Origin: Ferrithrix thermotolerans DSM 19514
GTDB lineage: Bacteria; Actinomycetota; Acidimicrobiia; Acidimicrobiales; Acidimicrobiaceae
Direction of reading: 5' to 3'
Assembly (NCBI RefSeq): GCF_900128965.1
Contig: NZ_FQUL01000003.1
Location: forward strand, 1-64,000
DNA: 64,000 nt
The notes under the pieces: generated by a model
Databases searched by the model: none
What the model was told of the DNA's origin: nothing
The model's input: only the letters and a program-made list of their open reading frames with translations
Position numbers and translations under genes: made by a program
In this document: positions 1-64,000 of the stretch, one piece after another
How positions within the stretch are numbered: position 1 is the stretch's first letter
Layout: every line of letters begins with the position of its first letter

Positions 1-163
1 TGTCGGAGCGCTCGGACTTAGACGCACCAAGCACCTGATCCATCTCTGCTTCTAGCATCTCTTGTAGGACCTGTTGGATAATATTTCTTAGCAGATCTCC
101 ATCTTGGGTAAGTGTCTCTTTTACTGACTCGATAAGTGCTTTAGTATTGTTTGTGGTGGTCAT
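1..163 (-). CDS. IS256 (Mutator) family transposase, N-terminal fragment
   Basis: The first 54 codons of a transposase are present; the rest lies left of the window. The ATG at 163-161 is preceded by a strong Shine-Dalgarno AAGGAGGT. The peptide opens MTTTNNTKALIESVKE and then has EMLEAEMDQVLGA followed by SKSERSD, the typical N-terminal block of Mutator-family DDE transposases (usually about 400 residues). The DDE catalytic residues are outside the window, so activity cannot be judged. The transposase would catalyse cut-and-paste or copy-out movement of the element. Family assignment is firm; subgroup is not. Confidence 0.8.
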   Translation of the reverse strand, partial: MTTTNNTKALIESVKETLTQDGDLLRNIIQQVLQEMLEAEMDQVLGASKSERSD

Positions 164-269
164 GGTCTACCTCCTTGAGGTTCTAGTTTGCTAATAATTC
201 CTAGATACCATGGCCACCACTAGCAAATCAATTCACTCGTGGAATTTGCACAACTATCGGGACACAACC
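1..269 (-). mobile_element. IS256-family insertion sequence, terminal part
   Basis: This is the transposase-proximal end of a Mutator/IS256-family element that continues beyond the left edge. It contains the transposase start (163) and, outside it, a terminal segment at about 241-269 that reads on the minus strand GTCCCGATAGTTGTGCAAA. That resembles IS256-family ends, which carry GTCC followed by a TTGTG(T/C)AAA block. The boundary at about 269 is inferred from that likeness. The element interrupts a lipoprotein gene that resumes at 270. The opposite end and the target duplication lie outside the window. Confidence 0.7.
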
Positions 270-363
270 ACGACCCAGAGCCACAAGCAGCCAGAGTTAT
301 AGCTGCCACTGTGGTTGCAATTACGGCGCTGCTTCTGCGCCTTAACTTCATCTTCTTCGTCAC
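270..363 (-). pseudogene. lipoprotein gene 5' fragment, split by IS256-family insertion
   Basis: A GTG at 363-361 has a well-placed GGAGG (371-375, 7 nt spacing). The peptide is MTKKMKLRRRSSAVIA, then a hydrophobic stretch ending L-A-A-C-G-S-G-S, a textbook lipoprotein signal peptide with lipobox cysteine at residue 27. About four codons after the cysteine the sequence becomes the end of the IS element, and the frame closes at TAG 222-220. The mature protein is therefore lost from this copy. Its family cannot be told; lipid-anchored solute-binding proteins and other exported lipoproteins start this way. The 3' part of the gene should lie beyond the far end of the IS, outside the window. Confidence 0.72.
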
Positions 364-611
364 GTAGACACCTCCGAGTTCGGTTGAAGTTGTCACTAGT
401 CTTAGGTCGAAGGTGGAAGAGATGTTGGAGGAATCTAGTTAAATAACCAAACCAGTAACTGTTTGGCCTTGCGGAGCTGCTCTGCCGTCTAGAAATTAAG
501 GCTTTGGGTCCAGCTTGCGAGAAGTGGTAGAGGCTTGAGACCGATAAGTTAGGTTTTGCCATAACCTTATGGCACTACACTTAAGGTGGATCTGACTCGC
601 TAGGGACCACA

Positions 612-1556
612 GTGACATGTAGAGTTCGCTGGAAAAAGGTTAGGAGCCGGAACTTGCTGGAACAGCAGATCCAGAAGGTGGATCGTTTTCAACGTGAACA
701 TAGTCAGTTGGCGTTCATTTATGCCGTGTATAAAAAGTCCAGCGAGGACAAGGTTTCATCGCTAGCCGCTCTTTTTGCATACTATGCACTGTTTTCGATA
801 TTTCCTCTTCTATTGGTCATGGTCTCGGTGCTCGGAGTGCTTTTGACCAAGGATTCGTCGCTGCGTACGCAGATAGTCAACTCTGCACTTGCCAACTTCC
901 CGATAATTGGACCTCAGCTAAAGTCAAGTGTTCACAGTCTTACGGGAAACGGAGTCGGTATCGGCATCGGGACCGTAACGCTCCTTCTAGCCTCGCGGTG
1001 CTTAGCCTCTTTGGCGATAAGAGCTTTGAACGACGTTTGGAATGTACCAGATAGTAGACGAATGGGTTTTCCTAAATCGGTGCTGAATCAGTTGCTTTGG
1101 ACCGTTACTGTAGGGGTCGGTGTAACAGTATCCACATTTTTTTCAACATATGCTTCTCTGCCTCTCTTTGTTGGCGTAGCTGTGGCCTTTGGGATAAACG
1201 CTCTTACATTTACTCTGGCTGCAAGAGTAATCTTGGGTAAGGCGGTTAGTGTCCGTCAGCACCTTGTGGGTTCGGTGCTCGCAGCGTTTCTCTGGGGCTT
1301 GTTGCAGGCCTTTGGCGCAGTCCTGATCGAACGCGATCTTTCGCACGCCAGCAGTACCTATGGATTTTTTGCGATCGTAATTGGGCTTTGTACCTGGATG
1401 TATCTTCAAGCGTATCTAACCCTGCTCTGTGCCGAGGCCGATGTGGTGCGGGACAAGCGACTGTGGCCCCGTTCTGTGGTTAGAGCTGATCCGACCGAAG
1501 GCGACCGCAGAAGTGAGGCCTTTAGGCTCAAACAGATCACAGCGGGACCGACATAG
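612..1556 (+). CDS. YihY/virulence factor BrkB family inner membrane protein
   Basis: A 314-residue polytopic membrane protein of the YihY/BrkB family (UPF0761). After a hydrophilic N-terminus of about 50 residues come the family block LAALFAYYALFSIFPLLL and about six membrane segments. These include the ALNDVWNVP segment near residue 140 and the late STYGFFAIVIGLCTWMYLQA helix, ending in a basic soluble tail. The biochemical role of the family is not settled; annotation as RNase BN is historical and wrong. The GTG start at 612 has no clear Shine-Dalgarno and a later start is possible. The gene seems intact, unlike its neighbours on both sides, and is followed by an AT-rich hairpin. Confidence 0.85.
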   Translation: MTCRVRWKKVRSRNLLEQQIQKVDRFQREHSQLAFIYAVYKKSSEDKVSSLAALFAYYALFSIFPLLLVMVSVLGVLLTKDSSLRTQIVNSALANFPIIGPQLKSSVHSLTGNGVGIGIGTVTLLLASRCLASLAIRALNDVWNVPDSRRMGFPKSVLNQLLWTVTVGVGVTVSTFFSTYASLPLFVGVAVAFGINALTFTLAARVILGKAVSVRQHLVGSVLAAFLWGLLQAFGAVLIERDLSHASSTYGFFAIVIGLCTWMYLQAYLTLLCAEADVVRDKRLWPRSVVRADPTEGDRRSEAFRLKQITAGPT

Positions 1557-1570
1557 TCACTTTGGCTCTA

Positions 1571-1592
1571 GAAGTTTTCACAAAAACTTTTT
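1571..1592 (+). terminator. candidate intrinsic terminator after the YihY gene
   Basis: AAGTTTT (1572-1578) pairs with AAAACTT (1583-1589) around a CACA loop, followed by a run of T to 1592. It starts 15 nt after the stop codon. The stem is AT-rich and therefore weak, but position and T-run fit a terminator. Confidence 0.45.
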
Positions 1593-1714
1593 GACTATCG
1601 CTAAAGTTTACTCTTTAGAAGTCCGACAAACGCGATGTCACAGGCTTGACTTTTGTTGCAGGAAAGGATTCGTGCAGTGAGACTCAGGTTTTTGTACCCC
1701 CAGCTGTCGGATCG

Positions 1715-3316
1715 GTGGCGAGGAACCCTGTTCTTGCTTTCATGCTTAGATCTGTAGGGGCGTTTCTGCTCCTCTCAGCACTATCTTGCTCTCTGTAGTG
1801 TTAAGGCCACGTAGTTAAAGAGCCAATGATCCGTTTTACAGGATGCTTTGGATAGTCTCCATTCTTGGATGATCGGCCGTGGTCTTGGTCTTTCTTGACA
1901 AAGTTATGCGAAGGCTTCTGCCTTTGGTTGCGCTTTTGAAACTTTCTATGATATTTCCAGATCAGGCTCCTTCACGCCTGGCTTTGGCTATGAAGGCGAG
2001 CTCTGTCAGGCGACTCGAAGAAACCGTAGGACGTCTAGAAGCAGGCGGTCCGATCTCTGACAACGAGGCTGCCATTCAGGTGCTTGAACTTGTGGCTGCA
2101 TTAACTAACCACGATCGTTGCACAAGAGGGCATTTCCAAAGAGTCAAAGGTTACGCATACTTAATATCACAAGAGATCGGTTTGGACGAGGAGGATGCAA
2201 ACAAACTCCAGTGGACAGTACTATTACATGATGTTGGAAAGCTTTCAGTTCCTTCTGAAATTCTGAACAAAAAAGGACGTCCAAAAAGAAGAGGAGTGGA
2301 GTCGGAACAAGGGACATCCACTAAAAGGCAAGAGACTTTTGGATCCACTTTCCGGTGGGTTGGGTCAGTTTGCAAATGCTGCATGGGAGCATCACGAGAG
2401 GTGGGACGGCACGGGTTATCCTCTGGGTCTGTACGGCACCGAGATCTCGTTCTCTGGAAGGATAGTGGCAGTAGCAGACGCCTTTGAGGTTATGAATGCG
2501 ACAAGGTCTTACAAAAGGCCAATGTCTGCGAAGGAAGCTCGCACTGAGTTGGTGAGTTGTTCCGGCACTCACCTCGATCCTCGGGTTGTGAGGGCGCTTT
2601 TAGGGGTGTCTATAGGACGTATGCAACTCGTGGCCGGACCGATGTCCTGGATATCTCAGATCCCGTTTCTTGGCTGGACCGCTCCGCTCAACGTTGGAAC
2701 GGCAGCTGGTGCGGTCAGATGGCCTCTCGCACTGGTGGGGTTTGCACACAGTGTTGCTCCTACGTTGCTATTCAGCGCATCTTCGGCTTCCCCGACTCCT
2801 GCAGCTCCGTCGGTCCCGGCTGTTAACAACACTTCGAGAGGCGCCGGCGTAACGGTTGCTCTAGCAAACTCCACCTTCGATGGAGCGACCAGTACCACTG
2901 CCAAGCAACCACAAGGGTCTACTACTTCGACGGCCGCCTCCGTATCTGCCTCAACAACAAGTACTACTTCAAATATCGATGCGTCGACAGAGGCGTCGCC
3001 GAACAGTCGCTCTGCGGGGTAGACCCCTGTCAATGGCGGATCCTCTTCGGCGTTGAGCGTTGCGGTAAGCGCAACCACGGCGGTTACTGTTGTTTCATCG
3101 GTTGCAAAGTCAAACTCGGGCACCTTGTCGTCCGTGCCGTCGTCGGCTACTTCCACAACCGCAGCCCCTTCTACCACTTCGACGAGCGCTGTGAGCTCAA
3201 CGATTACCTCTACTCTAAGCGGCACGAGTCAGCTGAACCCTACTGCAAGCTCCGGATCGGCGGGTGGAGCAGGAAAGTATGTGCTAGGTAAGTCATCTTC
3301 AGCCTCTATCCCCTAA
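1715..3316 (+). pseudogene. HD-GYP domain c-di-GMP phosphodiesterase, decayed
   Basis: The coding signal is spread over two frames with several lesions. An N-terminal membrane-like piece (GTG at 1715, MARNPVLAFMLRSVGAF) runs into stops near 1798. Coding resumes in another frame at 1843 (MLWIVSILG), hits TGA at 1870-1872, then continues VLVFLDKVMRRLLPL and into the HD half (LLHDVGKLSVPSEIL). A run of five A at 2283-2287 has one base too many. After it the other frame carries KEEEW, DPLSG, HHERWDGTGYPLG and RIVAVADAFEVM, the GYP half. A TAG at 3020-3022 interrupts a Ser/Thr/Ala-rich tail that stays open in the same frame to TAA 3316. The intact family hydrolyses c-di-GMP. HD and GYP residues survive, so decay is probably recent. 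Confidence 0.8.
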
Positions 3317-4119
3317 CTCCGTTTTGCTTCAGATGAACGTAGCTAGATGGAGTCCGTTCCTCACTTCTAGTAGTCAGAGACGCCTAGAGAAAGAGTCTCA
3401 ATCGAGACCATAGATGCTCTTGGTTTTCTGAAATCCCAGATGATCTGTGAGTGCCATGCACTATAGATCGCCTAAATGTTTTATTGATGGCAGGGTCTAT
3501 CGACACTATCTACATCGACAGAGGGTCGTGGAGGTTAGTTAGGTGTAGGAGTCAATAGCGATCTTTGCTACGTGAATCGAGCATCGAAATCCTCCTGAAG
3601 GTGAGTGAATTACTAAAAAATGCAAGGTGGTATTTTGAGCTACTTCGTGTCGTTACTTGTTGAGACGCTCATATGGAGTGTCTTTAGAGTCCGTCTTATG
3701 CCAAAGACAGCCTTCGATGAGTAGCTTTGTCGCAAATCCAAGGGTGATGACCTCTACCTTTAGTGCCGAGATCCGCCGCAGGTAAGTACATCGGGACTCG
3801 TTGAGTGAATTGGCATATGTTAGCAAAGGACTTTAGTACTTTGAACCTGTCCTGCCCTAGTATCGTATCTCTAGCCCGCAACCTTTGAGGGCTCTTGGGG
3901 TAGAACTCAAATCGGAGGTTGCTAAAGACGTAACAAGCGAGATTTTAACTACTGTCGCCCAGGGAGGGCTATCTATACAGCCCGTACCCGATGTCCATCT
4001 AGGTTTACTGAGCATGGTGTGGGTGCTTTAACGCCTTGATATCTCAGTAGGATACCCCGTTGTGAGTGGAAGTGGCGATATGAGCTTTGCTAGCCTCACT
4101 AGTAAGGAATTCGTTGTGA
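3317..4119. other. gene-free stretch of about 800 bp
   Basis: No ORF with convincing start, codon pattern or family likeness was found on either strand. A 47-codon open stretch at about 3888-4031 (plus strand, starting GALGVELKSEVAKDVTSEIL) looks coding-like but lacks a start codon and was not recognised. It may be a remnant of a lost gene. No tRNA, CRISPR or repeat was seen. The stretch joins the HD-GYP pseudogene to the kynureninase gene and is best read as part of a decaying region. Confidence 0.5.
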
Positions 4120-4135
4120 TTTCACTTAAGTGAAA
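4120..4135. promoter_or_regulatory. perfect 16-bp palindrome upstream of kynureninase, candidate operator
   Basis: TTTCACTTAAGTGAAA is a perfect inverted repeat ending 15 bp before the TTG at 4151. Its size, symmetry and place suit binding of a dimeric repressor such as a GntR, TetR or Lrp-type regulator. No regulator gene is adjacent. Lrp/AsnC-type regulators control kynurenine genes in some proteobacteria, but no link is shown here. Confidence 0.45.
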
Positions 4136-4150
4136 CTTAGTCTCAGCTAG

Positions 4151-5401
4151 TTGTCGATCGGAAGGATGATCGGATTGAAGTTACTAAGAGACAGAGCTTT
4201 AGAACTTGATGAACGAGACGTTCTGGCTAAGTATAAAGACGAGTACGAACTGCATGTAGATGACACTATCTATATGGATGGAAACTCCTTGGGCCAATTG
4301 TCGAAAAGTGCTCGTAGCGCAGTTATAGACACCTTGGATCTGCAGTGGGGTAGAGACAAAGTCGCAGCCTGGGATCGGTGGCTCTATCTTTGTGAGACTG
4401 TCGGTAACGCAATAGGAAGTGGCTTTCTTGGGGCTGAAGAGGGAGAGGTTATCGTCTCCGACTCGACCTCTGTCAATCTCTACAAGCTCGCAGTTGCTGC
4501 AGTGTCTGTGCAAAAAAACCGGGGGAGGATCGTGACCGATGACCAAAATTTTCCCACCGACCGGTACATCCTTACTGGCATAGCCGAGCAGATGTCACTT
4601 GAACTTACGGTAGTGCACTCAGACCGAGACGGTGCAGTGACAGAAGCTGACCTTGCGGAGGTTCTAGATGAAGACGTTGCACTTGTGAGCCTCTCTCATG
4701 TCAACTATCGCTCTGGAGGTTTGTCCGATATGAGAGAGATAAATCGAGCTGTTCACGGTGTTGGAGCGTTTTCGCTTTGGGATCTTTCGCACTCGGTGGG
4801 AGTGGTTCCTATCGATCTTGACGAAGAGGGTTGTGACCTAGCTGTCGGATGTACTTATAAGTATCTAAATGGAGGTCCAGGATCTCCTGCGTTTCTGTAC
4901 ATCCGAGACGAGTTGATCGATAAGCTTTCCCAGCCGATCTGGGGATGGTTCTCTACTGCAGATCAGTTTGAGATGGGTGACCTTTATCTTCCAAAAGATG
5001 GGGTGGGGCGGTTCCAAGTTGGAACTCCTCCAATTTTGTCCGTAGCGGCTCTCTCGGGTGCACTTGAGCCTCTAATTGAAGCGACTATTTCAGCGATTAG
5101 AGAGAAGTCTTTATCCCTGACTACCTTTGCCCAAGAACTGATCGCTGAGTGGCTGCACGATTTGGGATTCATGTTGGCCTCGCCGAGTGACCCCAATGGA
5201 AGAGGAGGACATATCTCTTTATATCACAAAGATGCGAAAGAGATAAACGACCACTTAGTCAAGCGTTATGGAGTCATCACAGACTATCGTGTCCCGGATC
5301 GAATTCGTTTCACACCCTCTCCTATGTACACAAGCTTTACCATGGTCTACGATGCCCTAGAACGGTTGCGGAAATTGGCAATGGGGATGTACAAGCACTA
5401 A
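4151..5401 (+). CDS. kynU: kynureninase
   Basis: A PLP-dependent fold-type I enzyme that hydrolyses L-kynurenine to anthranilate and L-alanine in tryptophan breakdown. The 416-residue length is normal. Visible marks are MDGNSLGQL near residue 42, the WDRW segment, SDSTSVNLYKL near 103-112, and CTYKYLNGGPG with the Schiff-base lysine at residue 237. The start is uncertain: TTG 4151, ATG 4166 or TTG 4175 are in frame, and GGAAGG at 4160-4165 would suit 4175 best. No tryptophan dioxygenase or kynurenine formamidase lies nearby, so the gene stands alone here. It sits behind a 16-bp palindrome and ends before a strong hairpin. Confidence 0.92.
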   Translation: MSIGRMIGLKLLRDRALELDERDVLAKYKDEYELHVDDTIYMDGNSLGQLSKSARSAVIDTLDLQWGRDKVAAWDRWLYLCETVGNAIGSGFLGAEEGEVIVSDSTSVNLYKLAVAAVSVQKNRGRIVTDDQNFPTDRYILTGIAEQMSLELTVVHSDRDGAVTEADLAEVLDEDVALVSLSHVNYRSGGLSDMREINRAVHGVGAFSLWDLSHSVGVVPIDLDEEGCDLAVGCTYKYLNGGPGSPAFLYIRDELIDKLSQPIWGWFSTADQFEMGDLYLPKDGVGRFQVGTPPILSVAALSGALEPLIEATISAIREKSLSLTTFAQELIAEWLHDLGFMLASPSDPNGRGGHISLYHKDAKEINDHLVKRYGVITDYRVPDRIRFTPSPMYTSFTMVYDALERLRKLAMGMYKH

Positions 5402-5419
5402 AGGTTGCAAAATATTGAA

Positions 5420-5449
5420 CCCCCCCAAGGAGATTACTCCTTGGGGGGG
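5420..5449. terminator. 13-bp perfect hairpin between convergent kynU and sodN
   Basis: Seven C plus AAGGAG (5420-5432) pair perfectly with CTCCTT plus seven G (5437-5449) around an ATTA loop. It lies between the 3' ends of two convergent genes, so a two-way terminator is likely. Neither side has a long T-run, though the minus-strand side has TATTTT close by. Confidence 0.65.
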
Positions 5450-5493
5450 GTCGGCTTTGATTTGAGAAATACCTACTTTGGTCTGTGGTGTAT

Positions 5494-5910
5494 TTACTTC
5501 TTTGTCTCCCAGAATATCTCAGCGATCTGGTCGATCTCTGAGAGAAGCCGGTCGCCTACCGCTACATCGTTTGTTTTCTTCGACTCGCCAGCAGTCTTGG
5601 TCGCCTTCCAAAACAGCTCGTGAAGTTGAGGGTACTTAGCTAGATGCTCTGGCTTGAAGTAGTCTGTCCACAGTACCCATAGATGATGCTTTACCAACTC
5701 TGCGCGCTCTTCTTTTATGGTAACTGCGCGTTCTTTGAATACCGGATCGTCTGACGCGTTGAACTTCTCCATAATTGACTTTACTGACTGTGCCTCTATT
5801 CGCGCTTGGGCGGGGTCATAGACGCCGCAGGGTAGGTCACAGTGGGCAGAGACTTGTGTCGGACGTGAGATTTTATCGATTGTGTTTAGCACTCGATAGA
5901 AAATGCGCAT
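5494..5910 (-). CDS. sodN: nickel superoxide dismutase precursor
   Basis: Ni-SOD disproportionates superoxide to oxygen and hydrogen peroxide. The 138-residue precursor has a 22-residue leader ending VSA, then the nickel hook HCDLPCGVYDP. Mature His1, Cys2 and Cys6 (precursor His23, Cys24, Cys28) bind nickel. The body carries the family blocks KHHLWVLWTDYFKPEHL and LFWKATK, and the mature length of 116 matches known enzymes. The ATG at 5910 has an AAGGAG upstream. It is divergent from the maturation protease gene sodX, about 100 bp apart, as expected for this pair. Nickel-dependent control by a Nur-type repressor is known in Streptomyces; no clear Nur box was found here. Confidence 0.95.
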   Translation of the reverse strand: MRIFYRVLNTIDKISRPTQVSAHCDLPCGVYDPAQARIEAQSVKSIMEKFNASDDPVFKERAVTIKEERAELVKHHLWVLWTDYFKPEHLAKYPQLHELFWKATKTAGESKKTNDVAVGDRLLSEIDQIAEIFWETKK

Positions 5911-6008
5911 TGGCTCTCCTTCGTTCTGAAGATATTTTCTTTTCTATCCATAACATTAGTCAACCTACTTGAGACTGGCACCTTGTCGGAGAAGGTAGTT
6001 TCTAATAT

Positions 6009-6416
6009 GTGTTGCAGTTGAGAGTGAACAGAGGCCGAGGATCCAAGGCGAAGTCCTCTCTAGTAGTTACCTTATTGCTTTGCGTGGTTTTAATCCTGGC
6101 AGTTAAGCAGAGATACATTAGATTTGAGGTTACTGGAGATTCGATGTATCCGACTCTAACACCCGGCGATAAGGTGATCGTTGGGAAGAACCGTAGGTGC
6201 AGAGTCGGTGACGTGGTTGTTTTGTCGGATCCCAGAGATAGACGTTCGCTGATCGTCAAGCGAGTTCAAGATATCTGTGAAACAGAGGTATATGTCGTCG
6301 GTGACAACCCGGATTCTTCCACTGACTCAAGGCACTTTGGGCCTGTTCCTTTAGATTTAATTGTTGGAAGTGTAAAGATGCGCTACTATCCCTTAGGAGC
6401 TTCGGGGAGTCTCTGA
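6009..6416 (+). CDS. sodX: nickel-type superoxide dismutase maturation protease (S26 family)
   Basis: A small signal-peptidase-like protein (135 residues) expected to remove the Ni-SOD leader and expose His1 of the nickel hook. It has one membrane anchor (about 17-33), then GDSMYPTL with the catalytic serine at 45 and IVKRV with the general-base lysine at 84. A GDNPDSSTDSRHFGPV block typical of S26 peptidases follows near residue 100. The match of family and divergent position beside sodN gives the specific call. The GTG at 6009 is chosen; other GTG/TTG codons lie in frame just downstream. An RsiG-like gene follows after 21 nt, probably in the same transcript. Confidence 0.88.
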   Translation: MLQLRVNRGRGSKAKSSLVVTLLLCVVLILAVKQRYIRFEVTGDSMYPTLTPGDKVIVGKNRRCRVGDVVVLSDPRDRRSLIVKRVQDICETEVYVVGDNPDSSTDSRHFGPVPLDLIVGSVKMRYYPLGASGSL

Positions 6417-6437
6417 GAAGCCATGAGGAGGAGCTAA

Positions 6438-6944
6438 GTGGAAAGATCGTTAGATGAAGCGATTTCAAAGGTTCTGGAACGAAGCTACGTACAAGACGTC
6501 TCCGATATAGACATAGAAGAACTCAGATCAAGGCGAGAGTACGCGAGACGCTTGGAGTCTGTTTTATCCTACGCTAGGAGGCTTCTTCAGGCGCGTATCG
6601 ATATCGCCAAGAATTCGAGCGAGGGAGATGTAGTCACCGAGCAGCTTTCCCAAACTCTGGCACGTAGCGTGAAGGGACCCGAAACTGCTACTCGACACGT
6701 CGAGGTTGAACTATCGGAGGAGTTACAGGCTTTAGCCGATCAATGGATCGAAGCGGTCGTTGAACCGCACTCAAACCTCTCGAACATTGAGCTTCTCATC
6801 CGACTAGAGGAGGCTGAAGCGGGAATATCGTCCAAACGACATCAGTTGCATGAAGTGCTGAACGTTCTTAGTTCTGAGGTCAAGGGTCGATACATAAGGG
6901 GTGAGGCTTCGATCGACACCGTGCTAGGGGAGAAGCCGGTTTGA
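6438..6944 (+). CDS. RsiG-like c-di-GMP-binding anti-sigma factor candidate
   Basis: A 168-residue, helix-rich, charged protein without membrane segments. Residues 40-55 read E-SVL-S-YA-R-RLL-Q-ARI-D, an exact fit to the E(x3)S(x2)R(x3)Q(x3)D signature by which RsiG binds c-di-GMP (E40, S44, R47, Q51, D55). In Streptomyces, RsiG with c-di-GMP holds the sporulation sigma factor WhiG. Streptomyces RsiG has two copies of the motif; only one is visible here, as in the homodimeric Rubrobacter protein. A second, coiled-coil-like region spans about 95-155. GTG 6438 has a strong GAGGAGGAG upstream. No WhiG-type sigma gene is nearby, so the partner is unknown. Family call is by motif; function is inferred. 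Confidence 0.75.
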   Translation: MERSLDEAISKVLERSYVQDVSDIDIEELRSRREYARRLESVLSYARRLLQARIDIAKNSSEGDVVTEQLSQTLARSVKGPETATRHVEVELSEELQALADQWIEAVVEPHSNLSNIELLIRLEEAEAGISSKRHQLHEVLNVLSSEVKGRYIRGEASIDTVLGEKPV

Positions 6945-6995
6945 TTATGTCAATGTGTACTGGCACGTGAAGTTTAGGGGAAGGAAACCATTTCA

Positions 6996-8234
6996 TTGCG
7001 TATTGCCATGATCTCTTACCATACCTCACCGTTGGCACAGCCAGGAGTTGGTGATGGAGGTGGAATGAATGTGTACGTTAGGCAGCTGGCGACGGCACTT
7101 GCAAGATTGGGCATTCACTGTGACGTCTATACTCGGGCTGACTCCAAAGATGACGTTGGCTCTGTCAGGGTTGAGCCTGGTTTCGAGGTGCACTTCATTG
7201 AGTCTGGACCGAAGAGGGATCTCCCCAAGGAGCGTCTTTTGCAGTACGTGCGTCACTTTACTGATGGCGTTCTAAGACATATTTTCACCGAACGAAACGG
7301 CCACGTCGACCTTGTTCACGCTAATTACTGGCTCTCGGGAATTGCGGGCCACACGATCAAACACGAGCTGAACGTACCCCTCTTTACCAGTTTTCACACG
7401 CTAGAGAAGGCTAAGAAGATTGGACGGGAGTCTCCAGATGACGGGTACGACTCCACTGTGCGCATATGGCATGAGCAACGGGTCATGGGATGTTCAGACG
7501 CCATACTGGCCTCTTGTGGTCCTGAGGCGGAGTGGATAACTAGGCTCTATAACGTAGATCCTTTTCAGATCAGAGTGGTCCCGCTAGGGGTGGATAGAGC
7601 GTTTTTTGCCCCAGGCGACCAGAAGATGGCGAGGAGCGCTATTGGACTTCCCCGAGACGATAAAATCGTCTTATCCGTCGGGAGGGTCCAACCCCTAAAA
7701 GGCTTCCTACTTGGAGCCAAGGCGGTTGAGCGGGTCCTTGAAGAGATGGATGTTCACTTCGTGCTCGTAGGAGGTCCCTCTGGTCCCGAGGGTGAGGATG
7801 AATTAGCTCGGTTACGGGCGATGAGTCGGAGAGGAACCCTAAAGGGCAGGATGCATTTTTTTGCTCCGCAGCCCCACGAGATTCTATCTTCTTTTTACCG
7901 AGCTAGTGATGTTGTGCTGGTGCCCTCAAGAACGGAAAGTTTTGGGTTGGTTGCTCTGGAGGCGTCAGCCACCGCTAAGCCTATAGTTGCGTCAGCGGTG
8001 GGAGGTTTGACAACCCTTGTCAAAGACGGCCGCTCTGGACATCTTGTCAGAGATAGATCTGTCGAGGGTTTTGCTGCCAAGATATCAGGGGTCCTAGCCC
8101 ATTCCGATAGGGGAGAAGCGATGGGGCGCAACGCTTACCATCACACACGTGGCTTTACTTGGAGTAATTCGGCGAAGTATCTGCTAGAGATCTTGGAAGA
8201 CCGTCAAAGTAATGAACTAGTCCTTTGTGGGTAG
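6996..8234 (+). CDS. mshA: MshA-type glycosyltransferase (D-inositol-3-phosphate glycosyltransferase)
   Basis: A GT-B, GT4-family glycosyltransferase of 412 residues. MshA joins N-acetylglucosamine from UDP-GlcNAc to 1D-myo-inositol 3-phosphate, the first committed step of mycothiol synthesis. Marks include the N-terminal ISYHTSPLAQPGVGDGGGMN (close to the MshA acceptor loop), VHANYWLSG near 108, VLSVGRVQPLKG near 225 and the ESFGLVALE E-x7-E motif (Glu314, Glu322). TTG 6996 is the start, about 10 nt after AGGGGAAGGA. Gene order mshA-proC-hemA is also found in mycobacteria, which supports the call. Other mycothiol genes are not in the window, so a different GT4 acceptor remains possible. Confidence 0.8.
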   Translation: MRIAMISYHTSPLAQPGVGDGGGMNVYVRQLATALARLGIHCDVYTRADSKDDVGSVRVEPGFEVHFIESGPKRDLPKERLLQYVRHFTDGVLRHIFTERNGHVDLVHANYWLSGIAGHTIKHELNVPLFTSFHTLEKAKKIGRESPDDGYDSTVRIWHEQRVMGCSDAILASCGPEAEWITRLYNVDPFQIRVVPLGVDRAFFAPGDQKMARSAIGLPRDDKIVLSVGRVQPLKGFLLGAKAVERVLEEMDVHFVLVGGPSGPEGEDELARLRAMSRRGTLKGRMHFFAPQPHEILSSFYRASDVVLVPSRTESFGLVALEASATAKPIVASAVGGLTTLVKDGRSGHLVRDRSVEGFAAKISGVLAHSDRGEAMGRNAYHHTRGFTWSNSAKYLLEILEDRQSNELVLCG

Positions 8235-8337
8235 ATCTCTTAGGGATGATCTTCAAACGCCTTTATTGGAATGAGGCGGATACTTTGATCTTTGTGGGCG
8301 ATATGGAATATCTAGCTATTATATCTATGCTTTAGCC

Positions 8338-9150
8338 ATGGAATTTGAACTAGCAGTTATCGGTGGCGGAAAGATGGGCGCTGGCATCTTGCGGGGTCTT
8401 TTGGATTCGGGAAGATCCGAGGTCCTTGGAACTTTAGCGGTCGTGGAGCGCAATGAACTGCGGGCAGAGGTTCTACGGTCTGATTTTGGTACCCATGTGG
8501 CAGTTATCGATACAGCGCCCAAGGCAACCTATTACCTCATTGCGACGAAGCCCTCGGATCTGCCACAAGCCGTCAAGGACGCTTACAGGGCAAACAGGGA
8601 AGCGGTGTTCATTTCGATCGCAGCGGGTGTGACGCTAGAGACGTTGCACGAACTTTCGTCTGAGTCATCGACCTGCGTTCGGGTTATGCCGAACACTGCA
8701 GCTACCCTTCAAAGATCGATATCGGCGGTCGCAGTGGATGATGGTACCACAGGCGAGGTGCTGGAGTTCGTAGAGCGACTCTTTAGATCCGTCGGCGACG
8801 TCGTGTTCATCTCCGAGTCAAAGATCGACTTGGTTACAGCCGTCTCGGGCTCCGGACCTGCTTATCTGTACCTATTGGCTGAGGCACTTGAGGACGCTGC
8901 GGTATCTGTGGGACTTCCTTTCGAGCTTGCGAGTCGACTGGTGCAACAGACTCTGGTTGGTGCCTCGCATATGTACCTAGAAACCGGCAAGGATCTCAGG
9001 GTCCTAAAAAGAGAGGTTACTTCTCCTGGTGGAACCACCGCAGCTGCCCTTATAGAGTTAGAACGATGTGGCTTGAGGGCTGCGGTGTATGACGCAATTA
9101 GAGCGGCAATTCGACGGGCAGAAGAGATAGGTAAAAAGACCCAGCTCTAG
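8338..9150 (+). CDS. proC: pyrroline-5-carboxylate reductase
   Basis: Reduces 1-pyrroline-5-carboxylate to L-proline with NAD(P)H, the last step of proline synthesis. The 270-residue protein has the N-terminal nucleotide-binding AVIGGGKMGAGIL, the ATKPSDL segment near 62, and the signature SGSGPAYLY near 180. The C-terminal TSPGGTTAAALIELE block near 230 is the family's most conserved site. ATG 8338 has no Shine-Dalgarno upstream, while an AT-rich TATTAT/TATATC stretch ends about 10 bp before it, so a leaderless transcript is possible. It lies between mshA and the hem operon, as in mycobacteria. Confidence 0.95.
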   Translation: MEFELAVIGGGKMGAGILRGLLDSGRSEVLGTLAVVERNELRAEVLRSDFGTHVAVIDTAPKATYYLIATKPSDLPQAVKDAYRANREAVFISIAAGVTLETLHELSSESSTCVRVMPNTAATLQRSISAVAVDDGTTGEVLEFVERLFRSVGDVVFISESKIDLVTAVSGSGPAYLYLLAEALEDAAVSVGLPFELASRLVQQTLVGASHMYLETGKDLRVLKREVTSPGGTTAAALIELERCGLRAAVYDAIRAAIRRAEEIGKKTQL

Positions 9151-9264
9151 ACGACTGTGACGGCTGTATCCCTGAATCACACTGAGAGACAGAACGAGAT
9201 ATATCATCTTAAGATATGCAGATCATAAAGAGGGTGAGTTGTTCCCGTCTATGAATTTTTGCAT

Positions 9265-9282
9265 TCAAGGTAGTAACCTTGA
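9265..9282. promoter_or_regulatory. inverted repeat upstream of hemA, candidate operator
   Basis: TCAAGGT (9265-9271) and ACCTTGA (9276-9282) flank an AGTA spacer, about 60 bp before the hemA start. The 7-4-7 symmetry suits a dimeric regulator or a short RNA hairpin. The spacing differs from a Rex site and the sequence was not matched to a known regulator. Confidence 0.35.
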
Positions 9283-9341
9283 TAAGAGAAAGTATTTCTT
9301 AGTAGGTTTATTGCCCTTGGGTTGGCGGTAGGGAGCCTTTC

Positions 9342-10610
9342 GTGGCCATTATGGCGGTTGTAGTCTCAAATAGTGACGAGACTGATGAGTTGGATTTCGA
9401 GAGTTTTGCCCTCTCTAGTGACACGACGGAGTCGATAGTGTCCGCTCTGTCTGAGTTACGGGGCTCTTTAGTGGACGAGGCAGTCGTTCTCTCCACCTGT
9501 GCCAGAACCGAGATCTACGTTCAGGCGAAGGAGTTCCATAGGACCGTCGAGGCGATAGCAGAGGTGATATCTTCCAAGCTCGGTGTCTCTCAGAGTGACT
9601 TTCAAAGGTACGCTAGGGTACACTACGCAGACGGCGCCGCTGAGCATCTTTATCGGGTAGCGTGTGGTCTTGAGTCTCGAATAGTGGGCGAGAGCGAGAT
9701 ACTAGCCCAGGTGAAAGAGGCAATAGAAGAAGCAGTACAAAAGGGAACCTCTGGCCCGGTCTTGAATCGTCTGTTTAGGGAGGCGATCGAAGTCGGGAAG
9801 TGGACCCGTGCTGAGACCTCGCTATCGGTTGGGTCGACCTCCGTTGGTTCTGCAGCGGTAAAGATCTTGCTGTCAGAACTCGAGGAAGTTGCAGATCCCA
9901 ACGTAGCGGTAGTAGGTTCGGGCGCAATAGCTACAGAGGTAGTCGAGATCCTCTCAGACTCAGGTGCAGTGGTGACTGTAGTTGCCAGGGATCCGAGCAA
10001 AGCACAGCTCCTTGCTAAATCCGCTAGGGGCAAGTTTGCCGCTATAGAAGATCTTGAGACCGTGCTTGCAGGCGCTGATGGGGCAATCTTTGCAACGACC
10101 TCCCCCACTTACCTCCTTAGTACTAGTAACTTTGTGCGGGTACGATCCGCTAGAGTCGACCCTCGCCCTTTGGTTGTCGTAGACCTGTCGCTTCCTCGTG
10201 ATGTGCAACCGGACGTAGCGAAGTACGACGGGATTAAACTAACAGACTTAGAGGGTGTTAACCAATTGATCGAAAGGTCCATGAGTGTTCGATTGGATGC
10301 CGTAGCAGAGGTAGAAGCTAAAATCAGCGCCTATCTGGAACGCTTTCCGTCGTTGTCGGCGACCAAAGAGATCTCCCCTGTTATCGCTTCGCTTTATCAA
10401 AGAGCCGAAACTATTAGAGTGGAAGAGCTCGCAGTATTTTTCGAAAGGCATCGTGGTCTCGATCCAAAGCTCGCTTCTGAGATCGACAGGCTGACGGATC
10501 ATATAGTTAAGAAACTTCTGCATACCCCAGCCACGCAACTTAGAAAGGTCGTTGACGGGTCCCAAAACACAGACATCGTAGAGGACGCTAAAGTACTCTT
10601 TGGGCTCTGA
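9342..10610 (+). CDS. hemA: glutamyl-tRNA reductase
   Basis: Reduces glutamyl-tRNA(Glu) to glutamate-1-semialdehyde with NADPH, the entry to the C5 tetrapyrrole route. The 422-residue length is normal. The catalytic cysteine is Cys53 in LSTCARTEIY; the usual motif is STCNR, so the asparagine is replaced by alanine. The N-terminus lacks the usual (N/S)H(K/R)TAP block, showing VSNSDETDELDF instead. The core VACGLESRIVGESEILAQVK (about 107-126), the NADPH-binding VAVVGSGAIATEV region and the C-terminal dimerisation helix are in place. GTG 9342 follows GGGAG. It heads an operon hemA-hemC-cobA/hemD-hemB-hemL. Divergent, but catalytic residues look sufficient. Confidence 0.93.
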   Translation: MAIMAVVVSNSDETDELDFESFALSSDTTESIVSALSELRGSLVDEAVVLSTCARTEIYVQAKEFHRTVEAIAEVISSKLGVSQSDFQRYARVHYADGAAEHLYRVACGLESRIVGESEILAQVKEAIEEAVQKGTSGPVLNRLFREAIEVGKWTRAETSLSVGSTSVGSAAVKILLSELEEVADPNVAVVGSGAIATEVVEILSDSGAVVTVVARDPSKAQLLAKSARGKFAAIEDLETVLAGADGAIFATTSPTYLLSTSNFVRVRSARVDPRPLVVVDLSLPRDVQPDVAKYDGIKLTDLEGVNQLIERSMSVRLDAVAEVEAKISAYLERFPSLSATKEISPVIASLYQRAETIRVEELAVFFERHRGLDPKLASEIDRLTDHIVKKLLHTPATQLRKVVDGSQNTDIVEDAKVLFGL

Positions 10611-10648
10611 TACCTTTGAGCCAATGGCGATTACTAGTTAGGTTTTAG

Positions 10649-11545
10649 ATGCGAACAGTAAAGATTGCGACCAGGCGGTCTGAGTTGGCGGTTGCCCAAG
10701 CCACATATGTAGGATCATTGCTGAACAGTGACTTTGAACTGGTCTATGTCACCACCCAAGGAGACAGGGATCAGGCAAGCGCTCTATCTGTAATTGGCGG
10801 TCAGGGCATCTTTACTAAAGAGGTTCAAAGAGCGGTATTGGACGGCATGGCAGACATAGCGGTCCACTCTGCCAAAGATCTACCATCAGCAACTCATATC
10901 GATCTAGCGATTCGAGGTGTTCCAAAGAGAGAGGATGTAAGAGACGTTCTAATCGGTTCAAGGCTAAGCGATTTGGCTGAGGGATCGATAGTCTATACAT
11001 CATCTAACCGTCGAAAGGCTCAGCTTCTATCTTTGAGGCCTGACATAGAGGTTAGAGGGGCTCGGGGGAGCATTGCGACCAGAATGAAGCTTGCCGGTCA
11101 TCGATCTGCTGTGTTTGTTGCCAAAGCAGCGCTTGACAGGCTCGGTATATCTAAATTTGACGGTGAGATTTTGCCACTAGAAAGCTTTACGCCTCAAGTT
11201 GGGCAGGGAGCTTTGGCCGTTGAAGCCCTTAGATCAGACGATGAGATAGGAGATCTCCTACAAGGCATAACGGATTTGGAGACCTTCGATGCCCTGATGT
11301 GTGAACGCGCCTTTTTGAGTCGTCTAGGTGCTGGGTGCACGATGCCGGTAGGAGCCTACGCAGTTAGCGCTGAGGGTCTAACGACGGTTAATGGGTTTAT
11401 CGGAGTGGAAGATGGATCACGCCTTTGGCGGGCCTCTGCGTCTAGTACAGATCCGCAAAGAGCTGGTAGGGAGCTAGCCGAGAAGCTTCTTCAGATGTCA
11501 GGGGTTCGTTTTGGTGAAGCGACAGTAGAACGAGCGACGGGTTAG
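10649..11545 (+). CDS. hemC: hydroxymethylbilane synthase (porphobilinogen deaminase)
   Basis: Joins four porphobilinogen units into hydroxymethylbilane. The 298-residue protein opens with KIATRRSELAVAQA and has VHSAKDLPS near 72-80. The dipyrromethane-cofactor cysteine is Cys230 in LGAGCTMPVGAY. The ATG at 10649 lies 38 nt after hemA. The stop is directly followed by the GTG of the next gene, so translation is probably coupled. Confidence 0.96.
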   Translation: MRTVKIATRRSELAVAQATYVGSLLNSDFELVYVTTQGDRDQASALSVIGGQGIFTKEVQRAVLDGMADIAVHSAKDLPSATHIDLAIRGVPKREDVRDVLIGSRLSDLAEGSIVYTSSNRRKAQLLSLRPDIEVRGARGSIATRMKLAGHRSAVFVAKAALDRLGISKFDGEILPLESFTPQVGQGALAVEALRSDDEIGDLLQGITDLETFDALMCERAFLSRLGAGCTMPVGAYAVSAEGLTTVNGFIGVEDGSRLWRASASSTDPQRAGRELAEKLLQMSGVRFGEATVERATG

Positions 11546-13012
11546 GTGCTTGAAGATCCGATGGTCTATCTTATCGGGGCGGGACCTGGGCGCAAAGAGC
11601 TTCTGACTCTGCGTGCTGCGGAGTTGCTCAAGGAGGCGGAAGTCGTTGTATATGACTACCTGGTCTCGGATTCCGTTTTGGCTCTCGCCAGTAGAAGCGC
11701 TGTTCTTTATGACGTTGGAAAGCGTCCTGGGCGCCCCACCAACCAGGGCGATATCAATGATCTACTGCTAGGACTTTCGCAGAGATACAGCCGTGTAGTC
11801 CGTCTAAAAGGTGGTGACCCCTTCATATTTGGACGGGGAGCGGAGGAGGCACAGTTTCTTCAACGTCACGGTGTCAAGTTTGAGATCGTTCCAGGTGTGT
11901 CGTCTGTAAACGGCGCCTCAGTTTTTGCCGGTCTTCCTCTTACTCATCGAGGGGTTGCGCAAGGTTACACTGTCATCACGGGTCACGGTCGGGAGGGGAT
12001 GCCGCTCTCCTACGACTGGGAGGCACTTGTTAGGAGTCGGCTCACGATCGTTGTCTTGATGGGAGTGGCCCACAGATTAGAGATCGCAGAGAGTCTCTGC
12101 CGCTTTGGTATGGATCCAAAGACCCCAGCGGCGGTTGTTACAAGAGCTACGACTGCGTCGCAGCAGATTATACGTTGCGCTCTCTGTGAACTTCCAGGCC
12201 TGGAGGTAACTTCCCCTTCGGCTATCGTGATCGGCGAAGTAGCTTCCGTCGATGTTTCGTGGTTGTCAAGCCGTCCCTTGTTTGGGCTTCGTGTAGTCGT
12301 TACTCGACCAAGCTCAGAAGAAGATCTCGTCGCACCGCTTGAGTACCTGGGAGCGGAGGTCACTCATCTCCCGGCTATCGAGATAGGAGAGCCCTCTGAC
12401 TCTGGTGCGGCGCTACGGTCGGCTTTAGAGAGAGTCCAGGAGTTTGAATGGCTCATATTCACCTCCTCTAACGCAGTAAGAAAAACCTTTGAAGAACTTG
12501 GGGATCTGCGAAGACTGGGTGGGGTAAAGTTGGGAGCGATTGGCTCGGGCACTCGAGATACCTTGTTGTCTTACAAGGTAGGCGTCGACTTTGTGCCCAC
12601 GAGCTACGTCGGTGAGAGCTTTGCAGAAGAGTTTCCCAAGGCCCAATCAAAGTCGGGCAGCGTTTTACTACCAAGAGCCAAGGTCGCAAGAGACGTTGTA
12701 CCGCAAGGGCTTATGGATAAGGGTTGGAACGTCTCGGTGGTAGAAGCCTATGAGACTAAGAGCGTGCGATACGATTCGGATCAGTATCTAAAGGACTATG
12801 ATCTTGTACTTTTTGCTTCCCCCTCGGCTGTAGATGCGTATTTTCAGAGCTTTGGAGAGCGACTCAATTCGTTGTCGATAGGGGCTATCGGTCCGATAAC
12901 GGCGCGTAGGGCTTCTGCGCTGGGACTAAGGGTGGACTTTATCGGTGACGTGTACAACTTCGAAGGTCTCATCGATGCAACGGTTTCGTGGTGGAGATCT
13001 CGAGACTGGTGA
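11546..13012 (+). CDS. bifunctional uroporphyrinogen-III C-methyltransferase / uroporphyrinogen-III synthase
   Basis: A CobA-HemD fusion of 488 residues. The N-terminal half (about 5-245) is a tetrapyrrole methylase: YLIGAGPGRKELLTLRAAEL, RLKGGDPFIFGRGAEEA and FAGLPLTHRG. It makes precorrin-2 from uroporphyrinogen III and SAM, toward siroheme or cobalamin. The C-terminal half (about 250-485) is HemD-like, with LFGLRVVVTRP, IFTSSNAV and LFASPSAVDAYF, and closes hydroxymethylbilane to uroporphyrinogen III. Such fusions (called HemD or CobA-HemD) are common in actinobacteria. The GTG start abuts the hemC stop. One transcript thus supplies both the heme branch and the siroheme/B12 branch. Confidence 0.93.
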   Translation: MLEDPMVYLIGAGPGRKELLTLRAAELLKEAEVVVYDYLVSDSVLALASRSAVLYDVGKRPGRPTNQGDINDLLLGLSQRYSRVVRLKGGDPFIFGRGAEEAQFLQRHGVKFEIVPGVSSVNGASVFAGLPLTHRGVAQGYTVITGHGREGMPLSYDWEALVRSRLTIVVLMGVAHRLEIAESLCRFGMDPKTPAAVVTRATTASQQIIRCALCELPGLEVTSPSAIVIGEVASVDVSWLSSRPLFGLRVVVTRPSSEEDLVAPLEYLGAEVTHLPAIEIGEPSDSGAALRSALERVQEFEWLIFTSSNAVRKTFEELGDLRRLGGVKLGAIGSGTRDTLLSYKVGVDFVPTSYVGESFAEEFPKAQSKSGSVLLPRAKVARDVVPQGLMDKGWNVSVVEAYETKSVRYDSDQYLKDYDLVLFASPSAVDAYFQSFGERLNSLSIGAIGPITARRASALGLRVDFIGDVYNFEGLIDATVSWWRSRDW

Positions 13013-13087
13013 GAACCTGAAACGAAGAAGTTCGGGAGTGCTGGTAAGGCATCCAAATTCTCTTGAGCCTTGCTAGGTTTAACTCTA

Positions 13088-14074
13088 ATGAGATTTCCCA
13101 CACACCGCCCTAGAAGACTCCGATCCAACTCTGCGTTGAGAGACTTAGTTGCCGAGACCTCGATAGCACCAAGTGACTTTATAATGCCGTACTTTGTGCT
13201 TGAAGACGCACCCGAGCCGCTGGAGATACCATCCCTACCTGGCGTGTATCAACACACCTTGTCCTCTTTGTCGGCTGATATCAAGGAGATAAAGGCGCTG
13301 GGGATAAGAGCCGTAATTCTATTTGGAGTCCCTAAGCACAAAGATTCAGTCGGATCAGGTGCATACGCCTCAGACGGAGTTGTCCAGAGGGCCATAGCGC
13401 AGGTGAAGGACGCATTTGGTGATGAGGTAGTTGTATTTGCAGATCTCTGCCTGGATGAATATACAGATCACGGTCACTGTGGACTGATTGACGCTAAAGG
13501 CCATGTGGACAACGACTCTACGCTGGAGCTTTACGCTCAGATAGCGATCTCTCAGGCACTAGCAGGAGTGGACTTTGTGGCACCTTCTGGGATGATGGAC
13601 GGTCAAGTAGACGCCATAAGGAAGGCTCTCGATCGGGAGAGCATGTCAGAGGTAGGGATTTTAGCTTACTCGGCGAAGTACGCATCAGGGCTATACGGAC
13701 CTTTTCGTGACGCAGTCAACGTCGAAATACGAGGCGGTGGTGATCGCAAGGCTTACCAGCAAGATTATCGGAACGCATCCGAATCGATAAGAGAGGTTCT
13801 TTTAGATATCGAAGAGGGTGCGGATATGGTGATGGTCAAGCCGGCTATAAGCTATCTCGACATTATCTCAAAGGTAAGTGAGGTCTCATCTGTCCCGCTA
13901 TGCGCGTATCACGTTTCGGGGGAGTATGCGATGGTAAAGGCAGCATCGGAAAAGGGGTGGATCGACGGTGAAGCCGTAGCGCTCGAGCAGATGTATGCGG
14001 TACGAAGGGCTGGCGCAGATATGGTAATTACCTACTTTGCCAAGGATCTGGCAAAAACCATGCAGCGATGCTAG
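13088..14074 (+). CDS. hemB: porphobilinogen synthase (delta-aminolevulinic acid dehydratase)
   Basis: Condenses two 5-aminolevulinates into porphobilinogen. The open frame begins at TTG 13070, but the family start MRFPTHRPRRLR points to ATG 13088 (328 residues). The two active-site lysines are in AYSAKYASGLYGPFRDA and MVMVKPAISYLD. The metal loop reads DLCLDEYTDHGHCG, keeping the first and third cysteine of the zinc triad with Asp in place of the second, a mixed type often seen in actinobacteria. About 75 nt separate it from the gene before. Confidence 0.95.
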   Translation: MRFPTHRPRRLRSNSALRDLVAETSIAPSDFIMPYFVLEDAPEPLEIPSLPGVYQHTLSSLSADIKEIKALGIRAVILFGVPKHKDSVGSGAYASDGVVQRAIAQVKDAFGDEVVVFADLCLDEYTDHGHCGLIDAKGHVDNDSTLELYAQIAISQALAGVDFVAPSGMMDGQVDAIRKALDRESMSEVGILAYSAKYASGLYGPFRDAVNVEIRGGGDRKAYQQDYRNASESIREVLLDIEEGADMVMVKPAISYLDIISKVSEVSSVPLCAYHVSGEYAMVKAASEKGWIDGEAVALEQMYAVRRAGADMVITYFAKDLAKTMQRC

Positions 14075-14111
14075 AGGGAATTGGTGAACTTATAGAACCC
14101 GACTTGGGTGA

Positions 14112-15410
14112 GTGGAGACTATGAACGATACTAACTTGCAGATGTGGAAACGTGCCGTGAAGGTAATTCCTGGCGGGGTCAACTCCCCAGTTCGATCGTT
14201 TGTGTCAGTGGGGGGTACGCCTTACTTTGTGCAACGCGCCAAGGGAGCGTACGTATACGATTTGAACGGTCGGAGATATATCGACTACGTACAATCTTAC
14301 GGGGCTTCGATACTTGGTCATGCAGACTCTAGAGTCACTGTGGCTGTGTCAAGGGCGGCAGAACTAGGTACAACCTACGGAGCTCCGACTGAAGGAGAGG
14401 TCTTGTTGGCGGAGGAGGTAGTTGAAAGAGTCCGCAGTGTTGAGATGGTGAGGCTTGTCTCCTCAGGCACCGAAGCGACTATGACCGCTTTGCGGCTTGC
14501 GAGGGGTGTAACCGGCAGGAACAAAGTGGTAAAGTTTGACGGTTGTTATCATGGCCACTCCGATCAGCTGCTTGCCTCTGCGGGATCAGGGGTTGCATCG
14601 TTGGGACTAGCGGGGTCTGTGGGGGTCTCTGCCAACGCGGTGTCCGATACACTTGTGGTTCCATACAATCAGGTTCCTGTGTTAGACGATGAGACTGCGT
14701 GTGTGATCGTAGAGCCTGTTGCAGCAAATATGGGATTGATCCCTCCTCAGGAAGGCTTCTTATCCGGCCTTAGACGTGAGTGTGACAGGGTCGGGGCACT
14801 TCTCATATTTGACGAAGTTATAACTGGATTTCGGGTAGCTAAGGGGGGAGTTTCGGACCTCTTCGATGTCGATGCAGACCTTTATTGTTTTGGGAAGGTC
14901 ATGGGCGGAGGGTTGCCAATCGGTGCCCTGGCCGGACGAAGCGAGATAATGAGGCAGCTAGCACCTACAGGACCCGTTTACCAGGCTGGCACGCTGTCGG
15001 GTAACCCCGTTGCAACAGCAGCAGGACTGACCGTGCTCAGGGCCCTAGATGAAAACTCTTATTCGATGCTCGAAGGTAGGAGCAAATACCTTGCAGAGGG
15101 TCTAGAAAAAGTTATCTCGGAGGCTGGATTTGACGTTCAGATACATCGCTTTGGTCCTCTTTTATCCATTTTCTTTGGAGACCTAACAGTGACCGACTAC
15201 CTAAGTGCCAAGAAATCGGTTGCGCTGGGCGCTTACCCTTACTTCTTCCACGCCATGTTACAGCGCGGCGTGGCTTTGGCTCCTGGACCTTATGAGGTCA
15301 TGTTTCCCTCTTTGGCGCATAGTTGGGACGACATTGAGCTGAGCGTCGATCTGGCGTCTGCAGCGGCGAATCAGGCCTTTACGGAGTGGTCGGATAGAAA
15401 ACCTCTTTAG
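14112..15410 (+). CDS. hemL: glutamate-1-semialdehyde 2,1-aminomutase
   Basis: PLP enzyme that turns glutamate-1-semialdehyde into 5-aminolevulinate, between the HemA and HemB steps. The 432-residue protein has VIPGGVNSPVRSF near 19, SSGTEATMTALRLAR near 116, IFDEVITGFR near 235 and the PLP lysine in FGKVMGGGLPIGA. GTG 14112 is taken as start; ATG 14121 in the same frame is possible but has its GGAG only 3 nt away. It is the last gene of the operon, and its 3' end overlaps the convergent reductase gene by 32 bp. Confidence 0.95.
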   Translation: METMNDTNLQMWKRAVKVIPGGVNSPVRSFVSVGGTPYFVQRAKGAYVYDLNGRRYIDYVQSYGASILGHADSRVTVAVSRAAELGTTYGAPTEGEVLLAEEVVERVRSVEMVRLVSSGTEATMTALRLARGVTGRNKVVKFDGCYHGHSDQLLASAGSGVASLGLAGSVGVSANAVSDTLVVPYNQVPVLDDETACVIVEPVAANMGLIPPQEGFLSGLRRECDRVGALLIFDEVITGFRVAKGGVSDLFDVDADLYCFGKVMGGGLPIGALAGRSEIMRQLAPTGPVYQAGTLSGNPVATAAGLTVLRALDENSYSMLEGRSKYLAEGLEKVISEAGFDVQIHRFGPLLSIFFGDLTVTDYLSAKKSVALGAYPYFFHAMLQRGVALAPGPYEVMFPSLAHSWDDIELSVDLASAAANQAFTEWSDRKPL

Positions 15411-16674
15411 ATCTTTGTACCGCCTTCAGTACCTTGAAAGCTTTATCTGCGTAGCTATAGAGGTGGTCGCCGAGCCTTGGGTCCTGTGCGCTCATCAGGT
15501 TAGCCATCACGGTAACGATAGGAGTCATAAGACGTTGCTCTCTCGTTGCGAGCCATATCGCTGGAGCCATGATCCGGGGTTCCGAGATCAGCTTTACAAA
15601 GGCTCTTGCGATACTGTAGTACTCTCCGTATCTCTCCTCCAGTCGGCTTGTGTACACCTTGGCTAGGTCTATGGAGGGCGATCCGATCGCTAGTGTTACT
15701 ACGTCAGCTGCTACCTTGCCAGTTTCGAGTGCATAAGCTATGCCTTCTCCGTTGAAGGGATTTATAGAGGCTGCTGAGTCTCCAACGAGTAGATAGTTAT
15801 TGCCTGCACGCGGAGTTACTACGTGTCCCATCTGAAGCTTGCCACCTATGAACTTTGAGTGGGCACTCTTGGGATCTATCCCCCAGCTGGGTCCTATCTG
15901 TCTTACGTAGCTCTCTAGAGCCTTTGTTGTATTTATAGACCTCCAGCGGTGGGAGTTAGTGAGAAGTCCAAAGCCGATGTTGGCCCTTCCATCTCCCAAA
16001 GGAAATATCCATCCATATCCCGGAATGATATCGCCGTCATCGTTCCTCAGATCCATCTGAGACTCGATCCAGGGCTCCTCGGAGCGATCAGTTTCGAAGT
16101 AGGCTCGGACAGCCATTCCCATCGGCTCATTGCGGTTTCGAACGGCACCAATTGACCTTGCGACGCGCGAGTTTGCTCCCTCGGCCAATACGTAGTACTT
16201 TGCGTGAACCTCAAACACCGATCCGTCACGTTCATCTGTGGCGCTTATGAAATCAATCGCTTCATCGCTAGAAAGGGCCGCCCCAGTGACCTCAAACCCT
16301 TGATAGACCTTAGCCCCCAAAGCTTCGGCGCGCTCGGCCACTGCTTTATCTAGTTCGTAACGCGTTACGACGTACCCATGAGAAGGATACTCTGGGCTGC
16401 TTGGCCATGGTATCTCCAGTGACTTACCGTAAGCGTTGGCTCTAAGTCCAAGGTACCTATGTTTTTTACTAAGGAAGTTGCTCAGACCCATAGATTCCAG
16501 TTGGACGACGCTCCTGGGAGTCAAACCGTCTCCGCAGGCCTTTTCTCTTGGGAAGTGCTTCTTTTCTAACACTACTGTGTCTATGCCTCTTAGCGATAGC
16601 CAGTAGGCGGCGCTTGATCCTGAAGGACCTGCTCCTATAACAGCAACGGTGGTATCGATTCTGGATTTGTTCAC
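15379..16674 (-). CDS. geranylgeranyl reductase family FAD-dependent oxidoreductase
   Basis: A 431-residue flavoprotein of the geranylgeranyl reductase family. It has the dinucleotide motif VIGAGPSGSSAAYWLSLRG (residues 12-30), KACGDGLTPRSV with the conserved cysteine near 47, and a second FAD motif VGDSAASINPFNGEG near 288-302. Members reduce isoprenoid double bonds. In mycobacteria MenJ of this family saturates one unit of the menaquinone side chain. Its position back-to-back with the complex I operon, whose electrons go to menaquinone, makes a MenJ-like role plausible, but chlorophyll- or lipid-type substrates cannot be excluded from sequence alone. The 3' end overlaps hemL on the other strand. 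Confidence 0.85.
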   Translation of the reverse strand: MNKSRIDTTVAVIGAGPSGSSAAYWLSLRGIDTVVLEKKHFPREKACGDGLTPRSVVQLESMGLSNFLSKKHRYLGLRANAYGKSLEIPWPSSPEYPSHGYVVTRYELDKAVAERAEALGAKVYQGFEVTGAALSSDEAIDFISATDERDGSVFEVHAKYYVLAEGANSRVARSIGAVRNRNEPMGMAVRAYFETDRSEEPWIESQMDLRNDDGDIIPGYGWIFPLGDGRANIGFGLLTNSHRWRSINTTKALESYVRQIGPSWGIDPKSAHSKFIGGKLQMGHVVTPRAGNNYLLVGDSAASINPFNGEGIAYALETGKVAADVVTLAIGSPSIDLAKVYTSRLEERYGEYYSIARAFVKLISEPRIMAPAIWLATREQRLMTPIVTVMANLMSAQDPRLGDHLYSYADKAFKVLKAVQRSKEVFYPTTP

Positions 16675-16767
16675 ACCTATAACCTAAGTGATGGCACGGG
16701 CTATGCCAACATGGTGACGGTACTGTTATTTGCCGAGATACACAACGCTCCAGTGTGATAAATTATG

Positions 16768-16794
16768 CAAATTTGGTGCGTACGTCAAATTTTG
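16768..16794. promoter_or_regulatory. repeated CAAATTTG-type motif in the divergent GGR/nuo promoter region
   Basis: CAAATTTG (16768-16775), itself a palindrome, is repeated as CAAATTTTG (16786-16794). Together they form an inverted repeat AAATTTG-N10-CAAATTT between two divergent transcription units. An AT-rich GATAAATTAT just before may hold a -10 element. This is a candidate operator for the nuo operon; no regulator is proposed. Confidence 0.35.
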
Positions 16795-16877
16795 GAAGTA
16801 TGTAGGGTGTAGTTGTGGCGTGGCCGGCGTTGAGTCGGTGGTTAGGTCATAAAGAGTATTTCTTTGAAGGAGGGACA

Positions 16878-17318
16878 TTGGCGCAGTACTTACCGGTGTT
16901 GGTGATGGCAGTTCTTGCGACGCTTTTTGCCGCAGGTTCATTTGTAGCGTCAGCTATATTTGCCCCCAAGCGCCCGACTAAGGCGAAGGGAGCCCCCTAT
17001 GAGTGTGGGATTGTTCCACGGAACGCAGCGGCTGAGCGATTCCCTGTGCGTTTCTACCTCGTAGCGATGATCTTCATAGTCTTTGACATTGAGATCGTGT
17101 TTTTGTATCCCTGGGCGGCAGACTTTAGGCAGTTAGCGGCCTTTGGCTTTGCAGAGGTGGTGGTCTTTGCCGTCATTGTCTTTGCATCGTTCGTATATCT
17201 AATCGGAAATGGGGCGTTGAACTGGGGGCCTCAAAAGCGCGTTGAACCGCAAGTGGATCTTGATGTAAGTAACGAAGACTCTTTAGGTAGTTCATCTAGC
17301 GGTGTAAGGGCGGCTTAG
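16878..17318 (+). CDS. nuoA: NADH-quinone oxidoreductase subunit A
   Basis: Small membrane subunit of complex I near the quinone-site/proton-module joint. It has three membrane helices, with YECGIVP after the first and the acidic FYLVAMIFIVFDIEIVFLYP helix. TTG 16878 is preferred because AAGGAGGG lies at 16867-16874 and the resulting MAQYLPVLVMAVLATLF fits the family. The frame stays open to GTG 16815, which would add 21 residues. A hydrophilic C-terminal tail of about 35 residues follows the last helix. First gene of a 14-gene operon with stops and starts tightly packed. Confidence 0.92.
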   Translation: MAQYLPVLVMAVLATLFAAGSFVASAIFAPKRPTKAKGAPYECGIVPRNAAAERFPVRFYLVAMIFIVFDIEIVFLYPWAADFRQLAAFGFAEVVVFAVIVFASFVYLIGNGALNWGPQKRVEPQVDLDVSNEDSLGSSSSGVRAA

Positions 17319-17321
17319 ACA

Positions 17322-17909
17322 ATGGGTCTAGAGGATCTCAGTCATAATTTTCTAACCGCGCAACTGGAGAACGTAGTTCAATGGGCGCGCCAGGCGTCGA
17401 TGTGGCCAGCCACCTTCGGTCTTGCTTGTTGCGCAATCGAGATGATGTCTGCTGGAGCGGCTGACTTCGACCTCGCTAGATTTGGCATGGAGGTCTTCAG
17501 GGCATCTCCCCGGCAAGCGGATCTAATGATAGTGGCTGGACGAGTGTCGCAGAAGATGGCTCCGGTGCTACGACAGGTCTACGATCAGATGATGGAGCCA
17601 AAGTGGGTCATTTCAATGGGTGTTTGTGCCTCTACTGGCGGAATTTTCAACAACTATGCGATAGTTCAAGGCGTAGATCAGATTGTACCAGTCGATGTGT
17701 ATGCCCCCGGGTGTCCTCCTGGTCCTGAGACGCTGATACACGCAATATTGACTTTGCACGAAAAGGTTCGTAATGGGGCGATCACAAGACGCGATGAAGA
17801 CGCAGTCCTCCTCTCTGATGGGGTGGAGTCAACTTTGGCGGTCTCACCACAGAAGGTGCGAAAGGTAAGTATAAAGTCGTTGGTTCGTTCGGAGCAAAAA
17901 GGTGAGTGA
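17322..17909 (+). CDS. nuoB: NADH-quinone oxidoreductase subunit B
   Basis: Peripheral-arm subunit holding iron-sulfur cluster N2, the last electron donor to quinone. The ligands are seen as the Cys36-Cys37 pair in [11 protein letters not shown], Cys102 in GVCASTGG and Cys131 in APGCPPGPE. The length of 195 residues is normal for actinobacteria. ATG 17322 lies 3 nt after nuoA; the 3' end overlaps nuoC by 8 nt. Confidence 0.97.
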
Positions 17910-18360
17910 GGTAAAAGAAAGAGGCGGCGAGGTTCTCTTTCTACCGAGAGTGGAGTACCTAAGCTTTGTTAGTGATCTGCGCAGGCAGGGTTTTGAGGTG
18001 TGTGCGGACCTAACTGCAGTGGACTATCTCGACGTTGAAGAAAGACCTCTGCCAAAGGAGATAAAGCCTGAACGTTTTGAGGTGGTTGTAAATCTGCTCT
18101 CGATCTCTCAGGCTAGGCGGGTGAGACTTCGTGTCCAAGTGCCTGAGAACGACCCATGGATAGACTCAATCTTTCGTCAGTATCCAGGTTCAGAAGCCAT
18201 GGAAAGAGAGGTCTACGATCTGTTCGGTATTTTATTCAGAGGTCACCCCGATCTGACGCGTATCCTGCTTCCGGAGGGTTGGGAGGGTCACCCATTGCGC
18301 AAAGACTACGCACCACAGCGTGTGCCCGTACAGTTTAAGGAGGTGAAGAGTACCAGATGA
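17902..18360 (+). CDS. nuoC: NADH-quinone oxidoreductase subunit C
   Basis: The 30-kDa-type subunit of the peripheral arm, packed against NuoD. The family signature [20 protein letters not shown] is at about 95-114, followed by GHPLRKDY. At 152 residues it is shorter than many actinobacterial NuoC proteins, lacking a long N-terminal extension. GTG 17902 overlaps nuoB; the stop overlaps the nuoD ATG (ATGA). Confidence 0.96.
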
Positions 18361-19724
18361 AAAACGACGTAGACTCTAAGGTCTCAAACACCGATCATCT
18401 CAGTCTGCTTGTTGAAGAGACTTCAGAGGGTGTTCAGGAACTTCTTCCACGAGAGCACACTCCAATCGAGGAGTTCTACCTTGAGGAAGGGTATGTTCTT
18501 CGAGTACCAGAGGAAGAGGCCGTAGACATCGATGAGGTAGATCTAGCTTCCGTTCCAGCGGACGAGACCATGATCATCAACATGGGTCCACAGCACCCAT
18601 CTACCCATGGGGTGCTACGAATAATGATGGAGCTCGATGGTGAGACGATTCTAAGATCAAAGCCAGTCATAGGATACCTGCACACCGGAATGGAGAAAAC
18701 GGCGGAGATGCTTACGTTTATGCAGGGCTCGACCAACGTTACCCGCATGGACTATCTTTCTCCCCTCAACAACGAACTGGTCTTCTCCCTTGCGGTTGAG
18801 TCGCTTATGGATATTGAGATTCCTCCCAGAGCAACGTGGATCCGCATGCTGATGTCGGAATTGAACAGAATCTCGTCTCATGTCATGTGGATGGCGACAA
18901 ACGGTATGGATCTTGGCTCTACGTCAATGATGATCTACGGATTCAGGGAGAGGGAGTTGATCCTGGGGTTCTTTGAAAAAGTCACTGGACTGCGCATGAA
19001 CCACAACTACATACGACCCGGCGGAGTTGCTGCTGACCTTCCTGATGGATGGTTTGATGACGTGGCAGCTATCTGCGAGACCATGCCATTTAGAGTGGAG
19101 GAGTATCAGGAACTACTTACGGGTCAACCCATCTTCCGTGAGCGCGTTGAAGGTGTCGGAGTAATCACTCAACAACAGGCTATGGCTCTTTCTGCAACCG
19201 GTCCGATACTTAGGGCAACGGGTCTGCCGTGGGATCTTCGTAAGACTATGCCTTATCTCTTCTACGACCAGGTGGACTTTGATGTGATAGTTGGCACTGT
19301 AGGCGATACTTACGACCGTTACTCTGTCCGGCTGAATGAGATCCTTGAGTCTGTTCGTATAGTCGAACAGATTCTAGAAAAGATGCCAGAGGGCGAATAC
19401 AAGTCTTTAGACAGGAAGGTAACTCCACCGCCTCGAGCCCGTATAGACGAGTCGATGGAGGCGTTGATTCACCATTTCAAGCTTCATACTGAAGGGTATC
19501 GTGTTCCCGCTGGTGAGAACTATGTGGCTATCGAGTCGCCACGAGGGGAACTCGGCTGCTACATAGTATCAAGCGGAGAGAATCGCCCCTACCGCATGCA
19601 TGTCAGAGCGCCTTCGTTCGTGAATCTTCAATCTCTGCCTGTGATGTTACATGGAGGTCTCATCGCCGATGCAGTTGCCGTCATATCCTCGGTGGATCCA
19701 GTTATGGGAGAGGTTGATAGGTAG
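18357..19724 (+). CDS. nuoD: NADH-quinone oxidoreductase subunit D
   Basis: The 49-kDa-type subunit that forms the quinone site with NuoB; it descends from NiFe hydrogenase large subunits but has no nickel site. The core begins at about residue 72 with INMGPQHPSTHGVLR, then GYLHTGMEK and NHNYIRPGG. Before it lies an acidic, probably disordered extension of about 70 residues (many Glu/Asp), longer than in most homologues. The 455-residue total reflects this. The ATG overlaps the nuoC stop. Confidence 0.97.
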   Translation: MKNDVDSKVSNTDHLSLLVEETSEGVQELLPREHTPIEEFYLEEGYVLRVPEEEAVDIDEVDLASVPADETMIINMGPQHPSTHGVLRIMMELDGETILRSKPVIGYLHTGMEKTAEMLTFMQGSTNVTRMDYLSPLNNELVFSLAVESLMDIEIPPRATWIRMLMSELNRISSHVMWMATNGMDLGSTSMMIYGFRERELILGFFEKVTGLRMNHNYIRPGGVAADLPDGWFDDVAAICETMPFRVEEYQELLTGQPIFRERVEGVGVITQQQAMALSATGPILRATGLPWDLRKTMPYLFYDQVDFDVIVGTVGDTYDRYSVRLNEILESVRIVEQILEKMPEGEYKSLDRKVTPPPRARIDESMEALIHHFKLHTEGYRVPAGENYVAIESPRGELGCYIVSSGENRPYRMHVRAPSFVNLQSLPVMLHGGLIADAVAVISSVDPVMGEVDR

Positions 19725-20353
19725 TGAGCAGATTTAAAGACGAAGTTCTGCAAGAAGCGCTAGAGCTTGTAAAGCTTTACCCTGAAGCGCGTTCCGCGAC
19801 GATTCCCCTGTGTCATCTTGCTCAGTCGGTAGATGGTTACCTTGCACCCGACGCCATAGAGCACATCGCAGAGCTTACGAGTACGACACCGGCTGAAGTG
19901 CACGGAACTGCGAGCTTTTACGATATGATCCAGCTCCACCCAGTTGGTCGTTACGTCGTTGGGGTATGTACCAACATCGCATGCATGCTGCAGGGCGGAT
20001 ATGAGTTACTCGAGGCTGTTGAAGAGACCATGGGAGCTTCAGTCGGCGAGACTAGCGAAGACTCGCTGTTTACCGTTGAAGAGGTTGAGTGTATTGCGCT
20101 GTGTGATAGGGCTCCTTGTCTGCACGTGAACTACAGGTACTTTGGTCCATTGGATGAAGAAGGTGTCAAGAGGCTCAAGTCAGACCTAATTGAAGGTCGG
20201 TTAGAGGACGAGGTACCCAGTCACGGTGTGATCTCCAGGATAAAAAGAAGCGCTCCGGAGCTAATCCCTCTCGAAGAGATCGATGAGTTGAGACTTGTTG
20301 AGGATGAACAAAGATCAAGCCGGATGGCTCAAAAAGGAGGTGGAGATGCCTGA
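19724..20353 (+). CDS. nuoE: NADH-quinone oxidoreductase subunit E
   Basis: The 24-kDa-type subunit of the NADH-oxidising module, carrying 2Fe-2S cluster N1a. Ligands are Cys82 and Cys87 (VCTNIACMLQ) and Cys123 and Cys127 (ECIALCDRAPC). The fold-marking block EVHGTASFYDMIQL is near 58. GTG 19724 shares one base with the nuoD stop. The C-terminal 35 residues are charged and overlap the start of nuoF. Confidence 0.96.
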   Translation: MSRFKDEVLQEALELVKLYPEARSATIPLCHLAQSVDGYLAPDAIEHIAELTSTTPAEVHGTASFYDMIQLHPVGRYVVGVCTNIACMLQGGYELLEAVEETMGASVGETSEDSLFTVEEVECIALCDRAPCLHVNYRYFGPLDEEGVKRLKSDLIEGRLEDEVPSHGVISRIKRSAPELIPLEEIDELRLVEDEQRSSRMAQKGGGDA

Positions 20354-21647
20354 GGCGGCAGAGTCTATTGTTCTTTCTCGAAGAGGTGTAGAAGGCTCAC
20401 ATACTTTGGACGTGTATCTCGAGACGGGTGGATATGAAGGGCTTCGCAAAGCTCTAGCCATGAACCCCGAGGAGATAGTTGCTCAAGTAGTTGAGTCAAA
20501 TATCTTGGGCCGTGGGGGAGCCGGATTTGAGGCGGGCCGTAAATGGTCGATGCTAAAGAAGTCCACGAGACGATACCTGGTGATAAACGGAGACGAGAGC
20601 GAACCCGCAACCTTCAAAGACCATTTTCTCGTGGAAAACGATCCGCATCAGCTGGTTGAAGGAACAATCATCGCAGCTTATGCGATAGGTGCATCCCGTG
20701 CCTTCATCTTTATAAGGGGCGAGTTTGCACTAGGTCTAGAGAGAGTGCAAAGTGCGGTTAACGATGCATACAAGATAGGCGCACTCGGAAGGAACATCTT
20801 TGGCTCGAGCTTCTCTCTAGATCTTATCGTTCATCCGGGGGCGGGAGCATACATCTGCGGTGAAGAGACCGCTCTGCTCGAATCACTAGAAGGTAAGCGA
20901 GGTTTCCCCCGTATAAAGCCTCCCTATTTTCCAGCGGTCATCGGACTGTATGGTGAACCAACCATAGTGAATAACGTCGAGACGGTGTCCAATCTTCCTT
21001 GGATTGTATCCAGAGGAGGTGCTGCCTTTAAGGCGCTAGGATCTGGCAGATCGACTGGAACTAGGATATTTGCTCTCTCTGGAGCGGTCAAGCGGCCCGG
21101 TCTGTATGAGTTAGAGATGGTCAAGACCACATTCAGGGAGCTAATCTTTTCGGACGATCTTGGAGGGGGTCTTTATGAAGGACGTTCACTCAAAGCCGTT
21201 ATCCCAGGTGGCGTCTCTGCTCCGTGGATAACGCCAGATCAACTAGATCTCCCTTTGGGTCAGGATGAAGTCGCTAAAGCGGGTTCCATGCTTGGATCTG
21301 GTTCGATAATTGTCATGGACGACTCTACCTGTATGGTAAGGGCTGCGTGGAGGATCTCCAGGTTTTTTATGCGTGAGTCGTGTGGTCAATGCACTCCATG
21401 CCGTGAAGGTTCCAACTGGATCGAGAAGGTTATGGCTCGCATTGAGGCAGGAGCCGGCAGGGAAGAGGACCTCGAACTGCTCATGGATCTATGTGACAAC
21501 ATCGTCCCGGGAGTCAGCTGGCCGCCAGCACAGACAACGATATGCGTACTAGGACCCTCAATCCCATCATCGGTAGCTGTGGGCATTCGTATGTTTCGAG
21601 ATGAGTTTCTGACCCATATCAAAGAAGGAGGGTGTCCCTTTGAGTAA
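20346..21647 (+). CDS. nuoF: NADH-quinone oxidoreductase subunit F
   Basis: The 51-kDa-type subunit that binds NADH, FMN and 4Fe-4S cluster N3, where NADH is oxidised. Seen are LGRGGAGFEAGRKW (flavin/NADH site), the NGDESEPATFKD segment, GAGAYICGEETALLES and the cluster motif ESCGQCTPCREG with a later cysteine in TTICVLGPS. The frame is open from 20295, but ATG 20346 has an excellent AAGGAGGTGGAG directly before it, giving 433 residues and an 8-nt overlap with nuoE. Confidence 0.96.
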   Translation: MPEAAESIVLSRRGVEGSHTLDVYLETGGYEGLRKALAMNPEEIVAQVVESNILGRGGAGFEAGRKWSMLKKSTRRYLVINGDESEPATFKDHFLVENDPHQLVEGTIIAAYAIGASRAFIFIRGEFALGLERVQSAVNDAYKIGALGRNIFGSSFSLDLIVHPGAGAYICGEETALLESLEGKRGFPRIKPPYFPAVIGLYGEPTIVNNVETVSNLPWIVSRGGAAFKALGSGRSTGTRIFALSGAVKRPGLYELEMVKTTFRELIFSDDLGGGLYEGRSLKAVIPGGVSAPWITPDQLDLPLGQDEVAKAGSMLGSGSIIVMDDSTCMVRAAWRISRFFMRESCGQCTPCREGSNWIEKVMARIEAGAGREEDLELLMDLCDNIVPGVSWPPAQTTICVLGPSIPSSVAVGIRMFRDEFLTHIKEGGCPFE

Positions 21648-24243
21648 GGAGCGGGAGGAGGCAATATCCTTTGTCCTAGATGGCAGGCCGATTTGGGCGA
21701 GAAAGGGTGATCCCGTCATAAGAGCAGCAGAGGAGGCCGGAACCTACATCCCTAGGTTTTGCTACCATCCCCGCATGAAGGCCGTTGGTATGTGTAGGAT
21801 GTGCTTGGTTGAGATAAAGGGTCCGCGTGGATTTACTCTGCAACCAGCTTGCTTTGTACAAGTCTCCCCTGACATGGAGGTTATTACTGATTCGGTGGCA
21901 GTAAGGAAGGCACAAGACGGTGTCCTAGAGTATCTGCTCGCCAATCATCCTCTCGACTGTCCGGTCTGTGACAAAGGTGGGGAGTGCCCTTTGCAGGATC
22001 AAACCTTGGCGCATGGTCCTGGTGAAAGCAGATACGTAGAAGAAAAGCGACACTTCGCAAAACCTATAGAGATATCAAGCATCGTTTTGTTAGACCGAGA
22101 ACGTTGTATCCAGTGCGGTCGCTGTACCAGATTTGCGGGTGAGGTGGTAGGTAAGGGACTTATCGACTTTGCGGGAAGGGGAGCCAATATAGAGGTTGCT
22201 CCTGCTCCTGGCGGGACCTTCGATAACTACTTCTCGGGAAATATTATCCAGATATGTCCGGTGGGGGCTCTCACCTCTAAGTCCTATCGTTTCAAGGCTA
22301 GGCCGTGGGATCTAGAACAGACTGAGTCTACGTGCACAAGTTGTGCGATGGGCTGCCGGGTGGTACTTCAGTCTTCCCAGAACGAGATGACTAGGGTGCT
22401 CGGTATCGACTCTGATGCGATAAACCACTCGTGGTTGTGTGATAAAGGGCGGTTTGCGTTCGAAGCAACCTCTTCAGAAGATAGAGTCTTAGCGCCTTAT
22501 CTGCGCAAGAACGATAACCTAGTGGAGGTCGGGTGGTTCGAAGCCCTAACGCAAGTTGCTAAGACGTTAACCGCCGCACTAGAAAAAGTTGGTCCCGCTA
22601 CGGTGGCCGCTATCGGCGGAGGCTCGATATCAAATGAAGACGCCTTTGCTTGGGCTAAGCTGCTAAAAGGATACCTCTCGGTCGACTCCCTGGACTGTCA
22701 ACCAGAGGGGGGAGTTGATCCTTCTCTTTTACTTGGGGGAAAGATAGCGACCTTTGATGAGGTGGTTAACTCTAAGTTGACTCTGCTACTCGGAGCGGAT
22801 GTAGAAGAGGAGATGCCAGTGCTGTATCTCAGACTCCGGGAGGCTCTTCTTGCGCAAACAACCTCTGCGGTTGAGATAATCGAGCGTCGGACCTCCTTGT
22901 CTACTCTTGTAAGCTCATCTTTATTGATCGAAGCTGACGAGGTTTTGAGTCAAATCGAGTCAATAGACCTATCCGCATTGGCGGGTGTGAAGGTCAAGGA
23001 TCTAAGTGACGAGCAAGTGGTAGTGGTAGTCGGGCAGGCAGATCTGTTGCGTTCTTCGTCATGGAGGAGTGGTCTTGTTGCAAAGGTTTTGCAGAGGTAT
23101 CCAAATGCGAAGATCTTGCCGTTGCTCCAGGGTGCTAACACCATGGGCGCGGTCCAGATGGGAATGTCCCCAGGACTCCTTCCAGGTGGAAGGGTCATAG
23201 GAAAGGTACCAGAAGACTTTCCATGGCCAAATCCACCTAAGTCGTTGGGTCGAAACGCCGCTGATGTTTTGAGTGCGGCAGCTGCGGACGATATCGAGAT
23301 TATCTTTCTCTTGGGACCAAATCCACTCTCAGGTTTCCCTGATAAGTCTTTAGTTAGGCAGGCGCTTGAGAGGTCATCTATGGTTGTGGCCATAGATAGC
23401 CACTTTGGAGAGTGGACAGAGTACGTAGATGTCGTGCTACCTCTTTCTGGTTATGGCGAGTACTTTGGATCGATTACCAACGCAGAGAGCAGGGTCCTGC
23501 CGCTAGGACAGAGTCTTGTCCCAGCCGGAGTGTCTCAAAAGGGTTGGGAGATTGCAGTTGCGCTCGCTGAATCGATCGGGTACGACCTAGGTTTCGAGAG
23601 CGAGAGCGACATATGGGAGGAGATCCAGGCGATATCTAAAATCCATCGGGGGTTCTCTCCTTCTTTGTTGTCGACTGAGGTTGAAGGCGTGGTTGTGCCA
23701 CGTAGTGTAAAGGTGCACATAGCGGGAAGACGAGTCCTGGATCCTGTCGCAACACCGGGAATTAGTTCGGTAAAGAGACAGGCAGCTCCTTTGTCAGAAC
23801 CGGTTGCTATCTATGACTTTAACCCAGATGGCGAGTTGGTTGACTCTAATGACTCCTCGGATTCCTTGGATGAGTTGTCTGATGTAATGAAAGAGAGGCC
23901 GACAGCCTCTATTGCGTCGAGGAAAGAGCCAGATAAGCTAAGGCTACATTTGGCGAGGAAACTATACGGCTACGGAGTAGAGGTCGCCAGTTCGCCGACC
24001 CTTAGTTCGTTGGTGTCAAAGCCAAAGTTGCGGCTTTCGAGCGAGAGCGCCAGAGTTTCTTCCGTCGAAGATGGAGATGTCGTGAGGATCATCTCGGGTG
24101 ATCTCTCTAGCGGTGAGTTTCAACTAGAGGTGTCTAACGATGTTGTGCCGGGAGTCCTGGTGGCAGAGTTTGTTGAAGGATACGAGCTTGATAAGTTCGG
24201 GTCGTTGAATGGGGGAGTTCTCGTGAAGGTGGTGAAGGCATAG
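21640..24243 (+). CDS. nuoG: NADH-quinone oxidoreductase subunit G
   Basis: The large 75-kDa-type subunit that wires electrons through several iron-sulfur clusters. The N-terminal 2Fe-2S domain has PRFCYHPRM and CRMCLVEIKG. Then follow HPLDCPVCDKGGECPLQD, CIQCGRCTRFA and ICPVGALTSK for 4Fe-4S clusters, and CTSCAMGCR opening the molybdopterin-oxidoreductase-like half. That half binds no molybdenum in complex I. The C-terminal part is Ser/Asp-rich around residues 725-760. The start is TTG 21640, overlapping nuoF by 8 nt, with GGAGGG upstream. At 867 residues it is at the long end for the family. Confidence 0.95.
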   Translation: MSKEREEAISFVLDGRPIWARKGDPVIRAAEEAGTYIPRFCYHPRMKAVGMCRMCLVEIKGPRGFTLQPACFVQVSPDMEVITDSVAVRKAQDGVLEYLLANHPLDCPVCDKGGECPLQDQTLAHGPGESRYVEEKRHFAKPIEISSIVLLDRERCIQCGRCTRFAGEVVGKGLIDFAGRGANIEVAPAPGGTFDNYFSGNIIQICPVGALTSKSYRFKARPWDLEQTESTCTSCAMGCRVVLQSSQNEMTRVLGIDSDAINHSWLCDKGRFAFEATSSEDRVLAPYLRKNDNLVEVGWFEALTQVAKTLTAALEKVGPATVAAIGGGSISNEDAFAWAKLLKGYLSVDSLDCQPEGGVDPSLLLGGKIATFDEVVNSKLTLLLGADVEEEMPVLYLRLREALLAQTTSAVEIIERRTSLSTLVSSSLLIEADEVLSQIESIDLSALAGVKVKDLSDEQVVVVVGQADLLRSSSWRSGLVAKVLQRYPNAKILPLLQGANTMGAVQMGMSPGLLPGGRVIGKVPEDFPWPNPPKSLGRNAADVLSAAAADDIEIIFLLGPNPLSGFPDKSLVRQALERSSMVVAIDSHFGEWTEYVDVVLPLSGYGEYFGSITNAESRVLPLGQSLVPAGVSQKGWEIAVALAESIGYDLGFESESDIWEEIQAISKIHRGFSPSLLSTEVEGVVVPRSVKVHIAGRRVLDPVATPGISSVKRQAAPLSEPVAIYDFNPDGELVDSNDSSDSLDELSDVMKERPTASIASRKEPDKLRLHLARKLYGYGVEVASSPTLSSLVSKPKLRLSSESARVSSVEDGDVVRIISGDLSSGEFQLEVSNDVVPGVLVAEFVEGYELDKFGSLNGGVLVKVVKA

Positions 24244-25550
24244 TGGGGGCTGATCCCTTATTGTTAGGCAAGATTAGCCTCGGGGTGCTAGTCCTTGTCG
24301 TTGTAAAGGTAGTGGTTGCCTTCGCAGTTCTGCTGGTAACCGTGATGCTTATGATCTGGTTTGAGCGCAAGGTCATATCCGATATGCAAAATCGTATTGG
24401 TCCAAATCGCGCAGGCCCTTTCGGTCTTTTGCAGTCTCTGGCAGACGGTATCAAGCTGTTTTTCAAAGAAGACCTAGTACCCGATAGATCGGACTCATTT
24501 GTATTCAAACTTGCTCCCTATCTAGCGATGGTACCAGCGTTTGTGACCTTTACGATTGTCCCGATCGGAGGGTACATCAAGGTATTTGGATACTCTACTG
24601 AACTTCAGGTAGCTGATCCGCCTATGGGAATCTTGTTACTCCTTGCAATGTCGTCTATATCTGTCTATGGGGTAATGTTGGCAGGCTGGTCCTCGGGGTC
24701 GAAGTATCCGTTGCTCGGTTCCGTGCGTGCATCGGCTCAGATGATTTCTTATGAAGCAGCGATGGGTCTATCCATCGTGGCCGTAGTTCTCGTGACGGGA
24801 TCGCTGTCGACCCGAGACATGGTCTTGTCTCAGCAGGGTTCATTCTTCGGTGTCATTCCACACTGGAATATCTTGAGGCTCGGTGTCATACCCTTTGTCA
24901 TCTTTCTAATCGCAATCACTGCTGAGCTCAACCGACCCCCATTCGATCTAGTGGAGGCGGAGCAAGAGCTGGTTGGAGGATTCAATACCGAGTACTCGTC
25001 GATACGGTTTGCCTTATTCTACCTAGCTGAGTTTATGAACACAGTGACGATGTCGGCGATTATAGTGACTTTGTTCTTTGGAGGTCCAGACGGACCTGAT
25101 CCTGCACCGCTGCACTGGTTATGGCCCATACTGTGGTTTGTCATAAAGACGGGCGTTTTCGCATTCATCTACGTGTGGCTGCGAGCGGCTCTACCGCGTT
25201 TGCGCTACGACCGGCTTATGGATCTGGGCTGGAAGGTCTTGATACCTCTTTCCCTTGGCTGGCTTCTAGTCATAGCCGGTATGCAGATATCAAAGGTTGC
25301 AGGCTTTTCTATGCTGGCTGCTCTTATCGTTGGTGCAGGTCTACTTTATCGGGCCATGGCAGTTGGCCAAAGGAGCAACGCGACGAACGCTATGAGTGCG
25401 AGCCTGAAGGTTGCGCCAAAAGATGCCTTAGATAGTCGAGCGAAGTTTGGCGATACCCATGTAGTGTCAGGCAAGCGTGTCGTTACCCGTATCAGCGCCG
25501 AGGGCGTTGTCAGTTCGAAAAGTGGAGGAGATCCAGATGGGCGTACTTGA
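24243..25550 (+). CDS. nuoH: NADH-quinone oxidoreductase subunit H
   Basis: Membrane subunit at the joint of both arms, forming part of the quinone channel. It has about eight helices, with the loop MQNRIGPNRAGPFGLLQSLA near 55-75 and AELNRPPFDLVEAEQELVGG near 222, both hallmark sequences. The 435 residues include a hydrophilic C-terminal tail of about 65 residues after the last helix. GTG 24243 overlaps the nuoG stop by one base; the tail overlaps nuoI by 14 nt. Confidence 0.97.
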   Translation: MGADPLLLGKISLGVLVLVVVKVVVAFAVLLVTVMLMIWFERKVISDMQNRIGPNRAGPFGLLQSLADGIKLFFKEDLVPDRSDSFVFKLAPYLAMVPAFVTFTIVPIGGYIKVFGYSTELQVADPPMGILLLLAMSSISVYGVMLAGWSSGSKYPLLGSVRASAQMISYEAAMGLSIVAVVLVTGSLSTRDMVLSQQGSFFGVIPHWNILRLGVIPFVIFLIAITAELNRPPFDLVEAEQELVGGFNTEYSSIRFALFYLAEFMNTVTMSAIIVTLFFGGPDGPDPAPLHWLWPILWFVIKTGVFAFIYVWLRAALPRLRYDRLMDLGWKVLIPLSLGWLLVIAGMQISKVAGFSMLAALIVGAGLLYRAMAVGQRSNATNAMSASLKVAPKDALDSRAKFGDTHVVSGKRVVTRISAEGVVSSKSGGDPDGRT

Positions 25551-26220
25551 TGGTTTGAAAGGTTTTCGACTGACCTTTAAGCAGATAGCTGAGCCTCGCG
25601 TTACAAAACAGTACCCTGAGGAAAAGCGCGAAAAACCACCGAGGTTTCACGGCAGGCATGTACTGAACCGTTATGAAGACGGTGCTGAGAAGTGTATCGG
25701 ATGCGAGCTGTGTGCTGCTGTATGCCCAGTGCGCTGTATTTACGTTCGTGGTAAGGATAATCCTCCAGACAGTCCCGTATCTCCCGGTGAACGCTACGGC
25801 TTCGTATATGAGATCAACTATCTCAGGTGTATCCACTGTGACCTCTGCGTGGAGGCTTGTCCAACTGAAGCTATAACCGAGTCAAAGATGTTTGAGTTCT
25901 CATTTACCAACAGAGAAGATGCGATCTATACCAAAAAAGAGCTTCTGGTTGATGACAACGGAATGCCTAGACAGCTTCCCTGGGAGGACTGGCGAGAAGG
26001 TGAGGAGCAGCTGACCTCGGCGTGGATGCGAGCAACGGCTCCTCAGGGTGATCCAGAGTTTGAGGGAGTTGTGTCGTGGAGCGGCGAACTTGGCTTCGGA
26101 GTAAGGCCTCCAGAAAGCGGTCAAAACAAGGACGTCGAACCCGCAGAAGTGAACCACTTCTCTCTGCGCGAAGTGGCGGCTTCAAAAATTCTAAGACGAT
26201 ACGGTGGGGAGGTTCACTAA
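25537..26220 (+). CDS. nuoI: NADH-quinone oxidoreductase subunit I
   Basis: The 23-kDa-type ferredoxin-like subunit with two 4Fe-4S clusters (N6a, N6b). The motifs are CIGCELCAAVCPVRC and CIHCDLCVEACPTEA. ATG 25537 has GGAGGAG at 25524-25530 and begins MGVLDGLKGF; the open frame reaches 25477 but without a better start. The C-terminal 70 residues are charged and less conserved. The stop is directly followed by nuoJ. Confidence 0.96.
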   Translation: MGVLDGLKGFRLTFKQIAEPRVTKQYPEEKREKPPRFHGRHVLNRYEDGAEKCIGCELCAAVCPVRCIYVRGKDNPPDSPVSPGERYGFVYEINYLRCIHCDLCVEACPTEAITESKMFEFSFTNREDAIYTKKELLVDDNGMPRQLPWEDWREGEEQLTSAWMRATAPQGDPEFEGVVSWSGELGFGVRPPESGQNKDVEPAEVNHFSLREVAASKILRRYGGEVH

Positions 26221-26814
26221 GTGTTCGCAGCAATATCTGCGCCAGATTTCTTTACCTTTGCAGCCGCTGCGATTGCTGCTGTTGCGGGCGCTATAGGCGT
26301 AGTTACGCTTAGACATCCTGTTCATGCCGCGCTTATGCTCGTTATGACGTTTTTTGCTATAGCAGTATTATTCGTTGAGCAAGGAGCACAGTTCCTCGCT
26401 GCGGTTCAGGTTATCGTTTATGCGGGCGCAATTGTGGTGCTGTTCTTGTTTGTGATTATGTTGCTAGGGGTGGACAAGAAAGAGACCGTCTTTCCCAAAG
26501 ATTCGGTGTCGTGGAAGTTGCCAGCCGGTCTTGTTCTCTCGATCGCAATCTTGGTGGAGCTTTCTATTTTGGCAAAAGGGGTCTGGGCGACTGGAGCTCA
26601 TTCGGTTACCGCTGCTCCTAACGGCCATTCGAACGTTGGAGTATTAGCGAGGGCAGTTTTTACAACCTATCTGTTGCCCTTCGAGGCGACTTCGGTTTTG
26701 CTTGTAATAGCGGTGCTTGGTGCGGTTGTACTCGCTCGGGTTTCAAAGATACAGGAGGATATTTCGTCAGAGTCGGCTTTGGAGGACGAGATGGGGGAGG
26801 TGAATGCGAGATGA
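26221..26814 (+). CDS. nuoJ: NADH-quinone oxidoreductase subunit J
   Basis: Membrane subunit with five helices. The VIVYAGAIVVLFLFVIML helix (about 74-91) contains the pi-bulge region known for this subunit. The protein is 197 residues with a charged tail. GTG 26221 abuts the nuoI stop, and the nuoK ATG overlaps its TGA. Confidence 0.96.
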   Translation: MFAAISAPDFFTFAAAAIAAVAGAIGVVTLRHPVHAALMLVMTFFAIAVLFVEQGAQFLAAVQVIVYAGAIVVLFLFVIMLLGVDKKETVFPKDSVSWKLPAGLVLSIAILVELSILAKGVWATGAHSVTAAPNGHSNVGVLARAVFTTYLLPFEATSVLLVIAVLGAVVLARVSKIQEDISSESALEDEMGEVNAR

Positions 26815-27116
26815 GTGTTCCTGGAAGCTGGTACCTAATTCTTGCCGCGGTCCTTTTTGGTGTCGGTGCCTTTGGACTTTTGGTTAGGCGAAACATTTTG
26901 ATCATGTTTATGTGTCTAGAGCTCATGTTGAATGCCGTGAACCTAACGCTTGTTACCTATTCACGGATGCTCAACGATATAGCGGGACAGGTGAGCGTGT
27001 TCTTCGTCCTAGTTGTTGCCGCTGCAGAGGTCGTAGTGGGGTTGGGGCTGATCGTTGCAATCTTTCGCGGCAAACGGCAGGTTACGGCTGATGACCTTCA
27101 TGTCTTGAGAGGATAG
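26811..27116 (+). CDS. nuoK: NADH-quinone oxidoreductase subunit K
   Basis: Small three-helix membrane subunit (101 residues), related to MrpC of sodium/proton antiporters. It carries the conserved glutamates in CLELMLNAVNL and AAEVVVGLGLI that form part of the proton path. Length and motifs match the family exactly. Confidence 0.97.
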   Translation: MSVPGSWYLILAAVLFGVGAFGLLVRRNILIMFMCLELMLNAVNLTLVTYSRMLNDIAGQVSVFFVLVVAAAEVVVGLGLIVAIFRGKRQVTADDLHVLRG

Positions 27117-27118
27117 AG

Positions 27119-29005
27119 ATGTTGAGCTTGTTGCCCTACGTGGTCGGGCTGCCCCTTGGTGGATTCATCGTACTTTTGTTCTTTGGCCGACGATTGGGTC
27201 GCCCTGGTGCGGGTGTGATTGGATCGCTTACAGTGGGAGCGGCCTTCGTGTTGTCGGTGTTTGTCTACATCGGACTTTTATCTAGACCATCTGGAACTCG
27301 GGTATATGTCGACAGACTGTACACCTGGTTTGCGGCTGGTTCATTGCACGTAAACGTTTCTTTATACCTCGACCCTCTGTCTATGACTATGGTGCTATTC
27401 GTAACCGGCGTTGCCTTTTTGATCCATGTTTACTCGATAGGCTACATGTCGCATGACGATAGATTCCATCAGTTTTTCGTCTACCTAAACTTGTTCGTAT
27501 TTTCAATGCTCGTCCTGGTGGTAGGTGGATCGATCCCCCTAACGTTTTTAGGGTGGGAAGGGGTAGGCACGTGTTCCTACTTCCTAATAGCTTTTTGGTT
27601 TGAAAGGCCAAGTGCAGCGAGCGCAGGCAAGAAGGCTTTCATAATCAACCGAATCGGCGACGCTGGCTTTCTGCTCGGTGCATTCATGGTGTACAAGTAC
27701 TTTGGTTCCTTGAGCTATAGCCACATACTGTCTCATACCGCTGGTACATCCCATGAGGTTGCAACCTGGATATCGTTACTTTTCTTTGTCGCAGCGGTCG
27801 GTAAGTCCGCACAGATACCGCTTTTCGTGTGGCTTGTGGATGCGATGGAAGGTCCTACTCCGGTCTCTGCGCTGATTCACGCAGCTACCATGGTGACGGC
27901 CGGGGTATTCCTCATGGCTAGGCTCAATCCGTTCCTGGCACTATCCAAGACGACCTCCATGATCGTGGCTGTCGTTGGGGTCGCTACCGCACTGCTTGGG
28001 GCAACGGCTGCTACATCGCAGAGCGATATAAAGAAGGTACTCGCTTACTCTACTGTATCGCAACTTGGTTTTATGTTTCTAGGGATCGGTACAGGAGCAT
28101 ACGTCGCTGCCATCTTTCTTATGGTTACTCATGCGTTCTACAAGGCACTTCTATTCCTTGGTGCTGGTTCTGTGATACATGGAATGCATGATGAACAAGA
28201 CCTAAAGAAGATGGGAGCTCTCAGGCGTTTCATGCCAGTCACCTCTGTAACCTTCGTTGTAGGGTGGCTGTCGATAGCGGGAGTTCCTCCTTTCTCTGGA
28301 TTTTGGTCCAAAGGCGACGTTCTCGATGCTGCTTATGTGAAGAGCCCGTTCCTGTGGGTCGTTGCGATAGTCGCAGCGCTACTTACTGCTTATTACATGG
28401 GACGAGAGACCTATCTAACCTTTTATGGTCCCAGTAGGTGGAGCACGGATGAGCGAGAAGAACATAAACCTCACGAGTCTCCAAAGGTTATGACCATACC
28501 TCTTGTGGTCCTAGCCGCTCTGGCTGTCTTGGGTGGTGCTTTGAATCTGCCCTTTGGTGTCAAGCTGGAGTTCCTAAGTAAATGGCTGGCTCCAGTGTTC
28601 GCCGTCTCTCCGCCCCCTCCACACGTTTCGACTTCGTTGGAGCTTATTTTGGGAGCAGTTGATACTTTGGTTGCTCTAGGCGGAGTTGGGCTAGCCACCT
28701 CACTGTGGCGTAGTAGGTGGGTTCAACCCTCCCTGGAGCCGAGAGTTTTGCAGAAGGCATACTACATCGACTCGATTTACGATAAAGCCTTTGCTGTTTC
28801 CGGTACAAAGCTAGCTCTTGAGACAAACGATGTGGTGGATCGAAAGGTCATCGATGGAGCGGTCCGTGCGGTGACGGCTATCGTTGCTGGAGTTGGCGTC
28901 TATGCGCGAAAGCTGCAAAGCGGATATGTGCGTTCTTATGCTCTTGCAGTCTCCTTGGGTGTGGTGGTTCTACTCGGTTATATGTTGACCAGAGCTAGTG
29001 GCTAG
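27119..29005 (+). CDS. nuoL: NADH-quinone oxidoreductase subunit L
   Basis: Largest antiporter-like proton-pumping subunit (628 residues), with about 16 helices and a C-terminal lateral helix. Marks are GWEGVGTCSYFLIAFWF near 143, GKSAQIPLFVWLVDAMEGPT near 229 with the key lysine, and LIHAATMVTAGVF. ATG 27119 follows nuoK by 2 nt. The end of the protein keeps an amphipathic stretch and a final helix. A 65-bp gap separates it from nuoM. Confidence 0.97.
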   Translation: MLSLLPYVVGLPLGGFIVLLFFGRRLGRPGAGVIGSLTVGAAFVLSVFVYIGLLSRPSGTRVYVDRLYTWFAAGSLHVNVSLYLDPLSMTMVLFVTGVAFLIHVYSIGYMSHDDRFHQFFVYLNLFVFSMLVLVVGGSIPLTFLGWEGVGTCSYFLIAFWFERPSAASAGKKAFIINRIGDAGFLLGAFMVYKYFGSLSYSHILSHTAGTSHEVATWISLLFFVAAVGKSAQIPLFVWLVDAMEGPTPVSALIHAATMVTAGVFLMARLNPFLALSKTTSMIVAVVGVATALLGATAATSQSDIKKVLAYSTVSQLGFMFLGIGTGAYVAAIFLMVTHAFYKALLFLGAGSVIHGMHDEQDLKKMGALRRFMPVTSVTFVVGWLSIAGVPPFSGFWSKGDVLDAAYVKSPFLWVVAIVAALLTAYYMGRETYLTFYGPSRWSTDEREEHKPHESPKVMTIPLVVLAALAVLGGALNLPFGVKLEFLSKWLAPVFAVSPPPPHVSTSLELILGAVDTLVALGGVGLATSLWRSRWVQPSLEPRVLQKAYYIDSIYDKAFAVSGTKLALETNDVVDRKVIDGAVRAVTAIVAGVGVYARKLQSGYVRSYALAVSLGVVVLLGYMLTRASG

Positions 29006-29070
29006 AGGGTGGTTCAGGTGGTAATCAGCGCATTATTTCTTCTTGTATTGATGTCAGGAGGGCTATAGAT

Positions 29071-30579
29071 ATGTTCCCCTACCTAGAGGTTCTGGTTTTT
29101 CTTCCGGCGATTGCAGGGGTGCTGCTATTCTTTTTTCCTAGCGAGTTTCCTGCGAGATACTATAGAAGACTGGGCCTGTCACTTTCGCTGGCGGAACTAG
29201 TTGTTGCTGTTGTAATGCTGCTAAAGTTCAAGACCGGTGTAGCAGGATATCAAATGACGTCTTCTTACCGCTGGATTCCCAGCTTTGGGATCTCGTGGTC
29301 CTTAGGCGTCGACGGTATCTCGCTATTTCTGGTGATCCTTAGCGTGGTTCTATTTCCCATCGCCATCTTCGGATCGAAAGAGACGAGGGATCCCAAGTCC
29401 TTTATAGCATGGATGCTGGTCTTGGAAGCTGCGTGTGTTGGAAGTTTCTTGGTCACCGATCTGTTCGACTTTTTCTTGATGTTTGAGCTCACACTGATTC
29501 CCACGTACTTCCTGATGGCTAACTGGGGATTTTCGTTAGGTGGTAGAGCGGCCGTAAAGTTTTTCGTCTATACCTTTCTTGGTTCAGCCTTTCTCCTGGT
29601 AGGAATATTGGCCCTTGTGTTTATACACGAGGCTTCAACGGGCCAACTTACCTTCTCTATCTCAGCCTTAGCCCACACGCAGATGTCGTCTACGGCGGGT
29701 CGGTTACTCTTCCTAGCCTTTAGCGTTGCATTTCTGATCAAGGCTCCCGTGTTCCCTTTCCATACCTGGTCTCCTGATGCCTATTCTCAGTCGCCTATCT
29801 CTACGGCGATAGTTCTCGGTGGAGTCATGGCAAAGTTAGGGACCTACGGTATACTTCGCTTTGACTTCCAACTTTTTCCCCAGGCGTCAAGGTCGTTAGG
29901 TTGGCTTATTCTGACGCTGGCTGTCGTTGGTATAGGATATGGTGCTATCACCGCTGCAGGGGAGAGTCATCTCTCGAGACTCGTGGCGTACTCGTCTCTG
30001 TCTCATATGGGCTTCATCGTCCTTGGACTGTTCGCATTTACCACGATTGGACTGTCGGGTGCCGTACTTCAGATGTTTAATCACGGTATATATACAGCCG
30101 CCCTGTTTTTGTTGTTGGGCATGATCTACTCAAGGCGCAATACTTTGGACACCTCTAAACTCGCGGGATTGCAGAGCAAGGCCCCGGTTATGGCCGGCAT
30201 CTTTACTGTAGTGATGCTTGCTTCGATAGGAGTTCCTGGATTAAATGGCTTCATTGGTGAGTTCATGATACTCCTAGGTGCATTTGTGTCTCATAGGTGG
30301 TGGGCAGTAGTTGGCGTGAGCGGCGTTATCTTGTCTGCAATCTATATGCTCTGGGCTTACCAGAAGGTGTTTCATCGAAAGGACCCTGAGCAGCGTGGAT
30401 TTAAGGATCTCAGCGTAGCGGAAGTGGCAACACTGGTGCCTCTAGTAATTCTGATAGTGGGTGTTGGACTTTTTCCGAGTCTCCTTCTAAATAGGATCAA
30501 CCCTTCGGTTCACAAGGTTCTTTCAGAGGCGACTCCTGCTTCTTCATACCAGTCTTCTCTTGGAAAGGTGGGACGATGA
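29071..30579 (+). CDS. nuoM: NADH-quinone oxidoreductase subunit M
   Basis: Second antiporter-like pump subunit (502 residues, about 14 helices). Seen are FELTLIPTYFLMANWGF with the conserved glutamate near 140, KAPVFPFHTWSPDAYSQSP near 227 with the lysine, and SLSHMGFIVLGLF. ATG 29071 has AGGAGGG upstream. The stop overlaps the nuoN ATG. Confidence 0.97.
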   Translation: MFPYLEVLVFLPAIAGVLLFFFPSEFPARYYRRLGLSLSLAELVVAVVMLLKFKTGVAGYQMTSSYRWIPSFGISWSLGVDGISLFLVILSVVLFPIAIFGSKETRDPKSFIAWMLVLEAACVGSFLVTDLFDFFLMFELTLIPTYFLMANWGFSLGGRAAVKFFVYTFLGSAFLLVGILALVFIHEASTGQLTFSISALAHTQMSSTAGRLLFLAFSVAFLIKAPVFPFHTWSPDAYSQSPISTAIVLGGVMAKLGTYGILRFDFQLFPQASRSLGWLILTLAVVGIGYGAITAAGESHLSRLVAYSSLSHMGFIVLGLFAFTTIGLSGAVLQMFNHGIYTAALFLLLGMIYSRRNTLDTSKLAGLQSKAPVMAGIFTVVMLASIGVPGLNGFIGEFMILLGAFVSHRWWAVVGVSGVILSAIYMLWAYQKVFHRKDPEQRGFKDLSVAEVATLVPLVILIVGVGLFPSLLLNRINPSVHKVLSEATPASSYQSSLGKVGR

Positions 30580-32162
30580 ACTTGGTCGCAACGGTGCTTT
30601 CCGGAGCGCCGATACAGTTCCCGTCGATATCATACAGTTCAATACTCCCTGAAGTTGTCTTCGTTGGAGCTGCTGTGTTGTCGATGCTGTTGGTAGCTGT
30701 TCTTGGACAGCGTGATCAGACCTATGGATACACTGGACTTGGGGTGGCGGCTGCGCTATTTGGCGGCATATGGAGCTATCATCTCAGTCAGAACGTAAAT
30801 GCTCGTGGGGCTTACGCAGTTGTGGGCGGATCACTTGCTGTGGATGGTTTTTCAACCTTTTTCATGATCCTTACATCCGTCGGAGTCCTAATTACGTTGC
30901 TTTTGGCTGAAGCCTATCTTTATAAGGTAAGTCACAGGGGTCCGGAGTTTGTCGCCTTAACCTTGTTGTCGGCGACCGGCGCTATGTTAATGGAGTCTGC
31001 ATACGACCTACTGGTGCTTTTTATCGGACTTGAGATACTTTCGATCTCGTTATATGTTATGGTCTCCTATACAACCTCTAGGAGAGTGTCAAAGGAAAGC
31101 GCCTTTAAGTACTTCATACTCGGAGGATTTGCTTCGGCCTTGTTCCTTTATGGACTGGCGCTTGTCTATGGTTCAACTGGATCGACAAACCTAGGGAATA
31201 TTGCAGCGTTTCTTTCTAAGAATACTCTTACATCAAATGGCGTGTTGTTAGCTGGGATGGTCCTTATCCTAGGCGGACTTGGATTTAAGGTCGCGGTAGT
31301 CCCCTTTCAGTTCTGGACCCCTGACGTATATCAAGGTGCTCCAACCTCCGTCACCGGGTTTATGTCGGGCGTGGTCAAAGCAGCGGGATTCGCTGCACTA
31401 CTTAGAGTGTTCTATTTCGCGTTCAACACTTTGCGTGCGGACTGGCAACCTGTTCTTGAGATTGTGGCAATCCTAACTCTGCTCGTGGGAGCGGTGCTGG
31501 CAGTGGTTCAAAGTGATGCCAAAAGGACACTCGCCTACTCTTCGATCAACCACGCGGGATTTATCCTGCTAGGACTCTACGTCGCTTCAGCTGCGTCAAT
31601 TGGGGACTCGTTGTACTATCTGTTCGCATACACAGTGATGTCTTCGGGTACATTTGGTGCGATCTCCATGATTGCTCATCTTGAGGGACGTACTGAAGGC
31701 ACCTTGTCTCTAGCCGACCTAAGAGGGATCGGTCGCAAGTATCCAAAGATAGCCCTGACACTTGCGATCTTGTTACTAGCACAGGCCGGTGCTCCCTTTA
31801 CCATCGGATTCCTGGCAAAGTTCTCGGTTCTCTCGTCTGTGGTAGAAGCTCACCATTACGTTATCGCAGTGATAGCTATGGTATCGGTTGTAATCGCTGC
31901 CGTACTCTATCTCAGAGTTACACTGTCCATGTATACCCCTCTCACCAAGGATGCGGAGATCGACAGGGTGTCTACGGATCCAGAGATATCTCTTGGGGCG
32001 GTTGCAGTAAGAGTTGATGAGGATACCGATCTGAAGGTGGACGCAAAGGTACCGGTGGCTGCGGGCCTGGCGATGGGGCTTTCGGTGGCGATGACTGTGG
32101 GTTTTGGGCTTTATGCCAGTCCCTTAGTTCAGTTCGCATCGAAGGCGTTCCTGCTCCGATAG
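30576..32162 (+). CDS. nuoN: NADH-quinone oxidoreductase subunit N
   Basis: Third antiporter-like pump subunit (528 residues). The motifs GLEILSISLYVMVSY near 150, KVAVVPFQFWTPDVYQGAPT near 235 and SSINHAGFILLGLY are clear. An acidic loop of about 35 residues before the last helix is longer than usual. Last gene of the nuo operon; no strong terminator was found behind it. Confidence 0.97.
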   Translation: MNLVATVLSGAPIQFPSISYSSILPEVVFVGAAVLSMLLVAVLGQRDQTYGYTGLGVAAALFGGIWSYHLSQNVNARGAYAVVGGSLAVDGFSTFFMILTSVGVLITLLLAEAYLYKVSHRGPEFVALTLLSATGAMLMESAYDLLVLFIGLEILSISLYVMVSYTTSRRVSKESAFKYFILGGFASALFLYGLALVYGSTGSTNLGNIAAFLSKNTLTSNGVLLAGMVLILGGLGFKVAVVPFQFWTPDVYQGAPTSVTGFMSGVVKAAGFAALLRVFYFAFNTLRADWQPVLEIVAILTLLVGAVLAVVQSDAKRTLAYSSINHAGFILLGLYVASAASIGDSLYYLFAYTVMSSGTFGAISMIAHLEGRTEGTLSLADLRGIGRKYPKIALTLAILLLAQAGAPFTIGFLAKFSVLSSVVEAHHYVIAVIAMVSVVIAAVLYLRVTLSMYTPLTKDAEIDRVSTDPEISLGAVAVRVDEDTDLKVDAKVPVAAGLAMGLSVAMTVGFGLYASPLVQFASKAFLLR

Positions 32163-32248
32163 GCGGCGCCCCGTTCGTGGTTGTGAAGTGGTCTATCTAG
32201 ATTGGCGGTCTCTCTGCTTTTTGGATCGGTTGCGCAAAAGCTCTGGAA

Positions 32249-33184
32249 GTGTGCGGTAGCTCATTGACGAAGTTGTCTCAAAAGCAAAGCCCATATCGTG
32301 GCTATCTATATCTAGCTGCGGCCCCGTTCCTCGTTGGAACCGGAGTGGAGGCTGCATCGTTTCTGTCTCACTTTCCGGTGTTTCTCGGTCAAGGTCTCCG
32401 CTATGGCGTTGGGGCGTTGATCCTACTTCCATTTTCTTACAAGAAATTGAGTACCCTTAGAGGACTTGGGTTTCGGAACTGGTTTATGATCCTTGCCCTT
32501 AGTGCGACGGGCTTATACGGTTTCTCCGTGAGCTTGGTCGAGGCGACCAAATCATCCTCGGCAGCTGCAGTCGGTGTGGTGATTGGATGTGCCCCCCTTT
32601 TGATCGTGCTCATATCGGAGGCGATCTTGATACGGCTACCAGCTGTTCAGACTTTGTTGGGTGCTCTGATTGTCGTCGGCGCTACTGCATTAGTTGAGGG
32701 CTCTGGGACAGGGAGCGCCAAAGGTTTCCTTTGGTCTCTTGTTGCGCTTGTGTGTGACGCTCTTTACTCTGTTCTTTCTGCACCTTTGGTTGCAAAGACT
32801 GGTGCGGTCTCCTTGGCCTTTACGACAAATCTGATAGCAGCCACGGCTTTAGTGATAACGCAGCTCGTCTCTTTGAAGCCGTTCAACTTTGGTGACACTC
32901 CTACGCCATACTTGTCCATCCTTTACATGGGTGTTTTTGTTTCAGCTGCAGCCTTTCTGTTGTGGTATGGAGGTCTCTCTAAGATTCCAGTGCAAGTTGC
33001 TGGTCTCTTTGTAGGTCTGATACCCATAGGTGCCTTAGTTGCGCAGGCGGTTGTCGGTGGCCGTCAAGTGACCGTCCCCCAAGTGGTTGGGTCTGTTGGA
33101 GTCATGATGGGTATAGCTTTAGGGGTCGCTCCAGGGGAGGTTGTCAAACTTCTCTTAGAGCGATTGGGGCTTCGTAAATATTGA
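32249..33184 (+). CDS. EamA/DMT superfamily transporter
   Basis: A ten-helix membrane protein of 311 residues with two EamA repeats (about 18-142 and 158-300). Visible pieces are the LRYGVGALILLPF and SSSAAAVGVVIGCAPLLIVL segments of the first repeat and the matching AAAFLLWYGGLSKIPVQVAG of the second. Members export amino acids, drugs or other small molecules; the substrate cannot be told. GTG 32249 lies 86 nt after nuoN and has a weak ribosome site. It converges with the RidA gene. Confidence 0.85.
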   Translation: MCGSSLTKLSQKQSPYRGYLYLAAAPFLVGTGVEAASFLSHFPVFLGQGLRYGVGALILLPFSYKKLSTLRGLGFRNWFMILALSATGLYGFSVSLVEATKSSSAAAVGVVIGCAPLLIVLISEAILIRLPAVQTLLGALIVVGATALVEGSGTGSAKGFLWSLVALVCDALYSVLSAPLVAKTGAVSLAFTTNLIAATALVITQLVSLKPFNFGDTPTPYLSILYMGVFVSAAAFLLWYGGLSKIPVQVAGLFVGLIPIGALVAQAVVGGRQVTVPQVVGSVGVMMGIALGVAPGEVVKLLLERLGLRKY

Positions 33185-33188
33185 GTTA

Positions 33189-33210
33189 GACAAATGTTGA
33201 CCAATTTGTC
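33189..33210. terminator. inverted repeat between convergent permease and RidA genes
   Basis: GACAAAT (33189-33195) and ATTTGTC (33204-33210) form a perfect 7-bp stem with an 8-nt loop, 5 nt after the permease stop. The position suits a terminator, but there is no T-run. Confidence is limited. Confidence 0.35.
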
Positions 33211-33280
33211 GGTGACACCAGGTGTAAGACTAGCCTAACCCGTCTACGTCGGTGCCCAGGAGAGGTGTAGGACTGTTATG

Positions 33281-33829
33281 TTAGAGGTCCACCTCCACGA
33301 TGGCCTCTACCTCTACGGAACTGCCTAAGGGTAAGGAAGAGACTCCCACAGCCGATCGGGCGTGGCGTCCAGTCTCTCCAAATACCTGAACTATGAAGTC
33401 CGAGGCACCGTTAATTACCAGTGGTTGTTGCGTAAAGGTTGCGGTACTGGCTACGAATCCGGTCAGCTTGATCCAGTTCTTCACCTTCGTTAGTGATCCC
33501 AGATCACTATGCAGCCTTGCGATTAGGTTTAAGGCGCACAACTGAGCTGCCTTTGCAGCTTCGGACTCTGAGACCGTGTTTCCAACTACGCCAGGGGCGT
33601 ATAGAGCACCCTCTGGATCTATTGGGAGGGCTCCTGAGAGGTATGCGATATTTCCCTGGAGCCTCATTGGAACGTAAGATCCTTTGGGAGATGTGGGTGT
33701 AGGCAGCTTCAGCCCTAGCTCTTCTATAGCTCTGTATGGGTCATTGGTCATGCACTTCAAGCTAGCACTTGAAATATCAGATCTTGTTATTAGAACCGGG
33801 AAATCATCGTAGTTTTGCGAAAGGGACAC
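33281..33829 (-). CDS. RidA family (YjgF/YER057c/UK114) protein
   Basis: A RidA-family protein; the family includes enamine/imine deaminases that clear reactive 2-aminoacrylate. Marks are GNIAYLSGALPID near 59, the NLIARL helix and the C-terminal RSAVGVSSLPLGSSVEVEAI block. The typical subfamily protein would start at ATG 33751 (MTNDPYRAIEELG). However, GTG 33829 has a perfect AAGGAG 8 nt upstream and is preferred, adding 26 residues. It lacks a clear catalytic arginine in the usual RidA context, so deaminase activity is not assured. It lies downstream of the lysyltransferase gene on the same strand. Confidence 0.85.
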   Translation of the reverse strand: MSLSQNYDDFPVLITRSDISSASLKCMTNDPYRAIEELGLKLPTPTSPKGSYVPMRLQGNIAYLSGALPIDPEGALYAPGVVGNTVSESEAAKAAQLCALNLIARLHSDLGSLTKVKNWIKLTGFVASTATFTQQPLVINGASDFIVQVFGETGRHARSAVGVSSLPLGSSVEVEAIVEVDL

Positions 33830-33862
33830 CGATCGATCTCCTTGACGGAGAGTGTTGAAGCG

Positions 33863-36778
33863 TTAGTGCATGATCAGACGACCTATCAAAGGAATATCCC
33901 ATAGAGACTCTGCCCTGGCAATGGCGATAGCAACGTTTGGAATGTCTTCTACGTTATCGTATATTAGGTACCTTGGCGCCCAGGTGGGGTTGAACTTCGA
34001 GTTGAACCGCCAAAGCGACTCGATCTGCATGGAGTCGGAGAGGCGTTCAAGTGCCCATCTTTCCATGCGTTGTGAAAGTCCGCCTCCTCGCTCACCCGCC
34101 AGGGTTGCTCTAAGCGCAGCAAAGTTTAGACTAAGGTACCTTACCTCCGTCGACGACAGATGGGAAAGTGTCTCAACGATCAAGAGATCCATCATCCCAT
34201 TTGGATGCTCTCCAATCTCTCTGCGCATCAGGTCCAGGGAGTACCCCTGTCCATGGTTGGTTGGTACCCACTGACAGAATCCAACGATTCGGCCCTCCTT
34301 GGACCTGCATATACTAAGTAAAAGGTCTTTGTCGCGTGGGTCAAAGATGCGACCCAGCGTCATCGAAAAGCCTCTTTCGACGCCGCCGCGACGGGACTCG
34401 GAAAGGACCCTTACGACGTCGTCTTTGTCGTCGTCGTTTATGCTAGAGCTCTTGATTAGTTCCACGGTGTAACCGTACTTCTTCATCCTGTTGACTGCTT
34501 GCCGTAGAGATTTGTTAGCCTTTCCCAAAAGGGGGATCTCTCGCGCCTCCACGATGGCTTCGTCCCCGATGTAGTAGGGATGAAGGCCAAGGCTTTGGTA
34601 GGTGTCGATCCACTCAGCTGAGGCGCCCAGTACAGCGATCGATAGACCTCTTCGTTTCATATCTGACAAAAAGTGCTCGAATACCATCTCGCGGACCCCT
34701 TTTGGTCCTACGGGGTCTGGCGAGACTACGCAGGTAGAACCAAAGACCGAGTAGGCGATCAATGTGGACCTCTCTACAAAGTGAGTTTTGTCATCTCGAA
34801 GTGCGAAGTAGTCAAGGGTGCCGTTGCCGTACATCCTTACGAGAGAGAAGGGGTCGTTGGCAGAAGACGAGTCGAAGATGTCGTGTGCGATTGAGCTAAC
34901 AAGTGGGTTGAACAAGGTGTAGGCAACTATTCCAAGCGTCGCTATGCCTGTATAGGTCAGCGCTGGTGTGATGATCCGGTTGAGGTCTGGATCCAAGTTT
35001 ACGGTTGCCACGCCTACCATCCTCTCTGCTGTGGCAAAGAAAACAGTTCCTATGGGGAGCAGTTGCCTCTTGGCTAATGCGTAGAAACCCTCTACTGAGA
35101 GCACTCCGGTGAAGAGTACTGCAAACAATGGTCTAGCCGCCCTCAGAATTCTTTTTTGTTCTTTTGCCGGCGCTGCCTGAAACGATCGCCTGTTCGCAAA
35201 CAGGTATATTCCCGCCAGTATCAACAGGAACGACTCCTCAAGATCACCACCTTTTATGAGGTTTGATACTACTCCAGCTGCGATTGCTGCGATAGTTAGA
35301 GCCCATGCGCGACGCGACCCCCGTCTAACTCCGGCAGCGAGTGAGATAGTGGCCACTCCGATGAGGGCCGTTGCAGAGTTCGCATAGTTTGAGACCACAC
35401 TTGGAAGAAGTGCAAGGATTGCATGTATCCTCGCTCGAAGTGGAGGAGTGAATGACGATAGAAGCTCCAAGAAGCCCATGGATGTCAAAGCTACGTAACT
35501 GATCCTTCTAGCTCTATATGTGTCATTCCTAGTAGCTTTTCCAACCTGAGGGTAATTTTTGCCTCCAGGGTGCGTAGCTAGAACCTCAACGAATTTGGCC
35601 TGACGATTAGAGTCTTTTAGTAGAAGTCGCGTAAACCAACTTGTCCGTGCTTCAATGCCGATCTGCATCAATCTTACGTAGAACTCTTCGTAGACAGATA
35701 TCTCCAACCAGGAACACCGTCCGACCTCAAGGAACGTGTCAGGCAGGCCGAGTCGGGTGTGGAACCGGCGGTAGCTTGAACCTACCGAACCAGGGGATGC
35801 AAGGAAAGAGTTCTCGCCCACACTAAGGAGCGAGGGGGAAAATCCCCTAGAGCTGATGAGCCCCCGAGCAACAGCCTCGGTTTCAACTAGTCCAAGTTGT
35901 TGAATGGAGTCTCCCTCTTCCAGCACTGTCTCAGTGGCTCTTTCGAGGGAGCGAAATATTTTTCGAGCAAAGATCAAATAGAGGATGGATATCACGAAAG
36001 CGTCTACCAGGGTGTTTGCACCGACGGTGAAGAGTTGATGGTTCAGCAGGTGACGGTGAGACTTTAGTCTTGATAGGAGTGGAAGAGTTAGGACTAAGGG
36101 AATCTTTAGGGCGAGAGCGACAAAGATAGGAGCTAAGGCCAGAGGTAGGTAACGTAATCCCCTCCGGTAGATCAGACGTGATACAACGAAAGCGGAGATA
36201 TCGTTGGTATTCTCCAGTCTGTCAGCACCATGGAGAACCTTGTACTCGTCAGCGATCTTCTTCGTGACCTGTCGAACGGCTGCTTCCGTTTGGGCTATTG
36301 AGTTCTCATCTTTCGTCCCGTACCCACCTGCATCTGAGGTTATCAGTAGCTCCTGTGGATTTACCCCGCTTTCAAGGCGCAACGTGACTGAAGAAGCCAA
36401 CTCTATCTCGACGTAGGTCTCTACAGCTTTTTCTAGGAGATCTGGCGCATCGGCGACCTTTGCGTCAAGCGTTCCCGGGATGAGGATGAACCTGGTGCCC
36501 AGATGATTTCTCAGCTCTCCCAAGGTATCAAATAACTCTTGGTGGCCCCTCACTATATCGAGGAGATCTGAGTTAGTTTTAAGTGTAAGATCAAACAGAT
36601 TACCTGCGAAGATAAGGGTGTCAAGATCTTGTTGCTTCCTTAGTTCTGCGCATAGTGAAGTGAGGGAACCAAGCTTTACTGAGCTCTCACTGCTCGGAGT
36701 GGTTAGGGCTAGATGCGCAAGGATCATCAGCCGTTGACCTTTTTGCACTTCGCAGACGAGAGGCTTGATAATGTTCAT
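33863..36778 (-). CDS. fusion of a degenerate phosphoesterase-like domain and an MprF-like phosphatidylglycerol lysyltransferase
   Basis: A 971-residue membrane protein. Residues 1-400 follow the layout of an actinobacterial membrane-linked calcineurin-like phosphoesterase, including two helices (208-238, 250-272) and a LGLPDTFLEVGRCSWLEI end. The metal motifs are lost: AHLAL stands for DxHL, GNLFDL for GD, PGTLDAK for GNHD, and SRGFSP for GHTHxP. Residues 430-630 hold about six helices of the MprF-like membrane domain (NLIKGGDLEESFLLILAG). Residues 640-971 are the DUF2156 aminoacyltransferase domain (FALRDDKTHFV, SPDPVG, LNFAALRATL). MprF proteins transfer lysine from lysyl-tRNA to phosphatidylglycerol and change surface charge; the substrate here is unproven. 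ATG 36778 has no clear ribosome site. Confidence 0.8.
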   Translation of the reverse strand: MNIIKPLVCEVQKGQRLMILAHLALTTPSSESSVKLGSLTSLCAELRKQQDLDTLIFAGNLFDLTLKTNSDLLDIVRGHQELFDTLGELRNHLGTRFILIPGTLDAKVADAPDLLEKAVETYVEIELASSVTLRLESGVNPQELLITSDAGGYGTKDENSIAQTEAAVRQVTKKIADEYKVLHGADRLENTNDISAFVVSRLIYRRGLRYLPLALAPIFVALALKIPLVLTLPLLSRLKSHRHLLNHQLFTVGANTLVDAFVISILYLIFARKIFRSLERATETVLEEGDSIQQLGLVETEAVARGLISSRGFSPSLLSVGENSFLASPGSVGSSYRRFHTRLGLPDTFLEVGRCSWLEISVYEEFYVRLMQIGIEARTSWFTRLLLKDSNRQAKFVEVLATHPGGKNYPQVGKATRNDTYRARRISYVALTSMGFLELLSSFTPPLRARIHAILALLPSVVSNYANSATALIGVATISLAAGVRRGSRRAWALTIAAIAAGVVSNLIKGGDLEESFLLILAGIYLFANRRSFQAAPAKEQKRILRAARPLFAVLFTGVLSVEGFYALAKRQLLPIGTVFFATAERMVGVATVNLDPDLNRIITPALTYTGIATLGIVAYTLFNPLVSSIAHDIFDSSSANDPFSLVRMYGNGTLDYFALRDDKTHFVERSTLIAYSVFGSTCVVSPDPVGPKGVREMVFEHFLSDMKRRGLSIAVLGASAEWIDTYQSLGLHPYYIGDEAIVEAREIPLLGKANKSLRQAVNRMKKYGYTVELIKSSSINDDDKDDVVRVLSESRRGGVERGFSMTLGRIFDPRDKDLLLSICRSKEGRIVGFCQWVPTNHGQGYSLDLMRREIGEHPNGMMDLLIVETLSHLSSTEVRYLSLNFAALRATLAGERGGGLSQRMERWALERLSDSMQIESLWRFNSKFNPTWAPRYLIYDNVEDIPNVAIAIARAESLWDIPLIGRLIMH

Positions 36779-36954
36779 CTAAGGGGATACTCTAACTCAG
36801 GTACATCACTTTTTGTCGGTAGCTTTGTAAAGTAAGTTGCACTTGCTATAGGTGTAAGCGACGTCAAAGGGTGTTTTGTCTGCGATCTTCATAAGGCCAA
36901 ATCAGCCGGTGCCAAGGGCATCACGGATTTGTGGAGATCTCGGTTAGGTGATCT

Positions 36955-37443
36955 CTAGTCTCGAAAGTTATTGAACTGCAACGGTATTCCAAAGTCTTGG
37001 GCCTTTAGCAGTTCGATCACCTGCTGGAGGTCGTCTCGTTTCTTCGAGGTGACTCGAAGCCGGTCCCCCTGTATCTGGGCCGTAACCCCCTTGGGGCCCT
37101 GTTCTCTGATCGTTTTCGATATCGACTTTGCGTGTTCTTGGTCGATACCTGCAACGATCTTTATGGTTTGCCGTGCGGATCCTCTCGAACCCTCCTCGAC
37201 CTTGCCCCGCTCAAGTGATTTCAGGGATACTTTACGCTTCACTAGCTTCTCTTCAAGTACCGTGGTAAGGGCCTTTAGCCGATCTTCTGTCGATGACGAG
37301 AGTTTCACCTCATCTCCCGATAGCTCGATCGATGAGTTGGTGTCTTTGAAGTCGAAGCGGGTATTCACTTCTCGAGCTGCCTGGTCAACAGCGTTTTTTA
37401 CTTCTTGCATATCAACTTCTGAAACAACATCGAAGGTAGGCAT
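36955..37443 (-). CDS. YajQ family nucleotide-binding protein
   Basis: A 162-residue protein of the YajQ family (UPF0234), with MPTFDVVSEVDMQEVKNAVD at the N-terminus, TRFDFK at 28-33 and the C-terminal VTSKKRDDLQQVIELLK followed by LQFNNFRD. The fold has two ferredoxin-like RNA-binding-type domains. Some members bind c-di-GMP and act with transcription regulators (shown in Xanthomonas); others have been linked to tRNA and GTP binding. Which applies here is unknown. ATG 37443 has no evident Shine-Dalgarno. A tRNA-Tyr gene lies just upstream on the other strand. Confidence 0.93.
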   Translation of the reverse strand: MPTFDVVSEVDMQEVKNAVDQAAREVNTRFDFKDTNSSIELSGDEVKLSSSTEDRLKALTTVLEEKLVKRKVSLKSLERGKVEEGSRGSARQTIKIVAGIDQEHAKSISKTIREQGPKGVTAQIQGDRLRVTSKKRDDLQQVIELLKAQDFGIPLQFNNFRD

Positions 37444-37471
37444 GGTTTAACAGACTATCATGTTGCCCATA

Positions 37472-37553
<82 letters not shown>

Positions 37554-37644
37554 CAGTTTTTCTTGGTGTTTAGATTATTTTTATGAGCGTTGATCTACAT
37601 TGAAGACGATTACATATTGGGCGTCTTTAGTAAGGTGGATTTAG

Positions 37645-39216
37645 GTGGGGCTGTCGACTCGAGAGAAGCTCGTTCCTGGTGGAGTTAGTCCGCACCGTAT
37701 TTTATCGATGTTCCTTGAGTTCGACCCCATGATGTGGGGGACTGTCGGCTCGTTGATGGTGTTCTTGGGGACCTGGCAGTCTAACTCTCCCTTCGTCTCT
37801 AAGATCCCTGGGTCCTGGTTCATAGGCGTCTCAAACTCTCCGTCTCAGGGCAACGCTATTTTGGAACTTGTCGCACGGTGGCTCGTGTATCTGGGGATGG
37901 CTATTGGGCTTTATGTTTGGTCGAAAACGGTGTTTGATATCTACAACGGTAAGTGCTTCGGATCTACTTACCTCTGGACCATGTTTGCCTTGTGGATAAC
38001 CCCTCTGATGCTCTCAGGTCCACTTCTATCGCGTGACGTATATTCCTATGCGGCCCAGGCCGAGATGGTGCGTGTCGGGATCTCACCGTATCTTCAAGGA
38101 CCCATAGCTCTTGGACACTCACCGTTTCTGCCGACAGTGGATCCACTTTGGATGAGGGCTCCAGCTCCTTATGGTCCGGTCTTCCTCTACGTGGGTGACC
38201 TCTTTGTTCATCTCGCAGGTAACTCCCCACTTGGAACTGTTGTTCTGCTCAGAGTAGCCGCACTCGCCGGTGTTATTCTTACTGGGATCTATGCACCAAG
38301 GATCGCATCCATAAACGGATACTCCAAGGATGCAGCGTTTGTTCTCTCTGCACTAAACCCTATATTTCTCTATGATTTGGCATCCGCCGGACACAACGAC
38401 GCCTGGATGGTTGGACTTATGGTGTTTGGGGTCTATCTTGCTTACACAGGCCGATTTGTCTGGGCTAGTGTCGTAGTTACCCTCGCTGGACTTGTCAAGG
38501 CACCGGCGTTTGCAGCTCTTGTCTTTATCGGTGTGCTCTGGGGTGGTTTTGGGTCGCTCAGGAGGAAGATTCGCTATGGCAGCTACGCCCTTTTGATTGG
38601 GGCGATCACGACGGTGGTTCTGGGTGTAGCTACCGGCCTGGGAGTGGGGTGGATTAGGTCTCTGTCAACGCCGGGCGCATCTATTTCCCCTGCGGATCCC
38701 GTTACAGCCGCCGCTACCTTGATTCACGAGGTGGGTTCGTTAGTGGGAGTCCCCGTCTCGACCTACCTTTACCTGTCTGCGATGAGACTGCTCGCTCTGT
38801 TTCTCTCCGGTGTAATAGCTCTTTACCTACTTTTACTCTCGAACGAAAAGAACTGGTTGCGGAATTTGGGGCTAAGCCTCTTAGTAGTTGTCCTTCTTGG
38901 TCCGGTCATATGGCCATGGTACCTTAGCTGGGCTATAGCTTTGTTGGCCTGCAGTGTTGGACGTTATGGGGGAACAGCAGTCGTTGGCTCATCTATCTTA
39001 GCCTTCCCGCTGTCGATGCCGGGAGGCCAGTCCTTCGTAGCGTTAGTAACCTATCTTCTGCTCGCAGTCGTCTTGATCGTCTTTGTGTTGTATCGGAAGC
39101 AGAGTTTGCCCTATCAGATGCGCTTGGTGATCGATGAATACCTGATTAGGGCGAAATGGTTTTTTGAGAGCGAATTTAAATCAAGAGGAACCCAGGTAGA
39201 TTCGAGACCGTCATAG
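37645..39216 (+). CDS. MptB-like polyprenol-phosphomannose-dependent alpha-1,6-mannosyltransferase
   Basis: A GT-C integral membrane glycosyltransferase of 523 residues with about 12 helices. The loop after the first helices holds PLLSRDVYSYAAQAEMVR and GISPYLQGP, the family's acidic active-site region. Further on are YGPVFLYVGDL and ALNPIFLYDLASAGHNDAW. In Corynebacterium MptB starts the alpha-1,6-mannan core of lipomannan from polyprenyl phosphomannose. The same kind of cell-envelope glycan role is likely here, though the acceptor may differ. GTG 37645 follows AAGGTGG. The 3' end overlaps the convergent acetyltransferase gene by 6 bp. Confidence 0.85.
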   Translation: MGLSTREKLVPGGVSPHRILSMFLEFDPMMWGTVGSLMVFLGTWQSNSPFVSKIPGSWFIGVSNSPSQGNAILELVARWLVYLGMAIGLYVWSKTVFDIYNGKCFGSTYLWTMFALWITPLMLSGPLLSRDVYSYAAQAEMVRVGISPYLQGPIALGHSPFLPTVDPLWMRAPAPYGPVFLYVGDLFVHLAGNSPLGTVVLLRVAALAGVILTGIYAPRIASINGYSKDAAFVLSALNPIFLYDLASAGHNDAWMVGLMVFGVYLAYTGRFVWASVVVTLAGLVKAPAFAALVFIGVLWGGFGSLRRKIRYGSYALLIGAITTVVLGVATGLGVGWIRSLSTPGASISPADPVTAAATLIHEVGSLVGVPVSTYLYLSAMRLLALFLSGVIALYLLLLSNEKNWLRNLGLSLLVVVLLGPVIWPWYLSWAIALLACSVGRYGGTAVVGSSILAFPLSMPGGQSFVALVTYLLLAVVLIVFVLYRKQSLPYQMRLVIDEYLIRAKWFFESEFKSRGTQVDSRPS

Positions 39217-39696
39217 TAGAAGCTGAAGAAGTGCGATGTCTATCCATTGACCGAACTTCCTACCCACCTCTCGCTCTACACCAATCACCTCAAATCTGCA
39301 TCTGCGGTGCAGTTCGATGGAGGAAGATTGAGTGGCAACGACACGCGCAATTATCGAATGAAACCCCAGCCTACCAGCCTCGTCGATCAGGGCTAACAGC
39401 AACTTCGTGCCTACGTGCTTGCCTCTGTGGTCTTTGTGCACGTAGATAGAGTTCTCCACCGTTGAGGAGTAACCAGGTCTTGGCCTGTAGGGAGAAATTG
39501 ACGCAAAGCCTATAACCTGATCACCCTCGGTGGCTACGATCACGGTATGTACTCCTTGATGTTCGTCCATCCAGACTCTTTGGGCTAGTTCAGAACGAGG
39601 TATAAGATCAAGCGTTGCCATCGAGTTCAAAACCTCATGGTTGTATATCTGACGAATCTGCTCGGAGTCGTCACATTTCGCTGTTCTTATGTTCAT
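39211..39696 (-). CDS. GNAT family N-acetyltransferase, phosphinothricin/methionine sulfoximine acetyltransferase type
   Basis: A 161-residue GNAT enzyme. It has the N-terminal IRTAKCDDSEQIRQIYN, then ENSIYVHKDHRGKHVGTKLL with the acetyl-CoA pyrophosphate loop, and the LGFHSIIARVVATQSSSIELH block typical of the PAT/MnaT/YncA group. Such enzymes acetylate glutamate analogues such as phosphinothricin or methionine sulfoximine. The natural substrate here is not known, and it should not be taken as a resistance gene. Confidence 0.85.
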   Translation of the reverse strand: MNIRTAKCDDSEQIRQIYNHEVLNSMATLDLIPRSELAQRVWMDEHQGVHTVIVATEGDQVIGFASISPYRPRPGYSSTVENSIYVHKDHRGKHVGTKLLLALIDEAGRLGFHSIIARVVATQSSSIELHRRCRFEVIGVEREVGRKFGQWIDIALLQLLL

Positions 39697-40126
39697 CGTA
39701 ACTAATTTAGCGAGTAGATTGCATAAGGAGCCTCCGATGACACTCGGTCGGCACCGCTAAGGCGCGGCTCTGATCGCAATCTTGACGTCTAGAAACGTAA
39801 ATGTCGAAATTACAGGGAGACCGATCTGATCACAGAGCGCTATCCCTGCTCAGTACCGTCTTTCCTTTGCCGATGATATCTCTAGCCTGACTGAGACAGT
39901 TGGCATTTGTGATCTGGCTCCGACTGAAGCACTAAAGAAACGAATAGTCAGAGACCTTATGACGCCTATCTGCTGATGATTGCCGTCGCCCTATAGCCCG
40001 CTCTCTAAGTTGGCCCTTTCAAAAACTTCGACCGTTTCACACGAAAATGGGAGTGTCGGAGATGTCCTGGATAGATTTCATCTTTGTAGGAGGTTCAAAG
40101 GTCTCAACTAGAGGTTACATTTCGGT
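39697..40126. other. gene-free stretch before the tRNA-Thr promoter
   Basis: No gene was recognised in these 430 bp. A 46-codon open stretch without a start codon ends near 39975 (plus strand, containing YRLSFADDISSLTETV) and could be a remnant, but it matches nothing known to me. No repeats or hairpins stand out. The right end leads into the promoter of the tRNA/rpmG unit. Confidence 0.45.
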
Positions 40127-40154
40127 TTGACTGTACACTATTTCAGACTAGTAT
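40127..40154 (+). promoter_or_regulatory. sigma-70-type promoter for the tRNA-Thr/tRNA-Met/rpmG unit
   Basis: TTGACT (40127-40132), a 16-bp spacer and TAGTAT (40149-40154) form a near-consensus housekeeping promoter. Transcription would start near 40161, just before the tRNA-Thr 5' end at 40166. Confidence 0.65.
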
Positions 40155-40165
40155 TTTGCCAAGTC

Positions 40166-40241
40166 GCCCCCTTAGCTCAGTAGGCAGAGCACAGCCATGG
40201 TAAGGCTGGTGTCGTCGGTTCGATTCCGACAGGGGGCTCCA
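40166..40241 (+). tRNA. tRNA-Thr (anticodon GGT)
   Basis: The acceptor GCCCCCT (40166-40172) pairs with AGGGGGC (40231-40237). The anticodon loop reads ATGGTAA with GGT in the anticodon position. T-loop TTCGATT and D-arm GCTCAGTAGGCAGAGC are normal. The discriminator T is followed by an encoded CCA (40239-40241). The next tRNA starts 1 nt later. Confidence 0.93.
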
Positions 40242-40242
40242 A

Positions 40243-40316
40243 GGCGGCGTAGCTCAGTTGGTTAGAGCACACGGCTCATAATCGTGTGGTCGTCGGTTCG
40301 AGTCCGACCGCCGCTA
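40243..40316 (+). tRNA. tRNA-Met (anticodon CAT), elongator type
   Basis: The acceptor GGCGGCG (40243-40249) pairs with CGCCGCT (40309-40315), the first pair being G-U. The anticodon stem CACGG/TCGTG lacks the three G-C pairs of an initiator, so it is an elongator Met or, less likely, a lysidine-modified Ile tRNA. CCA is not encoded. It follows tRNA-Thr directly and precedes rpmG. Confidence 0.92.
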
Positions 40317-40378
40317 CTTTGTAGGCAAGAAGTAGGCTCAAGGATCGTGACAGTCCTCGGCGAAATGGAGTTATGTAG

Positions 40379-40543
40379 ATGGCGAAGAACGAGAAACGAA
40401 TCAAAGTGACTTTAGCTTGTGAAGAGTGCAAGCGAAGAAACTACATCACGGTGAAGAATCGCCAAAACGATCGAGAGCGTATCGAGATGAAGAAGTACTG
40501 CCAGTGGGACAGACGACACACGCTCCATAAAGAGACCAGATAG
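40379..40543 (+). CDS. rpmG: 50S ribosomal protein L33
   Basis: A 54-residue L33: [17 protein letters not shown] at the start and [10 protein letters not shown] at the end. ATG 40379 has GGAG 8 nt upstream. The zinc-ribbon ligands are Cys14, Cys17 and Cys41, but the usual fourth cysteine is Asp44 (YCQWD where YCxxC is expected). Either Asp serves as fourth ligand or zinc is bound weakly. It lies behind tRNA-Thr and tRNA-Met, an order known from other actinobacteria, and only 14 nt before the sigma factor gene. Confidence 0.93.
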
Positions 40544-40557
40544 GCTAAGGAACGTCT

Positions 40558-41181
40558 TTGTACAACGTCGATGAGCAAGATCGTTTCAGGTCGCCTGAAC
40601 TCAGGCTGATCGAAGGCGGTAAGGGTTCAAAGCTCGAGGAGCTTTTTTCTTCATGCTACCAATCGTCTCTCTCTTTGGCGTTGAAATTTGTTGGAAACTT
40701 GGAGGACGCAAGCGACGTCATCCAAGAGTCCTACATTAGAGCCTGTAAGGGTATAAGTAACTTTCGTGGCGAGTCTTCCTTTGAAACCTGGTTTCACACC
40801 ATAGTGGTGAACACGGCTAAGTCGTTCCGTGCTGTTAGGTCAAAGAGGTCGGTGCGGGAAGGTTCCGAGCTCTTTGATGAACCAGGAGAGAGCCAAAACG
40901 TTGACGATGACTCCTTCAGCGCCACGGTCATCGACATTGAGAGAGCAATGGCGAAGTTGCCCCCTAGATTCAAATCGGTAGTGATTTTGAGAGACTTCTA
41001 TGGGATGTCTCATAGAGAGATAGCCGAGAGGTTATCGATCACGGAAGGAACTGCAAAGGTCTGGCTCCATCGCGCTAGAAAGAAAATCGTAGAGGTATTG
41101 GTGGCCAAGAGAAACTGCGAAGATGACTTTTACCAAGATCTTGAGCGTGGCAGTTCAAGGTCGAATAAAAGAGTTTCCTAA
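40558..41181 (+). CDS. ECF (sigma-70 family) RNA polymerase sigma factor
   Basis: A 207-residue group 4 sigma factor. Region 2 spans about 28-95 (EDASDVIQESYIRACKGI, FRGESSFETWFHTIVVNTAK). Region 4 spans about 130-185 (LPPRFKSVVILRDFYGMSH, then EGTAKVWLHRARKKI with the helix-turn-helix). The start is TTG 40558 with AAGGA upstream. It starts 14 nt after rpmG, so it is probably co-transcribed with ribosomal and tRNA genes. No anti-sigma gene or zinc-binding regulator is adjacent. In mycobacteria and streptomycetes the slot between rpmG and tRNA-Trp holds dehydratase (HadA/B or MaoC-like) genes, so this placement is unusual. Target promoters are unknown. Confidence 0.93.
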   Translation: MYNVDEQDRFRSPELRLIEGGKGSKLEELFSSCYQSSLSLALKFVGNLEDASDVIQESYIRACKGISNFRGESSFETWFHTIVVNTAKSFRAVRSKRSVREGSELFDEPGESQNVDDDSFSATVIDIERAMAKLPPRFKSVVILRDFYGMSHREIAERLSITEGTAKVWLHRARKKIVEVLVAKRNCEDDFYQDLERGSSRSNKRVS

Positions 41182-41266
41182 AGGGTCGTAACGGTCTTAT
41201 TCTTTCCGTGGAATGAACAGATGACTTATTTGTCCTGACGCAGTGGTAGGATACTTTGGTTGACAT

Positions 41267-41339
41267 AGGGTAGTAGCTCAATTGGTAGAGCACCGGTCTC
41301 CAAAACCGGGGGTTGGGGGTTCGAGTCCCTCCTGCCCTG
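41267..41339 (+). tRNA. tRNA-Trp (anticodon CCA)
   Basis: The acceptor AGGGTAG (41267-41273) pairs with CTGCCCT (41332-41338). The anticodon loop CTCCAAA gives CCA, and the T-loop TTCGAGT is intact. The discriminator is G; the 3' CCA is not encoded. It lies 38 nt before secE, the usual place in actinobacteria. Confidence 0.95.
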
Positions 41340-41376
41340 CTCGTAATAGTTTATAGTTTTAAGACAGAGGTAGAAG

Positions 41377-41679
41377 GTGAACCGCGAAACTAAGCGGATG
41401 CTGCAGAGACAGGGACAGCTAGATAAGAGCGGTGAACCCGCCGCTCCTGTAAAGTCTGTACCAGCTCAGGCAAGATCGAAGGCTGATCCAGCACGCCGAG
41501 GTGGCATCAAGAAGTACTTTAACGACGTAAAAAGTGAACTGAAGAAGGTGAAATGGCCTTCGAGACAGGACGTAGTCAGCTATTCTTCCCTGGTGTTTGT
41601 GGTCTTGGTACTAGTGATAGCGTTTATCTTTGGTCTGAACCTTGTCTTCTCCAAATTAGTGTTTTTCCTTTTCAAGTGA
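41377..41679 (+). CDS. secE: preprotein translocase subunit SecE
   Basis: Small essential subunit of the SecYEG channel. The 100-residue protein has a hydrophilic, basic N-terminal half, the amphipathic [20 protein letters not shown] segment (about 46-65) and one membrane helix near the C-terminus. GTG 41377 is preceded by AGAAGG. It pairs with nusG downstream, as in most bacteria. Confidence 0.95.
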
Positions 41680-41695
41680 GAACGGATCTGAGGCT

Positions 41696-42379
41696 TTGAG
41701 TAGTTCTGACCTAGTGAAGAGGGGAGTGGAGGAGTTTATGGGCCAGGAAGAACAGCCTGAAAGCATCGATAACGCTTCAGAGAGCGACGATGAGTTCGAA
41801 GAAGAAGTCTTAGTTGAGAGCCCCTATGACCGCCCAGGTGATTGGTTCGTGATCCACTCTTATGCGGGTTACGAAAACAAGGTGAAATCTAACCTCTTCG
41901 CACGTGCGAAGTCGCTGAATATGGAAGAGCGTATCTATGAGGTGGTTATTCCTGTTGAGGATGTAACCGAGATCAAAAACGGGAAGCCTGTTACATCGGC
42001 TAAGAAGGTTTATCCGGGCTATATCATGGTGCGTTGCGATATGGATGACGATGTATGGTCCCTGATTCGCAATACACCTGGGGTAACTTCGTTTGTCGGT
42101 CTCGGTTCTAAACCAACGCCCTTGCCACGCAAAGAGGTGGAGGCCATGTTTGCCTTCGACAGGACTAGTGCAACAGGGATTCGTGAGGTCAAACGGGTAA
42201 GACCAACTGTGGACTTTGAAGTCGGCGAGACTGTACGAGTCAAAGAAGGCCCCTTTGCTGACTTCTCCGGACAGATATCTGAGATCAACGAAGACCAGCT
42301 GAAACTCAAGGTTTTGGTAAATATCTTTGGACGAGAGACTCCGGTGGAGCTTGAGTTCACACAAGTTGCTAAGCTCTAA
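41696..42379 (+). CDS. nusG: transcription termination/antitermination protein NusG
   Basis: Binds the RNA polymerase clamp and links to Rho or ribosome. The 227 residues comprise an acidic N-terminal extension of about 48, the NGN domain ([20 protein letters not shown] onward) and a C-terminal KOW domain ([15 protein letters not shown]). Start is TTG 41696. The acidic extension is common in actinobacteria. The gene follows secE by 16 nt. Confidence 0.96.
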
Positions 42380-42411
42380 GGGCTTGTATTTCGGAAGTGA
42401 GTGAAGGGTAA

Positions 42412-42840
42412 ATGGCAAAACGTCGAGTAACTGCGGTTGTGAAGATTAATCTTAATGCTGGAGCGGCTACCCCAGCCCCACCTGTAGGTACAGCTCTCGG
42501 ACCCCATGGAATCCAGACCATGGAGTTTGTGAAGCAGTATAATGCAGCTACGGAGGCTCAGAGGGGACAGGTCGTTCCGGTTGAGGTTACTATCTACGAC
42601 GATCGGTCATTCAGCTTTGTCCTAAAGACGTCACCCACGCCTGTTCTCTTGCGCCAGGCTGCTGGAATTGAGAAAGGCTCGGCTACAAACAAAAAAACAC
42701 AAGTTGGTACAGTGACTAAAGAGCAGGTTGCTGAGATCGCTAGAACCAAGATGCAGGACCTTAACGCTTACGACCTCGACGCTGCTATCAGGCAGATAGA
42801 AGGTACAGCTAGGTCCATGGGAATAGCCGTCGTCGATTGA
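42412..42840 (+). CDS. rplK: 50S ribosomal protein L11
   Basis: Part of the GTPase-associated centre on 23S rRNA. The 142 residues include the proline-rich [13 protein letters not shown] of the N-terminal domain, and the RNA-binding C-terminal domain with [19 protein letters not shown] 42412 follows GAAGTGAGTGAAGG. Next gene is rplA. Confidence 0.98.
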
Positions 42841-42869
42841 CGCGGCGAAAGATTGGGAGATCCTAAATA

Positions 42870-43595
42870 ATGAAAGTTACTAAAGTTCAAAAGATTCAGA
42901 GTCAGCTGGTAGACCCAGAAAAGCTGTACACTCCTATCGAGGCTATAGAGCTTGTCAAAAAGGCAGCGAAAGCCAAGTTCGACGAGACTGTCGAGATGGC
43001 CGTACGTTTGGGTGTTGACCCGAGAAAAGCAGACCAGATAGTTAGGGGTACGGTAGCTCTTCCCTCAGGAACCGGCAAGGATGTGAGGGTCGCAGTATTT
43101 GCTGCTGGAGACGCTGCGGCTGAGGCACGGGAAGCAGGGGCAGACGTGGTTGGAGCAGACGACCTTGTAGCCAGAGTAGAAAAAGAGGGGTTTTTGGACT
43201 TTGACGTTGCTATTGCGACACCCGATCTCATGCCCCAGGTAGGACGACTGGGTCGCGTACTGGGTCCACGCGGTCTTATGCCAAACCCAAAGACCGGAAC
43301 GGTTACTACCGACGTCGGCCGAGCGGTAACCGAGTTCAAAGGAGGCCGCGTCGAATACAGAACCGACAAAGTTGGGATCGTACACGTCAGAATTGGTAAG
43401 GTCTCGTTCTCAACCAATCAGCTCGCAGAGAACTTCCGGGCAGTCATCGAAGAACTGCAAAGAGCTAAACCAGCGTCTGCGAAAGGACGTTACTTTAGAA
43501 GCGTGAGTCTTTCCTCAACTATGGGCCCAGGTATCAAGGTAGACACAAACAAGTTGAGGTTGACAGATGAAGATGTGGCTCAAAGCGCTGCGTAA
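42870..43595 (+). CDS. rplA: 50S ribosomal protein L1
   Basis: Forms the mobile L1 stalk at the tRNA exit site. The 241-residue protein has [18 protein letters not shown] near 48 and the signature [18 protein letters not shown] near 127. It is often a translational repressor of its own operon in bacteria; no leader test was possible here. Confidence 0.98.
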
Positions 43596-43599
43596 TCGC

Positions 43600-43756
43600 A
43601 GGGGTTTGCTCCACGTTATGGTAGATTAGTTTTTCGTTCAACTCAGCTCTGATTCGCTGAAGAGGTCCGGTGCTCGACGAGCTTAAAGGTTTTCCGCCTG
43701 ATGAAGCGATCTCTCCGAGTCGGGTGAGTGGGCAATTGAAGCACTCGAGGAGAAGT
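43600..43756 (+). promoter_or_regulatory. candidate L10 leader upstream of rplJ
   Basis: The 161-nt gap between rplA and the rplJ ATG is GC-balanced, carries several short complementary stretches (CGCAGGGG, GTGCTCGACGAGC, GCCTGATGAAGCG) and includes a kink-turn-like CTGATGA. In many bacteria the L10(L12)4 complex binds a leader at this site and represses rplJL. The assignment rests on position and these elements only. An open frame runs through the stretch from 43670 but is not a credible coding start. Confidence 0.4.
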
Positions 43757-44287
43757 ATGGAACAGCCAAGACCTGAAAAGGTGGCAATTGTTGAGGAGTT
43801 GAAGGAGCGCTTTGACAGCTCAGCAGCGGTTCTCGTTACCGAGTACCGTGGACTAAAGGTGTCGGAGCTTGAAGAGTTGCGTCGGGAGCTCAAAGCAAAG
43901 GGTGCAGATATCAAAGTATTCAAGAATACTTTGGTAAGAATTGCAGCCTCGCAAAGCGGTAACTCAGTTGTAGAGCCTCTGCTTGAGGGTCCGACAGCAC
44001 TAACCTTCGTCAAGGATGATCCTGCGGCTATCGCCAAATCTTTGAGGGAGTTTGCAAAGGCAAAGCCAGCCCTAGTTCTAAAGGGCGGCCTGATGGGTGG
44101 GAAGAAGCTAGGTGTCGAAGAGACTCTTGCTCTGGCTGATCTCCCCTCCCGTGAGGTTTTGCTTGCGCAGTTTGCTGGAGCACTTAGTGCGCCGATGCAG
44201 AAGTTTGCGTCTCTTCTCAAGGCAGTTCCTCAAAACTTTGCCTATGCTCTTCAGGCGTTAATCGACAGTAAGAGTGAGCAGGGTTAG
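43757..44287 (+). CDS. rplJ: 50S ribosomal protein L10
   Basis: Base of the L7/L12 stalk. ATG 43757 has GAGGAGAAG just upstream and gives MEQPRPEKVAIVEELKERF, 176 residues, as expected. Motifs: VLVTEYRGLKVSELEELRRE and FKNTLVRIA. The frame is open further upstream, but that part falls in the probable leader. Confidence 0.96.
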   Translation: MEQPRPEKVAIVEELKERFDSSAAVLVTEYRGLKVSELEELRRELKAKGADIKVFKNTLVRIAASQSGNSVVEPLLEGPTALTFVKDDPAAIAKSLREFAKAKPALVLKGGLMGGKKLGVEETLALADLPSREVLLAQFAGALSAPMQKFASLLKAVPQNFAYALQALIDSKSEQG

Positions 44288-44358
44288 TTCCGCTTCGTCT
44301 CAGCGTTTAGTTGTTTTATTGGTAGGCCCGGAGGGGCAGTGTAAGGAGTTGATCTCAG

Positions 44359-44742
44359 TTGGCAAGTAAAGAAGAAATTTTGGATGCGATAGCGTCGATG
44401 ACCGTGCTTGAGCTATCGGAGCTTTTGAAGGAGTTCGAAGAGAAGTTCGGAGTAACTGCCGCTGCTCCAGTGGCTGTGGCAGCGGCTGTGCCAGCAGGTG
44501 GCGGAGCGGCAGAGGCTGCGGTTGAGGAACAAGATGAGTTTGACGTGGTCCTGACGTCCGCTGGAGATAAAAAGATTCAGGTTATCAAGGAAGTTCGTAC
44601 CCTTACGAATCTAGGACTGAAAGAGGCAAAGGATCTTGTGGACGGTGCTCCCAAGACCGTCTTAGAGAAGGTTTCGAAGGAAGATGCCGAGAAAGCCAAA
44701 GCTGCTCTCGAAGGAGCCGGAGCTACAGTCGAACTGAAGTAG
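44359..44742 (+). CDS. rplL: 50S ribosomal protein L7/L12
   Basis: Stalk protein that recruits translational GTPases, in several copies per ribosome. The 127-residue protein has an N-terminal dimer domain ([13 protein letters not shown]), an Ala-rich hinge near 35-55 and the C-terminal [20 protein letters not shown] block. The start is TTG 44359; AAGGAG lies 11 nt before it, a rather long spacing. A strong terminator follows. Confidence 0.96.
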
Positions 44743-44756
44743 TTTGTGCTAAAGTT

Positions 44757-44792
44757 AAAGCCGGAGGTCTCTACTTGAGCCTCCGGCTTTTT
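44757..44792 (+). terminator. rho-independent terminator between rplL and rpoB
   Basis: AAAGCCGGAGG (44757-44767) pairs perfectly with CCTCCGGCTTT (44780-44790) around a 12-nt loop and ends in five T. It starts 15 nt after the rplL stop. An attenuator at this junction, lowering rpoBC output relative to stalk proteins, is known from E. coli. Confidence 0.85.
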
Positions 44793-44953
44793 GCTTATTT
44801 GCGCGCCTGAGTTTTAGTGTTGTTGTTCTATACTTACTATTGTCGTGCGTAGAGTCTCTGTCTTTAGGTTATTTTCTTGCCTAGCCCCCTCGCGTTCGGT
44901 TTTCACGACCATGAGGTGGATGTGACTTTCATTAAATTTAGAGGAGTTGCTCG

Positions 44954-47900
44954 TTGAGTTTCCGTTCGAAGTCTCCGGAACGATATTCATTTGCCAATGT
45001 GGACGAGGTTTTGCCCTTGCCCGATTTGGTATCTATTCAAAGTGATTCGTTTGAGTGGTTTTTACGTGAGGGGCTGGTCGAAACCTTCAGGGACATCTCC
45101 CCGATAGAAGACTTTACAGGGCAGCTCTCTTTAGAGCTTGAGTTTGATCCGGACGATCCGGATCTCCGTCCCCCGCCGAAGTACTCTGTCGAAGAGTGCA
45201 AAGAAAAGGATATGACGTATTCGGCTCCTATCTTCGTGCGTGCGAGGTTCTCTAATAAGGCCACATACGAAATTAAAGAGCAAACCGTGTTTATGGGTGA
45301 CTTCCCGATGATGACCAATCGGGGTACCTTCATAATCAATGGAACTGAACGCGTTGTGGTCTCGCAACTCGTTCGTTCTCCGGGGGTTCTGTTCCAAGAA
45401 GGTAGAGACTCCAAGACGATTGTGACCGCTACGATCAATCCATACCGTGGGGAGTGGATTGAGTTTGACGTTGAAAGCAAGCCTGGTCGGGATATTACGG
45501 CGGGGGCTCGGGTGGCCAGGAAACGTCGTCTGCCCATCTTCACGTTACTGAGAGCTCTAGGTTACGGTGATCCTGAAATTATCGATCGCTTCGTTCGTCA
45601 CTTTGACTTCCTTGAGGCACAGTGGGAGAAGGAGAAGGCGGACTACGCAAAAGAGGAAACTGCGCTACTGAACAAGGATCGAGATGCAGATTTGGCTAAA
45701 GCCAGAGAGGATGCTGCGCTTATAGAGATCTTCCGAAGGGCTCGACCGGGCGAGCCACCTACTGCCGATACGGCTAGGTCTTACTTCGAGATGGCGTTCT
45801 TTTCACCGAAACGCTACGACCTCACGAAGGTGGGTAGATACAAGCTCAACCGTAAGTTAGGCCCCGAGATCCAAAAGCTCTCTGAGATACTGCAGATTCC
45901 GCTTGTTGCGGACCCAGAGTATCCCACGGTACTGTCGCGAGCGGAGATTCTTGCGACGGCATCGTACATGCTTCACTTGGCTTCTGGCGTTCCAGGGTAT
46001 CGGTTTGACGACCAGGACCACTTTGCGAATCGGCGCGTAAGGAGCGTTGGCGAGCTTATACAAAATCAACTTCGGATGGGTCTATCTCGACTCGAGCGAC
46101 TCGTACGAGAGAGAATGACGACTCAAGACGTAGAAGCGATCACTCCGCAGACTCTCATAAACATAAGACCTGTCGTCGCCGCTATCAAAGAGTTTTTCGG
46201 GACTTCTCAGCTGTCTCAGTTCATGGATCAGAACAATCCTTTATCTGGTCTTGCACACAAGCGACGTCTCTCTGCGCTTGGCCCCGGAGGTCTCTCGAGG
46301 GAGAGGGCTGGATTTGAGGTACGAGATGTCCACTCCTCACATTACGGGCGTATGTGCCCAATCGAAACCCCGGAGGGCCCTAACATCGGCTTGATTGGAG
46401 CCCTTGCAACCTTTGCAAAGGTAAATGACCATGGGTTTATAGAGACTCCCTATAGAAAGGTAGTTGACGGGCGCGTAACCGACGAGATCGTTTATCTCGC
46501 TGCCGACGAAGAAGAAGAGTATGTTATTGCCCAGGCGTCGGCGAAGATAGACTCAGAGGGCAGATTCTTGGAAGACAGGGTCTTGGTCAGAAGGGCGCCA
46601 CAAGGAGCAGTGGTTAGGGTTGGGGCAAACGCAGTGTCCTACGGATCTACGTCAGAGGTAGATGTCGTGCCAGCCTCCGAAGTAGATTTAATGGATGTCT
46701 CTCCGAAGCAGATCATTTCGGTTTCAACCTCCCTGATACCCTTCATCGAACATGACGATGCGAACAGGGCCCTAATGGGGGCAAACATGCAGAAACAGGC
46801 GGTTCCGCTTGTTGTTCCTGAGGCTCCCTATATCGGAACAGGTGTTGAGGCCAGAGCTGCCCAAGATGCAGGGGATGTGATCTTAGCGGAGGGTACAGGA
46901 GTAGTAACAGAGGTCTCGGGAGAGACGATCGTAGTCGAATACTCCCCAGGACAAGGCGACAGATACGGAAATGCTCTTGGAAGAAAGGTCTACAGACTAT
47001 CGAAGTTCAAGAGATCAAATCAAAATACCTGCCTCAATCAAAAGGTCCTTGTTGAAGTAGGGCGACAGGTTGAAAAGGGAGACCTTTTGGCCGATGGCCC
47101 CGCAACTCACAACGGTGAGCTTGCCTTGGGTAAGAATCTTCTTGTTGCCTTTATGCCTTGGGAAGGCTACAACTATGAGGATGCAATTATCCTCTCGGAG
47201 AGGCTCGTGAGGGACGATGTGCTGACGTCGATTCACATCGAAGAGTATGAGACCGATGCTAGGGATACCAAGCTTGGAGCGGAAGAGATCACACGGGATA
47301 TCCCCAATCTCTCGGAGGAGATCCTTGCTGATCTCGACGAACGGGGTATAGTCAGGATCGGTGCAGAGGTGGGGCCTGGTGACATCCTCGTCGGTAAGGT
47401 GACACCTAAAGGCGAGACTGAGCTAACACCGGAGGAAAGGCTGCTCAGAGCTATCTTCGGCGAGAAGTCGAGGGAGGTTAGAGACACTTCACTCAAGGTT
47501 CCACACGGTGAGTCAGGAAAGGTGATCGACGTAAAGGTCTTTACCAGAGAGGACTCCACGGAGCTGGCTCCAGGGGTAAATCAGCTCGTGAGAGTGTATG
47601 TGGCCCAAAGGCGCAAGATTACTGAAGGTGACAAGCTTGCTGGACGACACGGCAACAAGGGAGTCATATCAAAGATTCTGCCCGTCGAGGATATGCCGTA
47701 CCTATCAGATGGAACGCCGGTCGACATCATCTTGAGCCCACTTGGTGTTCCTTCAAGAATGAACGTCGGACAGGTGCTTGAGTCCCACCTAGGATATGCT
47801 GCCCGTTGGGGATGGAAGTCAAACGAACTAGCGAGCCTTCCCGTCAAAGGTACAGAGTATAAGACCAGACCTCGGACTGAGCCTTCTACGTGGGTGGCAA

Positions 47901-48568
47901 CACCCGTGTTTGACGGAGCTCACTGGGACGAGGAAAGCAAATCGGGCCGACACCCAACGATTCAACAGGTGTTTGAGGATCTGCACCCAGACTCTGCCGA
48001 TGGACGACGTCAGATAGGGATCGATGGTAAGGCTACTTTATTTAACGGGCGAACCGGAGAGCCTTACGACAACCCAATTTCCGTCGGTTACGTGTACATA
48101 CTGAAGTTGGCTCACCTCGTGGATGACAAGATACACGCCCGTTCTACTGGTCCTTACTCCATGATTACTCAGCAACCATTGGGAGGTAAAGCTCAGTTTG
48201 GTGGCCAGCGATTTGGAGAGATGGAAGTTTGGGCGCTCGAGGCTTATGGTGCTGCATACGCCCTGCAGGAGCTCTTGACCATTAAGTCAGACGACGTGGT
48301 GGGACGTGTGAAGGTGTACGAATCCATTGTTAAGGGAGAAAACATTCCCGAGCCAGGTATTCCAGAGAGCTTCAAGGTGTTGATCAAGGAAATGCAGTCT
48401 CTTTGTCTAAATGTAGAGGTTCTCTCTGCGCAAGGTGAAGAGATCCAGATAAGGGAACTTGATGAAGATGCCTATCGTAGCGTTGAGGAACTTGGTATCG
48501 ATATCTCAAGACCAGAGAGAGGGTCTGATTACGGTGAAGGTTACAGAAGCGAGGACGGGGGTCTTTAA
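44954..48568 (+). CDS. rpoB: DNA-directed RNA polymerase subunit beta
   Basis: Catalytic beta subunit, 1204 residues. The rifampicin region reads [18 protein letters not shown], then [13 protein letters not shown]; His and Ser at the main resistance sites are wild type, with Ala where Thr is common before His. Further motifs are [20 protein letters not shown] and [14 protein letters not shown]. The start is TTG 44954, with GAGGAG 8 nt upstream. The 160-nt gap after the rplL terminator has a possible -10 (TATACT, 44830-44835), so rpoBC probably also has its own promoter. Confidence 0.98.
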
Positions 48569-51500
48569 TGCTTGATTTAAACAACTTTGAACAGCTGCGT
48601 ATAGGCCTAGCTACCTCCGAGGATATTCTTACCTGGTCGCATGGTGAGGTGAAAAAACCTGAGACCATCAACTACAGAACGCTTCGTCCAGAAAAAGACG
48701 GTTTGTTTTGCGAAAAGATATTTGGTCCTACAAGGGACTGGGAATGCTCCTGTGGTAAGTATAAGAGAGTTCGTTTCAAGGGTATCATCTGCGAGCGATG
48801 TGGAGTTGAGGTAACCCGCTCCAAGGTACGTAGAGAACGTATGGGCCATATTCAGCTGGCGGCACCAGTCGTTCATATATGGTACCTAAGAGGCACAAGA
48901 TCCTGGCTGGCGTATCTTCTGATGGGAACTACCACCAAAGAAGAACTCAAGGCAAAGCAGCTTGAAAAGGTGATATATTTCGCTGCCAACCTGGTTACCT
49001 GGGTCGATGTTGATCGCAGGCATGAGGATCTTCCCAACCTAGAGGCGGAGCTTTTGGAGGAGCTCAAAGAACTTGAAAGTCAGAGAGATCTAGCGATCGA
49101 AAAGCAGTTTCAAGACCTTGAGCGAGACCTAGCCGAGCTTGAGGCAGGGTCGGCTAAAGACGCTGACTTACGAGCCCGCCAAAAGCAGGCGGATAAGGAG
49201 ATCGCTTACCTCAGGGATCGTTTTGATGGAAAGATAGAGTTGTATCGGCGTGCCTTCGAAGAGTTCAGAGAGCTTCATGGTCGCATGATCATCGAGGATG
49301 AGCTTCTATGGCGTGAGCTCAAGGATCGCTACGGTGATTACTTTGAAGGCGGCATGGGAGCGGAGGCCATCGCTAAACTGATCGAAAGGCTTGATCTTGA
49401 TCAGGAGGAAGCAAAACTCCGGGAGATGATAGAGCCGATCGATAGTAAGAGACCTTTGTCGGTTCAGAGGCGGCAAAAGGCGATCAAGAGACTGAAGATC
49501 GTTTCGGCGTTTAATCGGCGCGACGAAAACAATCGAAGAATTAATGACCCTGGTGCAATGATACTTGAGGTCGTTCCGGTTATTCCACCGGATCTTCGTC
49601 CGATGGTGCAGCTCGATGGTGGTCGCTTCGCTACCTCGGACCTCAATGATCTCTACCGCAGAGTTATAAATCGAAACAACCGATTGAAAAGACTCCTTGA
49701 GCTTGGTGCTCCAGAGATCATTGTCAACAATGAAAAGAGAATGCTTCAAGAGGCGGTTGACGCCCTTTTCGATAACGGAAGGCGTGGGCGTCCTGTTGCG
49801 GGTCCTGGGAACAGGCCTCTAAAGAGCCTCTCGGATATGTTGAAGGGCAAGCAGGGACGTTTTAGGCAAAACCTGCTTGGGAAACGTGTTGACTACTCGG
49901 GTAGAAGCGTAATAGTTGTTGGCCCGAAGCTGAAGTTGCATCAATGCGGCCTACCAAAGCAGATGGCTTTGGAACTATTTAAGCCATTCGTGATGAAGCG
50001 CTTGGTTGATCTGGACTATGCGCAGAACATCAAGTCTGCTAAGAGGATGGTAGAGCGCCGGAGACCTCAGGTTTGGGAGGTTTTGGACTCTGTCATCAAA
50101 GAGCATCCTGTGATGCTCAACCGTGCTCCCACGCTTCACAGACTAGGAATCCAGGCGTTCGAGCCTGTGCTTGTAGAGGGCAAAGCAATTCAGATTCATC
50201 CTCTCGTTTGTGCTGCATTCAACGCTGACTTCGACGGTGACCAGATGGCTGTACACCTACCTCTCTCGCCTGAGGCTCAGGCTGAGGCAAGGGTGCTCAT
50301 GCTCTCAGCGAACAACATAATCTCTCCTGCTACGGGGCGCCCGATCACTGTTCCTACTCAGGATATGGTGTTTGGTATCTACTACCTTACGACCGAGGTA
50401 CCTGGGTCTATCGGTGAGGGTAGGGTCTTCAGACACCTGCATGAGGTGGAGATGGCCTATGAAGCAAAGGAAGTCACCGTTCACACTAAGGTCAAATACA
50501 GGCGAGCCGTTGGGCAGGATGAGGAGGGTACGCCGCTTTACGAGACCATCGAGACGACGGTAGGGCGTATATTCTTCAACCAAACTCTTCCAAAAGGATT
50601 CCGATTCGTCAATGAACTTATCGGCAAGAAGGCGACTCCGATCGGTGCAATCGTTGAAGAGATCGCCAACAACTATCCCAAGGGAGTTGCACAGGAGTCT
50701 CTCGATAAAATCAAAGCGATTGGATTTCGGTTTGCCTCCCAAAGTGGCTTGACGATCTCGATCAACGACGTGCGTACTCCTGCAAATAAAGCTGAGATTA
50801 TTGATCGACATGAAAAAGAGGCCCAAAAGGCCGAACAACAGTTCAAGCGTGGAATCATCACCGATGATGAGCGCAAGCAAAAAGAGATTGAGATCTGGAC
50901 GGCTGCCAACTCGGAGATAGGCCGGGCGATGGATCAGATGATAGCTTCTGATACCTTCAATCCTATAAATATGATGGTTGACTCTGGAGCGCGTGGTAAC
51001 GCACAACAGATCAGGCAGATCTCGGGTATGAAGGGTCTTGTCTCTAATCCTCGCGGAGAGATGATACCCCGACCGATCGTGTCTTCTTTCCGAGAGGGTC
51101 TATCGGTCCTGGAGTATTTTATCTCGACCCACGGAGCCAGAAAGGGGCTTGCTGATACTGCGCTTAGGACTGCGGACTCTGGCTATCTCACCAGGAGACT
51201 CGTCGATGTGGCGCAAGAACTGATCGTACGGGAGCTCGACTGTGGGACCTCACGCGGTATCTGGATAGAAGACGTTCGACCTGATGAGGCCGGAAAGCGG
51301 TACTATCTGGAGACACGTGCGTATGGGCGAGTCTTAGCCGAGTCCGTGGCTCTATCGGATGGCTCGGTGATGGAGGCTGGAACGCTTCTGACCGATAAGC
51401 TTGTGGCCCAGCTTCGAAACGACGAGGGGGTCAATCGAATTAGAGTTCGTTCAGTTCTAACCTGTGATACCGAACACGGTGTGTGTGCAATGTGTTATGG

Positions 51501-52521
51501 TCAGGCACTCGCTGGGGCAGGTCAAATTGAACTGGGTGAGGCGATCGGTGTCGTAGCTGCACAGTCGATCGGGGAGCCCGGCACGCAGCTCACGATGCGT
51601 ACCTTCCACCAAGGAGGTATTGCAGGTGAGGACATCACCCATGGTCTTCCGAGAGTCGTTGAACTATTCGAAGCTCGTACGCCAAAGGGCGCAGCGATCC
51701 TGTCCTACACCTCGGGTGTGGTGCGTATTGAGGAGGGCGAAGCTGTTCGTAGGGTGACCGTGGTATCGGATGAAGGGGAAGAAGAGAGCTACGACCTCTC
51801 TCTTCGTACCCACCTTGAGGTCGTTGACGGTCAAGAGGTTGAAGCGGGTGACGCTCTGGTAGAGGGTCCAAAGGATCCCAAACAACTTCTTGAGGTCAAA
51901 GGCATCCGGGAGACTCAGCAGTATCTCGTAGAAGAGGTGCAGAAGGTCTACCGAGACCAAGGTGTTTCCATACACGACAAGCACATTGAACTCATCGTTC
52001 GTCAGATGTTGCGGCGTGTAACGGTGGCTGAGCCGGGTGATACGGATTTTCTACCTGGAGAGCGCGTGGATGCTCGTGTGTATGCAGACACGAACCGAGC
52101 GGTTGTCTCCCGTGGTGGAAAGCCTGCAGAAGGCCGGCCTGAGCTTATGGGTATTACCAAGGCGTCTTTGGCGACTGAGTCTTGGCTTTCGGCAGCTTCC
52201 TTCCAAGAGACCACCAGGGTTCTCACGGAGGCAGCGATCGAAGGTAAGTCTGATTCTCTTCTTGGGTTGAAAGAGAACATCATTATAGGGAAATTAATAC
52301 CTGCTGGAACCGGAATGAAGAGCTACAGAGCCTTCCAGGTGAGTGCTCCTGATGCGAAGCCTCTTTCTTTCTGGTCGTCGCAGGACTACGATGATGACTA
52401 CGGATTTTACGGCGAGTATAGGGCGTCTGATGTAGTAGACGAAGGGTTCGATGTGTCTTATGATGTCGAGGACTTCGACTACAACGAAGATACTCCACCG
52501 GACCTTACCGGTGAACTGTAG
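48568..52521 (+). CDS. rpoC: DNA-directed RNA polymerase subunit beta'
   Basis: Catalytic beta' subunit, 1317 residues. The N-terminal zinc finger shows [20 protein letters not shown]. The active-site magnesium motif is [16 protein letters not shown] near 549-564. The bridge helix/trigger loop region has [17 protein letters not shown] charged coiled-coil insert at about 165-225 is usual for actinobacteria. The C-terminus ends in an acidic stretch. ATG 48568 shares one base with the rpoB stop, so the two are translationally coupled. Confidence 0.98.
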
Positions 52522-52540
52522 GGTAATTGTGGATAAAATT

Positions 52541-52586
52541 ATGCGGGCGGACACGGTTTTTGTACCGAAGAGTAGGCCGTCCGCAT
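52541..52586 (+). terminator. nested hairpin between rpoC and rpsL, terminator or leader
   Basis: ATGCGGGCGG (52541-52550) pairs with CCGTCCGCAT (52577-52586) with one G-U. A shifted register GCGGAC/GTCCGC is also perfect, so two folds compete. Inside, CGGT/ACCG (52554-52567) makes a second stem. No T-run follows. It could end rpoBC transcripts or act in the leader of the rpsL operon. Confidence 0.4.
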
Positions 52587-52660
52587 ATTATGTAACTTTG
52601 GTTTGTCGCGGTGGAAGATGTCTGCCGCAGACTCAATGAAAATTTTGAGAGAGGATTGTC

Positions 52661-53032
52661 GTGCCTACGATCGCTCAACTGGTGCGCAAAGGTCGAGAGA
52701 CCAAGAGAACTAAGACGAAGACTCCGGCTCTAAAGGGGTCGCCTCAAAGGCGTGGGGTCTGCACAAGGGTGTATACCACTACACCAAAGAAGCCCAACTC
52801 AGCGCTTCGAAAGGTAGCTCGAGTGAGGCTTACCTCCGGTGTCGAGGTAACCGCCTACATTCCAGGTGTGGGACACAACCTTCAGGAACACTCCATAGTA
52901 CTTGTTCGTGGTGGTCGTGTGAAGGATCTTCCTGGAGTGCGATACAAGATCATTAGAGGAACCTTAGATACTGCAGGGGTTAAGAACAGAAAGCAAGCTA
53001 GAAGTCGCTACGGCGCAAAGAGGGAGAAGTAA
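52661..53032 (+). CDS. rpsL: 30S ribosomal protein S12
   Basis: Decoding-site protein, 123 residues. [17 protein letters not shown] and [20 protein letters not shown] hold the two lysines at which streptomycin resistance arises; both are wild type. Start is GTG 52661. First gene of the str operon (rpsL-rpsG-fusA-tuf). Confidence 0.98.
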
Positions 53033-53036
53033 AGAC

Positions 53037-53507
53037 GTGCCACGGAAAGGTCCAGTAGAGCGCAGAGAGTTGGCGCCAGATCCAGTGTTCCACTCCGTAC
53101 TGGTAACCCAGTTGACTAACAAGGTTCTGTCCAGGGGTAAAAAGACTTTAGCGCAGCACATCGTCTACGGTGCCTTGGAAGAGATTCGAGAAAAGACTGG
53201 TAATGACCCTTTGACCGTACTAAAAAGAGCGGTTGAAAATACCAAACCAGAGCTTGAAGTCAGGTCGCGGCGAGTCGGGGGTGCGACGTATCAGGTTCCG
53301 GTGGACGTCAAAAACAGAAGAGGAACGACTCTCTCGATACGTTGGATCGTGGGCTACTCCCGAGCAAGAAGAGAAAAGACGATGGTTCAGAGGTTGGCTA
53401 ACGAGATCCTTGACGCTTCCTCGGGCATCGGGGCATCGGTTAAACGTAAAGAGGACCTGCACAAGATGGCTGAGTCCAATAAGGCGTTTGCACACTATAG
53501 GTGGTAG
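53037..53507 (+). CDS. rpsG: 30S ribosomal protein S7
   Basis: Nucleates the 30S head. The 156 residues include the [15 protein letters not shown] block near 76 and the C-terminal [23 protein letters not shown] 53037 follows rpsL by 4 nt. Confidence 0.98.
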
Positions 53508-53588
53508 CTAACCGGCGTCTTGTTCGGCAGGGTTTTAGGTATGAGCGATAGCTTGAGATTTTAAGAAAAGGGATTAAGCACAGTAAAA

Positions 53589-55676
53589 ATGAGCACCAAG
53601 CGAGAGTATCCAATTGAGAGGATACGAAATATCGGCATCATGGCGCATATCGACGCCGGCAAGACGACGACTACAGAGCGTATTTTGTACTACACCGGCA
53701 AGAACTATAAAATCGGCGAGGTTCACGAAGGTGCAGCCACAATGGACTGGATGCCCCAAGAGCAGGAGCGCGGTATTACTATAACCTCCGCAGCTACGAC
53801 CTGCTTTTGGAAGGATCACAGAATAAACATTATCGATACTCCAGGGCACGTTGACTTTACCGTTGAGGTGGAGAGATCGCTTCGAGTTCTTGACGGAGCG
53901 GTAGCCGTTTTTGACGCAGTAGCTGGGGTGGAACCACAGACGGAGACGGTTTGGCGGCAGGCAAACAAATATGGTGTGCCAAGGATGTGCTTTATAAACA
54001 AGATGGACCGTGTAGGTGCCAACTTCGACCGATGTGTAGAGATGATCAAAGATCGCCTTGAGGCGGTGCCGGCTGTTATACAGCTTCCCATCGGATCGGA
54101 AGGTGACTTTAAAGGTATCGTCGATCTTATAGAGATGAAGGCGAAAGTCTGGGAAGATGCGCTTGGCGAGAAGTACACAGTTATTGAGATACCGGAGGAA
54201 CTGAAAGAAGCGGCTGAGACAGCGCATCACGAGCTTATCGATGTTCTCTCCAGCTACGACGATCCGTTGATGGAGGCTTATCTCTCCGAAGAGCCCATGA
54301 CCCCTGATTTTTTGAGACAGGTGGTTAGAAGGGTAACGATAGCCGGTCATGCAGTACCGACGTTGTGTGGATCGGCCTTCAAGAACAAGGGCGTTCAGCC
54401 CATGCTTGATGCAGTTGTGGATTTTCTACCCTCTCCTTTGGATATTGATCCAGCGCAGGGTGTCTCTATGTCGGGGAATGATGAACTGGTACGCAGACCC
54501 GATGACAAAGAGGCCTTTTCAGCTCTGGCTTTCAAAATCATGACTGATCCATTTGTTGGAAAGTTGACTTATTTTAGGGTTTATTCGGGAACCTTGGAGA
54601 AGGGTGCTACGGTCCTAAACTCTACCAAGGACAAGAAGGAGCGCATTGGACGCATACTGCTTATGCACGCTAACCACAGGGAAGATATCGATACCGTCTA
54701 TGCGGGTGATATCGTTGCTGCGGTCGGGTTGAAGCACACAACCACTGGTGACACTCTTTGTAGCCCTGACAACCCTATTGTGCTGGAGGCGCTTGAGTTC
54801 CCTGAGCCAGTGATTCACGTGGCGGTTGAACCTAAGACCAAGGCTGACCAGGAAAAGATGAGTCGCGCCCTCTTTGCGCTGTCGGAGGAGGACCCAACTT
54901 TTAGGGTCCGCTCAGACGAGGAGACCGGTCAGACGGTTATCTCCGGAATGGGTGAGCTCCATCTTGAGGTTCTTGTTGACCGTATGCTACGGGAGTTCAA
55001 GGTGGAGGCGAACGTTGGTAAGCCTCAGGTTGCCTATCGCGAAACTATTACCAAAGCGGTTGAGAAGATCGAGGAGAAGTATGTTCGCCAGTCCGGAGGT
55101 CGTGGTCAGTACGGGCATGTCGTCATCAATCTAGAGCCGCTCGGTCCGGGTGGTGGATTTGAGTTCGTGGATAAGATTTCCGGGGGTGTGATTCCCCGTG
55201 AGTACATTCCTGCGGTTGGCGCCGGTATTCAGGAAGCGTTACAAAGTGGTGTGGTAGCCGGTTATCCTATGGTAGACGTTCGCGCAACGTTGGTCTTCGG
55301 TTCATACCACGAGGTCGACTCTTCGGAGATGGCCTTTAAGATCGCTGGTTCCATGGCTGTCAAGAAGGCAGCCAGGGCTGCGAGCCCGGTGCTTCTAGAG
55401 CCTATTATGGCTGTTGAAGTAGTTACCCCTGAAGAGTACATGGGTGACGTTATCGGGGACCTTTCCTCCAGGCGTGGAAGGGTCGAAGGAATGGATCAGA
55501 GGGGTAATGCTCAGGTTATTCGAGCACAGGTACCGCTCTCTGAGATGTTTGGGTATGCTACAGACTTGAGGTCTAGAACCCAGGGACGTGCTACCTACTC
55601 AATGCAGTTCGGCTCTTACCAAATAGTACCAGATTCGATCGCAAAAGAGATCGTAGCTCGAGTACGTGGTGAATAG
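53589..55676 (+). CDS. fusA: elongation factor G
   Basis: Translocation GTPase of 695 residues. G-domain motifs are [15 protein letters not shown], the switch [10 protein letters not shown] and NKMDRVG. The later domains end with the typical [20 protein letters not shown] 53589 has no strong ribosome site; a GGG lies about 16 nt before. An 81-nt gap separates it from rpsG. Confidence 0.98.
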
Positions 55677-55743
55677 ACTGTATCAGCCTGTAATAGTCGT
55701 GCATGCCGTCGAGAGACGCAACTAGGTATAACGGAGCAATAAA

Positions 55744-56931
55744 ATGGCCAAGCAAAAGTTCGAGCGGAGTAAGCCTCACTTGAACATAGGAACCATGGGA
55801 CATATCGACCATGGCAAGACAACTTTGACTGCGGCGATCACCAAGGTCTTGGCGGAGAACAACCCTAACGTTAAGTTCAAGCCTTTCGACCAGATCGATA
55901 ACGCCCCCGAGGAGAGGGCTAGAGGTATAACAATCTCTATCTCCCATGTCGAGTATGAGACTGACAAGCGTCACTATGCTCACGTCGACATGCCGGGTCA
56001 CGCTGACTATATCAAAAACATGATTACAGGTGCAGCACAGGTAGATGGAGCTATCTTGGTCGTAAGCGCCACCGATGGCCCTATGCCTCAGACTCGTGAG
56101 CACGTGCTTTTGGCTCGTCAAGTAGGCGTTCCTTACATCGTCGTGGCATTGAACAAATCTGACATGGTCGACGACGAGGAGTTGTTAGATCTTGTAGAGC
56201 TTGAGGTAAGGGAACTCCTCAATGAGTATGACTTCCCTGGTGACGATACCCCTGTGGTTCGTGTATCGGCCCTAAAGGCTCTCGAAGGTGATAAAGAGTG
56301 GGAAGCCAAGATCCTCGAGCTTATGGCGGCAGTAGATGATTACATACCTGAGCCTCAGCGTCCGATCGATCGTCCATTCCTTATGCCAATCGAAGATGTG
56401 TTCACCATATCTGGTCGTGGTACTGTTGTAACCGGTAAGGTTGAACAAGGTGTACTCAAAGTTGGTGATGAAATTGAGATCGTCGGTCTCAGGGACACCC
56501 AAAAGACGGTTTGCACAGGTGTTGAGATGTTCAACAAGCTCCTCGACGAAGGCATCGCCGGTGATAACATTGGTGCGCTTTTGAGAGGTGTTAAGAAGAC
56601 TGATGTGGAGCGTGGTCAGGTTCTTTGCAAGCCTGGTTCCATCACACCGCATACTCAGTTCGAAGCAAACGTGTACGTGCTCTCAAAGGAAGAAGGTGGG
56701 CGTCATAAGCCTTTCTTCAACCACTACCGTCCACAGTTCTACTTCAGAACGACCGATGTTACCGGAACGATTACTCTCCCTGAGGGGACTGAGATGGTAA
56801 TGCCGGGCGACAATATTACCATGACCGTTGAACTTCAAAAGCCCATAGCCATGGACGAAGGTCTGAGGTTCGCTATTCGTGAAGGCGGACGCACCGTTGG
56901 TGCTGGAGCCGTAACGAAGATTATTAAGTAG
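55744..56931 (+). CDS. tuf: elongation factor Tu
   Basis: Carries aminoacyl-tRNA to the ribosome. The 395 residues show [32 protein letters not shown] and NKSD (the usual NKCD with Ser for Cys). The effector loop [16 protein letters not shown] is normal. It follows fusA by 67 nt and is followed by a 10-bp GC-rich hairpin. Confidence 0.98.
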
Positions 56932-56946
56932 TTAGTTTTACATGCT

Positions 56947-56974
56947 GAGGCCCAGGGCATCTGTCCTGGGCCTC
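56947..56974 (+). terminator. GC-rich hairpin between tuf and rpsJ
   Basis: GAGGCCCAGG (56947-56956) pairs perfectly with CCTGGGCCTC (56965-56974) around an 8-nt loop. It lies 15 nt after the tuf stop and 19 nt before the rpsJ start. The trailing TTACTG is a poor T-run, so it may only attenuate read-through into the S10 cluster. Confidence 0.55.
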
Positions 56975-56993
56975 TTACTGATCTAAGGTGTGA

Positions 56994-57320
56994 ATGAAAT
57001 TGGCAGAGTCAGGCAAGCAGAGAATAAGGATTCGTCTTAAAGCGTTCGATCATGAAATAATTGAGAGTTCCACTAAGAAGATAGTGGACACTGTTCTTCG
57101 TACCTCAGCCAAGGTTGTGGGTCCAGTGCCGTTGCCGACGGAGATTCACAGGTATACGGTCATCAGGTCTCCACACAAACACAAGGATTCGAGGGAGCAC
57201 TTTGAGATGCGAGTGCACAAGCGGATGCTCGATATTGTGGACCACACCCCAAAGACGGTCGATTCACTACAAAGGCTAGACCTTCCGGCGGGCGTGGATA
57301 TTGAAATCAAGATTCAATAG
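56994..57320 (+). CDS. rpsJ: 30S ribosomal protein S10
   Basis: 30S head protein, also the NusE partner in antitermination. [20 protein letters not shown] near 11 and [18 protein letters not shown] near 57 are typical. ATG 56994 gives 108 residues; TTG 57000 (106 residues) is an alternative with better spacing from AAGGTG. A 188-nt gap with hairpins, unusual for this cluster, separates it from rplC. Confidence 0.97.
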
Positions 57321-57508
57321 GAGTCAAAATAGCCCTAGATGGGTAGGGGTTTTGATTAAGACGGGTTAGAATTACCTAGGTTTTACTCTGAAGTCCGGTT
57401 GAGCCCTGTTGCACAGGGGACCTATCGGCAAAAGTTTAGTTCCGCCTCTCTGGCGGATTATTTGTGTCAGGTGCTATTTGGCACCAGTATTGGATGAGGA
57501 TTACTCAA
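57321..57508 (+). promoter_or_regulatory. hairpin-rich gap between rpsJ and rplC, candidate leader
   Basis: Three small stems line up: CCCTA/TAGGG followed by GTTTT (57333-57353), CCCTGT/ACAGGG with a 3-nt loop (57404-57418) and TCCGCC/GGCGGA with a 5-nt loop (57441-57457). The first may end part of the rpsJ transcripts. The others may belong to a ribosomal-protein autoregulatory leader for the rplC-onward genes. No promoter of good quality was seen. Confidence 0.4.
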
Positions 57509-58150
57509 ATGGCAGCTAAGGCTATCGTGGGTGAAAAAGTTGGTATGACCCACATCTGGGATGAGAAGAATCGGTTCATACCGGTCACCGTAGTCAAGGT
57601 GACGCCGGTTCGCGTTGTGCGGGCAAAGACTGAACAGTCCGACGGCTATCAGGCCCTACAGGTAACTTACGGGGTACGTAAGCGGTCAAGGGTTTCCAAA
57701 CCCGTTCTCGGGCAGTTCGAGAAGTCTGGTGTAGAGCCCGGCGTTGCGATCATGGAGCTTAGAGGGGTCGATGGTCTCGATCTTGCTAGTGGCGATGAGT
57801 TCGGTGCGGAGATATTTCAAACAGGTGATCGCGTAGACGTTACGGCGACATCTAAGGGGCATGGGTTCTCCGGCGGCATGAAGCGTCATAACTTCAAGGG
57901 CCAGGGTGCTGGACACGGTAACCATAAACATCATCGAGCTCCCGGTTCGATCGGTGCCTGTGCCACTCCGGGGCGTGTGTTTAAGGGTACCCGCATGGCC
58001 GGTCAGTACGGTGGAGGTAGCGTTACAACGCTCAACCTGGAGATTGTTCAAGCTGATCCCGAGCGGCAGCTCATTTTAGTGAAAGGATCTGTTCCGGGGC
58101 CCAAGGGTGGGCGCGTTGTGATTCGTTCCTCCGTGAGAGGCGGTAAGTAG
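57509..58150 (+). CDS. rplC: 50S ribosomal protein L3
   Basis: Early 50S assembly protein, 213 residues from ATG 57509, which has GAGGA 9 nt upstream and begins MAAKAIVGEKVGMTHIWDEK. The frame is open to 57464 but that part is not family-like. The loop HRAPGSIGACATPGRVFKG reaching the peptidyl-transferase centre is intact. Confidence 0.96.
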   Translation: MAAKAIVGEKVGMTHIWDEKNRFIPVTVVKVTPVRVVRAKTEQSDGYQALQVTYGVRKRSRVSKPVLGQFEKSGVEPGVAIMELRGVDGLDLASGDEFGAEIFQTGDRVDVTATSKGHGFSGGMKRHNFKGQGAGHGNHKHHRAPGSIGACATPGRVFKGTRMAGQYGGGSVTTLNLEIVQADPERQLILVKGSVPGPKGGRVVIRSSVRGGK

Positions 58151-58833
58151 TGACTAAGTTTGCAAAGGAAGAGGTCTTTGAGGTACGTTCGGCCAAGAAG
58201 GTCGATGGAGATGGAGTTGAAGTAGGTTCTGTCGAACTGAAAGAAACGGTGTTTGGTCGACAGCCGAACATAGCTCTCATGCACCAGGTTGTTGTGGGGC
58301 AGCTAGCTGGTGTTCGGGCTGGAACCCAGTCCACCAAGACTAGGGCGGAGGTCTCCGGTGGAGGGGCAAAGCCCTATAGGCAAAAAGGTACAGGTAGGGC
58401 ACGCCAGGGCTCTACGCGCGCACCTCACTTCAGCGGGGGTGGCGTGGCTCTTGGTCCAAAGCCACGCAGTTACAAGCAAAAGACTCCGAAGAAGATGGTT
58501 GCTCAGGCACTTTGGGGTGCTCTCTCTGATCGTGCAGAGGCGGGTAACGTATTTGTACTCGATGGGTTTGATAACGGTCAACCCTCCACAAAGAAGGCAG
58601 CCCAGTGGCTTGAGAAGCTAGGTCTCGAAGGATCAGTGTTGATGGTGGTTTCCTCAGAAGATGAGGTTCTCGCTAAAAGCTTCCGAAACCTGCCACAAGT
58701 AGAGGTAGCCTTTCCGTCGCAGTTGAGTGCTTATCTCGTCTTGGTAAACGAGGCGATCGTGTTTACCCCGGGGACGTTAGAGGCAGTTAGCCAAGGTAAA
58801 GCAAAGGTCATACTAGGAGAGGCTGAGCAGTAA
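58150..58833 (+). CDS. rplD: 50S ribosomal protein L4
   Basis: Exit-tunnel protein, 227 residues, with RAEVSGGGAKPYRQKGTGRA in the tunnel loop. GTG 58150 shares a base with the rplC stop. L4 is the autogenous regulator of this cluster in E. coli. Confidence 0.98.
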   Translation: MTKFAKEEVFEVRSAKKVDGDGVEVGSVELKETVFGRQPNIALMHQVVVGQLAGVRAGTQSTKTRAEVSGGGAKPYRQKGTGRARQGSTRAPHFSGGGVALGPKPRSYKQKTPKKMVAQALWGALSDRAEAGNVFVLDGFDNGQPSTKKAAQWLEKLGLEGSVLMVVSSEDEVLAKSFRNLPQVEVAFPSQLSAYLVLVNEAIVFTPGTLEAVSQGKAKVILGEAEQ

Positions 58834-59129
58834 TGGCAGGGTTTGATCCGTACGCAATTGTAAAGAGGCCGGTTGTCTCTGAGAAGAGTTACAAGCTGAT
58901 GGACGAAGGTGTCTACTGTTTTGAAGTAGACGGTAGGGCTACGAAGGTTGATGTTCGTTATGCCGTTGAAAAGCTCTTTGACGTAAAGGTATTAGCGGTA
59001 AACACGCTTAATCGTAAGGGTAAGCGAAAAAGAAACCGTAAGAACGGCACCTGGGTCAATGGCAGTACCAAGAAGCATGCCATGGTTAGGCTCGCCGAAG
59101 GCGATTCGATCGATCTGTTTGAGAAGTAG
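58833..59129 (+). CDS. rplW: 50S ribosomal protein L23
   Basis: Exit-site protein that docks trigger factor and SRP. 98 residues, with [19 protein letters not shown] at the start and the loop [15 protein letters not shown] 58833 shares a base with the rplD stop. Confidence 0.98.
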
Positions 59130-59137
59130 GAGTAGTA

Positions 59138-59974
59138 GTGGCTATTCGAAAGAGGAAACCCACAAGCGCCGGAAGACGGTTTCAGAGCGTATCTGACTTC
59201 AGTGAGATCACAAAGGAGAAACCTGAGAAGTCTCTGCTCAGACCGGCCAAGTCCACTGGTGGTCGAAACTCATATGGACGAAAGACTGCACGCCATAGAG
59301 GTGGTGGTAACAAAAATCGATATCGTCTGATCGACTTCAAAAGGAACAAAGACGGTGTGCCTGCGAAGGTGGCGGCTATTGAGTACGATCCTAACCGTAA
59401 TGCAAGAATCGCTTTATTGCACTATCTGGATGGTGAGAAGCGCTACATACTCGCCCCGGCCAAACTGAGCGTGGGGGATACGGTCATGTCCGGGGTTGGC
59501 GCAGATATAAAGGTGGGTAACGCACTGCCTCTGCGAGTAATTCCCGTTGGAACTGTGGTCCATAATGTCGAGTTACGGCCAGGTCAAGGTGGTAAGATTG
59601 CCCGTTCGGCAGGCATGGGTGTGCAGCTAGTGGCAAGAGAAGGTGACTATGCCACTCTTCGTCTCCCTTCTACAGAGATGAGAAGAGTTCCGATAGATTG
59701 CCGAGCCTCAATCGGCGAAGTTGGCAACTCTGAGTTCGAGCTGCTATCTGTCGGTAAGGCAGGTCGTAACAGGTGGAAGGGAGTTCGTCCTCAAACTCGA
59801 GGTGTGGCAATGAACCCTGTCGATCACCCTCTTGGTGGTGGCGAAGGTAAGACTTCTGGTGGAAGGCATCCCGTATCACCTTGGGGTAAACCGGAAGGCC
59901 GCACGAGGAGCCGAAAGAAGGACTCCGACAAGTTGATTATTAGACGCAGACGTACGCGCGGAGCCAGGAGGTAG
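59138..59974 (+). CDS. rplB: 50S ribosomal protein L2
   Basis: Peptidyl-transferase-centre protein, 278 residues. The C-terminal [20 protein letters not shown] holds the functionally important histidine. GTG 59138 lies 8 nt after rplW. Confidence 0.98.
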
Positions 59975-59982
59975 TTGCTTAG

Positions 59983-60264
59983 ATGCCCCGTAGTTTGAAG
60001 AAGGGTCCCTTCGTCGATGATCATCTGCTCAAAAAGGTGGATGTTCTCAACGCTGATGGCGAAAAAAAGGTAATTAAGACCTGGTCGAGAAGGTCGACCA
60101 TTATCCCTGACATGGTCGGTCACACAATCGCAGTTCATGATGGTCGCAAGCACGTTCCGGTGTATGTCACGGAGGCTATGGTTGGACACAAGCTCGGAGA
60201 GTTCGCCCCAACTCGCACCTTCCGTTACCATGCGGGTCAAGAGAGAGCTGGAAGGCGTAGGTAG
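59983..60264 (+). CDS. rpsS: 30S ribosomal protein S19
   Basis: 30S head protein next to S13. 93 residues beginning [20 protein letters not shown], with HNG-type helix region [20 protein letters not shown]. The stop is directly followed by the rplV ATG. Confidence 0.98.
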
Positions 60265-60888
60265 ATGAGCGATCAAACTGTTGAAAAGGCTAGGGCCGTT
60301 CACCGTTCCTACCAGATGTCTGCCTCGAAGGTGAGAGAGGTTCTCGACCTGATTAGGGGGCAAAGTGTTGTCAAGGCTATGGAGCGCCTCTCTCTAACGG
60401 AAAGAGGAGCGGCGGAGGTTGTTGCAAAGGTCCTCCGCTCAGCAGCGGCGAACGCTGCAAATCTTTATGGTTTGCCTCCAGAAGAGCTTTTCGTCTCGGC
60501 GACCTATGCGGATGAGGGAGCCACCTTGAAGCGTTTTCGTCCAAGGGCGCGTGGGCGTGCCGGCCGTATCAGGAAGAGGACTAGTCACATCGTAATTGAG
60601 GTTCAAAGACTCTCCGAAGGAGAACTTAGGCGCCTTAGAGAGCGAAGCCGTGACGATGCGGCGGGAAGGCGTGCTCGCAGAGTGCGTTCGTCACGTGGAG
60701 CTCGGAATGACAAGAACTCCCCGAAGATCGATGAAGGCTCAAATAGTGAGGCTTCGGTTGTTGACAGCGATGCGCTGGAGGCCTCGTCGGTGACGATGGA
60801 GGTAGATTCAGCCCCTAAGGGCGCTGTAGATATCAAGGAGCAAAATGATGATGATACCGTGGCAGACGGGGAAGTAGAGAAAAACTGA
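60265..60888 (+). CDS. rplV: 50S ribosomal protein L22 with long C-terminal extension
   Basis: Exit-tunnel protein whose core (about 1-120) is normal: [18 protein letters not shown] at the start and [20 protein letters not shown] at the tunnel loop. A further 85 residues follow, first basic, then rich in Ser, Asp and Glu, likely disordered. Total 207 residues against about 110-130 usually. ATG 60265 abuts rpsS. Confidence 0.97.
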
Positions 60889-60889
60889 T

Positions 60890-61810
60890 ATGGGACAGAA
60901 AGTAAATCCTTACGGTTTTCGCCTTGGAGTAACGACAGATTGGAAGTCACGCTGGTTTGACGAAAGGCACTATCAGGAATGGATCGTGCAAGACTACAAG
61001 ATCCGTAAGTATCTGATGGAAGAGCTTGAAACTGCCGCTGTGTCGAAGGTTGAGATTGAGCGCACCCGGGACCGGCTCAAGGTTGATATCCATACAGCGC
61101 GTCCTGGTATCGTAATTGGAAAGAAAGGATCTGAGGCGGAGAGGCTTAGGCAGCATCTGGCTGCTCTTACGGGCAACCCCAAAGTTCAGATCAATATAGA
61201 AGAGATAAAGCATCCGGAGCTAGACGCAACTTTAGTCGCACAGGGTATCGCTGATCAGCTGTCCCGGCGTGTTTCTTTCCGACGTGCGATGAAGAGAGCT
61301 ATCCAGGTAGTTGAGAAATCTGGAGGTCAGGGAGTTACCGTTATGTGTTCCGGGCGCCTAGGCGGAGCTGAGATGGCCCGTAAGGAGTCCTACCGTGAGG
61401 GGCGGGTCCCTCGTCATACCTTGAGAGCCAATATTGACTATGGTTTCAGGGAGGCACGCACGACTTTTGGTCGTATCGGCGTAAAGGTTTGGATTTACAA
61501 GGGAGACATCTTGCCCTATAAGACTGCTGTTGATGAGAGGGCGGTTTCTGAGGGTAACCAAGGCGCAGATAAACCACGAAGAGTTATTACCGCAGGCGGT
61601 GGCAAGAGACGTCCAGAACAGGCCGGGGTGGTTGTCGAGAGCAGTAGCTCGATTGAGGAAAGGACCGGTCTTGCGCCCGCTGAGATCTTAGAACCAAAAG
61701 ACGCAGAGACCGATGCCCTCGAGAGGCTCCTTCAGGAGGAAGAGGAGATCGAAAGGCGAACAAAGGACTCCGCTCCAGAGGCGCCGCACTTTAAGCGAGA
61801 GGTGGATTAG
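60890..61810 (+). CDS. rpsC: 30S ribosomal protein S3
   Basis: Part of the mRNA entry tunnel. The KH domain has [20 protein letters not shown] near 67, and the C-terminal domain [20 protein letters not shown] near 144. The 306-residue length includes about 90 charged residues beyond the core, also long for the family. ATG 60890 follows the rplV stop by 1 nt. Confidence 0.98.
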
Positions 61811-61815
61811 TAGCT

Positions 61816-62253
61816 ATGTTGATGCCTAGAAGGGTTCGCCACCGTAAGGTACAAAGGGGTCGCATGGGAGGTGTCTCCAAAGGCGGCAATGAGATCATGT
61901 TTGGTCAGTATGGGATCCAGGCCCTCGAACCAGGATGGATATCCGCTCGGCAAATCGAGGCAGCTCGTATCGCGATGACTAGACATGTTCGACGTGGTGG
62001 TAAGGTTTGGATTCGCATTTTCCCTGATAAACCGATCACTAAGAAGCCAGCCGAGACCCGTATGGGGTCTGGGAAGGGAAACCCAGAGTTTTGGGTAGCG
62101 GTAGTAAAACCAGGGCGAATCATGTTCGAGCTGGGCGGTGTCTCAGAGGAGCTCGCTTCCGCCGCTATGAACCGAGCTATTCAGAAGCTTCCCATAAAGG
62201 CTCGTTTTGTCGTAAAGGATGAGATGAACTCTGTGTCGGAGGTTGGGGCATGA
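61816..62253 (+). CDS. rplP: 50S ribosomal protein L16
   Basis: Binds near the A-site tRNA elbow. 145 residues beginning [19 protein letters not shown], with [20 protein letters not shown] near 81. The stop overlaps the rpmC ATG. Confidence 0.98.
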
Positions 62254-62468
62254 CGAAGGCTAAGGATCTACGTGTTCTAGCTGATGTCGAGCTGGAAGAA
62301 AAGCTGGAAGAGACTAAGAGAGAACTATTCACCTTACGTTTTCAATTAGCAACGGCGCAGTCAACGAATACAGCTCGTCTGTCCCACCTGAAGAAAGAGG
62401 TTGCAAGACTTCTGACGTTGAAGGCAGAAAGGGATGCGAGTTCGAAAGACAAGGGAGCAGGAAGATGA
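62250..62468 (+). CDS. rpmC: 50S ribosomal protein L29
   Basis: Small helical exit-site protein, 72 residues, with [19 protein letters not shown] in the middle. Both ends overlap neighbours by 4 nt (ATGA). Confidence 0.97.
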
Positions 62469-62737
62469 CGGATAGTCGATCAGCCGATAGGGGTCGGAGA
62501 AAGGTTAGAGAGGGGATCGTCGTCTCTTCCTCTATGGATAAGACCGTAGTTGTGGCTATCACGGAGAGGGTAAGACACCCTAGATATCAGCGTACGGTCC
62601 AAAGAACAAAGAGACTATACGTCCATGATGGCGAGGGAACTGCTCAGGTAGGAGATACCGTCAGAGTGATGGAGACTCGTCCGCTCTCGAAACTCAAAAG
62701 ATGGCGGCTTCTAGAGATTGTGGAGCGTGCACGATGA
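62465..62737 (+). CDS. rpsQ: 30S ribosomal protein S17
   Basis: Primary 16S-binding protein, 90 residues. The OB-fold core has [20 protein letters not shown] and [21 protein letters not shown] 62465 overlaps rpmC. Confidence 0.97.
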
Positions 62738-63102
62738 TACAGCAAGAGACCCGTCTTAAGGTAGCGGATAACTCCGGGGCTAAAGAGGTACTTTGCATCA
62801 AGGTGCTAGGTGGCTCGAGGCGGCGTTATGCGAGCATTGGTGATGTATTTGTGGCGACCGTAAAAGACGCAATCCCAGGAGCGGCAGTTAAAAAGGGCGA
62901 TGTTGTCAAATGTGTGGTCGTGAGGGTAAAGAAAGAGAAGCGAAGAGCTGATGGCAGTTATATACGCTTTGATGAGAACGCAGCTGTTCTTATAAACGAT
63001 GCCATGCAGCCTCGTGGTACCCGTATATTTGGACCTGTAGGTCGGGAGTTGCGAGACAAGCGTTTTATGCGTATCGTCTCCCTAGCTCCGGAGGTGTTGT
63101 AA
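62734..63102 (+). CDS. rplN: 50S ribosomal protein L14
   Basis: Intersubunit-bridge protein, 122 residues from ATG 62734 ([20 protein letters not shown]), overlapping the rpsQ stop by 4 nt. The open frame upstream to 62701 is within rpsQ and is not used. The stop abuts rplX. Confidence 0.97.
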
Positions 63103-63408
63103 ATGAAGATCAAAAAAGGCGACAAGGTCCGCATTATCGCTGGCAAGGATAGAGGTCAAGAAGGGGAGGTAGTTAGAGTGCTTCCCAAAGAGAGCCGTGT
63201 CGTAGTGGCGGGTGTAAACGTTGCGAAGCGACATACAAAGCCCACTTCAGCGACGACCCAAGGCGGCATTATTGATAAGGCTATGCCCATGCACGTATCG
63301 AATGTGGCGATGCTATGTTCCAAGTGCGGGCCCACTCGTGTTGGGTACTCTATGGACGCTGATGGTAAGAAGAGCCGAGTATGTGCGAAGTGTGGTGCTG
63401 AACTATGA
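63103..63408 (+). CDS. rplX: 50S ribosomal protein L24
   Basis: Assembly initiator with a KOW motif ([20 protein letters not shown]). 101 residues. The C-terminal half has CSKC and CAKC pairs, a possible zinc site found in part of the family. Confidence 0.97.
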
Positions 63409-63983
63409 GCGAAGTAGTAAGTGTTGTGCGACCTAGGTTGAAGGAGCGCTACGAGAGCGAGATTAAGCAAGCTCTGAAGGAGTCATTGGGTCTCTCCAAT
63501 GTAATGGAGGTCCCAACTCTTGAGAAGATCTCGATTAACATTGGTGTTGGACGTGCTACTCAACAACCGTCTCTCATCGAGAATGCTGTGAGAGATCTCG
63601 AAACCATAGCCGGACAAAAGGCCGTTGTGACGAGAGCTAAGAAGTCTGTAGCCGGCTTTAAGTTGCGCGCCGGTAACGCTATTGGCGTGCGCGTGACGTT
63701 GCGCGGAGACCGGATGTGGGAGTTCTTTGACCGCTTGATAGCTGTTGTTATCCCTCGAATTCGAGACTTTAGGGGACTGAACCCCAAGTCCTTTGATGGC
63801 CATGGCAACTATACCCTGGGTGTTACAGAGCAGCTAATCTTTCCTGAGATCAATTACGACTCTGTGGACGCTACAAGAGGTATGGACATCACCATAGTTA
63901 CCACGGCAAAAAACGATGCGCAAGGGAAAGCACTGTTAGACGCATTTGGCTTTCCGTTCAAGAGAGAGGGTGTGCAGAACTAG
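63405..63983 (+). CDS. rplE: 50S ribosomal protein L5
   Basis: Central-protuberance protein contacting 5S rRNA and P-site tRNA. 192 residues, with [20 protein letters not shown] near 36 and [20 protein letters not shown] near 123. ATG 63405 overlaps rplX by 4 nt. Confidence 0.98.
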
Positions 63984-64000
63984 TGGCAAAAAAGTCTTTA
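63983..64000 (+). CDS. rpsN: 30S ribosomal protein S14, first codons only
   Basis: GTG 63983 shares a base with the rplE stop and begins MAKKSL before the window ends. Both the peptide start and the position after rplE fit S14. Only six codons are visible, so it is not possible to tell the zinc-binding from the zinc-free type. Confidence 0.6.

Follow-up and report, generated by a model that had tools for sequence, protein, structure and literature searches.

The uninterrupted open reading frame at 33863-36778 on the reverse strand of the window, by which we mean the whole 64,000-nucleotide stretch of Ferrithrix thermotolerans DNA that was analysed, was judged real and codes for a predicted protein of 971 residues, in which a pseudo-phosphoesterase domain precedes an MprF subdomain-2-like transmembrane region and a tandem-GNAT lipid aminoacyltransferase. 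From sequence comparison, we count it as a member of the LysX/MprF family with a new domain architecture that includes a pseudoenzyme domain. It appears fairly probable that the pseudo-phosphoesterase is kept as a lipid-handling or scaffold module, and that it derives from an active lipid phosphoesterase which was fused to a lipid aminoacyltransferase. Full-length copies with 60% identity are present in three other genomes of the genus. The first-pass annotation had not recognised the arrangement as a described system, and a full-text search of the open-licence PMC articles agreed with it: no paper was found in which a metallophosphoesterase is joined to MprF or to a phosphatidylglycerol lysyltransferase, and among the articles listed there was none on this gene in Acidimicrobiia.

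The C-terminal lipid aminoacyltransferase

Residues 647-940 (33959-34840, reverse strand) match the LPG_synthase_C family PF09924, a tandem-GNAT catalytic domain, with 213.5 bits against a curated cut-off of 27.5 (E 4.7e-63), and a Foldseek search with the synthase part matched the structures 4v36 and 4v34 as well as MprF. The synthase site is predicted to be intact on the basis of residues that are invariant across the family; no catalytic-residue papers were found in the literature searched. The preceding membrane region, residues 421-640 (34859-35518, reverse strand), resembles MprF subdomain 2 and the LysX transmembrane part. It aligns with subdomain 2 of the P. aeruginosa (residues 379-481) and R. 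etli MprF, and the corresponding region of relatives matches PF16995. The NCBIfam LysX model NF002821 spans residues 419-962 with 261 bits (cut-off 742), and the bifunctional MprF model NF033480 scores 216.7 bits (cut-off 600) over about the same residues, both far below the equivalog level.

The Pfam search of the 971-residue protein gave no match to the flippase domain PF03706, and the chain stops at residue 971 after the synthase, with no C-terminal lysyl-tRNA synthetase. Since both parts are missing, the C-terminal half is of the LysX/AlaDAGS type and not a complete MprF. Sequence comparison thus confirmed residues ~421-962 as a predicted LysX/MprF-type lipid aminoacyltransferase without the flippase half. 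The MprF-like lysyltransferase fusion of the first-pass annotation therefore holds as regards a fused lipid aminoacyltransferase, although the enzyme is LysX-like, and the suggested role in lipid flipping lost its support with the missing half. Like the window protein, LysX of Mycobacterium and Corynebacterium and AlaDAGS combine a six-helix transmembrane region with a tandem-GNAT PF09924 synthase and have no flippase half. However, LysX carries a C-terminal LysRS, whereas the window protein has none and has instead an N-terminal (pseudo)phosphoesterase with a transmembrane hairpin. Subdomain 2 and the synthase of the MprF proteins of S. aureus, P. aeruginosa and R. tropici are homologous to those of the window protein, but their flippase subdomain 1 (PF03706) is absent from it, and the phosphoesterase-like domain occupies that position in the chain. 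LysX is a Lys-DAG synthase of Corynebacterium and mycobacteria (PMC10580965). By analogy, the cytosolic tandem-GNAT domain of the window protein would use aminoacyl-tRNA as the donor of an amino acid that it attaches to a lipid of the membrane, either diacylglycerol (DAG) or phosphatidylglycerol (PG).

The N-terminal domain and its metal-binding positions

Direct Pfam and NCBIfam searches with residues 1-420 gave nothing useful, no metallophosphoesterase family being called in the window protein. A single-sequence scan of the genome contigs gave no match, and a profile search of the PDB sequences with the N-terminal domain returned weak phosphoesterase matches only. As Pfam is blind to a metallophosphoesterase in the window protein, the fold had to be established through its relatives. 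Three intact or nearly intact fusions from other genomes, L060, L115 and L067, pass the PF00149 cut-off of 21.5 bits (30.2, 25.5 and 22.9 bits, respectively), and the N-terminal halves of the window protein and L060 align end to end by BLASTP with 23% identity (E 2e-10). When the profile of the degenerate family was compared by hhalign to that of the intact stand-alone relatives, they matched over 389 columns with a probability of 99.8% (E 2.8e-29). An AlphaFold2 model built from the family alignment was confident (pLDDT 85, pTM 0.85), and Foldseek placed LpxH first (probability 1.00, E 3e-5, 14% identity), with further matches to purple acid phosphatase, Rv0805 and GpdQ. The TM-scores were modest, at most ~0.59 by target, as would be expected for a domain with a long insertion. 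Residues 7-414 were thus confirmed, by sequence profiles and modelling, as a predicted calcineurin-like phosphoesterase fold made of two parts on the reverse strand, residues 7-190 (36209-36760) and 305-414 (35537-35866), in line with the layout that had been proposed for the first ~400 residues. LpxH, the UDP-2,3-diacylglucosamine pyrophosphohydrolase, is the nearest solved fold. The window domain did not fall into the LpxH sequence family PRK05340, as it had no NCBIfam match and only one A3 member touched the model (E 0.005).

The motif states were taken from profile alignments to the relatives, and eight positions were scored, namely the seven metal ligands and the catalytic histidine. Intact relatives read D,H/D/N,H/H/H,H at these positions and the window protein H,A/N/T,L/S/R,F, so that none of the eight is kept; in its genus, too, all eight are lost. 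On the reverse strand, motif I has changed from DLH to HLA (AHLAL, residues 21-25, 36704-36718; D22H and H24A), motif II from GD to GN (residues 59-60, 36599-36604; D60N, asparagine being usual here across the degenerate clade), and motif III from GNHD to GTLD (residues 102-105, 36464-36475; N103T and H104L), where the last aspartate, a non-ligand, is alone retained. In motif IV EH(G) has become TS(D) (residues 147-149, 36332-36340), with loss of the GH histidine, and in motif V GHTH has become SRGF (residues 310-313, 35840-35851; H311R and H313F). The strings AHLAL, GN, GTLD and SRGF of the first-pass annotation, and its statement that every metal motif is lost, were correct.

The ligand columns, invariant in 16 intact stand-alone relatives, are mostly unremarkable in 94 degenerate fusions. 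Some traces of the site are left: asparagine is found at the bridging-aspartate position in 76% of the degenerate members, 66% retain the motif I aspartate and ~43% the first histidine of motif V. These traces, including the conserved replacement of the bridging aspartate, could mean that many degenerate members retain some catalysis through an altered site (e.g. the first aspartate and the last aspartate of GNHD with new ligands), in which case 'dead' would be too strong a word for the family as a whole. We consider this very improbable, as most of these members lack both the bridging aspartate and the second histidines of motifs I and V, and the window protein has no ligand at all. Moreover, replacing ligands of this kind by alanine costs H. 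influenzae LpxH much of its activity (PMC5016852).

Conservation in the degenerate fusions lies instead at non-metal positions, namely G51, P341, E354, P400/G402 and the SRxxY motif, whose S200, R201 and Y204 are kept in 98-99% of them and also in most of the intact members. This motif (SRxxYRR in the window protein) stands ahead of a hairpin of two transmembrane helices (~213-231 and ~252-270), found by hydropathy and in the AlphaFold2 model between motifs IV and V; together they span residues 200-281 (35936-36181, reverse strand). The domain, which had been called membrane-linked, is indeed associated with the membrane, but the hairpin inside it indicates that it is embedded and not just linked. 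In P. aeruginosa LpxH a lipid-binding helical insertion (residues 119-173) occupies the corresponding place in the fold, flanked by the metal ligands His114 and His195 (PMC5016852). LpxH is, however, a peripheral enzyme with a helical lid, whereas the window domain has a transmembrane hairpin as its insertion and its metal ligands are gone. The Foldseek list also includes Vps29 and DNA polymerase B subunits, metallophosphoesterase folds that serve as scaffolds and are thus a precedent for a non-catalytic use, although their functions are unrelated to that of the window protein and they are not membrane-embedded.

Intact, degenerate and domain-less relatives

The fusion, whole or partial, is present in 42 of 60 near relatives. 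It was found at 80 named loci, most of them labelled as Acidimicrobiales, Acidimicrobiaceae or unplaced Actinobacteria MAGs, and a few further families within the class and the phylum have it as well. After removal of redundancy, 94 fusions have at most three of the eight positions left, and in 8 others seven or all eight remain. Intact fusions (DHDNHHHH) are L060/L124/L198/L250 (genome G269), L088/L125 (G259), L126/L197 (G245), L154/L191 (G426), L155 (G514), L259 (G674) and L286 (G748, at a contig end), and L067/L252 and L115 are one position short. The survey of active versus dead fusions that had been proposed as a check thus showed a degenerate state common to a large clade, together with intact fusions outside the clade of the window. 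Such intact fusions, which had been named as evidence against the reading if they were widespread in sister species, are a small minority.

Stand-alone membrane metallophosphoesterases of other Actinomycetota (e.g. L189, L195 and L180) share the domain and hairpin of the window protein but are unfused, have all metal motifs intact and carry no NCBIfam name. In the sampled set, every stand-alone relative with readable positions was intact. The window's own genome has no further copy of the domain. G037, a genome from the same taxonomic order as the window, carries an intact phosphoesterase of this type (L043/L193) without a nearby synthase, possibly a fusion that has lost it. At another locus (L280, 1586-4446, G717) a phosphoesterase ORF (DHDTHHHH) overlaps a separate synthase ORF in the next frame, so that the fusion may be split here, or the MAG assembly may contain a frameshift. 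Adjacent phosphoesterase/synthase pairs were rejected as a general form, this lone candidate being possibly an assembly frameshift and no PF09924 gene having been found within ~5 kb of the stand-alone phosphoesterases searched.

A tree of the membrane region and synthase (125 rows, quick method, SH-aLRT as the sole support measure), with which a first tree broadly agrees, places all fusions in a single clade (support 100), separate from the non-fused synthases. Within it, a subclade of 97 rows (support 99) contains the window protein and 90 degenerate fusions, along with 6 synthases in which no phosphoesterase domain is visible; one truncated contig accounts for two of these six. All intact members lie outside this subclade, and the base of the fusion clade is unresolved. 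The tree and the surviving intact fusions point to a single fusion of an active phosphoesterase. The simplest history therefore starts from one fusion with an active ancestor; the common ancestor of most of the order then lost catalysis, some further losses took place independently outside the main degenerate subclade, and the whole domain was later deleted several times. Because a few distant cousins keep the intact version, the change from an enzyme to a helper domain can be traced.

Omega values, obtained with the simple counting method of Nei and Gojobori, were 0.07-0.40 for the degenerate domain in ~25 close pairs, against 0.20 in an intact pair; the synthase domain gave ~0.03-0.25. The degenerate domain is thus kept as a protein, though less strictly than the synthase. 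A non-catalytic role, as first supposed, is therefore probable. The domain might also be a decaying passenger, the frame being kept open merely by anchoring through the transmembrane hairpin or by folding in cis, with no regulatory or lipid-presenting role. Its higher omega and lower identity than those of the synthase domain would fit, the N-terminal domain being 46-47% identical between the window protein and its genus mates and the synthase 75-77% (46% and 77% against L002), and this faster evolution is also compatible with a slow decay. So would the wide scatter of residues at the ligand columns and the repeated loss of the whole domain. Four synthases of 590-625 aa (L282, L288, L293 and L298), nested among the degenerate fusions on the tree, seem to have dropped it entirely, so that the domain is dispensable in those lineages; most of the genomes surveyed are MAGs, however, and faulty assembly may explain some of the 'domain-less' or 'split' genes. 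We nevertheless regard a mere passenger as rather unlikely, since all of the pairs compared showed purifying selection (most omega values were under 0.3, near the 0.20 of the intact fusion pair), the frame is open in ~90 non-redundant lineages, and the non-metal positions (SRxxY, G51, P341, E354, P400/G402) and the preference for asparagine at the bridging position (76%) are conserved.

The surroundings of the gene were also compared. A YjgF/RidA-like gene (33281-33829, reverse strand) lies directly downstream, an adjacency that among the loci checked occurs only in the genus of the window. Nearby are nuoM-nuoN (29071-32162) and yajQ/DUF520 (36955-37443), which are not known to be functionally linked to the fusion; one or both adjoin it as in the window at 36-38 loci each, of 83 loci of relatives. 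Within the DNA examined at L060, L067, L088 and L115, which are intact or one position short, this neighbourhood was absent. Beside yajQ, a 523-aa membrane protein (37645-39216, forward strand) without a Pfam match is conserved at 16 loci of relatives. A promoter and terminator scan did no better than on shuffled sequences.

Proposed function and ancestral reaction

In the history that we propose, an active LpxH-like phosphoesterase with a hairpin between motifs IV and V would have been fused once to an aminoacyltransferase. Its original task was probably to strip a phosphate from a lipid and to hand the product to the transferase. Three features make a lipid-phosphate substrate probable: an LpxH-like fold whose membrane hairpin lies where LpxH binds lipid, the fusion to a transferase that uses lipids, and the overlap with a DAG glycosyltransferase-like gene in one stand-alone genus. 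In this genus (G422, G442 and G451) the phosphoesterase gene overlaps a PF06925 gene, as is also the case at L220, L221, L222 and L223. At L195 (G422), for example, the intact phosphoesterase gene (4938-6365) overlaps the start of an MGDG-synthase-like glycosyltransferase gene (6355-7473). The overlap hints at a lipid phosphatase that feeds DAG-using enzymes. A PF06925-like gene is also found near the phosphoesterase in a few other genera, in G432 next door in the other orientation. As these loci are a minority, the idea that such a neighbour is typical of the stand-alone enzymes was discarded. Two other lines were uninformative: PgpA is absent from intact and degenerate genomes alike and did not help with the idea of a PGP phosphatase, and PF03706 proteins, candidates for a flippase in trans, are present in 25 of the 25 genomes checked.

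Alternatively, the ancestral or intact domain may have been an aminoacyl-lipid hydrolase or head-group editor that opposes the transferase, instead of supplying its acceptor lipid. There is a precedent for such a synthase-hydrolase pairing in Agrobacterium, where a Lys-PG synthase and the Lys-PG hydrolase AcvB are encoded in one operon (PMC13197417). AcvB is, however, periplasmic, and stand-alone relatives occur with no PF09924 gene within ~5 kb. Furthermore, a calcineurin-like dimetal site suits phosphoesters and not aminoacyl esters, and we give this alternative very little credence.

Under the preferred reading of a lipid-handling or scaffold module, catalysis would have been lost, as seen at the level of the ligands, in the ancestor of most Acidimicrobiales, the family of the window included. 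The domain, placed where MprF carries its flippase subdomain and probably acting from there, would have been retained most likely because its hairpin and fold present or position a lipid beside the transferase, or hold the complex together. A lipid-presenting or stabilising role is plausible, since in vivo the efficiency of synthesis by MprF depends on its membrane part (PMC8131360). We suggest only tentatively that, in a few lineages, a lipid phosphoesterase embedded in the membrane hands the DAG or PG that it has dephosphorylated directly to the fused transferase, and that most of the order has kept it as a pseudoenzyme which binds lipid and either regulates the transferase or loads it.

The protein would give a new front half to an enzyme family that sets envelope charge and is tied to resistance to cationic peptides. 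With its intact, half-eroded, dead and domain-less forms, a single gene family offers a series from enzyme to pseudoenzyme, in which the target of the membrane phosphoesterase, and the remaining contribution of a dead enzyme domain to lipid aminoacylation, can be tested.
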